From: a bacterium
GTDB taxonomy: Bacteria; JACRDZ01; JAQUKH01
Direction: 5' to 3'
Length of the DNA: 43,777 nucleotides
NCBI GenBank assembly: GCA_028719205.1
Contig: JAQUKH010000024.1
Span: 1 to 43,777 of the forward strand
Below the pieces are notes generated by a model, which saw only the letters and a program-made list of their open reading frames with translations, was not told where the DNA came from and ran no database searches. The number at the start of each line of letters is the position of its first letter. The stretch's first letter is position 1. This document shows positions 1 through 43,777 of the stretch, in pieces. Made by a program: the position numbers and the translations under genes.

Positions 1-1
1 T

Positions 2-406
2 GAACTGATTGAATTAAGCCTTCTGCTTCCGGGGGTAAAGAATTATAACGTGGCTGTCAGGGAGTGGAATGACGAAGTTGTTTTCCTTCACCAGATCGTG
101 CCGGGCGGAGCGGATAAAAGTTATGGGATACATGTAGCTCAGATCGCGGGGCTTCCGAAGGAAGTTTTGAAACGCGCCAAGGAGATCTTATTTGAACTGG
201 AAAAAAATAATATAAATGAGAGCGCGAAGATCTCAACGGAAAATAAGAATATTTCTAAAGAGCAGATGGACCTTTTCCTGAACATGGCGGATATAAATAA
301 TCCGATGATAGAAAAGATAAAGAATTTAGACATCAAGAACCTGACCCCGTTGGATGCGCTTAATTTTTTAAGTTTACTGCAGGATGACCTGAAAGATAAG
401 CAGTAG
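2..406 (+). CDS. mutS: DNA mismatch repair protein MutS, C-terminal fragment (5' end outside window)
   Basis: The reading frame is open from the window edge and ends at TAG 404-406, giving the last ~134 residues of MutS. It carries the family's conserved late ATPase segment: YNVAVREW, then [19 protein letters not shown] and QIAGLP, followed by the helical tail that mediates dimer or tetramer contacts in MutS proteins. MutS recognises base mismatches and small loops and uses its ABC-type ATPase to recruit MutL. The Walker A region and mismatch-binding domains lie upstream of the window, so completeness cannot be judged. The gene ends seven bases before the stop codon of a convergent outer-membrane protein gene. 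The SYGIHVA motif is highly diagnostic; a MutS2 paralogue is less likely because it lacks this exact tail. Confidence 0.93.
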
Positions 407-412
407 ATATGT

Positions 413-1021
413 TTATCTGAAATGGTAACCAAGCCCTGCTGCGTATGATAATGCCCCCACATTCACGCTTTGAGAAAGGACCGTTGAAGTTACAACGCTT
501 TTTTCAACTGTGCCGAAAACCACAAAAGAAGTATTGCCTAAAGGGATCTGGATGTCCGCTCCAAAATATGGGCCGAATCTGGTCTGGCTGGCGGATCTTT
601 TACCGGATGAAGACGCTGTTGAAACCGAGTTATAAGATACAGGTGCGATCGTTCCTCCAAGCCTGAAACCTAATAACGGGCCTGATTTGTTTGAACTTAA
701 AGGTATTTGATATTGGGTAAAAATAGAAAAATTGCTGATATTCCATTCATTGGATGTTGTCCCTGAAGAATCTGAAACATATTTTGTAATACTATAACCG
801 CTGAGAGCTAATCCGTACCCAAAACCATATCCCGCGCCAATATTCCAATAAATATAAGGCGCGTTTGTGTTTTCACCGTCAGGCGCGATCAGGCTATTAA
901 TACCTGAATTAGAAGGTAATACAATTTTTCCATATCCAATTCCAAATATACTTTCAGCATAAATGTTGACTTTAAAGAACAAAAAGACTAAAACAGCAAA
1001 ACAAAATAAATATTTTTTCAT
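413..1021 (-). CDS. Predicted outer-membrane beta-barrel protein, 202 aa
   Basis: I do not recognise a named family. The protein begins with a clear signal peptide (MKKYLFCFAVLVFLFFKVNIYA, cleavage likely after residue ~22). It continues with alternating hydrophobic/polar strands rich in Gly, Tyr, Ser and Phe (IGAGYGFGYGLALSG, GPLLGFRLGG, RFGPYFGADI). It ends GLGYHFR, close to the aromatic C-terminal signature of outer-membrane barrels. It probably sits in the outer membrane as an 8-10 stranded barrel; substrate or role is unknown. It lies 23 bases downstream of the CBS-domain gene on the same strand. There is no Shine-Dalgarno sequence before the ATG; instead a -10-like TAATAT sits eight bases upstream, so it may have its own promoter and a very short leader. 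Confidence 0.72.
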   Translation of the reverse strand: MKKYLFCFAVLVFLFFKVNIYAESIFGIGYGKIVLPSNSGINSLIAPDGENTNAPYIYWNIGAGYGFGYGLALSGYSITKYVSDSSGTTSNEWNISNFSIFTQYQIPLSSNKSGPLLGFRLGGTIAPVSYNSVSTASSSGKRSASQTRFGPYFGADIQIPLGNTSFVVFGTVEKSVVTSTVLSQSVNVGALSYAAGLGYHFR

Positions 1022-1029
1022 AATTAAAA

Positions 1030-1035
1030 ATATTA
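1030..1035 (-). promoter_or_regulatory. Possible -10 box just upstream of the barrel protein ATG
   Basis: On the minus strand TAATAT ends eight bases before the ATG at 1021, and no ribosome-binding site is present between them. No convincing -35 was found, so this is tentative. Confidence 0.3.
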
Positions 1036-1044
1036 CACAGGGCT

Positions 1045-1473
1045 CTAATAGTTAGGCCTGAAATGGCTGCCCGTGCTCGATATATCTACGACTTTTTTAG
1101 CTATTACAAATTTCAGGTTTTTTGCTATATCATTCGCTGTTATTATACCAACGATCTTATTGTTTTCTGTCAGGACCAGCCTTCTTATTTTTTTAGCCGC
1201 CAGGATATTACTCGCATCCAGAATATCAGTCTCAGAATCAACAGTTATAAGCGGGGCATTCATAATATCTTTAATAGTTACCCTGTCGGCGTTTAAACGT
1301 TTTGCTACTACTTTTCTCAAAATGTCTCTTTCTGTCACCATGCCGGTAACTTTGCCTTTTTCCTCAACCAGGACCGAGCCTATTACTTTTTGATCCATAA
1401 TACCGGCCGCATCAGCAATAACTGTATTCGAAGGGAGTTTTGTAACATCTTTCATTATTTCTTTAACTTTCAT
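1045..1473 (-). CDS. CBS-domain pair protein, 142 aa
   Basis: A stand-alone pair of CBS domains (about residues 5-60 and 72-130). Each has the typical pattern of an I-M-[KN] start (KEIMKDV; KDIMNAP), a central GSVLVEE / IRRLVLTE strand and a G-[MI]-[VI]-T-x-[RN]-DI end (GMVTERDI; GIITANDI). Such proteins bind adenine nucleotides and act as energy or ligand sensors, usually in the cytoplasm. The partner protein is not evident. Start: ATG 1473 is preceded by AGGAGG with ideal spacing and by a good sigma-70 promoter, both on the minus strand. The short C-terminal tail (TGSHFRPNY) is outside the domain. Function beyond nucleotide binding cannot be assigned from sequence. Confidence 0.9.
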   Translation of the reverse strand: MKVKEIMKDVTKLPSNTVIADAAGIMDQKVIGSVLVEEKGKVTGMVTERDILRKVVAKRLNADRVTIKDIMNAPLITVDSETDILDASNILAAKKIRRLVLTENNKIVGIITANDIAKNLKFVIAKKVVDISSTGSHFRPNY

Positions 1474-1493
1474 TTTAGTTCCTCCTTAATTTG

Positions 1494-1521
1494 ATTATAT
1501 AATTAAATTATTCGATGTCAA
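1494..1521 (-). promoter_or_regulatory. Sigma-70 promoter of the CBS-domain gene
   Basis: Read on the minus strand: TTGACA (1521-1516), 16-base spacer, TATAAT (1499-1494). Both hexamers match consensus. The AGGAGG ribosome-binding site and ATG 1473 follow immediately, giving a short leader. Confidence 0.8.
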
Positions 1522-1541
1522 TGAAAATAATTTTTTGAATG

Positions 1542-1568
1542 TTGGAATTTTCGGATTCGGGTTATAAT
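1542..1568 (+). promoter_or_regulatory. Candidate promoter of the metallo-hydrolase gene
   Basis: TTGGAA (1542-1547) and a perfect TATAAT (1563-1568) are separated by 15 bases, slightly short. Transcription would begin near 1575, after two earlier in-frame start codons (1539, 1569), which supports ATG 1596 as the true start. Confidence 0.5.
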
Positions 1569-1595
1569 ATGGCAAATATATTAACAGGGGATAAA

Positions 1596-2222
1596 ATGTT
1601 TCTTGAGAAAATAGTCGTTGGGCAATTAGAGGCAAATTGTTATATTTTTGGTGACGATAAGACCAGAGAGGTTGTTGTTATCGATCCGGGCGGGAACGCT
1701 GTAGAAATAATTGAAGTGATCAAAACCAACAAATTAAGGGTTTTGGCGATCATTAATACTCATGGGCATATTGACCATACCTTCGACAATAAGGCGCTGA
1801 AGGAATATTCAAAATGCCCTCTTTTAATACACGAAGATGACCGCGAAATGCTAACCTCAAGTTTCCAAAATCTATCTGATTTTTTAGGATATGAGATCAG
1901 CGTGATCCCGCCGGATAGATTGTTAAAGGATAATGAAATAATCAAGGTTGGTTCTTTTGAATTAAAAGTAATCCATACCCCCGGACACACACCGGGATGT
2001 ATTTCATTAGAATGTGTGGGAAAAGAGATAATTTTCACGGGAGATACGCTTTTCGCCGGAGGTATAGGCAGGACAGACCTGCCTGGCGGGTCGGGAGAAA
2101 AAATAATATCCTCTATAAACAAAAGGCTGCTTATTTATTCCGATAATACAATTATCTATCCAGGACACGGCCCGTCATCAACCATCGGAAAAGAGAAAAA
2201 ATATAATCCGTTCCTGAAATAA
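1596..2222 (+). CDS. Metallo-beta-lactamase-fold hydrolase (glyoxalase II-like), 208 aa
   Basis: A complete MBL-fold metal site is visible: HGHIDH at residues 56-61, His131 in HTPGHTPG, Asp150 in FTGDTLF and His191 in PGHGP. These residues bind two metal ions in glyoxalase II and related thioester or phosphodiester hydrolases. The GRTDLPGGS loop and ~208-residue length match the widespread small glyoxalase II-like group (hydroxyacylglutathione hydrolase or related); the exact substrate is unknown. The start at 1596 is preferred over upstream in-frame codons at 1539 and 1569 because it has AGGGG at the right distance and the family begins MFLEKIVVG. The protein is cytoplasmic, and its 3' end faces mscL across 19 bases. 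Confidence 0.88.
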   Translation: MFLEKIVVGQLEANCYIFGDDKTREVVVIDPGGNAVEIIEVIKTNKLRVLAIINTHGHIDHTFDNKALKEYSKCPLLIHEDDREMLTSSFQNLSDFLGYEISVIPPDRLLKDNEIIKVGSFELKVIHTPGHTPGCISLECVGKEIIFTGDTLFAGGIGRTDLPGGSGEKIISSINKRLLIYSDNTIIYPGHGPSSTIGKEKKYNPFLK

Positions 2223-2241
2223 TTCAGTAATAAGAATAGGA

Positions 2242-2646
2242 TTATTTCTGGTTTTTTAGAATATCCCTTATTTCTTTTAATAATAACTCTTCATTTGTCG
2301 GCTGAGGCGGTGCCGCGGGGGCTTGCGCCTGTTTTCTTTTCATGCCGGATATAATTCTGACCATCATAAAAATAGCGAACGCGACGATAATAAAATCAAT
2401 AACGGTATTGATAAATACACCGTATCTCAACGCTACCGCGGGTTTTGTTTCTTCGGCTTTTTTAAGCGTTACCATAAGATTGCTGAAATCCACGCCTCCC
2501 ATGGCAAGGCCGATAGGCGGCATAATTACATCCGTGACCAAAGAAGAAATGATCTTACCAAAGGCACCGCCGATGATTATACCTACCGCCATGTCAAGTA
2601 CGTTACCACGCATAGCAAAATCTTTAAAATCCTTTAGCATTGGCAT
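2242..2646 (-). CDS. mscL: Large-conductance mechanosensitive channel MscL, 134 aa
   Basis: MscL forms a homopentameric inner-membrane pore that opens under membrane tension to relieve osmotic downshock. The protein has the N-terminal amphipathic helix ([16 protein letters not shown]), TM1 with the gate-lining pattern [16 protein letters not shown], the DVIMPPIG loop and TM2 ([20 protein letters not shown]). A Pro/Ala linker (QAPAAPPQP) is followed by a C-terminal helix, [13 protein letters not shown]. Length is typical. Start: ATG 2646 has GGGGGA upstream on the minus strand; Met3 is an alternative. It sits between convergent and co-directional genes without an obvious operon partner. Confidence 0.96.
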
Positions 2647-2684
2647 ATAATTCCCCCATATGTTTATTAAACAAAAACAATTAA

Positions 2685-3410
2685 TTAAAAAGAAAGCATT
2701 AACGCTGTTGCTGTCAGAACATCGGTTTTACTTTTTCCAGTGACCGGCAGATTAGCAAATTTGTAACTTACGCCTGTGTTTAATGAAAGGTTTTCTTTTA
2801 ATTTCGCTGAAATAGAAAGTTCCCCGTTTGAGCGCCAGTTTTCGCTGTCAGAAAAATCATATAAATAGTCAGCGGAGGTATTAAGCAAAGTCATTTCTGT
2901 GAAATTGTGAAGGTATCCGAGAAAATAACGGCCCGAAGTAAAATCTTTACTCTCAACATCAATTCTTTTTTCTGATTTAAAATCAATACCCAATTCAGTT
3001 TTAAGTTCGTCTTTACTTGTCTTTATTAAACTATATCCGAGGCCTCCCTGGGCGTTATAACGATAATTGAAACCGGCATATTTATCAGATTCGGTTCCCA
3101 ATATATCATATAGATATAATTTACCTGAAATGGAGAATTCTTCTTTTATTTTAACTAACCAGTTATTTGCTGTTTCCTCCCCGGATGTTTTAGCGTTAAA
3201 ATAACCTGTATTTAAAATAAATTTAAATTTGGGATTTTCTTTTATAGTTTCGGTTTTTAATCCGAGGCTTTGAGTTCTTGTATTCCCGCTTGTCGTTAAA
3301 AGAGAAAACTCCATGTTGTTTTTCCAGGCGGTATCCGCTGCCGACAAGTCAGCGCATACAAAAAATAACAGCGTGACTAAGGAAAATAACAGGATAAAAT
3401 AATATTTCAT
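2685..3410 (-). CDS. DUF481-family outer-membrane protein, 241 aa
   Basis: The signal peptide ([24 protein letters not shown]) is followed by the DUF481 hallmark: W[17 protein letters not shown] near residues 29-45, then repeated amphipathic beta strands. The protein ends ALMLSF, with the terminal Phe expected of outer-membrane barrels. DUF481 proteins (including YdiY, described as salt-induced) are predicted outer-membrane barrels of unknown role. ATG 3410 is preceded by AAAAGGAGGATGT and an extended -10 promoter on the minus strand. It is transcribed divergently from uvrA. Family assignment is good; physiological role is unassigned. Confidence 0.82.
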
Positions 3411-3439
3411 ACATCCTCCTTTTCTAAGTTTATAGATTG

Positions 3440-3448
3440 ATTATACCA
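3440..3448 (-). promoter_or_regulatory. Extended -10 promoter of the DUF481 gene
   Basis: Minus strand TGG-TATAAT (3448-3440) is an extended -10 element; no good -35 is present, as is common with TGn promoters. It lies ~30 bases upstream of the ATG. Confidence 0.6.
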
Positions 3449-3555
3449 ATTAATGATTATTTATAAAATACTTATTTCTACTTTTTATTGATTTTTACCC
3501 TGTCGGCCTTTTGAAATATAAAGAATTAAAACCTGTATTTTATTATGTTTATTTT

Positions 3556-3564
3556 TGTTATAAT
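3556..3564 (+). promoter_or_regulatory. Extended -10 promoter abutting the uvrA start
   Basis: TGT-TATAAT lies at 3556-3564 and the uvrA ATG at 3574. Transcription would start about 3571, three bases before the ATG, and there is no ribosome-binding site. This predicts an essentially leaderless mRNA. Confidence 0.6.
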
Positions 3565-3573
3565 ATATTCAAT

Positions 3574-6381
3574 ATGAATAACGAAAAAATTATAATTAAA
3601 GGCGCGAAAGAACATAACCTGAAAAATATTGACCTTGAAATCCCGAGGAATAAGTTTACAGTTTTCACTGGGCTTAGCGGCTCGGGTAAATCTTCGCTCG
3701 CGTTCGATACGATTTACGCGGAAGGAAGAAGACGCTATATCGAATCACTTTCAGCTTACGCGCGCCAATTCCTGGGGCAGATCGAAAAGCCTGATGTTGA
3801 ATATATCGAGGGGCTTTCTCCCGCTATTGCCATCGAACAGAAAACGATCAGTAAGAATCCGCGCTCCACGGTCGGGACCATAACCGAGATTTATGATTAT
3901 TTCCGCCTGTTATACAGCCGTATAGGCGTGCCCTACTGCTATAAATGCGGAAAGAAGATTGAGAGGCAGACCGCGCAGGAGATCGTGGATCAGATATTAT
4001 TATTAAAAGAAAAAACAAAGGTTGAAATCATGGCGCCTTTGATCAGGGGGCAAAAGGGCGAATATCAGAAATTATTCAAACAGCTTGAGAAAGACGGATT
4101 TATCAGGGTGCGTGTAGACGGGAATGTCTTTGAAGTAAATGAAGAGATCAAGATGGATAAGAATAAAAAACATCATATTGAGGCTGTGGTTGACAGGCTG
4201 GTGATCTCTTCAGGCATACAAAAAAGATTAACGGATTCAGTTGAGACCGCGTTGAAAATGGGGCAGGGCCTGGTGCTGGTTTCTTATAACGGAAAAAATG
4301 AGATCTTCAGCGAGACTTATTCCTGCAGTAAATGCGGCATAAACCTGGTTGAAATGTCCCCGAGGATGTTCTCCTTCAACAGCCCGTTTGGGGCATGTCC
4401 CGAGTGCTCGGGACTCGGCACAAAAATGGAATTAGACCCTGACCTGGTTGTTCCGGATAAGAGTAAATCTATTTTCGCGGGCTGTATAGAACCCTGGTCG
4501 AGCGAATCATCCTATTATTACAGCCAGATAATGGAAAATCTCAGCCGTCATTTTAATTTTAAACTGAACACGCCATGGAAGGACCTGGACCCTAAGATCA
4601 GGCATATGATCCTGTACGGGAGCGGCGATGAAATAATAAGTTTTGAATATCACGGGAGTTCCGGTTCCCGAAATTATAAAAGCAGTTTTGAGGGGGTTAT
4701 AAAAAATCTGGAAAGAAGGTTCAAGGAGACTAAATCCGATTACATCCGTGACTGGATAGGTGAATATATGGCGAGCCGCAATTGCCCGGCATGCAAAGGT
4801 AACCGTTTGAAACCGGAGGTCTTGGCAATAAAGATCGAGGATAGGAATATCATTGAATTATGCTCTTATTCCATAAAAGAGTTAATAAAGTTCTTTAATG
4901 GTTTATCTTTATCCGAAAAGGACCGGTTTATCGGTCAGAGGATATTGAAGGAGATAAAGGCAAGACTCGCGTTTTTATCAAATGTCGGCCTTGATTATTT
5001 AACGCTTAACAGGAACGCCGGAACGCTTTCAGGGGGAGAGGCCCAGAGAATCCGTCTTGCTACACAGATCGGCTCGGGGCTTGTTGGTGTGCTTTATGTC
5101 CTGGATGAACCGAGCATAGGTCTTCACGCGAGGGACAATGACAGGCTGATCGAATCACTGATAAAATTAAGGGACATGGGAAATACGCTTATCGTCGTGG
5201 AACATGATGAGAAGACTATCAGGACGGCGGATTTTATTGTTGACCTGGGGCCGGGCGCGGGCGTTAACGGCGGAGAGGTGATAGTTGCCGGGACAATAAA
5301 GGATATTATTGCCTGTGGTAAATCCCTGACCGGCCAGTATTTAAGAAAAGAAAAAGAAATTGAAATTCCCTCTATGCGCAGAAAAGCGAAAGGGAAATTT
5401 TTAAAATTCCACGATGTGCGGCATAATAATTTGAAAAATATTGATGTTGAAATTCCGCTGGGTTTATTTGTTTGTGTTACCGGAGTCTCCGGCTCGGGAA
5501 AAAGCAGTCTGGTAGAAGAGACAATTTATCCAGCCCTGACTTCTCACTTTTTTCATTCCGGTAAGTTCAGCGGTGTTAAATCCATTCATGGCCTGGAAAA
5601 CATTGATAAGGTAATTGATATCGACCAGTCGCCGATAGGAAGAACGCCGCGCTCAAATCCCGCGACATACACGGGATTGTTCGCGCCCGTCAGGGAAATA
5701 TTCGCGCTTTTACCGGATTCAAAGGTGCGCGGTTATAAAGCAGGAAGGTTCAGCTTTAACGTTAAGGGCGGCCGTTGTGAAGCGTGCGAGGGTGACGGTA
5801 TAATCCGCATAGGGATGTATTTTCTTCCTGATGTTTATGTGCCCTGCGAGGTATGCCAGGGAAAACGGTATAACCGGGAAACACTGGAAATAAGGTACAA
5901 AGGCAAAAATATCTATGAGATCCTTGAAATGAGCGTTGATGAAGCCCTCCCGTTTTTTAAAAATATTCCCGCGGTAAACAGGATCTTGCAGACCATTTAT
6001 GATGTCGGCCTTGGATATATTAAACTGGGACAGCCCGCTACCACACTTTCCGGCGGCGAGGCGCAGAGAATAAAATTATCAAGCGAGCTTTCCAAAAGGG
6101 CGACAGGTAAAACGCTTTACCTTCTGGATGAGCCTACCACAGGGCTTCACTTTGATGATGTTAAGAAACTGCTTGAAGTTTTAAACCGGCTTGTGGATTC
6201 TGGAAATACGGTTTTACTGATAGAACATAACCTTGATGTTATTAAAACCGCGGATCATATTATTGATCTCGGCCCCGAGGGCGGCGATGAAGGCGGCTAT
6301 ATTGTCGCGGAAGGCACGCCTGAGGAAATCATAAAAATAAGAAATTCTTATACGGGCCGTTCCTTGAAGGAAATTTTGTAG
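3574..6381 (+). CDS. uvrA: Excinuclease ABC subunit UvrA, 935 aa
   Basis: UvrA is the damage-sensing ATPase of nucleotide excision repair and loads UvrB at lesions. Two ABC modules are visible: Walker [10 protein letters not shown] near residue 33 and GVSGSGKSS near residue 637, and two LSGGEAQRI signatures. Zinc-module cysteine pairs are present (CYKCGKK; CSKCG with CPECSG; CEACEG with CEVCQG). Length is normal. The start is set at ATG 3574 because the conserved N-terminus ([15 protein letters not shown]) follows directly; an upstream in-frame start at 3511 would put the promoter inside the coding region. There is no Shine-Dalgarno sequence. The protein is cytoplasmic and the gene is monocistronic or leads weakly into the subtilase. 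Confidence 0.97.
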
Positions 6382-6453
6382 TATGTTAAGATCAGTAAAT
6401 TGATAAAAGTAATATTTTATGCTGCCATTTACGTTTTTATAAGAGAGATATAA

Positions 6454-9400
6454 ATGCGAAAAAAATTTACTTCAGTAATGTTAGTTTTATTTCTAACTCC
6501 TGTTTATACAGTAATATTTATTTCTTCTTTATCAAGCCAAAATACTCCAGATGAATATAAAAAAGGCGAATTGATCGTAAAATTCAAGCCAGAAACAGAT
6601 AATTCGGTGGTACAAAAATCTTTATATCGTAACGCTATGAGTGTCAAAAAATCTTTTAATAATATTCCGGTGAAAATTGTGAAAATAGAATCCGGATTGA
6701 CTGTAGAAAAGGCAATCAAAAACCTTGAAAATGATCCGAATGTGGAATACGCGGAACCTAATTTTATTTTGCACGGTTCAACTGTCGTGCCGAACGATCA
6801 GCAATTTGGTAAATTATGGGGATTAAATAATACAGGGCAAAATGAGGGAATAGCAGACGCGGATATTGATGCCCCTGAAGCCTGGGATATAACTACAGGC
6901 AGCGGCAATGCCGTAGTCGCGGTGATTGACAGCGGTATAGACTATACACATGAGGACCTTAAGAAAAATGTTTGGGCCAACCCGGGAGAAATTGCGGATA
7001 ACGGTATTGATGATGATGGAAACGGCGTAATAGATGATGTCCATGGTTATAACGCGGCAAGAAATAACGGTGATCCGATGGATGATGCTGAACATGGTTC
7101 TCATGTTTCCGGTACTATAGGTTCATCGGGAAATAACGGAATAGGAATTTCAGGGATTAACTGGAAAGTGAAAATCATGGCTTTAAAATTTTTAGAACCT
7201 GTTGCAAATGGAAGCACAGAAGGGTTAACGAGCCATGCGATAGAATGCATAGATTATGTGTTAGATATGAAAAAAAGAGGTATTAATGTCAGGGTTATAA
7301 ATAACAGCTGGGGGAATGACAGCTATTCATTTTCACTTTATGATGCTATCTCAGCCCTGAAAGATGAAGGTATCTTATTTGTCGCGTCAGCGGGGAATGA
7401 CAATGTTGATGTTTCTTCTGACCCTCGTTATCCCGCGAGTTATAATCTGCAAAATATAATTTCAGTGGCTGCCACGGATAACAAAGATCAATTGGCGCAT
7501 TTCTCGAATTATGGATCAGTGGATGTGGATTTGGGAGCACCCGGAGTTGGTATTTTAAGCACTGTACCGGATGACAAATATGCTATATGGGACGGAACAT
7601 CCATGGCGGCGCCTCATGTTTCAGGAGTTGCCGCTTTGTTGTGGGACTTCAGGCCGGAGTTAAGTTATAACGCGATCAAAAGAATTCTATTAACAAGCGG
7701 AGATCCTGTTCCCGGTTTAAATGGGAAAACGGTAACCGGAAAAAGACTGAACGCGTATAATGCTTTGAGATCTCCTGTGCCTCCGACTGAGCCGCCGGTA
7801 GTAAGTATTGGGGATACGCAATATATACAAAATAAAGACATGCCCATATTTTTTGATGGCTCTTCTTCATATGATCCTGACGGAGACATAGTTTCATATG
7901 CATGGGATTTCGGGGATAGTACTAATATCACAGGGAGTGAATCTCAAATATCGCATGTTTACAATTTACCAGGGGAATTTAAGGGAAGTTTGACTGTTAT
8001 GGATGATGAGAACGCTGTTTCGAAGGTTGAATTTAATGTTAAGATCATTGATCATAAACTTGAACCTGCTTACGGATATAATAATACAACCACTATGCTG
8101 ACTGTTACTTCGACAGGCAATGATTTTGATGTCTCCTCTCAAATAAACATTAAAGCCTACAATTCCGGTATTATAGGAAGTATCAATACAACGGGTACTG
8201 GCCGTAGAATTTGGGTATCGGGAAACTACGTGTATGTTGCTCATTTTGACTTAGGATTACAAATTATAGATATAAGTGATCCGGTAAATCCGGTTTTAAA
8301 GGGAAGCTTTGGCTCATCGGGTTTAACGGTTAGAGGGGTTTATGTTTCAGGGAATTATGCGTATCTGGCTTGTTACGATGATGGATTTAAAATAGTGGAT
8401 ATAAGCGATCCAGCCAGCCCCGTTGAGGTGGGTAGTTTAAATCTTCTTAATATCAATGAAGAAGTTTTTGTGTCGGGTAACTACGCATATGTAGGGTATT
8501 TGTGTGGAGTAAAAGTGATAGATATAAGCAATCCTTATTTACCAGCCATAACAGGAAGTATTGATCTCCCCGGTTACGATGTCTGTGGGATATATGTATC
8601 CGGAAATTATGCGTATGCGGCAGTTAATACTTTATCGGCGGGGAGACTTGATATAATAGACATAAGTAATCCGGTAAACCCTGTTCTTACAGGAACTGTC
8701 GGGGTAGGCTCAGGAACCAGTGGAAGCAGTATTTGGAGCGCCGCTCCAAAGGGAGTTTATATATCCGGCGCTTATGCATATTTAGTGCATTCGATGGGAT
8801 TGCAGATAATCGATGTAATTGATCCCGGAAATCCCGCTATAACAGGGGGGATAAACACACCTGGTTCGGCTGAGGACGTGTATGTATCCGGTATTTACGC
8901 ATACATTGCAAATTCTACCGATGGATTACAAATAGTAGACATAAGCAACCCGGTAATGCCGGCTATAAAAGAAAGCGTTGATTTGCCCGGCTATACTAAC
9001 GGAGTTTATATTTCAGGCAATTATGTCTATGTAAGTAAAGGCTATCCCGGCGGATTACAGGTAATTAATAAAGCGAGCATAAATTCTTCATCTGAGCCGA
9101 CAATATTTGTAAATAACAACACCTTAACAAAAATTGTCCCGGCAGGTTTGACTGCGGATAAATACGATATTAAAATTAATGATTATACTTCAGGAAAGTT
9201 GTTATTTGCTGCCGGATTTACAGCTTTAAATCCTGGAGACACACCTCCTGCTCCGCCCGTTATAATATCTTTAGATCCAAATTATGATTCAGGGAAAGCT
9301 CCTTTTAATGTGAATTTTAAGGCAAATGCTTATGACCCTGATGGAACTATAATAAAATGCGAATGGGATTTTGACGGGAATGGTACTTATGATTTGGTTT

Positions 9401-9984
9401 CTTTATCCAATACCGTTTCTAATACTTATACAAAAGCCGGAACTTTTAACGCGAGGGTCAGGGTTACGGATAATGACAGTGTCTCAATTACATCGTATGC
9501 AAGAATTTCCTGTATCCTTAATAAACCTCCTTCAGTATTTTTAACCTCAAACACGGTTTTTGGTGAATTGCCGCTGGCGGTAGATTTTAAAGCTAACGCT
9601 TATGACCCTGATGGGACAATAGTAAAATACGAGTGGGATCTTGATGGAAATGGAATTTATGATTCAACTACTGTTACTAACGTCGTAAGCCATAGTTATA
9701 ATGGCCCTGCTAAATATAATCCTAAAGTAAGAGTGACCGACAATGATGGTGCTGTTACTGTAGCTTCGGCAGTTGTGAAATTTAAAACTAATATCAAAGG
9801 GAATATTGATTGTATTTCTCCCGGTTCGGAAAACAGAGTTGATGGATATGATTTGTACTTATTGAAGAGGGCGTTTGGGTCTAAAACAGGCGATCCCGAT
9901 TGGAAAGCGGCAGCGGATATAAATGATGATGCAATAGTTAATGGTGAGGACCTTATTTTGTTAGCGGCTGATTTCGGCAGGTAA
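6454..9984 (+). CDS. Secreted subtilisin-like protease with PKD, split IPT, LVIVD propeller and C-terminal dockerin, 1176 aa
   Basis: Order of parts: signal peptide (~1-28); inhibitory propeptide (~36-108, ELIVKFKP through YAEPNFILHG); S8 catalytic domain (~118-440) with Asp159 (VIDSG), His214 (EHGSHVSG), oxyanion Asn315 (SAGND) and Ser383 (GTSMAAPHV), all intact; PKD (~445-533, YAWDFGD); first half of an IPT/TIG-like domain (~537-570); seven LVIVD beta-propeller repeats (~571-875); IPT second half (~878-925); two PKD domains (~930-1110); dockerin (~1115-1176). The second dockerin calcium loop is canonical (DINDDAIVNGED); the first lacks acidic residues at positions 1 and 3. The enzyme is exported and should be active outside the inner membrane. 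The dockerin predicts docking on a cohesin, and a cohesin gene follows 12 bases downstream. GAGAGAT is the probable ribosome-binding site. Confidence 0.93.
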   Translation: MRKKFTSVMLVLFLTPVYTVIFISSLSSQNTPDEYKKGELIVKFKPETDNSVVQKSLYRNAMSVKKSFNNIPVKIVKIESGLTVEKAIKNLENDPNVEYAEPNFILHGSTVVPNDQQFGKLWGLNNTGQNEGIADADIDAPEAWDITTGSGNAVVAVIDSGIDYTHEDLKKNVWANPGEIADNGIDDDGNGVIDDVHGYNAARNNGDPMDDAEHGSHVSGTIGSSGNNGIGISGINWKVKIMALKFLEPVANGSTEGLTSHAIECIDYVLDMKKRGINVRVINNSWGNDSYSFSLYDAISALKDEGILFVASAGNDNVDVSSDPRYPASYNLQNIISVAATDNKDQLAHFSNYGSVDVDLGAPGVGILSTVPDDKYAIWDGTSMAAPHVSGVAALLWDFRPELSYNAIKRILLTSGDPVPGLNGKTVTGKRLNAYNALRSPVPPTEPPVVSIGDTQYIQNKDMPIFFDGSSSYDPDGDIVSYAWDFGDSTNITGSESQISHVYNLPGEFKGSLTVMDDENAVSKVEFNVKIIDHKLEPAYGYNNTTTMLTVTSTGNDFDVSSQINIKAYNSGIIGSINTTGTGRRIWVSGNYVYVAHFDLGLQIIDISDPVNPVLKGSFGSSGLTVRGVYVSGNYAYLACYDDGFKIVDISDPASPVEVGSLNLLNINEEVFVSGNYAYVGYLCGVKVIDISNPYLPAITGSIDLPGYDVCGIYVSGNYAYAAVNTLSAGRLDIIDISNPVNPVLTGTVGVGSGTSGSSIWSAAPKGVYISGAYAYLVHSMGLQIIDVIDPGNPAITGGINTPGSAEDVYVSGIYAYIANSTDGLQIVDISNPVMPAIKESVDLPGYTNGVYISGNYVYVSKGYPGGLQVINKASINSSSEPTIFVNNNTLTKIVPAGLTADKYDIKINDYTSGKLLFAAGFTALNPGDTPPAPPVIISLDPNYDSGKAPFNVNFKANAYDPDGTIIKCEWDFDGNGTYDLVSLSNTVSNTYTKAGTFNARVRVTDNDSVSITSYARISCILNKPPSVFLTSNTVFGELPLAVDFKANAYDPDGTIVKYEWDLDGNGIYDSTTVTNVVSHSYNGPAKYNPKVRVTDNDGAVTVASAVVKFKTNIKGNIDCISPGSENRVDGYDLYLLKRAFGSKTGDPDWKAAADINDDAIVNGEDLILLAADFGR

Positions 9985-9996
9985 GGAGACCGGATA

Positions 9997-10569
9997 ATGA
10001 AAAAAATTAGAAAATTTTTACTGGGAATATTATTTGCGGCTAATTTATTTATCCCCCATGGCTGCAGCTGCGCCGGTAAGGGAAATGATACTACCGGTTC
10101 CAATCCTGTAGTACCAGCTATTTCTTTCAGGGCCTCAGGGGCACCTGCCAATAACTCAGTTTATATTGAGGCTATCTCATCCAATGCCGATGAAATAACT
10201 TTAGGCGTGAAAGTAAAAGGCGGGACTGATGTTTATGGAACGTCTTTGGAAATAGTATATGACCAAGACAAATTGTTTTATGATACCTATTCGGCGGAAG
10301 GGAATTATCTTGGAGTTAGCCCGGGAGATTGTTATGCTAAATTATATCAAAAACAGGGAGTATTGCTTGTCGGAATTTTTAAAACAGGAAATGTCCCGGG
10401 CACTGATGGTGATGGTTTATTGCTAACTCTTAATTTTAAGGCATTAAAAGCACAAGTCAACACCCCGATAGAGTTTAATACGTTACATTGTGTCCTAAAA
10501 TCTTCTAATAAAAATAATGACAATATCTCCGGAACGAATTGGCTTGGCGGAAGTTTAAGTTATGAGTAG
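9997..10569 (+). CDS. Cohesin-domain protein, probable membrane-anchored lipoprotein, 190 aa
   Basis: A short N-terminal hydrophobic signal ends in a Cys at residue 23 (IPHGC), followed by a Gly/Thr/Asn-rich linker and one cohesin domain (~42-190). Cohesin-type features are VYGTSLEIVYDQDKL, the GVLLVGIF strand and GTDGDGLLLTLNFKA. Cohesins bind dockerins with calcium and assemble multi-protein complexes. The lipobox is weak (Pro at -3), so anchoring is inferred partly from its paralogue at 15517, which has a good lipobox and Cys at the same position. The gene begins 12 bases after the dockerin-bearing protease with its own AAGGAG, so the two are almost certainly co-transcribed and probably partners. 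It lacks the PKD spacers of its paralogue. Confidence 0.82.
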   Translation: MKKIRKFLLGILFAANLFIPHGCSCAGKGNDTTGSNPVVPAISFRASGAPANNSVYIEAISSNADEITLGVKVKGGTDVYGTSLEIVYDQDKLFYDTYSAEGNYLGVSPGDCYAKLYQKQGVLLVGIFKTGNVPGTDGDGLLLTLNFKALKAQVNTPIEFNTLHCVLKSSNKNNDNISGTNWLGGSLSYE

Positions 10570-10670
10570 CCTGCCGTAAATTTTGGAAAAATTAAAGAAA
10601 TCTATCCAATCGAACGAAAAATTATGATATCATTATCAAATATTAATTTTATTATTTTACAGGAGGTATT

Positions 10671-13304
10671 ATGCTCAAAAAGCTTTTTATAACTGTTTTA
10701 ATTTTAAATTCAATCGCCTGTTTTGTTTCAGCCAGGGATAGGAACGCAAAGGAGGATGTAAATTTAATGGCGAATAATTTTGATTATGATACGAAAAAAT
10801 TTGTTTTAGATAATGGGATGACCGTGATACTGAGGAATGTGCCTACAATAGACGCGGTGGCGATGCAGGTGTGGGTAAAGGCAGGAAGTATCGATGAGGG
10901 TAAATATGTCGGGTCGGGGATATCTCATTTTGTGGAACATATGATCTTTAAAGGGACGGAAAAAAGAAAAGAAGGACAGATGTCGAGGGAGATAAAAAAG
11001 GCCGGCGGGGACCTTAACGGATATACGGCTGATGACCGGGTGGTTTATCTTTTAACGGTCAGTAAAGATTATTTTGACACGGGCCTCGATGTTTTATCCG
11101 ACGCGGTGATGAATTCCCTTTTTGATTCAACGGAATTAGAAAAGGAAAGGAACGTGATCCTGAAAGAAATAAATATGAATCTGGATAATCCTGACCGCGC
11201 GTCCAATCGTTTATTCTGGGAATCGCTTTATACAAAACATCCTTACAGGTATCCGGGGATAGGGTATAAAGACCTTTTTATGAGTTTAACAAGAGATGAC
11301 GTTTATGGTTATTACAAGAAAACTCATATACCTAATAATATGATCTTTATAGCTTGCGGTAATTTTGAGATACCGGGGGCTTTGGAAAAGATCAAAAACG
11401 CTTTTAAAGATTTTAAGGGGCAGTTGAAAGCGCCTTCAATGATAGAAACTGAACCGAAACAAATAAGCAAGCGTTTAGTGTCAAAGGAAACAGATGTGCA
11501 GGTCGCGAGGTTGAATTTGGGCTTTCACACGGTTGACCTTTTTAATGATGATATGTATCCGCTGGATGTTCTTTCAATAATTCTGGGAGAGGGTGAGGCG
11601 TCAAGATTAGTTAAAAAAATAAAAAATGATATGGGCCTTGCCTATTCGATCCATTCATGGTCCTATACGCCGCAATATCCCGGAGTTTTCGGGGTAAGCG
11701 CAACAATGGATGATAAAAATACCGGGAAGATCCAGAATGAAATTTGGTCCATAATCGAGGAATTAAAGAAAAAAGAAGTCTCTGACGCCGAGCTTGATAT
11801 GGCAAAACAAAAAGTGGCAAGTTCTCATATATTTTCCAAACAGACAATAGAAGGCATGGCAGGTCAGTTGGCTATGGATGAGATGACCACCGGTAATATG
11901 AATTTTGACGAGGTTTATATTAAAAGGGTAAAAAATGTTACCAAAAAAGATATACAAAGGGTCGCGCAGAAATATTTTAACGATGAAAATTTAACAGTCG
12001 CGATATTGGGCCCGGTAAAAAAAGTAGGATCTGAAGATAAAGAGATAAAGGAAACAGCTTTTATTTCGGAAGCGCAAAAGGTCAGTTTGCCTAATAAATC
12101 GACTTTAATAGTTAAAGAAGACAGGCGCCTCCCTATTGTTTCGGTCAGAGTTACCTTCCTGGGCGGTTTGCGGTTCGAGAATGAGTTTAATAACGGCATA
12201 ACTAATTTTATGAAGGAAGTCCTTTTGAAAGGGACAAAAAAATTAACCGCTGATGAGATCAGCCTGAAGATCGAAGGTAAAGGGGGCAGGATAAGCGCTT
12301 TCAGCGGGAGAAATTCTTTTGGTCTGTCGGTGGATGTTTTAAAAGAAAATCTTGACGAGGCATTGGAAATTATTGATCAGGTATTAACTTCATCTGTTTT
12401 TCCTGAAAAAGATATTGAAAAGGCGAGGGAGAAGATCCTGTCGGATATAGCGAATGAACAGGATGATGTTTTCAGGACAGCCTCAAATCTTTTTATGTCC
12501 ACTCTTTTTGAAAGGCATCCGTATCGCCTGCGTCCCATAGGATCGGCTGAGTCTATAAAGAAGATCACAGTTGATGATATCAAAAAATATTATTATGATT
12601 ACTGCCGCCCTAACAATATGGTTATATCCGTATACGGGGATGTAAACACGAATGAGGTTAAGGAAAAAGTAAATAAAAGATTTGCTGATTTTAAAGCGAA
12701 GGATCTGCCTGATGTCCGGGTGCCCGATGAGTTAGAGCCTCTTAATTCGAGAAAAGCTGAAAAATTTATCAATAAAACCCAGTCGGTGGCTATTATCGGT
12801 TTTTTAGCCCCTGACCTGAAAAGCCCTGATTATTTCCCGTTGGAGGTTTTAACATCTGTCTTAAACGGTCTTGGTTCTCGGATGTTTGAAAGCCTGCGCG
12901 GAGAAAAGGCGCTGGCATATTATGTCGGCAGTTTTTATGTGCCGGGATTAGAAACGGGGGCGTATTTATTTTATATCGGTACGATCCAGTCAAAAAGGGA
13001 AGAGGCTGTTCTGGGGATATTGGACCAGATTAAAAAATTGCAGGAAGAAGATATTACAGATGAAGAACTTCAGACGGCGAAACAAAATCTTATAGGGCAA
13101 AAAGCCATAACGCTTGAAACTATAGGTTCACAGGGTTTCTCTTCGGGGATAAATGAATTGTACGGCCTGGGATATAATTGGGATGATAAATATAAAGACC
13201 AAATTAATAAAGTGACCGTGGAAAATGTTAAGAGCGTCGCGAAAAGATATTTCAATCTTAATGCTTATACCATTGCGGTTGTTGAGCCGGAAGCAAAGAA
13301 ATAA
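10671..13304 (+). CDS. M16 family zinc peptidase, two tandem M16 domains, 877 aa
   Basis: The protein resembles bacterial periplasmic insulinase-like proteins built from two M16 units. The N-terminal unit has the inverted zinc motif HFVEH (residues 86-90) and the third ligand Glu166 (KEINMN) at the usual ~76-residue distance, so it should be active. In the second unit (~470-877) the corresponding position reads NFMKE, so it is a non-catalytic partner, as is normal for the family. A signal peptide (~1-21) indicates export. Perfect AGGAGG precedes ATG 10671. It follows the cohesin gene by 101 bases and ends at a bidirectional terminator. Substrates are likely small peptides in the periplasm (inferred from family). 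Confidence 0.92.
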   Translation: MLKKLFITVLILNSIACFVSARDRNAKEDVNLMANNFDYDTKKFVLDNGMTVILRNVPTIDAVAMQVWVKAGSIDEGKYVGSGISHFVEHMIFKGTEKRKEGQMSREIKKAGGDLNGYTADDRVVYLLTVSKDYFDTGLDVLSDAVMNSLFDSTELEKERNVILKEINMNLDNPDRASNRLFWESLYTKHPYRYPGIGYKDLFMSLTRDDVYGYYKKTHIPNNMIFIACGNFEIPGALEKIKNAFKDFKGQLKAPSMIETEPKQISKRLVSKETDVQVARLNLGFHTVDLFNDDMYPLDVLSIILGEGEASRLVKKIKNDMGLAYSIHSWSYTPQYPGVFGVSATMDDKNTGKIQNEIWSIIEELKKKEVSDAELDMAKQKVASSHIFSKQTIEGMAGQLAMDEMTTGNMNFDEVYIKRVKNVTKKDIQRVAQKYFNDENLTVAILGPVKKVGSEDKEIKETAFISEAQKVSLPNKSTLIVKEDRRLPIVSVRVTFLGGLRFENEFNNGITNFMKEVLLKGTKKLTADEISLKIEGKGGRISAFSGRNSFGLSVDVLKENLDEALEIIDQVLTSSVFPEKDIEKAREKILSDIANEQDDVFRTASNLFMSTLFERHPYRLRPIGSAESIKKITVDDIKKYYYDYCRPNNMVISVYGDVNTNEVKEKVNKRFADFKAKDLPDVRVPDELEPLNSRKAEKFINKTQSVAIIGFLAPDLKSPDYFPLEVLTSVLNGLGSRMFESLRGEKALAYYVGSFYVPGLETGAYLFYIGTIQSKREEAVLGILDQIKKLQEEDITDEELQTAKQNLIGQKAITLETIGSQGFSSGINELYGLGYNWDDKYKDQINKVTVENVKSVAKRYFNLNAYTIAVVEPEAKK

Positions 13305-13305
13305 A

Positions 13306-13348
13306 AAAAGAGTATCCTTTTTTATGGAAAAAAATAGGATACTCTTTT
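13306..13348. terminator. Bidirectional intrinsic terminator between M16 peptidase and HU
   Basis: AAAAGAGTATCC (13306-13317) and GGATACTCTTTT (13337-13348) form a perfect 12-bp stem with a 19-base loop. Runs of A and T flank both sides, so it can end transcription from either convergent gene. Confidence 0.85.
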
Positions 13349-13353
13349 AAAAA

Positions 13354-13626
13354 TTAATTTACTGCTTCTTTTAATCCTTTGCCTGCTTTGAAAGAAGGGA
13401 CTTTTCTTGCCGCTATTTTAATACTTGCTCCGGTTTGCGGATTGCGACCTGTTCTTGCTGCTCTTTTGCGAACGTTAAAAGAACCAAACCCTACTAATTG
13501 TACGCTTTCACCTTTAGATAATGCCTTTGTAATAGTTGCGATCACTGCCTCAACTGCCGCGACAGAATCTTTTTTGCTAAGCCCTACGCTGTCAGAAAGT
13601 TTGTTAACGATATCAGCCTTTGTCAT
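13354..13626 (-). CDS. HU-family histone-like DNA-binding protein, 90 aa
   Basis: HU/IHF fold: two N-terminal helices ([20 protein letters not shown]) and the beta-arm segment [21 protein letters not shown] with the intercalating-arm motif GRNP. The C-terminal strand/helix is [15 protein letters not shown]. It bends and compacts DNA as a dimer. The start is set at ATG 13626, giving the usual 90 residues. An upstream in-frame GTG (13638) lies inside the AGGGGGTG ribosome-binding site and cannot be the start. A strong promoter lies upstream on the minus strand. HU rather than IHF is likely from overall sequence, not proven. Confidence 0.95.
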
Positions 13627-13692
13627 CTTTGTTTTCACCCCCTTTCTGAAAAAAATAAAATAAGGTGCGTAATGATTGATAAAACCTAAAAA

Positions 13693-13720
13693 ATTTTAGC
13701 ATATTATAAAGAAGTGTCAA
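13693..13720 (-). promoter_or_regulatory. Sigma-70 promoter of the HU gene
   Basis: Minus strand TTGACA (13720-13715), 16-base spacer ending TGC, then TAAAAT (13698-13693). Consensus -35 plus an extended -10 fits a highly expressed gene. The leader is ~65 bases. Confidence 0.8.
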
Positions 13721-13770
13721 GTAAAAAAAATATTAAATTATTAATAAAAACATACCGGGTATATATTTAT

Positions 13771-13799
13771 TTGACAGAAAAATGAAAGAGGATTATAAT
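13771..13799 (+). promoter_or_regulatory. Consensus sigma-70 promoter of ilvD and the ilv/leu block
   Basis: TTGACA (13771-13776), 17-base spacer, TATAAT (13794-13799): a perfect consensus promoter. Predicted transcription start is near 13806, a 41-base leader before the ATG. That leader is too short for a T-box or peptide attenuator, so control by attenuation at this site is unlikely. Confidence 0.85.
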
Positions 13800-13846
13800 T
13801 ATTATCTAATTTGCTGTTATTTATTCAAATAAAAAAAGGTGAAATT

Positions 13847-15505
13847 ATGCGTAGTGATGTAATGAAAAAAGGTATCGACAGGTCGCCGCACCGTTCGCTT
13901 TTTAAGGCGATGGGATATTTGGATTCTGAAATTAAGGGGCCTTTGATCGCTGTGGCGAATTCGGCTAATGAGATCATTCCCGGGCATATCCATCTTCGCC
14001 AGATTGCTGACGCGGTTAAAGCAGGGATAAGAATGGCGGGCGGGACACCGGTTGAGTTTGGAGTGATCGGCGTGTGTGACGGAATAACAATGAATCACGC
14101 GGGAATGAAATATTCTCTGCCGAGCCGGGAAATTATCGCTGATTCAATAGAGATAATGTGTTCAGCGCATCCTTTTGACGGGCTGGTTCTCGTCGGGAAC
14201 TGCGATAAAATTATTCCCGGCATGCTTATGGCGGCGGGAAGACTGAATATTCCCGCGATCTATATAAGCGGCGGGCCGATGCTTGCGGGAAATTATAAAG
14301 GGAAATCTCTGGACCTGATCAGTACCTTCGAGGCCGCGGGAAAAGTCAGGTTAGGTAATATGTCTGAAAAAGAATTGCTCGCCTGGGAGGATGTCGCGTG
14401 CCCCGGGCCGGGTTCATGCGCTGGGCTTTTTACAGCCAATTCGATGAACTGTTTGAGCGAGGCTTTAGGAATGGCGCTGCCCGGGAATGGAACGATTCCT
14501 GCGGTTGACAGCCGCCGCGTAAGACTGGCAAAACAGGCAGGAATGAAAATATTGGAATTGATAAAGAAAAATATTACACCTCGTAAGGTCATGACTGAAA
14601 AGGCGTTCAGGAACGCGATGGTCGTGGACATGGCATTCGGCGGGTCGAGTAACACTACATTACATTTGCCGGCGATCGCCAAAGAGGTTGGTGTTGATTT
14701 GTCATTAAAAGAGTTTAACATAATCAGCGGAAAAACTCCGCACCTTTGCAGTATGTCGCCGGGTGGGAAATATCATCTCGAGGATCTGGACAGGGCAGGC
14801 GGGATTTCCGCTTTGATGAAAGAATTAACAAGAAAAAAACTACTTAACACGGAAGAAATTACAGTAAGCGGTGCTAAATTAAAAGAGAATATAAAGGACG
14901 CGGAGGTTATTGACAGCGAGGTAATAAGGCCGCTGAAAAATCCGTATCATAAGACGGGAGGCCTCGCGGTGCTTTTCGGGAATATAGCTCCTGAAGGGTC
15001 AGTCGTAAAAGAAGCGGCTGTTGCTCCGGCAATGCTTAAGTTCACCGGGCGCGCGCGGGTTTTTGAATCAGAGGAGTCTGCCGTAAAAACAATTTTTGAA
15101 AAGAAAATAAAACCGGGTGATTGTGTAATTATACGGAATGAAGGGCCAAAAGGCGGGCCGGGTATGCGTGAAATGCTCACACCGACCTCCGCGGTAATGG
15201 GGATGGGGCTGGGCGAAAGTGTAGCGCTTTTGACCGACGGCCGTTTTTCCGGCGGGACAAGGGGCGCGTGCATCGGGCATATTTCACCCGAGGCGGCGGC
15301 AGGCGGGCCGCTTTCTATTGTTAAAGAAGGAGATATAATCGAAATTGATATTCCCGCGAGAAAATTAAATGTCCGCTTGTCGAACGCGGAGATCGAAAAC
15401 AGGCTGAAAAATATCAAACCGATAAAATATTTAGAAACAAGAAGTTATTTAAGCCGTTATAGAAGAATGGTTACTTCAGGAAGTAATGGAGCGGTTCTGA
15501 AATAA
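13847..15505 (+). CDS. ilvD: Dihydroxy-acid dehydratase, 552 aa
   Basis: IlvD converts 2,3-dihydroxy-isovalerate or -methylvalerate to the 2-keto acids that precede valine, isoleucine and leucine. Iron-sulphur cysteines appear in [11 protein letters not shown] and [11 protein letters not shown], with [12 protein letters not shown] also conserved. The C-terminal swivel domain includes [13 protein letters not shown] and [12 protein letters not shown]. Length matches the family. ATG 13847 is chosen over an in-frame codon at 13811 because AGGTGA sits before it and the family starts RSDVMKKG. It leads the ilv cluster behind a consensus promoter. The cohesin lipoprotein begins 11 bases after its stop. 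Confidence 0.96.
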
Positions 15506-15516
15506 AGGAAGCTAAA

Positions 15517-16635
15517 ATGTTCAAAAATAGAAATTCATTTTTGTCAGGGATATTTTTTTTGATGATCATGTTTTTAAACAGCTGTAACTTTATTGATAAA
15601 AGTTCAGACCCTGTGTTTCCAACTTCAAATAATCCTCCTTCAGTGAGTTTGGCGGCAAATATAGCAACAGGGAATACGCCTCTGTTGGTAAATTTTGCAG
15701 CTACTGTTACAGTTAACAATGGAAGCATAATAAAATATGAATGGGATTTTGATAATAATGGAGTTTATGATAGCACTACAACCAGTAATTTAATAAGTTA
15801 TGCTTATGATACTGCCGGAATATATACTTCCAAAGTTAGAGTAACGGATAATACTGGAACAACAGCTGAAGTTACTGCACAATTTACAGTTGGATATTCC
15901 CTTTCGGTAAGTTTGGCGGCAAATCCTGCATTAGGGGTAGCGCCACTAACGGTAAATTTTACAGCTAATTCTACATATGGCGGAGAAAGCGCGGTAAAAT
16001 ATGAATGGGATTTTGATAATAATGGAGTTTATGATACTACTACAACCGGTAAATCTGTAAGTCATATATATAGTATTGTTGGAATATATACTTCCAAAGT
16101 TAGAGTAACGGATAATGTTGGAGTGACAGCAGAATCTACTGTACAGGTTACGGTTACAACTCCGGTTAATCAAATCAGTACAATTTCTTTTACTCCATCA
16201 GGTATACCTTCAGATAACACGGTATATTTGGAACAAGTTGCGATAAATAATGATGAAATAACATTAGCTGTCAGGGTTAAAGGCGGAACAAATGTATATG
16301 GGGCAGCAATGGAGATAACATATGATAGCAGTAAAATAAACTATATATCTATAAGCCAAGGAAATTATTTAGGTGCGAAAGCAGATACCGCTTTTTATGC
16401 TTCGCTCATTAATGGGCAGAAAGGAATATTGCTGATTGGGATTGATAAAAAAGGAAATGTTCCGGGAACAAATGGGGACGGAACGTTAGTTACTATTGTT
16501 TTCAGGGCGGTAGCAACGCAGACTAATACAGCTATAGGATTTAATATCCAACATAGCGTTTTGAAATCACCAAACGCAGGTAATGCAAATATTCCCGGTA
16601 CATTATGGATCGGCGGGAGTTTGAGTTATAACTAA
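15517..16635 (+). CDS. Cohesin lipoprotein with two PKD spacer domains, 372 aa
   Basis: The lipoprotein signal ends in a good lipobox (FLNSC, Cys23). Two PKD domains follow (~41-125 and ~128-214, each with KYEWDFDNNG and KVRVTDN), then a cohesin domain (~220-372). The cohesin closely parallels the one at 9997 (VYGAAMEITYDSSKI; GILLIGID; GTNGDGTLVTIVFRA; identical end GGSLSY). This is a lipid-anchored dockerin receptor on a two-domain stalk, probably facing the periplasm or cell surface. It sits inside the branched-chain amino acid operon, 11 bases after ilvD with its own AAGGAAG and 43 bases before ilvN, so it is probably co-transcribed with biosynthetic genes it has no obvious link to. That suggests insertion into the operon. 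Confidence 0.87.
   Translation: MFKNRNSFLSGIFFLMIMFLNSCNFIDKSSDPVFPTSNNPPSVSLAANIATGNTPLLVNFAATVTVNNGSIIKYEWDFDNNGVYDSTTTSNLISYAYDTAGIYTSKVRVTDNTGTTAEVTAQFTVGYSLSVSLAANPALGVAPLTVNFTANSTYGGESAVKYEWDFDNNGVYDTTTTGKSVSHIYSIVGIYTSKVRVTDNVGVTAESTVQVTVTTPVNQISTISFTPSGIPSDNTVYLEQVAINNDEITLAVRVKGGTNVYGAAMEITYDSSKINYISISQGNYLGAKADTAFYASLINGQKGILLIGIDKKGNVPGTNGDGTLVTIVFRAVATQTNTAIGFNIQHSVLKSPNAGNANIPGTLWIGGSLSYN
15731..16036 (+). repeat. Direct repeat of PKD-coding DNA inside the cohesin lipoprotein gene
   Basis: A 42-base block beginning at 15731 recurs exactly at 15995, a period of 264 bases (88 codons). Another near-identical block encodes the following VRVTDN segment. The two PKD domains arose by recent in-gene duplication or are kept alike by recombination. 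Confidence 0.8.
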
Positions 16636-16678
16636 AAATACATGGAATTTTGAAAAATAGTTACAAAGGGAGACTAAA

Positions 16679-17188
16679 ATGCGCCATACAATTTCGTTAT
16701 TAGTCAGGAATAAACCGGGTGTTTTATCCCATATAGCCGGGCTTTTCAGCGCGAGGGGGTATAATATAGATAGTTTAACAGTCGGTGAGACCGATGACAA
16801 CACGGTATCACGTATGACGATCGTTACTATAGGCGACGACAGGATCGTTGAGCAGGTGAGTAAACAGCTTAACAAATTAATTGATGTAATTAAGGTGGTT
16901 GATCTGACCGATCAGCCTTTTGTTGACAGGGAGCTTGTTTTAATAAAGGTACAGGCAGAGGGTGAAAAAAGATCGCAGATAATCGAGATAACGGATATAT
17001 TTCGCGCGAAGATAGTTGATGTGAGCCCGAAAACAATTACGGTTGAAATTACCGGTGATGATTCGAAGATACAGGCGATCATTGAGCTTCTTAGCCCTTT
17101 CGGGATAAAAGAGATCGCGCGCACAGGAAAAGTGGCGATTGCGAGAGGCAGGGAAGCAGGGAAGAACAAGGGAGGCGCAACATGTTAA
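16679..17188 (+). CDS. ilvN: Acetolactate synthase small (regulatory) subunit, 169 aa
   Basis: The N-terminal ACT domain is unmistakable: [30 protein letters not shown] and SRMTIV. The second conserved half ([42 protein letters not shown]) follows. The subunit activates the catalytic subunit and confers feedback inhibition by valine or related amino acids. AGGGAG precedes the ATG. It overlaps the large-subunit gene by 7 bases. The order small-then-large is the reverse of the usual ilvB-ilvN arrangement. It could equally be named ilvH. Confidence 0.95.
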
Positions 17189-18858
17189 TGTCAGGTTCAG
17201 AAATTTTATTAGACGCATTGGAAAAAGAAGGTGTGGAAGTTATGTTTGGATTTCCTGGAGGGGCTATCTTGCCCGTCTATGACGCTATTTATGATTCCAA
17301 GATCCGGCACATCCTGGTTCGTCATGAACAGGGTGCGGCGCACGCGGCTGACGGGTATGCCCGTTCAACCGGCAAGGTTGGAGTATGTATTGCCACCTCA
17401 GGCCCGGGTGCCACAAATCTGGTTACAGGCATCGCGACCGCTTATATGGATTCGATCCCTATGGTGGCAATCACAGGACAGGTGGGTACCGATCTTTTAG
17501 GAAATGACAGCTTTCAGGAAGCGGATATTTTCGGGATCACAATTCCTATTACTAAATATAATTATTTGGTGAAAAAAGTTGAAGACCTGCCGGGAATTAT
17601 AAAAGAGGCGTTTTATATCGCACGGACCGGACGCCCGGGGCCGGTTCTCATAGATATTCCAAAAAATGTCCAGGTGGCGAAGATTGAATATGACGGATAT
17701 CCGAAAGAAATAAGTATTTCAAGTTATAATCCGACCATTAAAGGTAATCCGCGGCAGATTAAATTGGCGGCTGAGGCGATAAGCAAAGCGGAAAGGCCTG
17801 TGATCTACGCTGGCGGTGGAGTGATAATATCCGGCGCTGCTGATGAATTGAAACAGTTTGCTGAAAAAATAGAGGCTCCTGTTACCATGACACTTATGGG
17901 ATTAGGCGGTTTTCCTGGGACACACATCCTTTCCATGGGAATGCTTGGAATGCATGGAACACACGCGGCAAACCACGCGGTTACGGAAAGCGACCTGTTG
18001 ATCGCGATCGGCGCGAGATTTGACGACAGAGTAACCGGAAAATTATCGGCGTTCGCGCCTAACGCGAAGGTTATCCATATAGATATTGATCCGGCGGAAA
18101 TAGGTAAACGAAAAAAGGCTGATATTCCGATCGTTGGTGATATTAAACAGGTTCTCCAGTCTTTGATAAAAGAGATAAAAACAAAGAGCCATTCCGACTG
18201 GGCAAAACGGATAGAAAACTGGAAAGCAAAGCACCCGTTAACTTATAAGAATGAAAAGGGTAAACTTAAGCCGCAGTTCGTTATTGAAAAAATTTATGAA
18301 GTAACAAAAGGCGACGCGATCATTACAACAGAAGTCGGACAGAATCAGATGTGGGCCGCCCAATATTATAAATTTGATAAACCGCGGAAATTTTTGACTT
18401 CAGGCGGTTTGGGAACAATGGGGTATGGTTTCCCGGCGGCTATCGGCGCTCAGGCGGCTAATCCGGGGAAAGTTGTTTTTGATATCGCGGGGGACGGAAG
18501 TATTCAGATGAACATTCAGGAACTTGGGACCGCGGTTTGTTCAAAACTGCCGGTGAAGATCGCGATATTAAATAATTTTAACTTAGGTATGGTCCGCCAA
18601 TGGCAGGAATTATTTTTTAATAAGCGTTATTCAAATACCTGTCTCTCGGGGAATCCTGATTTTGTCGCTCTCGCGAAGGCTTACGGGGCACACGGGATCC
18701 TGGTGAAAAAACAGGAAGAGGTTATTCCCGCGATAAAAGAAGCGATGAAGATTAATGACAGGCCGACAATAATCGATTTTCGAGTTGAACCGGAAGAAAA
18801 TGTTTTCCCGATGGTTCCGGCGGGCGCGGCAATAACAGATATGATACAATTAGCATAA
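17182..18858 (+). CDS. ilvB: Acetolactate synthase large (catalytic) subunit, 558 aa
   Basis: A ThDP enzyme that condenses pyruvate with pyruvate or 2-ketobutyrate, the first common step to branched-chain amino acids. It carries the catalytic glutamate region [15 protein letters not shown], the substrate segment [11 protein letters not shown], a central FAD-binding domain ([12 protein letters not shown]) and the ThDP-binding motif GDGSIQMN to [13 protein letters not shown]. Length is typical. ATG 17182 overlaps the end of ilvN with GGAGG six bases before, implying translational coupling. A second ATG at codon 3 is possible. Confidence 0.96.
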
Positions 18859-18897
18859 ATAAATATATTTATTAAACAAAATCTAAGGAGAAAAGAA

Positions 18898-19887
18898 ATG
18901 AAAGTTTATTACGAAAAAGACGCTGATCTGAAAATTCTTAAAGGTAAAAAAATAGCGGTGGTCGGTTACGGCGCCCAGGGGCACGCGCATGCCCAGAATT
19001 TAAAAGACAGCGGGCTTGATGTAGTTGTAGGTTTGCGCCCGACAAGCGAAAAAGCGAAACAGGCAAAGGCGGACGGCCTTACTGTCCTGCCGGTTGCTGA
19101 CGCTGTAAAATCCGCTGATATTGTAATGATACTGATCCCGGATGAGATACAGGGTGATGTTTATAAAGAATCAATTAAGCCCAATTTGAAAAAGAACGCG
19201 ACTTTGGCATTTGCCCATGGTTTTAATATTCATTTCGGTCAGATCGTGCCGCCGGCTGATACAGATGTAATCATGATAGCTCCGAAGGGGCCCGGGAAAC
19301 TTGTTAGAAGCGTTTATCTGGAAGGAAAGGGAGTGCCATGCCTTATAGCCATTCATCAGGATGCTTCAGGCAAGGCAAAAAATATAGCGCTTGCTTATGC
19401 CAGAGGTATCGGCGGTACAAGGGCGGGTGTTATTGAAACCAATTTCAGGGAAGAAACAGAAACCGATCTTTTTGGCGAGCAAAGTGTCCTGTGCGGCGGG
19501 GTAAGTTCATTGATCATGGCAGGCTTTGAAACACTTGTGGAAGCCGGATACGCGCCGGAAATGGCGTATTTTGAATGCCTTCATGAGGTTAAATTAATTA
19601 CTGATCTTATTAATGACGGGGGGATTTCGTATATGAGAGACGCGATCAGCAACACCGCGAAGTACGGCGATATTACACGCGGGCCGAGAATTGTTACGGC
19701 TGAGACTAAAAAAGAGATGAAAAAGATCCTGACTGAGATCCAGAGTGGACAGTTTGCCAGAGAATGGATGCTTGAAAATAAAGTTAATCGCCCGGTGTTT
19801 AACGCGCTTTTGAAAAAGGACAAAGAACATCAGATCGAAAAAGTCGGCGATGAACTTCGTAAGATGATGGTTTGGAAGAAGAAGTAA
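18898..19887 (+). CDS. ilvC: Ketol-acid reductoisomerase, 329 aa
   Basis: Class I (short) KARI. The N-terminal Rossmann domain has [17 protein letters not shown] for NADPH, and the knotted domain has the acidic metal-binding segments [14 protein letters not shown] and EVKLITDLI. It isomerises and reduces acetolactate or acetohydroxybutyrate using Mg2+ and NADPH, feeding IlvD. AAGGAG precedes the ATG. Its stop codon overlaps the psd start by one base. Cytoplasmic; clearly part of the ilvN-ilvB-ilvC run. Confidence 0.97.
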
Positions 19888-20510
19888 TGGTTGCTAAGGA
19901 AGGAATTCAAATAGCCTTTTATTTTATATTTGGCGCGATTGCCGCGTTTTATATTGGATTAGGGGCATTAGGTTTTATTTTTATTCTTTTAGCTTGTTTC
20001 ATTTTGTTTTTTTTCAGGAATCCTGACAGGGTTCAGCCAAAGGGCGAAAATTTGATCTTGTCGCCGGCTGATGGTAAAATAATTGAAATACAGAAAATAA
20101 AAGAGGAAAAATATTTAAAGGCGGATTCGATCAAAGTCAGTATTTTCCTTTCTATTTTTAATGTTCATATTAACCGTTCGCCGATAAGCGGAAAGATCAA
20201 ATATTTTGAGTATCAAAAGGGCAAGTTCCTGGTTGCGAGCCACAAAGAGGCAACTGATAAAAATGAAAAAAATATCATCGGGATCAAAGGTAAAAAATTC
20301 GATCTCTTAGTTTATCAGATTACAGGATTAATTGCCCGGCGAGTCGTATTTTGGCTGAACTTAGAAGAAGATGTATCAGCGGGACAACGGATCGGTTTGA
20401 TGAAGTTTGGTTCACGGATGGATGTTTTTTGTCCGATAAATACGGAATTAAAGATCAAGATCGGAGATAAAGTGCGGGCGGGTGAAACAGTGCTGGGAGA
20501 GGTGAAATAA
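19887..20510 (+). CDS. psd: Phosphatidylserine decarboxylase, short form, 207 aa
   Basis: Pyruvoyl enzyme that makes phosphatidylethanolamine. After a hydrophobic N-terminal membrane segment (~8-45) come LSPADGKI, VHINRSPISG, KGKFLVASH with KNE and the C-terminal FGSRMDVF. Autocleavage in this family occurs at Gly-Ser (here 175-176), and the new N-terminal Ser becomes the pyruvoyl group. The ~210-residue short form is typical of bacteria that pair psd with pssA. ATG 19887 overlaps the ilvC stop (TAATG); an in-frame TTG at 19872 is the less likely alternative. The block ilvC-psd-pssA-leuA recurs in many bacteria (general knowledge). Confidence 0.94.
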   Translation: MVAKEGIQIAFYFIFGAIAAFYIGLGALGFIFILLACFILFFFRNPDRVQPKGENLILSPADGKIIEIQKIKEEKYLKADSIKVSIFLSIFNVHINRSPISGKIKYFEYQKGKFLVASHKEATDKNEKNIIGIKGKKFDLLVYQITGLIARRVVFWLNLEEDVSAGQRIGLMKFGSRMDVFCPINTELKIKIGDKVRAGETVLGEVK

Positions 20511-20521
20511 GGAGGCGAAAA

Positions 20522-21301
20522 ATGGAAAAGAAAAATACAAGAAGCAAAGGAATTTATATTATCCCGAATATGCTTACATTGGGGAATTTATTTTGCGGAT
20601 TTCTGTCAATAATAAGTTCTCTTGACGGCAAGTTTGAAATGGCGGCATATTATATTATACTCGCGGCGTTTTTTGACGGTATGGACGGCCGGGTCGCGCG
20701 TATGACAAATTCACACAGCAAATTTGGCGTTGAATTTGATTCTTTAGCGGATCTTGCTTCTTTTGGCATGGCGCCGGCTCTGTTAATTTATTTATTCGCC
20801 CTGAGGGCTTATGGAAAGCTGGGTTGGATGGTTGCGTTCCTTTTTGTGGCAGGCGGCGCGCTCAGGCTCGCGAGATTCAACGTTCTGGTGGATAAAGCGG
20901 AGAAAAATTTTTTCACAGGGCTTCCGATCCCTTCCGCGGCGACAGTTGTTATTTCTTATATTCTGATCGCTATCCATTACAACTGGACTGATAATTGGCC
21001 CGGATATAAAATTATTTTGCCAATAATGATGATCCTGATATCTTTTCTAATGGTCAGTAATCTGAGATATTTTGGTTTTAAGGAATTGGACCTGAAAAAG
21101 AAAAAGCCGTTTAATTTACTCGTTATCGCGATAATAGGAATTTATATTATTGTTTTAAATCCTCAAATGCTTTTATTTATATTATCTTTATTGTATCTGA
21201 TTTCAGGCATATTATCTCCTTTGCTTTTCCCTTTAACCGGGAAAGAAAAAGTATTAAAAGAATCAGCTGAACAAAAAAATGTAATAAAAGCGGTGAAATA
21301 A
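20522..21301 (+). CDS. pssA: CDP-diacylglycerol--serine O-phosphatidyltransferase, 259 aa
   Basis: Integral-membrane CDP-alcohol phosphatidyltransferase that makes phosphatidylserine, the substrate of the adjacent Psd. The signature D-G-x2-A-R-x8-G-x3-D-x3-D is complete: DGRVAR, KFG, EFDSLAD. Six to eight hydrophobic segments are visible (IPNMLTLGNLFCGF first; IIVLNPQMLLFILSLLYLISG late). GGAGG precedes the ATG, 11 bases after psd. The two genes form a phosphatidylethanolamine synthesis pair within an amino acid operon. Confidence 0.95.
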   Translation: MEKKNTRSKGIYIIPNMLTLGNLFCGFLSIISSLDGKFEMAAYYIILAAFFDGMDGRVARMTNSHSKFGVEFDSLADLASFGMAPALLIYLFALRAYGKLGWMVAFLFVAGGALRLARFNVLVDKAEKNFFTGLPIPSAATVVISYILIAIHYNWTDNWPGYKIILPIMMILISFLMVSNLRYFGFKELDLKKKKPFNLLVIAIIGIYIIVLNPQMLLFILSLLYLISGILSPLLFPLTGKEKVLKESAEQKNVIKAVK

Positions 21302-21356
21302 CTTAAAAATTCCCTCCAACAAATAGAAGATTAAACATAAGTATGAAAGGTATATC

Positions 21357-22874
21357 ATGGGAAAAAATATAATAATATTTGATACTACACTGCGTGACGG
21401 AGAGCAATCTCCGGGAATAAGTTTGAATATTCAGGATAAATTGGAAATTGCGATGCAATTGGCCCGCTTAGGCGTTGATGTAATAGAGGCCGGTTTCCCA
21501 ATAACATCGGAAGGCGATTTCAAGGCGGTAAAAACTATTGCTGAAGAAGTAGAAGGCCCGGTTATCTGCGGGCTTTCGCGCGCGGTCAGAAAAGATATAG
21601 AGCGGGCCGGGGATGCGCTTAGGAATTGTAAAAAACCCAGGATCCATACATTTATTAACAGCTCGGATGTGCAGATCAAACATCAGCTGAAAAAGACGCG
21701 TAAGGAAGTTTTACAGATGACGGAAGAGGCGGTAAAACTGGCTAAAAGTATTTGTAACGATATTGAATTTTCCGCGATGGACGCCACCCGGGCGGATATT
21801 AATTTCATATATGAACTTGTAGGTGTGGCTATTGAGAACGGGGCAACAACTATAAATATTCCTGATACTGTCGGGTATTCAATGCCATGGGAGTTTGGAG
21901 AATTTATAGCCTCAATAATAAAAAATGTCAAAAGAAGCCGCGAAGTGGTTTGGAGTGTTCATTGCCATAATGATCTGGGCCTTTCCGTGGCAAATTCAAT
22001 TTGTGCCGTAAAAAATGGCGTGACCCAGGTAGAATGTACTATTAACGGTATCGGCGAGAGGGCCGGAAATGCCGCGATGGAAGAACTTGTTATGATAATG
22101 GATACCCGTAAGGATATTTTAAACGTGTCAACAAAAATAAAAACCGCTGAAATAATGAAAACCAGCCAGTTGATCAGCCGTTTAACCGGGTATCAGGTCC
22201 AGCCTAATAAGGCGATCGTAGGGATGAACGCGTTCGCGCATACGTCGGGTATCCATCAGGATGGTGTGCTCAAAGAACGAACCACTTTTGAGATAATGAA
22301 CCCTCAGAAAATAGGATTAAAAGAAAGCAAGCTGATCCTTGGAAAAACGTCAGGCCGCCACGCGTTCAGCAAACATCTTGGGGAGCTTGGATATTTTCTT
22401 AATGAGGAAAGCCTGGAAAGAGCGTTCGTAAGGTTCAAAGATCTTGCGGATAAAAAAGTTGAGATCACTGAAAATGACCTGGAGGCGATCGCTCAGGATG
22501 AAAAAAGGATCTCACAAAAAGAAACTTTCGTGTTTGAATCTATTGAAACCTCAAGCGGCACAGGGAAAATTCCGCAGGCTTCGATCAAATTAAAGAAAGA
22601 TGATAAAATTATTTCGGCTAAGGCTGATGGAGACGGACAGGTTGATGCTGTTTGCAACGCGATAAGCCGCGCGACTGGAATTAAAACGAAACTTCTGGTT
22701 TATAATGTAAGTTCAATTACTTCAGGTTTGGATTCGCAGGGTGAGGTTACTATTCATCTTGAGATCGGCGGGAAAAGAATAATCGGGCGCGGGGTAAGCA
22801 CGGATATTATCGAGGCAAGCGCGAAGGCATATTTGAACGCGATAAACAAATCTATACAACTCAAGGAGAAATAA
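21357..22874 (+). CDS. leuA: 2-Isopropylmalate synthase, 505 aa
   Basis: First committed step of leucine synthesis (acetyl-CoA + 2-ketoisovalerate). The N-terminal TIM barrel has DTTLRDGEQSPGI and the metal-binding HCHNDLGLSVANS, plus NGIGERAGNAAMEE. The C-terminal allosteric domain (~390-505) indicates leucine feedback control. Residue pattern and length match bacterial LeuA rather than homocitrate or citramalate synthase, and leuCD follow. AAAGG lies before the ATG. A strong hairpin terminator follows the stop immediately, separating leuA from leuCD. Confidence 0.95.
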   Translation: MGKNIIIFDTTLRDGEQSPGISLNIQDKLEIAMQLARLGVDVIEAGFPITSEGDFKAVKTIAEEVEGPVICGLSRAVRKDIERAGDALRNCKKPRIHTFINSSDVQIKHQLKKTRKEVLQMTEEAVKLAKSICNDIEFSAMDATRADINFIYELVGVAIENGATTINIPDTVGYSMPWEFGEFIASIIKNVKRSREVVWSVHCHNDLGLSVANSICAVKNGVTQVECTINGIGERAGNAAMEELVMIMDTRKDILNVSTKIKTAEIMKTSQLISRLTGYQVQPNKAIVGMNAFAHTSGIHQDGVLKERTTFEIMNPQKIGLKESKLILGKTSGRHAFSKHLGELGYFLNEESLERAFVRFKDLADKKVEITENDLEAIAQDEKRISQKETFVFESIETSSGTGKIPQASIKLKKDDKIISAKADGDGQVDAVCNAISRATGIKTKLLVYNVSSITSGLDSQGEVTIHLEIGGKRIIGRGVSTDIIEASAKAYLNAINKSIQLKEK

Positions 22875-22875
22875 A

Positions 22876-22927
22876 AAAAGCACTTTATGTAATAGGAGGG
22901 CAAACGTTTTCTACATAAAGTGCTTTT
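22876..22927 (+). terminator. Intrinsic terminator after leuA
   Basis: A perfect 16-bp inverted repeat (22876-22891 with 22912-22927) encloses a 20-base loop and ends in TTTT, directly after the leuA stop. The symmetric A and T tracts could act in both directions. It implies that the next small gene and leuCD have a separate promoter or depend on read-through. Confidence 0.82.
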
Positions 22928-22990
22928 CCATTTAATTGATCGGCAGATATAAAAAAATACTTTAGATAAATTATCTGAGGGGAGGATTAT

Positions 22991-23146
22991 ATGGAAGATA
23001 AAAAAGAAATGGAAAACAGAAGAAAGATCAGAATAGACCGGAGAAAAATTAAAGAAGAATTATTTCATAGAATTTGGGACAGAAGGGTTAAAGACTGGGA
23101 TAGAAGAGCTTCGAATGAAGACACGGAAGAGAAAAAACTAAAATAA
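22991..23146 (+). CDS. Small, highly charged protein of unknown function, 51 aa
   Basis: ATG 22991 is preceded by GGGGAGGA at ideal spacing, and the frame is open for 51 codons to TAA. The product is mostly Lys, Arg, Glu and Asp, with an internal echo (IWDRRVKDWDRR) and no hydrophobic core, so it may be an extended helix or a nucleic-acid or protein-binding tail. I recognise no family. It lies between the leuA terminator and leuC. A short perfect inverted repeat (AGATAA-A-TTATCT, 22964-22976) lies just upstream and could be an operator. Strong RBS and position argue for a real gene. Confidence 0.6.
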   Translation: MEDKKEMENRRKIRIDRRKIKEELFHRIWDRRVKDWDRRASNEDTEEKKLK

Positions 23147-23170
23147 AATTATAAAAATCGGGGTGAATTT

Positions 23171-24424
23171 ATGACAATTACTGAAAAAATACTGGCAAAG
23201 CATTGCGGGAAAAAGGAAGTTGTTCCGGGCGAATTGATACTTGCTAAAGTAGATCTGGCTTTGAGCAACGATGTTACGGCACCTCTGGCAATAAATGAAT
23301 TTAAAAAGTCAGGGACAAAAAAAGTGTTTGACCGTAATAAAGTGGTTTTGGTACCGGATCATTTTACTCCAAACAAGGATATAGCGTCCGCCGAACAATG
23401 TAAGGTTATGAGATGTTTTGCCAGAGAGCAGAAAATAACGAACTTTTATGAAGTCGGCAGGATGGGAGTTGAACACGCGCTTTTGCCGGAACAGGGTTTG
23501 GTAAAACCGGGTATGGTAATTATCGGCGCTGATTCGCATACCTGTACTTACGGCGCGCTTGGCGCGTTCGCGACAGGTGTCGGGAGCACGGATATAGCCG
23601 CGGCAATGGTTACAGGAAAAGCATGGTTTAAGGTTCCCGCTACAATGAAGTTCATTTATCACGGAAAGATGCCTAAATGGATCGGCGGCAAGGATTTGAT
23701 CCTGCATACTATCGGGGATATCGGAGTGGATGGCGCGCTTTATAATTCGATGGAGTTTACCGGGAACGCGATCGACAATTTATCCGTGGAAGGCCGTTTG
23801 ACCATGGCGAATATGGCGATCGAGGCCGGCGGTAAAAATGGGATCTTTCACGTTGATAAAAAGACGATTGAATATCTAAAGGATAAGACTAAAGATAAAT
23901 ATACTATATTCGAAAGTGATAATGACGCGAAATATATCAGCGTGCATGAATATGATGTAAGCAAGCTTAAACCAAAGGTGGCGGCGCCTCATCTGCCGAG
24001 CAATGTAAAATCTGCTGTCGAATATAAGAATGTGATGATCGATCAGGTTATAATTGGTTCGTGCACAAACGGGCGGATATCGGACCTTCGGGTGGCGGCA
24101 GCAATTTTAAAAAATAAAAAGGTTCATCCTTATGTCAGGCTGATTGTTATTCCTGCTACTCAAAAGATCTATCAGCAGGCTATGAAAGAAGGTTTGCTTG
24201 ATATTTTTATTAATGCGAACGCGGCGGTATCAACACCGACCTGCGGCCCTTGTTTAGGCGGACATATGGGGATCCTGGGCGAAGGAGAACGTGCTTTGGC
24301 GACAACCAACAGGAATTTTGTAGGCCGTATGGGACATCCAAAGAGCGAGGTATATTTGTCAGGCCCTGCCGTGGCTGCCGCAAGCGCGATAAAAGGAAAA
24401 ATAACCAGTCCGGAGGAGATATAA
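23171..24424 (+). CDS. leuC: 3-Isopropylmalate dehydratase large subunit, 417 aa
   Basis: Aconitase-superfamily protein carrying the [4Fe-4S] cluster that isomerises 2- to 3-isopropylmalate. Motifs are [18 protein letters not shown], the cluster cysteine in GSCTNGR and the pair in CGPCLGG. The ~417-residue length is the short type found in archaea and many bacteria. This type also includes homoaconitase and methylthioalkylmalate-type enzymes, but proximity to leuA supports leucine synthesis. GGGGTGA is the ribosome-binding site. The stop codon abuts the leuD ATG. Confidence 0.93.
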
Positions 24425-24907
24425 ATGAAAATACAGGGTAAAGTATGGAAATTCAAAGATGATGTAAACACGGATGAAATAATTCCGGCAAGGAGACTGA
24501 ACACCTCAGATCCTAAAGAATTGGTCAAATATTTTATGGAGGATATTGACACTGATTTTATTAATAAAATGAAACCCGGAGATATTATTGTCGCGGGTAA
24601 GAATTTTGGATGCGGTTCCTCACGGGAGCACGCGCCTATAGCTGTTAAATATTCGGGAATATCCGCAGTAATAGCGGGTTCTTTCGCGAGAATATTTTAT
24701 CGTAACGCGATAAATATAGGCCTGCCTATTCTTGAATCTCCTGACGCGGCAGCGGAAATTAAAGAAGGGGATAAGATCGAAATTGATTTTGATCAAGGCC
24801 AAATAAAAAATTTAACTACGAATAAAATTTATGAAACCGCGCCATTCCCGCCATTTATGCAGGAACTGATCTCAGCGGGCGGGTTGATGTCCTGGATTAA
24901 AAAATAA
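24425..24907 (+). CDS. leuD: 3-Isopropylmalate dehydratase small subunit, 160 aa
   Basis: The swivel-domain partner of LeuC. It shows [14 protein letters not shown] near the start and the substrate-binding YL/V-loop region [13 protein letters not shown], then [18 protein letters not shown]. It begins at the base after the leuC stop, so translation is coupled (AGGAG overlaps the end of leuC). Length is typical of the short archaeal/bacterial type. No leuB is present in the window, so the next pathway enzyme must be encoded elsewhere. Confidence 0.94.
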
Positions 24908-24926
24908 ATATTTATAGGGAACAAAA

Positions 24927-25943
24927 TTGAAAGATAATGACAAACGCATAGGCTTTACTACCTCCATTCCAGTAGAGGTAATTTTTGCCGCAGGGTTTAT
25001 TCCGCTTGATCTTAATAATATTTTTATCAATCATCTTCAAAAAGAAAAACTTGTTGAATTCGCTGAAGAAGCGGGTTTTCCACGCAATACCTGCAGCTGG
25101 ATCAAAGGAATTTATTCCACAGCGTTAAAACTTAAAATGAAAAGGGTTATCGGGGTCACGCAGGGTGATTGCAGTAATACTCACGCCCTGATGGAGACAT
25201 GGCAATTGAGGGGGATCGAGGTAATCCCTTTTTCCTATCCATATGGCCGCGATGAAAAACAGTTAAAGTATGAGATATCAAAATTAATTGAATATTTTGG
25301 TACAACCTGGGCTGAGGTAAAAAAGGTCAAACAGAGATTAGACAAAATAAGAAGCTTGTTAATCAGGCTGGATGAACTAACATGGAAAGAAGGCAGGATT
25401 AGCGGGTTTATCAACCATTTGTATCTTGTGGCAAGCAGTGATTTTAACGGGAGTTTTGAACAGTTTGAAGAGAAATTAACGCGGTTTCTGGATATTGCTA
25501 AAAAATCACCAAAAATAAACGCGGGAATGTCCCTGCCAAGGATTGCCTATATTGGCGTTCCGCCCATTTTCTCCGATTTTTATCTTTTCCTTGAAGGATT
25601 GGGAGTCCATGTTGTTTATAATGAGATCCAGCGCCAGTTTAGCATGCCATACCTGAAGCAGGATATCACGGAACAATACAGTTCTTTTTCCTATCCTTAT
25701 GGAGCTTTTTTCCGGCTCAAAGATATTAAAAAAGAGCTTAAAAGGCGAAAAATTGACGGCGTTATCCACTATACCCAGAGTTTTTGCTTCCGCCAGATCG
25801 AGGATCTGATATTCAGGCATGAGATCGATATGCCTTTTTTAAGTATAGAAGGGGACAGGCCGGGAAATCTTGACGCCAGGACGAAGTTGAGAATTGAGAG
25901 TTTTGTGGAGATGCTTTATGAAAGAAAACAAAAAAGAAGTTAA
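24927..25943 (+). CDS. 2-Hydroxyacyl-CoA dehydratase D-component family protein, 338 aa
   Basis: Resembles one subunit of the HgdB/BcrB/BcrC/FldB group, iron-sulphur proteins that remove water from 2-hydroxyacyl-CoA or act in benzoyl-CoA reductase. Features: N-terminal FTTSIPVEVIFAAGFIPLDL, and three candidate cluster cysteines in NTCSW, GDCSN and SFCFRQ. The C-terminal MPFLSIEGDRPG loop is typical. The start is TTG 24927, 19 bases after leuD, with GGGA upstream; no ATG precedes the conserved N-terminal motif. No second subunit and no ATP-dependent activator are nearby, so it may be one of the single-gene relatives of unknown reaction. It overlaps the next, convergent gene by 4 bases. Confidence 0.8.
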   Translation: MKDNDKRIGFTTSIPVEVIFAAGFIPLDLNNIFINHLQKEKLVEFAEEAGFPRNTCSWIKGIYSTALKLKMKRVIGVTQGDCSNTHALMETWQLRGIEVIPFSYPYGRDEKQLKYEISKLIEYFGTTWAEVKKVKQRLDKIRSLLIRLDELTWKEGRISGFINHLYLVASSDFNGSFEQFEEKLTRFLDIAKKSPKINAGMSLPRIAYIGVPPIFSDFYLFLEGLGVHVVYNEIQRQFSMPYLKQDITEQYSSFSYPYGAFFRLKDIKKELKRRKIDGVIHYTQSFCFRQIEDLIFRHEIDMPFLSIEGDRPGNLDARTKLRIESFVEMLYERKQKRS

Positions 25944-26710
25944 TCCGCGGATACAGATTCAGTAATGTTGTTTTGATAAACTCTTTCAATAAACTTTTTT
26001 TCTATAAAATAAAAAAATAAAAATATCAGGGTTTGATTTAATAAAGCCGCTATTAAGCCATGTTTGGATCCGTACCACACCGCGATTGCGTACGCCTGAA
26101 TTTGTCCGATCCCGTACATCGGATTGTTAAAATATTTATATGGTCCGGTTTCAACGAAATCAGTGATCTTTTTTCCTAGGAACATGTCTTTCCAGTAATA
26201 AATATCTATTGATACTACCTTCGCTGCCCATATTTTTATAATAAAACCAAATATAAATAGAATTGCCAATATTACAAGTAAAAGTTCTTTATGAAAAAAA
26301 TTTAATAAATTTCCTGAGGTTGTCGAGGCTATATATCCGATACTTAGCGCGTTATGGAAAAATATGAAACCCAGTGTTGCTTCGTAAGCCAAATATCCTT
26401 CATGTTCATCGCCCCACTTTTTAATAAACCAATGACGAAAACCGTTTTCTTTAAGAACAAGTGTTATAAAACCTATATAAAATACTTCAACCAGAATAAA
26501 ATAGAAAATAGCCAGTTTATAATTGTGAGGCTGATAATTGACTATATATATGGAAAAAGTTAGAGAAGAGAGTATTGCGATCGTCCTGGGTATAGTCGCG
26601 TGTTTTACGACGTAACCTGATATCGAAAGCAGGAGTGTGATAAAAAGGTGAAATTTCTTAAGAAAATTAGTAATTATATTTTTATATGGCATTTTGCTTA
26701 TTTTAAACAT
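25940..26710 (-). CDS. Membrane methyltransferase, isoprenylcysteine/phosphatidylethanolamine methyltransferase-like, 256 aa
   Basis: Six or so hydrophobic segments and a C-terminal ETGPYKYFNNPMYGIGQ motif, the GPY-x-Y-x-x-x-P-MY signature of the ICMT/PEMT-type methyltransferases that bind S-adenosylmethionine at the membrane. It also has a final VIEKKFIERVY-like tail (FIEKKFIERVYQN). Lipid N-methylation (phosphatidylethanolamine to choline) or isoprenoid/lipid O-methylation are both possible. ATG 26710 is preferred over an upstream in-frame TTG at 26743, because that TTG lies in the -35 region of a promoter whose TATAAT ends six bases before the ATG. No Shine-Dalgarno is present, so translation may be leaderless. 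Its 3' end overlaps the preceding plus-strand gene by 4 bases. Confidence 0.78.
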   Translation of the reverse strand: MFKISKMPYKNIITNFLKKFHLFITLLLSISGYVVKHATIPRTIAILSSLTFSIYIVNYQPHNYKLAIFYFILVEVFYIGFITLVLKENGFRHWFIKKWGDEHEGYLAYEATLGFIFFHNALSIGYIASTTSGNLLNFFHKELLLVILAILFIFGFIIKIWAAKVVSIDIYYWKDMFLGKKITDFVETGPYKYFNNPMYGIGQIQAYAIAVWYGSKHGLIAALLNQTLIFLFFYFIEKKFIERVYQNNITESVSAD

Positions 26711-26716
26711 ATGCTT

Positions 26717-26743
26717 ATTATATCCTAAAATCTTAAATTTCAA
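26717..26743 (-). promoter_or_regulatory. Promoter directly upstream of the membrane methyltransferase
   Basis: Minus strand TTGAAA (26743-26738), 15-base spacer, perfect TATAAT (26722-26717), then six bases to ATG 26710. Transcription would start at or next to the A of the start codon. Confidence 0.55.
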
Positions 26744-26775
26744 AAATTAATTAATAAACATTTCAGCCCTACGTA

Positions 26776-27276
26776 CTAAAAATAATATCTTATGCCTAGT
26801 CCTGCATCCAGTTCAAAGTCTGAATTTGGCACCAAGTCAAGTAAAGGAACAATCTCAGCAAAAATATCAAAAGGAGCGGTTGGAAAAAGATAAGTTATCC
26901 CTAAAGGGATACGAATTCCGACTTTTGTGTCATTATTGTTATTATTGCTGGTGTTGATAAATTTAAATCTTGTACCAATGCCATAATAGAGAATAATATT
27001 CCTTTCATTTGTATTTAACACACTAAAGTCGTGCATAAGATAATCAAAATGGAGATCTATGTCGCTATGAGTTCCTGTCGACCAGGCAATAGCTCCATCA
27101 ATTGCCGTCCTTGGCCCTGTCCAAAATTTACCGCTAACTCCTGTCGGCTCACCTATAATAATTCCTAAACCAAACTTTTTATTCTGCGATCCGGCGTTTT
27201 GTGCTGATGCGGTGCCGCAAAGTAAAATTGCAACAAATGTAGCCGCGATAAGTATTTTTGAATAATTTAATTTCAT
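26776..27276 (-). CDS. Small outer-membrane beta-barrel protein, 166 aa
   Basis: Signal peptide MKLNYSKILIAATFVAILLCGTASA is followed by strand-rich sequence beginning FGLGIIIGEPTGVSGKFW and ending LGIRYYF, an aromatic outer-membrane signature. The EPTGVSGK segment recalls the DUF3996-type small barrels known from spirochaetes and candidate phyla; this family link is from memory of the motif and is tentative. Function unknown. AGGAG seven bases before ATG 27276 supports the start. It is followed by the methyltransferase on the same strand. Confidence 0.68.
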   Translation of the reverse strand: MKLNYSKILIAATFVAILLCGTASAQNAGSQNKKFGLGIIIGEPTGVSGKFWTGPRTAIDGAIAWSTGTHSDIDLHFDYLMHDFSVLNTNERNIILYYGIGTRFKFINTSNNNNNDTKVGIRIPLGITYLFPTAPFDIFAEIVPLLDLVPNSDFELDAGLGIRYYF

Positions 27277-27322
27277 GGAAAGCTCCTTTCTGATTTTTTA
27301 TTAATTATCGCCAAAAAATGGT

Positions 27323-27484
27323 TTAGTTTCGGGTTCTTCCAAATATAAAAGTCAGAACCGATAAAACTAGGAATATAAAGAACAGGATCTTAGCAATTTC
27401 AATGGCTGAACCCGCAATGCTGGTAAATCCCAACAACGCTGCTATAATCGCGATAATGAAAAATACTGCCGCCCAATGCAACAT
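27323..27484 (-). CDS. DUF1328 small membrane protein, 53 aa
   Basis: The minus strand from ATG 27484 encodes [20 protein letters not shown], then [18 protein letters not shown] and a polar end GRTRN. Two membrane helices with the [16 protein letters not shown] core match the DUF1328/YtjA family of ~55-residue inner-membrane proteins, which have no established function and are often stress-induced. GGAAGGAGG precedes the ATG. It lies in a run of small minus-strand membrane-protein genes, between the barrel at 26776 and the holin-like gene at 27742. Confidence 0.85.
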
Positions 27485-27741
27485 GATAAAACCTCCTTCC
27501 TTTTAAATGCCAGATAGATCATTTCGAACAATTTCCGGCCACCGGTACTATCATGTTAAAATATAAGTCAATTGTACCTGGGTATAATACCTGTTTATCC
27601 CCTTCAAGGATAACAATGAGTAATCCGTCTTAGTCGCCCACCTGCCGGATACGCAGGGACCGTTTAACTCATAAGCAAAAAAAGTTGATCAGATCGGATT
27701 ACAAAACTGTCGACAAGAAGCCAGTTAGCTTTTTAATTGGG
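27485..27741. other. Gene-free stretch with short palindromes
   Basis: This 257-base region has no convincing open frame. It holds a perfect palindrome GGTATAATACC (27581-27591) and a 6-bp inverted repeat TTATCC...GGATAA (27595-27613). A TTGACT on the minus strand (near 27567) lacks a convincing -10. It is the upstream region of the DUF1328 gene, so these may be regulatory sites. Confidence 0.4.
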
Positions 27742-28026
27742 TCAGTCGGTCCGGCATTTTGCAAGGCACGCGAAAATCAGCGCTAGTATAACGGAAAGAA
27801 TTGACACTAATATCGATGCGGCGGCAGGTGGCATCTGCGCGGTAAGGTACTGGTATATTCCCAGCAGAAAAAATCCCGACGCGGCAAGAACCAGCAGGGC
27901 GGAAATTACTATAAATGCCAGTGCCCAAATCAGGTTCATTATCTTTTTCTTTATTATTTTTTCTTCCATTTCAATAAAACGCAGAAATGGTTCAGCAAGA
28001 TTAATCAGCATCGTTAGTATTTTCAT
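27742..28026 (-). CDS. Holin-like (YqjE-type) inner-membrane protein, 94 aa
   Basis: Two long hydrophobic helices (about IWALAFIVISALLVLAASGF and AASILVSILSVILALIF) flank a short polar loop, after an amphipathic N-terminus containing EEKIIKKK. This resembles the phage-holin-superfamily-III / YqjE group, which commonly follows a DUF883 gene as here. The role is not established; lysis is not implied. The start is ATG 28026, with GGAAGG six bases before, overlapping the upstream gene by 26 bases. An in-frame upstream codon at 28068 is less likely. Confidence 0.7.
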   Translation of the reverse strand: MKILTMLINLAEPFLRFIEMEEKIIKKKIMNLIWALAFIVISALLVLAASGFFLLGIYQYLTAQMPPAAASILVSILSVILALIFACLAKCRTD

Positions 28027-28345
28027 TTTTTGCCTTCCTGGTACAAACTTTGGCGATCGCGTAACCAACGCCGAATGCTATCATAATACTTATGAACGGG
28101 TGTTCCTCAACTTGAGTTGTAACCTCCCTGACGACTTTTTTCCCGCGTGCCTTTGATGCGTAAAACTTATCCATAAGATCCGCCCATATTTGATGGCTTT
28201 TCTCAATAACTTGATCTTTTTCGTCAGATACTTTTGCTCCGGCATAATTTTTTATGCCGCTAAAGAGTTTTGTAATATCTGTGCGCAGATTCGCGATCTC
28301 GGACCTTAGCTCGTCGAGTTCTTTATCATGTGTTTTTTCAATCAT
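28001..28345 (-). CDS. DUF883 (YqjD/ElaB-like) membrane-anchored protein, 114 aa
   Basis: A long charged helix/coiled coil (HDKELDELRSEIANLRTDITKLFSGI and onward) ends in a single C-terminal membrane segment, HPFISIMIAFGVGYAIAKV, then a basic tail. This is the DUF883 layout. In E. coli YqjD and ElaB are tail-anchored proteins linked to stationary phase and ribosome binding (established for those proteins, inferred here). AAGGAGG precedes ATG 28345. It is first in a small operon with the holin-like gene. Its upstream region carries one copy of a conserved element also found upstream of the PEP-CTERM gene. Confidence 0.78.
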   Translation of the reverse strand: MIEKTHDKELDELRSEIANLRTDITKLFSGIKNYAGAKVSDEKDQVIEKSHQIWADLMDKFYASKARGKKVVREVTTQVEEHPFISIMIAFGVGYAIAKVCTRKAKNENTNDAD

Positions 28346-28384
28346 ATTATTTCCTCCTTATAATTATTTAACTATTATAATAAA

Positions 28385-28430
28385 AAAAAATGATTAGAAT
28401 GTAAATTGGCTGAATCCGCTTTATATTGAC
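28385..28430 (-). repeat. Conserved upstream element, copy A
   Basis: Read on the minus strand, 46 bases from GTCAATA through CGGATTCAGCCAATTTA to CATTTTTT match copy B (31942-31987) at 39 of 46 positions without gaps. It ends 40 bases before the DUF883 ATG. It looks like a shared promoter/operator; no known regulator consensus was recognised. Confidence 0.65.
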
Positions 28431-28529
28431 AAATTGGAACTTTTAACCCAGGATTTTTATATTTTATTGCATATAGGGTAAATCGTAGCATTGCTTTTAA
28501 AAATTATTATTATGATCTTATTGTCGGAT

Positions 28530-29270
28530 TTAAAACCTATGATATAGATCAATGCTGAAATAACCGGAGGATGAAATACTGTTGCTATGCCTGTAACCCA
28601 ATCCAAAAAGAATAGACAAATTTTCTTTTAGTTTCTGTATTTCGAAGATCGGGCCTAAACGGTAAGCTGAATAATCACTATTGCCTTCTCCAATGCCTTC
28701 CATTCCGATAAAATATTTATTGGTAATTTTATTTGATGGTACTAAATATTTAAGTTTACCTCTTCCCCAGAGAGAATGGCCTATTGTGTTGTAATCTCCT
28801 AAAAGGTTTATAATAAGCCTTTCTGACAGGTCTCTGGTATAGTCGGTTTCAAGTATTAGTCCTGTTTTTGGCCCTCGTGTTGAATTACTTTTATCATCAG
28901 GGTGGAAGGAAGTATTTCTTTTAACAATTCCTCCTATTACTGTTAAATATGCGCTGCGATAAAGGCGTGTTTCCCCAATAAACAGTTTTAGTTCAGGTAC
29001 TTTGGCCTTAATAATCTCTGTGCCTGATTCATATTCATAATTTAAATAATCCGCGATGATTTTTGCCGTTAACACCCGTTGATCGTCAATTTTATGGTCA
29101 AGGCCGACCCCTAAATATTCGAATCCCTGATTCTTTGTGTCGGTATACCAGCCTGAATATATATCTACTCCGGTGATGATTTTTTTACTGCCGGCGTTAA
29201 CAGGTGAAATAAAAAATACGGACAAATAAACTAAACAAATAAAAAAAGAATAGAAATATTTTATTTTCAT
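28530..29270 (-). CDS. BcsS-like outer-membrane protein of a cellulose-type operon, 246 aa
   Basis: Signal peptide (MKIKYFYSFFICLVYLSVFFISPVNA), then amphipathic strands (VDIYSGWYTDTKNQGFEYLGVGLDH, YLTVIGGIV, GLGYRHSN) ending SIDLYHRF with a terminal Phe. Length, position directly behind a BcsA-like synthase and the GxDxYSGWYxD start resemble the BcsS cellulose-biosynthesis family of predicted barrels. The start codon lies 3 bases after the synthase stop, so translation is probably coupled. It may serve as the outer-membrane part of polysaccharide export. Family call is moderate; a generic barrel is the alternative. Confidence 0.62.
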   Translation of the reverse strand: MKIKYFYSFFICLVYLSVFFISPVNAGSKKIITGVDIYSGWYTDTKNQGFEYLGVGLDHKIDDQRVLTAKIIADYLNYEYESGTEIIKAKVPELKLFIGETRLYRSAYLTVIGGIVKRNTSFHPDDKSNSTRGPKTGLILETDYTRDLSERLIINLLGDYNTIGHSLWGRGKLKYLVPSNKITNKYFIGMEGIGEGNSDYSAYRLGPIFEIQKLKENLSILFGLGYRHSNSISSSGYFSIDLYHRF

Positions 29271-29273
29271 ATT

Positions 29274-31136
29274 TTAATCCCTTATTCTGTTTGCCATGCT
29301 TAATTTTAGGAATTTAGCCTGTGCAGGGGCTGCCACAAGCATTAGAAACCTTATGATCTTATCCTTATCTGATTCGCTGATATTTTTGAATTCAATTCCG
29401 TTCATATATTTGTTCATATTTTTTGATATCTTAAACAGGCTGGACATTTTTATTTCTCCCAAAGTATTTATGTAAATTCCATCCGGAAGAAAAATTTTGA
29501 GTTTCAAGACCCGGCCTGCCGGCATTGGATCATCTGTAGTTAAAGAAAGGCCATAGGGTGAAATATTTCTCGCGAAACCCGAGTTTTCTTTTTTTATTTC
29601 ACTTAAGCCAACATTTTCATATTGTACATTTATGTCAAATTTACCATCGAAGCGGTATAATTTCCTGAAATCTTTCTTACTCAAAGCGGATAAAGCCATT
29701 GGTACCGTTAAGATAGTGTAAAATATAGCCCAGAATATACTTGCAAGATATGCCCAAAATTGTATCCCGCCCAAATGGAAAATATCAATAACGCCCTTAA
29801 TAATAGCAATACAGCTAAGCATAGATATAGACAGCTGGAGGCTTACTTCGTTCAGATTATTTTCCATTCTGCTCTGTTTGGGAGTAACTATATATTTTTC
29901 TTTTCCAAATATCCCTCTTATCACAGCCTTCATTTGGTTGACAAGTTTAATTATATTATATTGTTCCACTAATATTATTCCTCTAAAGCCGCCCATTGTA
30001 AGGCTCATGCCATAAACACTTACAAAAAAATATGGGACAAAGAAATTTAGAAAAGTTGAAGGGTCGGAGTGTATTGGTATAAATCCGGTATTTAATATTA
30101 TAATGGGTACCAATAAATAAATTAATTTCTGGAATCCGCCAAAATAAGTATACATAGAGGCAAAGTAACACAACCTTTGCGGTATTGATAATCCTTTTGT
30201 TGTCAGAGGATTATTTATCTTCCATACCTGCATCGCGCCTGCTCCCCAGCGGAATCTCTGGATGGCAAATCCGCCTAAAGTTGATGGGGCAATACCCCTG
30301 GCCATAGTCTTATTATAATATACAGAATGCCAGCCTTTCGCGTGTAATCTAAGGGCGGTATGGATATCTTCTGTTATTGTTTCTTCAGCAAAACCTCCGA
30401 TCTCATCTATGGCCTTTCTTCTTATCATAGTTGTACTGCCGCAATAAAATGCCGCGTTCCAGTAATCTTTCCCCGGCTGTATCACAGAATAAAACAGTTC
30501 TTGTTCATGCCATGAATAGCCTTTGCTCCAATTGGTCGTGTGTTGGAAGGAATCTAGGTTGTAAAAATCCTGGGGCATTTGTACCAGAGCGACTTTTTCA
30601 TCGATAAAAAAGCCTATTGTTTCATTAATCAGGGTAGGCAAAGGTATATGATCGGCATCAAGGGTTAATAAAAATTCACCATTTATATGTTTTAAAGCGC
30701 TATTTAGATTTCCCGCCTTAGCGTTTTTTCTTTCAGTTCGTGACATATACACACAATTTAATTTTTCAGCTAAAACTTTTATCTCAGGCCTCCGGCCGTC
30801 GTCAAGAACATAGGTCGTGTGAGGATATTTCAGGTCCATGCATCCCAGCAACGTCATTCTTAAAAGATGCTCGGGTTCGTCGTATGTAGGCACAAGTATA
30901 TCCACGGTTTTGTTTTGCAGCGGTGGAAGAGATTTCCTTTTGGTGGGATTCCATACCATAAAAAAGAAAAGGGTTGTTTCAATAAAACCATGTAACTCGG
31001 CAATTAATAGAAGAAGTGAAAACCACAGGGCATTAGGATTTAAAGTAAAACGAAATCTCCAGATAAGATACCTTACACTGAAAATAACCGACAAGATCAT
31101 TATCAGCCATCGCCAATATTTTTTATAGTCCTCCAT
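29274..31136 (-). CDS. BcsA-like processive glycosyltransferase with C-terminal PilZ domain, 620 aa
   Basis: GT2 family polysaccharide synthase. Two N-terminal membrane helices are followed by the cytoplasmic catalytic domain with DDG (112-114), DADH (from 160), TED (255-257) and QRFRW (293-297), the full D, DxD, TED, QxxRW set of cellulose and related synthases. Further membrane helices (~320-480) precede a PilZ domain with RKLYR (491-495) and NISPYG (524-529), the RxxxR and [DN]xSxxG residues that bind cyclic-di-GMP. Activity should therefore be turned on by c-di-GMP. No BcsB, BcsC or BcsZ is nearby, so the polymer may not be cellulose. ATG 31136 has AAGGA upstream; an in-frame TTG at 31160 is the alternative start. 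Confidence 0.9.
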   Translation of the reverse strand: MEDYKKYWRWLIMILSVIFSVRYLIWRFRFTLNPNALWFSLLLLIAELHGFIETTLFFFMVWNPTKRKSLPPLQNKTVDILVPTYDEPEHLLRMTLLGCMDLKYPHTTYVLDDGRRPEIKVLAEKLNCVYMSRTERKNAKAGNLNSALKHINGEFLLTLDADHIPLPTLINETIGFFIDEKVALVQMPQDFYNLDSFQHTTNWSKGYSWHEQELFYSVIQPGKDYWNAAFYCGSTTMIRRKAIDEIGGFAEETITEDIHTALRLHAKGWHSVYYNKTMARGIAPSTLGGFAIQRFRWGAGAMQVWKINNPLTTKGLSIPQRLCYFASMYTYFGGFQKLIYLLVPIIILNTGFIPIHSDPSTFLNFFVPYFFVSVYGMSLTMGGFRGIILVEQYNIIKLVNQMKAVIRGIFGKEKYIVTPKQSRMENNLNEVSLQLSISMLSCIAIIKGVIDIFHLGGIQFWAYLASIFWAIFYTILTVPMALSALSKKDFRKLYRFDGKFDINVQYENVGLSEIKKENSGFARNISPYGLSLTTDDPMPAGRVLKLKIFLPDGIYINTLGEIKMSSLFKISKNMNKYMNGIEFKNISESDKDKIIRFLMLVAAPAQAKFLKLSMANRIRD

Positions 31137-31176
31137 CTTTAAGGATTCCTTAATAAACAAATAAATTTTTACTGTT

Positions 31177-31860
31177 TTATTTTATTAATCTTTTACGTAA
31201 TCCCGCGAAACCGAATAATCCTGAAGCTAAACTGACGAGTAACATAATTGTGCCTGGTTCGGGAGTTTGAACTGTTGATATTCTCCCTTGCAAATGTCCC
31301 CAATCAGAATAATCAGGGCCTGCTGAAGAAACCCCGAAATAAAGGTAATCGTTATAATTAAGAAAAATATTGGTTAGATTATAATTAACAACATCTCCCG
31401 GATTCAGGTAACTTGAGAATAATAAAGTGTCATTTTTTTTAATATAGCTTTGAATATAACCGCTATCAGGATACAGATTATCTATCTTTAACCAGAAAGA
31501 ACCCGTTAAATTATATAAATTATTATAAGGCGATAAAAAGGCAAGGTTTACGTCTTCTGTACCATATTCAGTTCCACATTGCGGCATTGAGGACGGATGC
31601 ATATATATCCATGGTTGATTAACTTTCACGATCATAGGATTCTCAAATGGCTGTTCCGGAGTTAAAAAAGTATGGTTCGCATCAGGTTTTTTAGCTATAG
31701 ACCTATATGTGTTTGTTTCAGGACTATAACCATAAGCATACAATCCATTTTCACCCTGGTAATTGGGGAACTGAGACCAAAGATCAATAGTGAGAGCTCC
31801 TGCGCTTTGCCCACCTGCTAAAATAAAAATTGTACTTAAAAAAAATAATAATTTTTTCAT
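31177..31860 (-). CDS. PEP-CTERM sorting-domain secreted protein, 227 aa
   Basis: An N-terminal signal peptide (MKKLLFFLSTIFILAGGQSAGA) and a C-terminal sorting tail are present: TPEPGT (Pro200 onward), a hydrophobic helix (IMLLVSLASGLFGFAGL) and a basic end RKRLIK. PEP-CTERM tails are processed by exosortases and occur in bacteria that make exopolysaccharide (established for the family). The middle (WSQFPNYQGENGLYAYGY and onward) is a strand-rich domain I do not recognise. It lies 40 bases upstream of the synthase on the same strand and is probably first in the operon. No exosortase gene is in the window. AAGGATGG serves as ribosome-binding site. Confidence 0.85.
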   Translation of the reverse strand: MKKLLFFLSTIFILAGGQSAGALTIDLWSQFPNYQGENGLYAYGYSPETNTYRSIAKKPDANHTFLTPEQPFENPMIVKVNQPWIYMHPSSMPQCGTEYGTEDVNLAFLSPYNNLYNLTGSFWLKIDNLYPDSGYIQSYIKKNDTLLFSSYLNPGDVVNYNLTNIFLNYNDYLYFGVSSAGPDYSDWGHLQGRISTVQTPEPGTIMLLVSLASGLFGFAGLRKRLIK

Positions 31861-31941
31861 TTAATTGTCCCATCCTTTCAATTACATTAATTATGATTCC
31901 ACGATTTACTAAAAAATTCAAATTTCATATATAATATTATC

Positions 31942-31987
31942 AAAAAATGGCTAAAATATAAATTGGCTGATTCCGTTTTCTATTGAC
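31942..31987 (-). repeat. Conserved upstream element, copy B
   Basis: Second copy of the 46-base element (39/46 identical to 28385-28430), in the same orientation relative to the downstream minus-strand gene. It ends 82 bases before the PEP-CTERM start and lies in the divergent region shared with gap. Confidence 0.65.
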
Positions 31988-32024
31988 TTTTTACCACATT
32001 TTCCCTGACGAATTCAAAAAAGAG

Positions 32025-32052
32025 TTGACTATTTATGAAAAATGACTATAAT
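32025..32052 (+). promoter_or_regulatory. Sigma-70 promoter of gap / pgk-tpi
   Basis: TTGACT (32025-32030), 16-base spacer, TATAAT (32047-32052). Predicted start is near 32059, followed by AAAAGGAG and ATG 32091. Confidence 0.82.
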
Positions 32053-32090
32053 TTCTGTGGTTTAATAACTAAGACCTAAAAGGAGACCAC

Positions 32091-33098
32091 ATGGCTATAA
32101 AAATCGCGATTAACGGGTTCGGAAGGATCGGCAGGAATTTCATGAGGATAGCCTCAGATCAAAAAAATTTTGAAATTGTGGCGATAAATGATCTGACGGA
32201 TGCCTCGGTTTTGGCTCATCTCTTAAAATATGATTCAGTTCACAGGATTTTTAACAAGGATGTAAAAGCTCAGGATAATAACATCATTGTTGACGGCCGT
32301 AAAATTAAAGTGATTTCTGAGAAAGATATTAATAAACTGCCATGGAAAGACCTTGGCGCGGATATAGTTATTGAGTCCACAGGCCTTTTTACGGAAAAAG
32401 AAAAAGCGCAGGTTCATTTAACGAACGGCGCGAAAAAGGTAATTATAAGCGCTCCCGCGAAAAATCCGGATATAACAATTGTTTTAGGTGTAAATGAAAA
32501 GACCTATGACAAGTCTAAACATCATATTATTTCAAACGCCTCATGCACCACAAATTGTTTAGCGCCTATCGCTAAAATAATTGATGAGAATTATAAGATC
32601 AAGCACGGGTTCATGCTTACTACCCACTCGTATACTAATGACCAGAGAATTTTGGATCTGCCGCACAAGGACCTTCGCAGGGCGAGAGCCGCGGCGGTTT
32701 CAATGATACCTACTACAACAGGCGCGGCAACCGCGACCGCTTTAGTTCTTCCGCAATTAAAAGGGAAGCTTGATGGTTTGTCGGTAAGAGTTCCCACACC
32801 AAATGTTTCAATGGTGGATTTTGTGACTGAAGTGGAAAAAACTACCACGAAAGAAGAAGTTAACGCGGCATTAAAGAAAGCTACTCAAAATGAATTAAAA
32901 GGAATTCTTGATTTTTGCGAACTGCCTTTGGTTTCTATAGACTTTTTGGATAATCCGCATTCATCGATAGTGGACGCCTTGTCAACAATGGTAATTGATA
33001 AAACTATGATAAAGGTGATCTCCTGGTATGACAACGAATGGGGATATTCCAGCAGGCTGGTAGATTTAGTTAATTATGTTAATAAACAGGGGTTGTAA
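32091..33098 (+). CDS. gap: Glyceraldehyde-3-phosphate dehydrogenase, type I, 335 aa
   Basis: Glycolytic oxidation of glyceraldehyde 3-phosphate to 1,3-bisphosphoglycerate. The Rossmann motif [13 protein letters not shown] opens the protein, the catalytic Cys lies in [12 protein letters not shown], the catalytic His in THSYTNDQ, and the C-terminal [16 protein letters not shown] is complete. A clear promoter and AGGAG precede the ATG. The stop overlaps the pgk-tpi start (TAATG), so the three glycolytic activities are translated together. Cofactor preference (NAD most likely, Asp in the AINDL segment) is inferred. Confidence 0.97.
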
Positions 33099-35047
33099 TG
33101 AATAAATTATCAGTAAGAGACCTGGATGTAAAAGGTAAAAGGATCCTTATCAGGACCGATTTCAATGTGCCGCTTGATAAGAAGGGCGAAATCATTGATA
33201 TTATCAGGATAACAAGTTCCATTCCTACAATAAAAAATGTTATTGACCGCGGCGGCCGGGCCATTTTGATCTCTCATCTGGGAAGGGCGAAGGGTGAGGT
33301 TATTGAAGGCCTTAGAATGAATAAGGTCGCGGAAAAACTGGAAGTGGCGTTAGGCAAAAAAATAAAAAAATTGAATGACTGCATAGGGACTTCTGTTGAA
33401 ATGTCAGTAGCGGGGATGAAAGACGGTGATGTAATTCTTCTGGAAAATGTAAGGTTTTATAATGAGGAAGAGGATAATGACCCTGAATTCGCACAGAAAT
33501 TAGCAAAACTCTGTGATTATTACGTAAATGACGCTTTCAGTGTTTCTCATCGGGCACACGCGTCGGTTGTCGGCGTGACTAAATTTGTTTCAAAGGCAGC
33601 AGCCGGTTTGTTAATGGAAAAGGAAATAAAATATCTGGGACAGGCAGTCCAAAATCCAAAAAGGCCGTTTTTGGTTATTCTTGGCGGAAGCAAAGTTTCA
33701 GATAAAATAGAAATATTTAAACATCTTTTACATAAAGTCGACACGTTTTTGATCGGCGGAGGGATGGCCTACACATTTTTAAAATCTCAGGGGATATTAA
33801 CCGGAGATTCTTTGGTAGAGAAAGACAAACTGGATGTCGCTAATGAGATCCTGGAAAATGTAAAAAAGAATCATAGCAAAATAATTTTGCCTGTAGACCA
33901 TATTATTGCTGATGAATTTTCAAAGACAGCTAACAGCAGGGTCCAGGATGAAAAATCAATACCTGATGGCTGGCGGGGTATGGATATCGGGCCTAAAACA
34001 ATTGAGCTTTTTAAAAAAGAAATTGAAAAAGCAAATACGATCCTTTGGAACGGGCCTGTCGGGGTTTACGAATTACCCCAGTTTAAAAATGGAACGATCG
34101 CGCTCGCGAAACTTTTGGCTGAATCAAAAGCGACAACGATCATAGGAGGCGGGGATTCAGCGGCGGCGATACATGACAGTAATGTAGAAGATAAAATTAC
34201 CCATATTTCCACAGGCGGCGGCGCGTCATTAGAATTTCTTGAAGGAAAATCGCTTCCGGGAATAGAAGCACTCAGCGATATTGAAGGAAGAAAAATATTT
34301 ATTGCCGGGAATTGGAAAATGAATACACTGCAGAAAGACGCGAGAATACTTATAAACGGCATCAAGGAAAAGACAGATGGATTTAAAAATATTGATATAG
34401 CATTTATCCCGCCCTATACTCATCTTTTTTTAATGCAGGATATACTTAAGGATTCAAATATCAAATTTGGGGCTCAAAATATGTATTTTGAAGAAAAGGG
34501 AGCATATACCGGAGAAATATCGCCGTTGATGCTTAAGGATTTAGGCTGTACTTATGTTATAATAGGCCACTCGGAAAGACGGAAATATTTTAATGAGAAC
34601 GATGAGCTTTTAAATAAAAAAATAAAATCCGCTTTGAAACACGGGTTATTTCCGATTTATTGTGTTGGAGAGACTCAGGAAGAAAGGGATAAAAATTTAC
34701 ATCAGAAGGTAGTAGAAAAACAATTAATTAATGGTTTAACCGGAATAACCAGTGATGAAATTAAGAAAATAACAATTGCTTATGAGCCGGTATGGGCGAT
34801 CGGTACCGGTAAAAACGCGACACCTGAGCAAGCGGAAGAAATGCATAAATTTATCAGGAACCGGATTTCAGTGATCTATGATGAGGAAATTTCTTCTAAT
34901 GTCCGTATCCAATACGGGGGAAGTGTAACTTCTGAAAATGTGGCGGATATTCTTAAACAGGAAAACATTGATGGCGCGCTGGTTGGAGGCGCGAGCCTAA
35001 AAATTGATACTTTTTCGGATCTGTTAAAAATTGCAAATAATTTGTAA
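33098..35047 (+). CDS. pgk-tpiA: Fused phosphoglycerate kinase - triosephosphate isomerase, 649 aa
   Basis: A single open frame without an internal stop. Residues ~1-396 are phosphoglycerate kinase (RTDFNVPLD, SHLGRAKG, LENVRFY, NDAFSVSHRAHAS, GGGDSAAAI with ISTGGGASLEFLEG). Residues ~397-649 are triosephosphate isomerase (IAGNWKMN with catalytic Lys, IIGHSERR with catalytic His ~491, AYEPVWAIGTGKNATPEQ with catalytic Glu ~563, the YGGSV phosphate loop). All catalytic residues are present in both halves. Such a fusion is well known in Thermotoga. It overlaps gap at the start and is followed by secG with 12 bases between. Confidence 0.96.
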   Translation: MNKLSVRDLDVKGKRILIRTDFNVPLDKKGEIIDIIRITSSIPTIKNVIDRGGRAILISHLGRAKGEVIEGLRMNKVAEKLEVALGKKIKKLNDCIGTSVEMSVAGMKDGDVILLENVRFYNEEEDNDPEFAQKLAKLCDYYVNDAFSVSHRAHASVVGVTKFVSKAAAGLLMEKEIKYLGQAVQNPKRPFLVILGGSKVSDKIEIFKHLLHKVDTFLIGGGMAYTFLKSQGILTGDSLVEKDKLDVANEILENVKKNHSKIILPVDHIIADEFSKTANSRVQDEKSIPDGWRGMDIGPKTIELFKKEIEKANTILWNGPVGVYELPQFKNGTIALAKLLAESKATTIIGGGDSAAAIHDSNVEDKITHISTGGGASLEFLEGKSLPGIEALSDIEGRKIFIAGNWKMNTLQKDARILINGIKEKTDGFKNIDIAFIPPYTHLFLMQDILKDSNIKFGAQNMYFEEKGAYTGEISPLMLKDLGCTYVIIGHSERRKYFNENDELLNKKIKSALKHGLFPIYCVGETQEERDKNLHQKVVEKQLINGLTGITSDEIKKITIAYEPVWAIGTGKNATPEQAEEMHKFIRNRISVIYDEEISSNVRIQYGGSVTSENVADILKQENIDGALVGGASLKIDTFSDLLKIANNL

Positions 35048-35059
35048 AGGAGGAGTTTA

Positions 35060-35440
35060 GTGCATACATTAATTCTTATAATTCATGTTTTAGTTTGTTT
35101 AGCATTGGTGCTTATTGTTTTGCTTCAGCAGGGCAAAGGCACTGATATTGGTTCTGTTTTCGGAGGCGGCGGACAAAATCCATTATTGGGCAGCCGCGGA
35201 GCAGCGAGTTTGATCGGAAAGGTAACAGTAGGTTGCGCGGCGGTTTTTATGTGTACCTCTCTTTATCTTTCAACAATGGGCCGCCGGGCTGCTGTCGGAA
35301 CAAGTAATTCCTTGTTAGAAAAAGCCGCGCAGGAAGAAGCAGCCAGAATGCATGCCGGCCACGCTCAGCAGGAGTTAAATAGTAATGTTTTACCTGCTTT
35401 GCCGGGATCAGTTACTCCATTAAATTCAAGCAACAAATAG
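35060..35440 (+). CDS. secG: Preprotein translocase subunit SecG, 126 aa
   Basis: Non-essential subunit of the SecYEG channel. The two membrane helices typical of SecG are visible (LILIIHVLVCLALVLIVLL and LIGKVTVGCAAVFMCTSLYLS), joined by the family loop QQGKGTDIGSVFGGGGQNPLLGSRG. The C-terminal tail is longer than average and Ala/Glu/Gln rich. The start codon is GTG 35060, with GGAGG upstream. The gap-pgk-tpi-secG order is common in bacteria. Confidence 0.93.
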   Translation: MHTLILIIHVLVCLALVLIVLLQQGKGTDIGSVFGGGGQNPLLGSRGAASLIGKVTVGCAAVFMCTSLYLSTMGRRAAVGTSNSLLEKAAQEEAARMHAGHAQQELNSNVLPALPGSVTPLNSSNK

Positions 35441-35441
35441 T

Positions 35442-37145
35442 ATGAAGAATAAAATAAAATATTTTTCAGCTTTTTTAGCGGTACTGCTTTTATTTTCATG
35501 CGCCAGAAAAGAAAACAAAGTAAAAGCCGGGCCTGATAGCCGGTTTGGCGGTAAAATAGTTATAAGTTCAGTAAGCGATCCCAAATCGTTCAATCCGATC
35601 ATGGCAAAAGAAACGTCAACAACACACGCGATCGGATGGTGTTTTGAAGGGCTTACTGAAACGGATGGGGTAACCACTGAGGTAAAACCGTGCCTGGCTG
35701 AAAGCTGGCAGATCTCGCCTGATGGTTTAGAATGGATTTTTAAACTTCGCAAAGATGTAAAATGGTTTGACGGAAAACAATTTACCGCTGATGATGTAAT
35801 TTTTACATTTGATAAATTAATTTATAATGATGATATTCCTTCCTCAAGCCGTGATATTTTTACGATTGACGGCAAAGAAATAAAAACCGTAAAGATCGAT
35901 GATTTTACAATAAAATTCATTTTATCAAAACCCTTCGCGCCTTTCCTGCGACAGCTTAACCAGGAAATATTGCCTAAACACATCCTGGAAAAATCAGTAC
36001 AGGAAAAAAAGTTCACTTCGACATGGGGTGTAAACTCGAATCCATTGGAGATCATAGGAACAGGCCCGTTTTATCTTAAAGAATATGTTCCAAGCCAGAA
36101 ACTGATCTTAGAAAAAAATCCGTATTACTGGAGGAAAGATAAGGATGGAAAACAATTACCTTATCTGGATCAGCTGGTGATTCTTATCGTGCCGGATCAG
36201 GACGCGGACCTTTTAAAATTCCAGTCAGGTGAAATAGATATTTTATCACCACGCGGACAGGATTTCTCCTTGCTTAAATCGAAAGAAAAAGAAGAAGATT
36301 TTACGCTCTATAACTGCGGGCCTACATTTGGAACCAATTTCCTTGTATTCAATCAAAATCCGGCCGCGGTTAAACACCCGAAGATCGATTGGTTTACAAA
36401 TGTTGATTTCCGCCGGGCCGCAGCGTATCTGATCGATAAAAATTCAATAATAAATAATGTTATGTCGGGGCTGGCATTTCCGCAGAATTCAGCAATGGAA
36501 AAGGCCGCTGTATTTTTCTATAATGATAATGTGAAAAAATATGATTATAATATTCCTAAAGCTAAAGGGATCTTATCGGCCTCGGGTTTTACAGATAAAA
36601 ATAAAGATGGATTTTTAGAGGATAAAAACGGGAATACTGTAGAGTTTACGATACTTACAAACAGTGAGAATAAGGAACGCGAACAGATGGGAAATATTAT
36701 AGCTGATGACCTGCGGAAGGCAGGTATTAAAGTGAATTTTGCTCCGGTTCAGTTTAATACTTTAGTCAGTAAACTTGATAATCCTCCGTTTGACTGGGAT
36801 GCGATCCTTATCGGCCTGACAGGCGGAGTCGAACCTCATAGCGGAATGAATGTCTGGATGTCTTCTGGACAATTGCACATGTGGTATCCAAGGCAAAAGA
36901 AGCCGGCTACAACATGGGAAAAAGAAATAGATGACCTGTTTACCCGCGGGGCAAGCGAGTTAAATGAAGAAAAACGCAGGCAGATCTATTTTCGCTGGCA
37001 GGAGATCGCTGCCGAACAGCTTCCTTTTATCTACACGGTTAATCCCGCCGCTATTTACGCAGTCAGAAACAAATTCGGTAACCTTCACCCCACCGCCTTT
37101 GGAGGCGTAACCCATAATATCTGGGAATTTTACCTGAATAAATAA
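35442..37145 (+). CDS. Family 5 (peptide/nickel-type) ABC substrate-binding lipoprotein, 567 aa
   Basis: A lipoprotein signal with lipobox LLFSC (Cys20) is followed by a full SBP_bac_5 domain. It begins KIVISSVSDPKSFNPIMAKET, includes the CLAESWQISPDGLEWIFKLRKDVKWFDGKQFTADDV landmark and has GTGPFYLKEY. It captures oligopeptides or similar ligands in the periplasm for permeases of the DppB/DppC kind. Those are encoded downstream at 40775 and 41783, beyond an unrelated dockerin gene. The ATG lies one base after the secG stop. Ligand unknown. Confidence 0.92.
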   Translation: MKNKIKYFSAFLAVLLLFSCARKENKVKAGPDSRFGGKIVISSVSDPKSFNPIMAKETSTTHAIGWCFEGLTETDGVTTEVKPCLAESWQISPDGLEWIFKLRKDVKWFDGKQFTADDVIFTFDKLIYNDDIPSSSRDIFTIDGKEIKTVKIDDFTIKFILSKPFAPFLRQLNQEILPKHILEKSVQEKKFTSTWGVNSNPLEIIGTGPFYLKEYVPSQKLILEKNPYYWRKDKDGKQLPYLDQLVILIVPDQDADLLKFQSGEIDILSPRGQDFSLLKSKEKEEDFTLYNCGPTFGTNFLVFNQNPAAVKHPKIDWFTNVDFRRAAAYLIDKNSIINNVMSGLAFPQNSAMEKAAVFFYNDNVKKYDYNIPKAKGILSASGFTDKNKDGFLEDKNGNTVEFTILTNSENKEREQMGNIIADDLRKAGIKVNFAPVQFNTLVSKLDNPPFDWDAILIGLTGGVEPHSGMNVWMSSGQLHMWYPRQKKPATTWEKEIDDLFTRGASELNEEKRRQIYFRWQEIAAEQLPFIYTVNPAAIYAVRNKFGNLHPTAFGGVTHNIWEFYLNK

Positions 37146-37307
37146 TAAAATATTTTCCTCATCGTATCAAAATTCTATTCAAAATTATCATACCTAAAAT
37201 ATTCGTTTACGGTCAAAAAAATTTGGTATATAGAATAATCACGGTTAAATATAAATTTAATATAAAAATTGTAAAATCAATTTAATGCCGGAGGTGTGTG
37301 AAATATT

Positions 37308-40300
37308 ATGAAAATTAAATATGTTCTATTTTTATTTTTGATTTTATCAGTAAAAACTGTTTTTACTGCAGCTCCTGTAATTGAGTCAATATCGCCTGTT
37401 TCAGGTTACAACGATGAATTTACAAACATAACTATCAACGGCCAGAATTTTGATTCAGCCTGCAGGGTATCTATAAGTTCCGGAAGTTTTTATTTAAAAG
37501 GGACATATAATACCCCGGGACGCGCGTATGGCGTATATGTAAATGGGAATTATGCTTATGTTGCGTATGAAACCTCCGGTTTAGAAATAATTGATATCAG
37601 TAATCCGGCAAGTCCGAGTTTAACAGGGACATATAATACGCCGGGAAGAGCTTTAGGAGTATATGTAAATGGGAATTACGCCTATGTTGCGGATGATACT
37701 ACCGGTTTACAGATAATCGATATAAGTGATCCGGCAAACCCGATTTTAAAAGGGACATATAATACGCCGGGAAATGCTATAGGCGTATATGTAAATGGGA
37801 ATTATGCTTATGTAGCGGATTTAGGTTCCGGTTTGCAAATAATCGATATAAGTGATCCGGCTAGTCCAACCTTAAAGGGAACTTATGATACGCCAGGAAA
37901 TGCTATAGGAGTATATGTAAATAATATAAATGCAGATACTACTTACGCGTATGTGGCAGATGATGATTCCGGTTTGAAAATAATTGATGTGAGTGATCCG
38001 GCAAACCCGATTTTAAAAGGGACATATAATACTCCTGGATATGCAGAAGGAGTATATATAAATGGGAATTATGCATATGTAGCGGATTTTGGCTCCGGTT
38101 TAGAAATAATCGATATAAGTAATCCGGCAAGCCCGATTTTAAAGGGGACATATAATACGCCTGGAAATGCTATAGGAGTACATGTAAATGGAAATTATGC
38201 ATATGTAGCGGATTTTAGTTCCGGTTTACAAATAATAGATATAAGTGATCCGGCAAACCCGATTTTAAAAGGGACATATAATACGCCTGGATATTCTGTA
38301 GGAGTATATGTAAATGGGGATTATGCATATGTAGCAGATTTAGATTCCGGTTTACAAATAATCAATATAGGTAATTTATCAAGTTCGAGTTTAAAAGGGA
38401 CATATAATACACCGGGATACGCGGAGGGAGTGTATGTAAATGGGGATTATGCGTATGTAGCGGATTTTGGTTCCGGTTTACAAATAATAGATATAAGTGA
38501 TCCGGCAAACCCGATTTTAAAAGGGACATATAATACGCCTGGATACGCGGAAGGAGTGTATGTAAATGGGGATTATGCGTATGTAGCGGATTATGGTTCC
38601 GGTTTACAAATAATAGATATAAGTGATCCGGCAAATCCGATTTTAAAAGGGACATATAATACACCGGGATATGCGTATGGGGTATATATAAAGGGGAATT
38701 ATGCATATATTGCGGATGGTATTTCCGGTTTACAGATAATAGATATAAGTGATCCGGCAAACCCGATTTTAAAAGGGACATATAATACACCTGGAAATGC
38801 TATAGGAGTATATACGGATGGTGATTATGCATATGTAGCGGATTTTGATTTCGGTTTACAAATAATAGACGTAAGCAATCCGGCAGGCCCGATTTTAAAA
38901 GGAACATATAATACACCGGGGAATGTGTATGCGGTATATATAAAGGGAAATTATGCGTATGCTGCGGATGATACTGCCGGTTTACAAATAATCGATATAA
39001 GTGATCCGGCAAACCCGAGTTTAAAGGGGACATATGATACGCCGGGAAATGCTTCGGGAGTGGATATAAGCGGGAATTATGTATATGTAGCGGATTTTAG
39101 TTCCGGTTTACAAATAATTGATATAAGCAATCCGGAAAATCCAAGTTTAAAAGGAAGCATCGATACTATGGGATATTCTATGAAAGTATATGTAAATGGG
39201 AATTATGTATATATAGCGGATTTTGATTCCGGTTTACAAATAATCCAAAAAATAAGCGCAGGGAGTGAATGTGGAAATATTATATATAATGATTCAACTT
39301 CGATGACCGCGGATGTTTTAACGCGATTATGCCCGGGTAAATATAACATAACAGTGACAAACACAAATGGAGAACAAGGGATTTTATATAATTGTTTTGA
39401 TGTGTTGCAGGGAATAACAGTAAATAACGCGCCAATATTTGATCCGACAGGAAACAAGATAGTAAATGAGTATGAAACACTAAGCTTTACAATAACAGGT
39501 TCTGATCCGGACGCAGATATTGTATTTTATGAGGAATCAAATTTACCGGATGGAGCAAATTTTAATACAAATACTAAAAAATTTACATGGAAACCGAATT
39601 ATTTACAACAAGGCCTATATTATGTGAATTTCGGTATTTATGACGGTGAATTGGCCGGATATGAGACAATAAGTATAACAGTTAACAATATAGATATTCC
39701 GCCAACAGTAACGTTAATTGCCGCTGAAACAACTGGAGTCGCTCCGCTGACAGTGAACTTTACGGCAAACGCGCATGATCCGAATGGAACAATAATAAAT
39801 TATGAGTGGGATCTGGACGGGAATGGGAGTTATGAAACAAGCACAACAGGAAATACACATTCATATACATATAGTACAACTGGAACATATAACGCGAAAG
39901 TGAGGGTAACCGATAATGATAGCGCAGCAGCTATAGATACTGAAACAATAACAGTAAATAATCCGCCTAATCAGCTTCCAACGGTAACCCTGATAGCTGA
40001 TAAAACAACGGGAGTAATCCCGCTGACAGTGAACTTTACGGCAAACGCGCATGATCCGAATGGAACAATAATAAATTATGAGTGGGATCTGGACGGGAAC
40101 GGGAGTTATGAAACAAGCACAACAGGAAATACACATTCATATAAATATAGTACAACTGGAACATATAACGCGAAAGTGAGGGTAACCGATAATGATAGCG
40201 CAGCAGCGATAGATACTGAAACAATAACAGTAAATAATCCGCCTAATCAGCTTCCAACAGTAACACTGATAGCAGGTAAAACAACAGGAGTAAGTCCGCT

Positions 40301-40727
40301 GACAGTGGACTTTACGGCAGATACGTTTGATCCAGACGCAACAATAATAAATTACGAGTGGGATCTGGACGGGAATGGGAGTTATGAAACAAGCACAATA
40401 GAAAACACATATTCATATACATATAATATTGCAGGAACTTACAATACAAAAGTAAGGGTAACAGACAATGACAAGGTAACAGCAATAGATACTAAAACAA
40501 TAACAGTGTCGCGACCGAAGAATAATTTGCCATTAGGTAATATTGACATAAGTTCCCCCGGTTCATCCGACCGTGTTGACGGGCATGATCTATATGTATT
40601 AGGCAAGGCATTCGGGGCTCAGCCCGGGTATTCCAACTGGAATATTTTAGCTGATCTTGATGAGAATAATATCATTGACGGGAATGACCTTATAATATTC
40701 GCAGGGAATTTCGGGAAAAAGAATTAA
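37308..40727 (+). CDS. Giant secreted repeat protein: split IPT domain, 14 LVIVD repeats, three PKD domains and dockerin, 1139 aa
   Basis: Order: signal peptide (~1-21); first half of an IPT/TIG domain (~23-60, PVIESISPVSGYNDEFTNI to RVSISSG); 14 LVIVD repeats of 42 residues (65 to ~650; unit core NGNYAYVAD..SGLQIIDISDPANP, repeat 4 has a 5-residue insert); IPT second half (~660-710, STSMTADVLTRLCPGKYNITV); a cadherin/Ig-like domain (~715-798, SDPDADIVFYEES); three PKD domains (~799-1067, YEWDLDGNGSYE); dockerin (~1077-1139) close to that of the subtilase. Fourteen repeats could form two seven-bladed propellers. No catalytic domain is seen, so it is probably a binding or scaffold-like surface protein. 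GGAGGTG is the ribosome-binding site. It lies between an ABC binding protein and its permeases. Confidence 0.9.
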   Translation: MKIKYVLFLFLILSVKTVFTAAPVIESISPVSGYNDEFTNITINGQNFDSACRVSISSGSFYLKGTYNTPGRAYGVYVNGNYAYVAYETSGLEIIDISNPASPSLTGTYNTPGRALGVYVNGNYAYVADDTTGLQIIDISDPANPILKGTYNTPGNAIGVYVNGNYAYVADLGSGLQIIDISDPASPTLKGTYDTPGNAIGVYVNNINADTTYAYVADDDSGLKIIDVSDPANPILKGTYNTPGYAEGVYINGNYAYVADFGSGLEIIDISNPASPILKGTYNTPGNAIGVHVNGNYAYVADFSSGLQIIDISDPANPILKGTYNTPGYSVGVYVNGDYAYVADLDSGLQIINIGNLSSSSLKGTYNTPGYAEGVYVNGDYAYVADFGSGLQIIDISDPANPILKGTYNTPGYAEGVYVNGDYAYVADYGSGLQIIDISDPANPILKGTYNTPGYAYGVYIKGNYAYIADGISGLQIIDISDPANPILKGTYNTPGNAIGVYTDGDYAYVADFDFGLQIIDVSNPAGPILKGTYNTPGNVYAVYIKGNYAYAADDTAGLQIIDISDPANPSLKGTYDTPGNASGVDISGNYVYVADFSSGLQIIDISNPENPSLKGSIDTMGYSMKVYVNGNYVYIADFDSGLQIIQKISAGSECGNIIYNDSTSMTADVLTRLCPGKYNITVTNTNGEQGILYNCFDVLQGITVNNAPIFDPTGNKIVNEYETLSFTITGSDPDADIVFYEESNLPDGANFNTNTKKFTWKPNYLQQGLYYVNFGIYDGELAGYETISITVNNIDIPPTVTLIAAETTGVAPLTVNFTANAHDPNGTIINYEWDLDGNGSYETSTTGNTHSYTYSTTGTYNAKVRVTDNDSAAAIDTETITVNNPPNQLPTVTLIADKTTGVIPLTVNFTANAHDPNGTIINYEWDLDGNGSYETSTTGNTHSYKYSTTGTYNAKVRVTDNDSAAAIDTETITVNNPPNQLPTVTLIAGKTTGVSPLTVDFTADTFDPDATIINYEWDLDGNGSYETSTIENTYSYTYNIAGTYNTKVRVTDNDKVTAIDTKTITVSRPKNNLPLGNIDISSPGSSDRVDGHDLYVLGKAFGAQPGYSNWNILADLDENNIIDGNDLIIFAGNFGKKN
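37500..39250 (+). repeat. Tandem array of fourteen ~126-bp LVIVD-coding repeats
   Basis: Units begin with GGGACATATAATAC-like DNA every 126 bases, except the fourth, which is 141. Neighbouring units such as the eighth and ninth differ at only about five positions, so the array is recent or homogenised and may vary in copy number between strains. Confidence 0.88.
39702..40511 (+). repeat. Three 276-bp PKD-coding repeats
   Basis: Unit starts at 39702, 39978 and 40254 are exactly 276 bases (92 codons) apart. The first two are nearly identical over more than 200 bases; the third has diverged more. This indicates recent duplication. Confidence 0.88.
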
Positions 40728-40755
40728 ATAAATATTACAATAAAATTGCGAAATT

Positions 40756-40764
40756 TGGTAAAAT
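40756..40764 (+). promoter_or_regulatory. Extended -10 promoter abutting the DppB-like permease start
   Basis: TGG-TAAAAT (40756-40764) ends 10 bases before ATG 40775 and no Shine-Dalgarno lies between. The arrangement matches uvrA and suggests a leaderless message starting just at the gene. Confidence 0.45.
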
Positions 40765-40774
40765 AAACCAAATT

Positions 40775-41737
40775 ATGTTTGCATATATCCGCCGTAGAAT
40801 TATCCATATGATCCCTTTGCTTATCGGGATCACTTTTTTTTCCTTTCTTATCATCCAGATGGCCCCCGGTGATTTTTTTGACCAGCTTAAATTAAATCCC
40901 CAAATATCAAGAGTTACACTGGAAAAAATGCGGCAGGAATTTGGACTGGATAAGCCATGGGTTGTTCAGTATTTTCATTGGTTAAAAAATATTTTAAAAT
41001 TGGATTTTGGGTATTCATTTACCTATCATGTTCCTGTATTTGACCTGGTTAAGGAACGGGCGTGGAACACATTTGTTTTAGCCTTTTTAAGCATGATCTT
41101 TATATGGCTTTTAGCTATTCCAATGGGGGTAGTTTCAGCGGTAAAAAAAAATACTATATCGGACAAACTTCTTTCTATACTTGCTTTTTTAGGAATGTCC
41201 ATACCAAGTTTTTTTCTTGCTTTTATTTTTATATTTATCGCGGCTAAAACAGGCTGGCTGCCTATTGGAGGGGTAGTTAGCCTTGATCATGATAATTTGA
41301 GCGTTTTTGGCAAAACAATTGATTATCTGAGACATATCATTATTCCCATTAGCGTTTTGGTTGTTGGAGGATTGGCGGGCCTGATGCGTTTGATGAGGGC
41401 GAATATGCTTGAGGTTTTAAGAAGTCAATACATTACCACTGCTCGCGCAAAAGGGCTTCCTGAATATCTTGTGGTCTACAAACACGCGTTGAGAAATGCC
41501 ATTAATCCTCTGGTTACAATTTTTGGCTATGAAATTTCGGGATTGTTAAGCGGCGCGGCATTAATAGAAACTGTTACCTCCTGGCCGGGATTAGGCCGTT
41601 TGATGCTTGACGCGGTGTTCAGTCAGGATCTATATCTTGTTATGGGAAGCCTTGTTATGAGTGCAGTCCTTTTATTAATTGGAAATTTAATTGCTGATAT
41701 TTTGCTTTTAATTGTTGACCCGAGGATAAGGCAGTAA
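40775..41737 (+). CDS. Peptide-type ABC transporter permease, DppB/OppB-like, 320 aa
   Basis: Six membrane helices of the BPD_transp_1 type. It has the family N-terminus (YIRRRIIHMIPLLIGITFFSFLI, QMAPGD), the periplasmic EFGLDKPWVVQYFHWL loop and the cytoplasmic EAA loop TARAKGLPEYLVVYKHALRN that contacts the ATPase. The end VDPRIRQ is standard. It forms a heterodimer with the next gene product. No ribosome-binding site is evident. ATPase genes of the DppD/DppF kind are absent from the window. Confidence 0.93.
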   Translation: MFAYIRRRIIHMIPLLIGITFFSFLIIQMAPGDFFDQLKLNPQISRVTLEKMRQEFGLDKPWVVQYFHWLKNILKLDFGYSFTYHVPVFDLVKERAWNTFVLAFLSMIFIWLLAIPMGVVSAVKKNTISDKLLSILAFLGMSIPSFFLAFIFIFIAAKTGWLPIGGVVSLDHDNLSVFGKTIDYLRHIIIPISVLVVGGLAGLMRLMRANMLEVLRSQYITTARAKGLPEYLVVYKHALRNAINPLVTIFGYEISGLLSGAALIETVTSWPGLGRLMLDAVFSQDLYLVMGSLVMSAVLLLIGNLIADILLLIVDPRIRQ

Positions 41738-41741
41738 AAAA

Positions 41742-41773
41742 GTCACAAGTATTTAAGGTCACAAGTCACAAGT
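41742..41773 (+). repeat. Triple GTCACAAGT short repeat between permease genes
   Basis: GTCACAAGT occurs at 41742, 41758 and 41765; the last two copies share GT. It fills the 45-base gap before the second permease, ahead of its AGGAAGA ribosome-binding site. Function unknown. Confidence 0.6.
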
Positions 41774-41782
41774 TAGGAAGAA

Positions 41783-42835
41783 ATGCTTAAAAAATTGTTT
41801 AAAAAACATAAATTGGCGGCTTTTGGCGCGGTAATTCTATTTATTCTTTATTTTTGCGCTATATTCGCGGATTTTATTTCGCCTTACAGGTACGATGTGC
41901 AGAACCGTGATAAAAATTATCATCCGCCGACAGGAATCCATTTTTTTGACAGCGAAATGAAATTTTATATCAGTCCTTTTATTTATGGAACAGCGGGGGA
42001 GATGAATACTGAGACATATCAAAAAAAATATGTAATTAATTATCAGGAAAAATATTTTATAAAATTATTTGTAAAAGGGGATGAACATTTAATTTTTGGG
42101 ATTTTTAAGACAAATATTCATTTATTCGGCGTTGATGAACCCGGCAGGATATTTATTTTTGGCAGTGATTATCTTGGCAGGGATATCTTTACAAGGATTT
42201 TATATGGAAGCAGGATATCTCTTTCAATAGGGCTGATAGGTGTTTTTATATCCTTTTTTATCGGAATGATAGTAGGGGGTATTTCGGGATATTTTGGAGG
42301 ATGGATTGATAATATTATAATGCGTTTTTGTGAAATAATAATGTCCTTCCCGCATTTTTATCTCCTTCTGGCATTGAGGGCCACCTTCCCGCCGAATTTA
42401 AACTCAGTTATAATTTACATTTTAATTATAATGGCTATGAGCTTTATTGAATGGGCCGGAATGGCACGAGTTGTAAGAGGGATGGTTCTTTCTTTACGGG
42501 AAGAAGAATATGTTTTAGGCGCGAGAGCTATCGGGGCAAGTCCGTGGAGAATTATATACCGCCATATTTTGCCAAATACAATGTCTTACGCGATTATATC
42601 CGCGACATTGAGCATACCGGGGTATATACTCGGAGAATCCGCTCTCAGCCTTCTATCCCTGGGGATTATGGAGCCTCAGGCAAGCTGGGGTAATATGCTT
42701 TCTGTCGCTAAAAGTGTTAATGTCCTGACTAATTTCCCATGGGTTCTTACGCCCGGGATTTTTATTTTTGCCGCGATTATGGCATTTAATTTTTTAGGCG
42801 ACGGATTGCGGGATATTTTCGATCCAAAGCAATAA
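41783..42835 (+). CDS. Peptide-type ABC transporter permease, DppC/OppC-like, 350 aa
   Basis: BPD_transp_1 permease with the OppC-type N-terminus (KKHKLAAFGAVILFILYFCAIFADFISPY) and a long periplasmic insert after TM1 (~35-125). It has FGSDYLGRDIFTRILYGSR and the EAA loop LGARAIGASPWRIIYRHILPN. It ends FLGDGLRDIFDPKQ, as usual for the family. It pairs with the DppB-like subunit 45 bases upstream. The extended periplasmic segment (MNTETYQKKYVINYQEK) resembles that of other long OppC proteins. Transport ligand unknown. Confidence 0.93.
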   Translation: MLKKLFKKHKLAAFGAVILFILYFCAIFADFISPYRYDVQNRDKNYHPPTGIHFFDSEMKFYISPFIYGTAGEMNTETYQKKYVINYQEKYFIKLFVKGDEHLIFGIFKTNIHLFGVDEPGRIFIFGSDYLGRDIFTRILYGSRISLSIGLIGVFISFFIGMIVGGISGYFGGWIDNIIMRFCEIIMSFPHFYLLLALRATFPPNLNSVIIYILIIMAMSFIEWAGMARVVRGMVLSLREEEYVLGARAIGASPWRIIYRHILPNTMSYAIISATLSIPGYILGESALSLLSLGIMEPQASWGNMLSVAKSVNVLTNFPWVLTPGIFIFAAIMAFNFLGDGLRDIFDPKQ

Positions 42836-42856
42836 CTCAGGGGATAAAGGCTTTGT

Positions 42857-43591
42857 TCAGGATTTAGGTTCATGTATTTCATGCCTTGGGAAACGCCTTC
42901 GATCAATTGCTTTCCTGCGAGCCATATTCAATTCGTTTTCGTTAGATAATTTGAAACTGTATTTTACTTCCAACTCAAACCATTTTGTTAAATGATTAAT
43001 TGCTCTTTGATGTATGATGAAAATCCATTGCTTGCTTTTAGAAAGTTTTTCACCGATACTGGAAAAACTTAAACCATCATTATAATGAAGCACAATTACA
43101 GTTTTTTCATCTTTGTCCAGCCGCTCAATCAGCATTTTTAGAATTTCTGCCTCTTGTTTTTCAGAGATCAGATCCAGCGGCATTTTTGCTTTATCATCAG
43201 CGATTATCTCATCAATGTTCATCGAGGCATCGCGTGAACTGTCAATCTTATTATCCAGTGAAATACATTCTGATAATTCTTTAGTGGCCATATGTCCCCT
43301 GCGTTCGGGGTCACGTGAGCGAAAATCTCTCCAGAGGTATTGTTCCGCCAATTTAATCGTCCACATAAGAAATATTTTATCCACATTGCCTTTATCAGGT
43401 ACTTTTACCGGATCAAATCTGGTCATAGCCTGCCAGGCTCCCGTAAGCAGTATTTGCCTGATATCCTGTTTGTCCATTCCGGGAGAAAAATAATGAGATG
43501 CTATTTTGACCAGTATAGGTTCAATTTCTTTCAGGACTGTTTCAATAGCTTTTCTGTTGCCTTGATTTGCCTGGAGGTATAATTCTTTCAT
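42857..43591 (-). CDS. Sigma-70 family RNA polymerase sigma factor (ECF-like), 244 aa
   Basis: Region 2 is recognisable around residues 40-95 (KQDIRQILLTGAWQAMTRFDP, then MWTIKLAEQYLWRDFRSRD). Region 4 is at ~165-215 (LDKDEKTVIVLHYNDGLSFSSIGEKLSKSKQWIFIIHQRAINHL), a helix-turn-helix that reads -35 DNA. An acidic linker separates them, and a basic tail (MARRKAIDRRRFPRH) extends beyond region 4. It may direct RNA polymerase to a special promoter set. No anti-sigma gene is adjacent. The start at 43591 lacks a well-placed ribosome-binding site (AAGGA is 13 bases away), so the N-terminus is uncertain. It follows bioF by 52 bases on the same strand. Confidence 0.75.
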   Translation of the reverse strand: MKELYLQANQGNRKAIETVLKEIEPILVKIASHYFSPGMDKQDIRQILLTGAWQAMTRFDPVKVPDKGNVDKIFLMWTIKLAEQYLWRDFRSRDPERRGHMATKELSECISLDNKIDSSRDASMNIDEIIADDKAKMPLDLISEKQEAEILKMLIERLDKDEKTVIVLHYNDGLSFSSIGEKLSKSKQWIFIIHQRAINHLTKWFELEVKYSFKLSNENELNMARRKAIDRRRFPRHEIHEPKS

Positions 43592-43643
43592 GGTTTAAAA
43601 TATATCCTTTTAGTTATTATCGGCTGAATATTGTAAAAACTTT

Positions 43644-43777
43644 TTATATATTTAAAATATTTATAATAATATTTATATCGTTTTTTGTAATATTTGAGGT
43701 TAGGGAAATTCTTAACCTGCTTTGACCATTTGGAACAGTGGGCGGCCTGATCCCGGGAATGAATATATTTTTTTCAA
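43644..43777 (-). CDS. bioF: 8-Amino-7-oxononanoate synthase, C-terminal fragment (5' end outside window)
   Basis: The minus strand from the window edge to TAA at 43644 encodes 43 residues, including GIRPPTVPNGQSRLRISLTS and a final helical NDINIIINIL. The IRPPTVP-x-G-x-[SA]RLRI segment is the C-terminal hallmark of BioF, the pyridoxal-phosphate enzyme that joins alanine and pimeloyl thioester in biotin synthesis. Related alpha-oxoamine synthases (Kbl) lack the RPPTVP pattern. The catalytic lysine lies outside the window. Confidence 0.82.
   Translation of the reverse strand, partial: EKNIFIPGIRPPTVPNGQSRLRISLTSNITKNDINIIINILNI

Follow-up and report, generated by a model that had tools for sequence, protein, structure and literature searches.

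Cohesins and dockerins occur outside cellulosomes in all domains of life, and binding between archaeal representatives is reported to have been verified (as cited in PMC9012536). Peptidases carrying dockerins are present in cellulosomes (PMC6780208), and dockerin-tagged S8 peptidases have been reported together with a surface-attached scaffoldin in Cloacimonadota (PMC8542988), while adhesin roles have been proposed for cohesin and dockerin proteins in ANME consortia (PMC10553843). A census of cohesin anchors published in 2024 names SLH, LPxTG, LysM and transmembrane (TM) types, and lipoproteins are never mentioned in its text (PMC11557425). Systems of cohesins and dockerins other than cellulosomes are already known, as are S8 proteases of diderm bacteria that bear a dockerin. 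The roles of these domains outside cellulosomes remain poorly understood, in part because partners are hard to assign.

We analysed a stretch of 43,777 nucleotides (the window), which is contig 24 (C24) of the 2.59-Mb draft genome of an uncultured bacterium (G000), 93% complete. Comparisons within the phylum covered four genomes: G000, a sibling species of the same genus (G001), a member of another family (G002) and G003. The locus of interest consists of two genes, with the following features:

6454..9984, + strand: gene for a secreted S8 (subtilisin-like) protease; intact open reading frame (ORF) of 1176 aa with signal peptide, propeptide, catalytic domain, PKD, LVIVD repeats and C-terminal dockerin
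6907..7701, + strand: Peptidase_S8 catalytic domain (PF00082, 181 bits), Asp/His/Ser motifs intact
9814..9981, + strand: dockerin with two calcium-loop repeats (PF00404; PDB match of the genome profile; alignment)
9997..10569, + strand: gene for a single-cohesin lipoprotein; intact ORF of 190 aa, 12 bases downstream of the protease gene
10063..10065, + strand: codon of the putative lipidated Cys23 (PHGC) in a lipobox-like motif; lipidation predicted
10189..10533, + strand: cohesin domain (PF00963, 34.4 bits); model matches solved cohesins

Pfam recognises a Fervidolysin-type propeptide, Peptidase_S8, PKD, LVIVD repeats and Dockerin_1 along the protease ORF. The motifs DSG (159), HGSH (214) and GTSMAAPH (381) place Asp, His and Ser within the subtilase domain, as expected of peptidase family S8, to which the predicted product can be assigned. 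The gene was not found in G001, and S8 proteases up to 55% identical are encoded by G003. The Pfam score of the dockerin is marginal (20.2 bits in a scan of the whole protein and 25.5 bits in a genome scan, against a cut-off of 22.9); despite this, the assignment appears sound, because a profile of four G000 C-termini, the window protease's own among them, matched the solved dockerin 2y3n_B at E=2.4e-14. In the alignment the second calcium loop is canonical (DINDDAIVNGED). The first is present but has degenerate ligands and an insertion of SPGS type, a feature characteristic of the dockerin clade of G000; calcium binding by this non-canonical loop is hence uncertain.

The two genes lie on the same strand and in frame, separated by a single TAA, and the 12 bases between the protease stop and the start of the cohesin gene include a GGAG ribosome-binding site. 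In the 190-aa product a short linker joins a lipoprotein-type signal (Cys23) to a single cohesin domain, the only Pfam domain detected, which exceeds its cut-off of 24.1 bits. Its predicted model (pLDDT 68, pTM 0.69) matches solved cohesins with Z of 8-11.8 and, across some 120 residues, rmsd values of mostly 2.2-3.2 A (best match: Z 11.8, rmsd 2.4 A, 120 residues), and the product can thus be assigned, at the level of a model, to the cohesin beta-sandwich fold. The PHGC lipobox is weaker than those of the paralogues, most of which have canonical LxGC/LxSC motifs (LNGC, LNSC, LSGC and others). A model of the docked pair as one fused chain, read through the TAA from the window sequences only, was uninformative on docking (pLDDT 46, pTM 0.43). 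The original prediction of an intact S8 protease ending in a dockerin, followed 12 bases later by a lipoprotein-type signal and one cohesin, is thereby borne out by ORFs, Pfam profiles, motifs and fold.

The same arrangement recurs across the genome. G000 has 12 cohesins by Pfam and 14 by a profile of its own, with dockerin matches at approximately 12 loci. Two cohesins on C10 stand apart: they adjoin pilin-like genes, a context also conserved in both G001 and G002. The remainder are mostly a lone cohesin behind a lipobox-like signal, and a lipobox-like Cys is found in 15 of the 15 lone cohesin proteins checked. When gene neighbourhoods were read as six-frame ORFs, seven adjacent dockerin/cohesin pairs emerged. 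Six lie on single contigs (C24, C8, C1, C31, C30 and C3), always on the same strand and with spacing from an 11-base overlap (C30) up to about 20 bases; the dockerin gene comes first at C24, C31, C30 and C3, the cohesin gene at C8 and C1. The seventh is divided between two contigs: on C46 a cohesin gene precedes a propeller gene that is cut off by the contig end, and the first bases of C10 fall within a propeller gene with a dockerin at its end. We joined them because their outer flanks lie together on one G001 contig. Adjacency on this scale exceeds chance: approximately 0.1 pairs are expected for 10 cohesins, 12 dockerins and about 2,400 genes, and 20,000 random placements gave at most 3, as did 200,000 placements of the genome-specific clade only (8 cohesins, 9 dockerins). 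Unpaired copies also occur, two of them within the window:

15517..16635, + strand: second cohesin lipoprotein of the window, unpaired, with two PKD domains and one cohesin; between ilvD and ilvN
37308..40727, + strand: second dockerin protein of the window, unpaired, with LVIVD propeller, PKD and dockerin (40557-40724); between oppA and oppB

Anchoring of a protease therefore looks like one use of a general system of display, most of whose cargo is not enzymatic, and the idea of an isolated, minimal unit of one enzyme and one anchor proved too narrow, since the window pair is one of seven. The dockerin proteins of G000 carry RCC1, LVIVD and DUF5122 propellers, PKD, VWA, fn3 and cadherin-like domains, and surface proteins of beta-propeller, PKD, VWA and Ig-like types make up most of the cargo. 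A glycoside-hydrolase catalytic domain was found neither in the S8 protein nor in ten other dockerin proteins scanned. These observations bear on whether the dockerin proteins assemble on multi-cohesin scaffoldins into a multi-enzyme complex resembling a cellulosome. The domain families are the same, and single proteins with several cohesins, or with a cohesin and a dockerin together, occur in some relatives from other phyla; against this, every cohesin of the clade is a single-cohesin protein, as far as a 93% complete genome reveals, and glycoside-hydrolase catalytic domains are lacking from the dockerin proteins scanned. We reject the cellulosome, which is scarcely credible here, and the earlier view that the pair operates without scaffoldin or glycoside hydrolase stands.

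Adjacency is retained in relatives, as had been proposed as a check. On contig C107, G001 has an orthologue of the C3 pair, and on C90 a cohesin lipoprotein adjoining a dockerin protein with an M4/M36-like metalloprotease domain and a HEYTH motif; in G002 (C117) a dockerin FG-GAP/fn3 protein precedes a cohesin lipoprotein. Among the matches listed for the Pfam cohesin and dockerin profiles, none came from G003. In trees, eight cohesins and eight intact dockerins of G000 fall in clades without a G001 member, and a truncated ninth dockerin (C17) has the same type of first loop as the genome-specific clade. Judged from these sequences, the cohesin and dockerin clades have expanded together in the G000 lineage. 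Cohesin and dockerin distances correlate strongly across ten pairs (Mantel r=0.92) and weakly within the six close pairs (r=0.54, P=0.057), which argues for co-expansion rather than private pairing; one-to-one partnership within the close clade is accordingly unsupported. Members of the genome-specific clade agree at the positions by which recognition is usually determined, so that their plugs and sockets are probably interchangeable, not strictly private.

This parallel history also informs whether the two domains bind one another at all. The dockerin-like tails could be calcium-binding structural ends and the cohesin lipoproteins unrelated adhesive proteins; both domain types are widespread, cohesins being found in at least 60 and dockerins in at least 79 of 290 sampled genomes, often apart, and the first dockerin loop is altered. 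Seven adjacent pairs, the parallel lineage-specific expansion and the conserved pairs in two other genomes make this account highly improbable, and mutual binding of dockerin and cohesin is the reading we retain.

Five of the genome-specific loci are empty in G001 or occupied by another gene, and two of the five are whole two-gene pairs. The C31 pair fills 2.6 kb between a porin gene and pyrR, which are approximately 10 bases apart in G001, and the C46/C10 pair, between a FAH-family gene and ylxM-ffh, is absent from the corresponding site. Among single genes, the window's second cohesin is absent from G001, where ilvD and ilvN are separated by 79 bases; a lone cohesin gene lies between ruvA and ruvB, where G001 has 22 bases; and between oppA and oppB, where G000 has the dockerin gene, G001 has another ORF, of 233 aa. 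At the site of the window pair the G001 contig ends just past uvrA, and the M16 gene of G001 has other neighbours. With a single sibling compared, gain appears more likely than loss at the empty sites. A mobile element was considered as the vehicle and set aside, as neither the junctions read nor the window loci scanned showed a conspicuous inverted repeat or target duplication.

Where the cargo would be held depends on the envelope. All four genomes of the phylum encode a BamA-type Omp85 protein (E=1.5e-57 for that on C1 of G000), and the envelope therefore has an outer membrane; this upholds the diderm part of the original prediction, while the anchoring of the protease to a membrane follows by inference. 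An exosortase is likewise encoded in four of four genomes, so that dockerins are not the sole anchor. The window's second dockerin protein, with its LVIVD propeller (37308-40727), belongs to the 'choice-of-anchor B' family (138.9 bits against a cut-off of 100), and a 'choice-of-anchor X' domain (32.6, cut-off 25) lies within the VWA protein encoded on C30. Elsewhere, the choice-of-anchor families are surface-anchored and end in LPXTG, PEP-CTERM or T9SS signals; on our best reading, the dockerin occupies the C-terminal anchor slot of such proteins. The dockerins might instead bind their lipoproteins in the periplasm or on the inner membrane, where the cargo would be retained or regulated and not displayed outside. 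Sec signals and a lipobox do not by themselves confer surface exposure, and a limited search found no dedicated route across the outer membrane for cargo or lipoprotein. We nevertheless regard a periplasmic location as unlikely, given that propellers, PKD, VWA, fn3 and cadherin-like domains and proteases are typical of surface or secreted proteins, as are the choice-of-anchor families in other bacteria.

Surface display is thus the interpretation we favour, and specifically a scaffoldin-free, clip-on system. We consider it likely that the window encodes a dockerin-tagged secreted protease and, in the single-cohesin lipoprotein, its membrane receptor; from sequences and models we infer binding, calcium dependence, lipidation, the membrane and side concerned, interchangeability and gain. 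Both proteins would be exported by Sec; the cohesin protein would be lipidated and held in a membrane of the diderm envelope, probably the outer; and the dockerin would clip into the cohesin, keeping the protease on the cell. The same design would serve elsewhere in G000, where dockerin-tagged propeller, PKD, VWA and Ig-like proteins stand beside cohesin lipoproteins of their own, with a few unpaired partners at other loci, and the set probably grew in this lineage as single genes and two-gene units were acquired at sites within unrelated operons. More tentatively, and with rather less than even confidence, we suggest a general plug-and-socket mode of sorting in this diderm candidate phylum, in which dockerins stand in for C-terminal anchors of covalent or T9SS type, single cohesins anchored by lipid serve as receptors, and tag and receptor spread through the genome as two-gene cassettes between genes of unrelated operons, bringing new surface proteins under one anchoring code.

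These natural gene pairs combine lipoprotein-type receptors and defined cargo with a sibling that lacks them at several sites. Small soluble domains therefore allow direct tests of partner specificity, of calcium dependence and of how the code evolved, and the system could find use as a display tool for two-membraned bacteria.

Against the literature, of which our coverage was partial, we found no description of cargo genes paired repeatedly with genes for single-cohesin lipoproteins, of the growth of such a set within one lineage or of the empty sites of a sibling. A pair of small lipoprotein and dockerin genes was not seen at approximately 20 cohesin loci in other phyla, a small sample drawn from the matches listed, and a scan of viral contigs gave two dockerin-like matches only. 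The Archaeoglobus fulgidus pair and the survey of Peer et al. 2009 (as cited in PMC9012536) share with our system single cohesin and dockerin proteins outside cellulosomes and without scaffoldin; here, in contrast, the cohesin is a putative lipoprotein, gene-paired with its cargo, and there are seven pairs in one genome. 'Ca. Stygibacter' (Cloacimonadota) is also from a candidate phylum and has a secreted S8 peptidase with a C-terminal dockerin and surface attachment, but its scaffoldin of 3,755 aa, which carries tandem cohesins as well as CBMs, is attached through a C-terminal domain, and its system includes glycoside hydrolases (PMC8542988). In cellulosomal anchoring scaffoldins and stand-alone cohesins, such as the autonomous cohesin of R. 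flavefaciens (4n2o), whose fold matches that of the window cohesin, a cell-bound cohesin likewise receives a dockerin protein; the anchors there are of cell-wall or TM types (PMC11557425), whereas here a putative lipid anchor is found in a diderm and cellulases are absent. ANME and their partner sulfate-reducers resemble G000 in having many cohesin and dockerin proteins with surface-type domains, for which attachment has been proposed, and differ in their multi-cohesin proteins and S-layer/dockerin fusions; gene pairs of cargo and lipoprotein are not described in PMC10553843 or in passages of PMC9012536.

By analogy, the system would work like LPXTG/sortase, PEP-CTERM/exosortase and T9SS, in which diverse choice-of-anchor proteins are fixed to the envelope through a tag at the C-terminus. 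Unlike in these, the tag here is a folded dockerin, which a lipoprotein would hold non-covalently, and the side-by-side genes for plug and socket suggest a reusable, clip-on means of fixing different proteins, a protease included, to the cell envelope.

Two of the cohesin and dockerin genes in the window stand unpaired within operons. The gene for a lipoprotein of PKD-PKD-cohesin architecture (15517-16635) lies in a branched-chain amino-acid operon, flanked by ilvD and ilvN, at a site where the sibling genome of the same genus (G001) has 79 bases, and a dockerin gene of the choice-of-anchor B (LVIVD) type (37308-40727) is flanked by oppA and oppB, between which G001 carries an unrelated 233-aa ORF instead. 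Also in the window, phosphoglycerate kinase appears to be fused to triosephosphate isomerase in a single ORF (33098-35047).

Dockerins also occur as fragments on two contigs of the window's own genome (G000), possibly as traces of recombination, and in minimal proteins partnered with a cohesin lipoprotein, which are conserved between G000 and G001.

L041 1551-1637, contig C10: detached second half of a dockerin, a short distance downstream from a dockerin gene that is itself intact
L043 6498-7646, contig C17: dockerin truncated within its second loop
L023 4484-4867 and L098 181-507: proteins of 108-127 aa, comprising a signal or TM stretch and a dockerin only

Each of the four genomes covered for this phylum encodes exosortase (PF09721), and the window carries the gene for one protein with a PEP-CTERM-like tail.

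31177-31860, minus strand: protein ending in a PEP-CTERM-like tail, adjoining a glycosyltransferase

In G002, from another family, a 179-aa exosortase-like gene (L105 9125-9664; PF09721, 31 bits) directly follows a dockerin/cohesin pair.

G000, G001 and G002 share a conserved protein of ~650 aa with a C-terminal cohesin domain, adjoining pilin-like genes.

L020 6691-9235, L106 5328-7280 and L107 4009-5967: ~650-aa C-terminal-cohesin proteins with pilin-like neighbours

The cohesin in these proteins represents a separate use of the domain.
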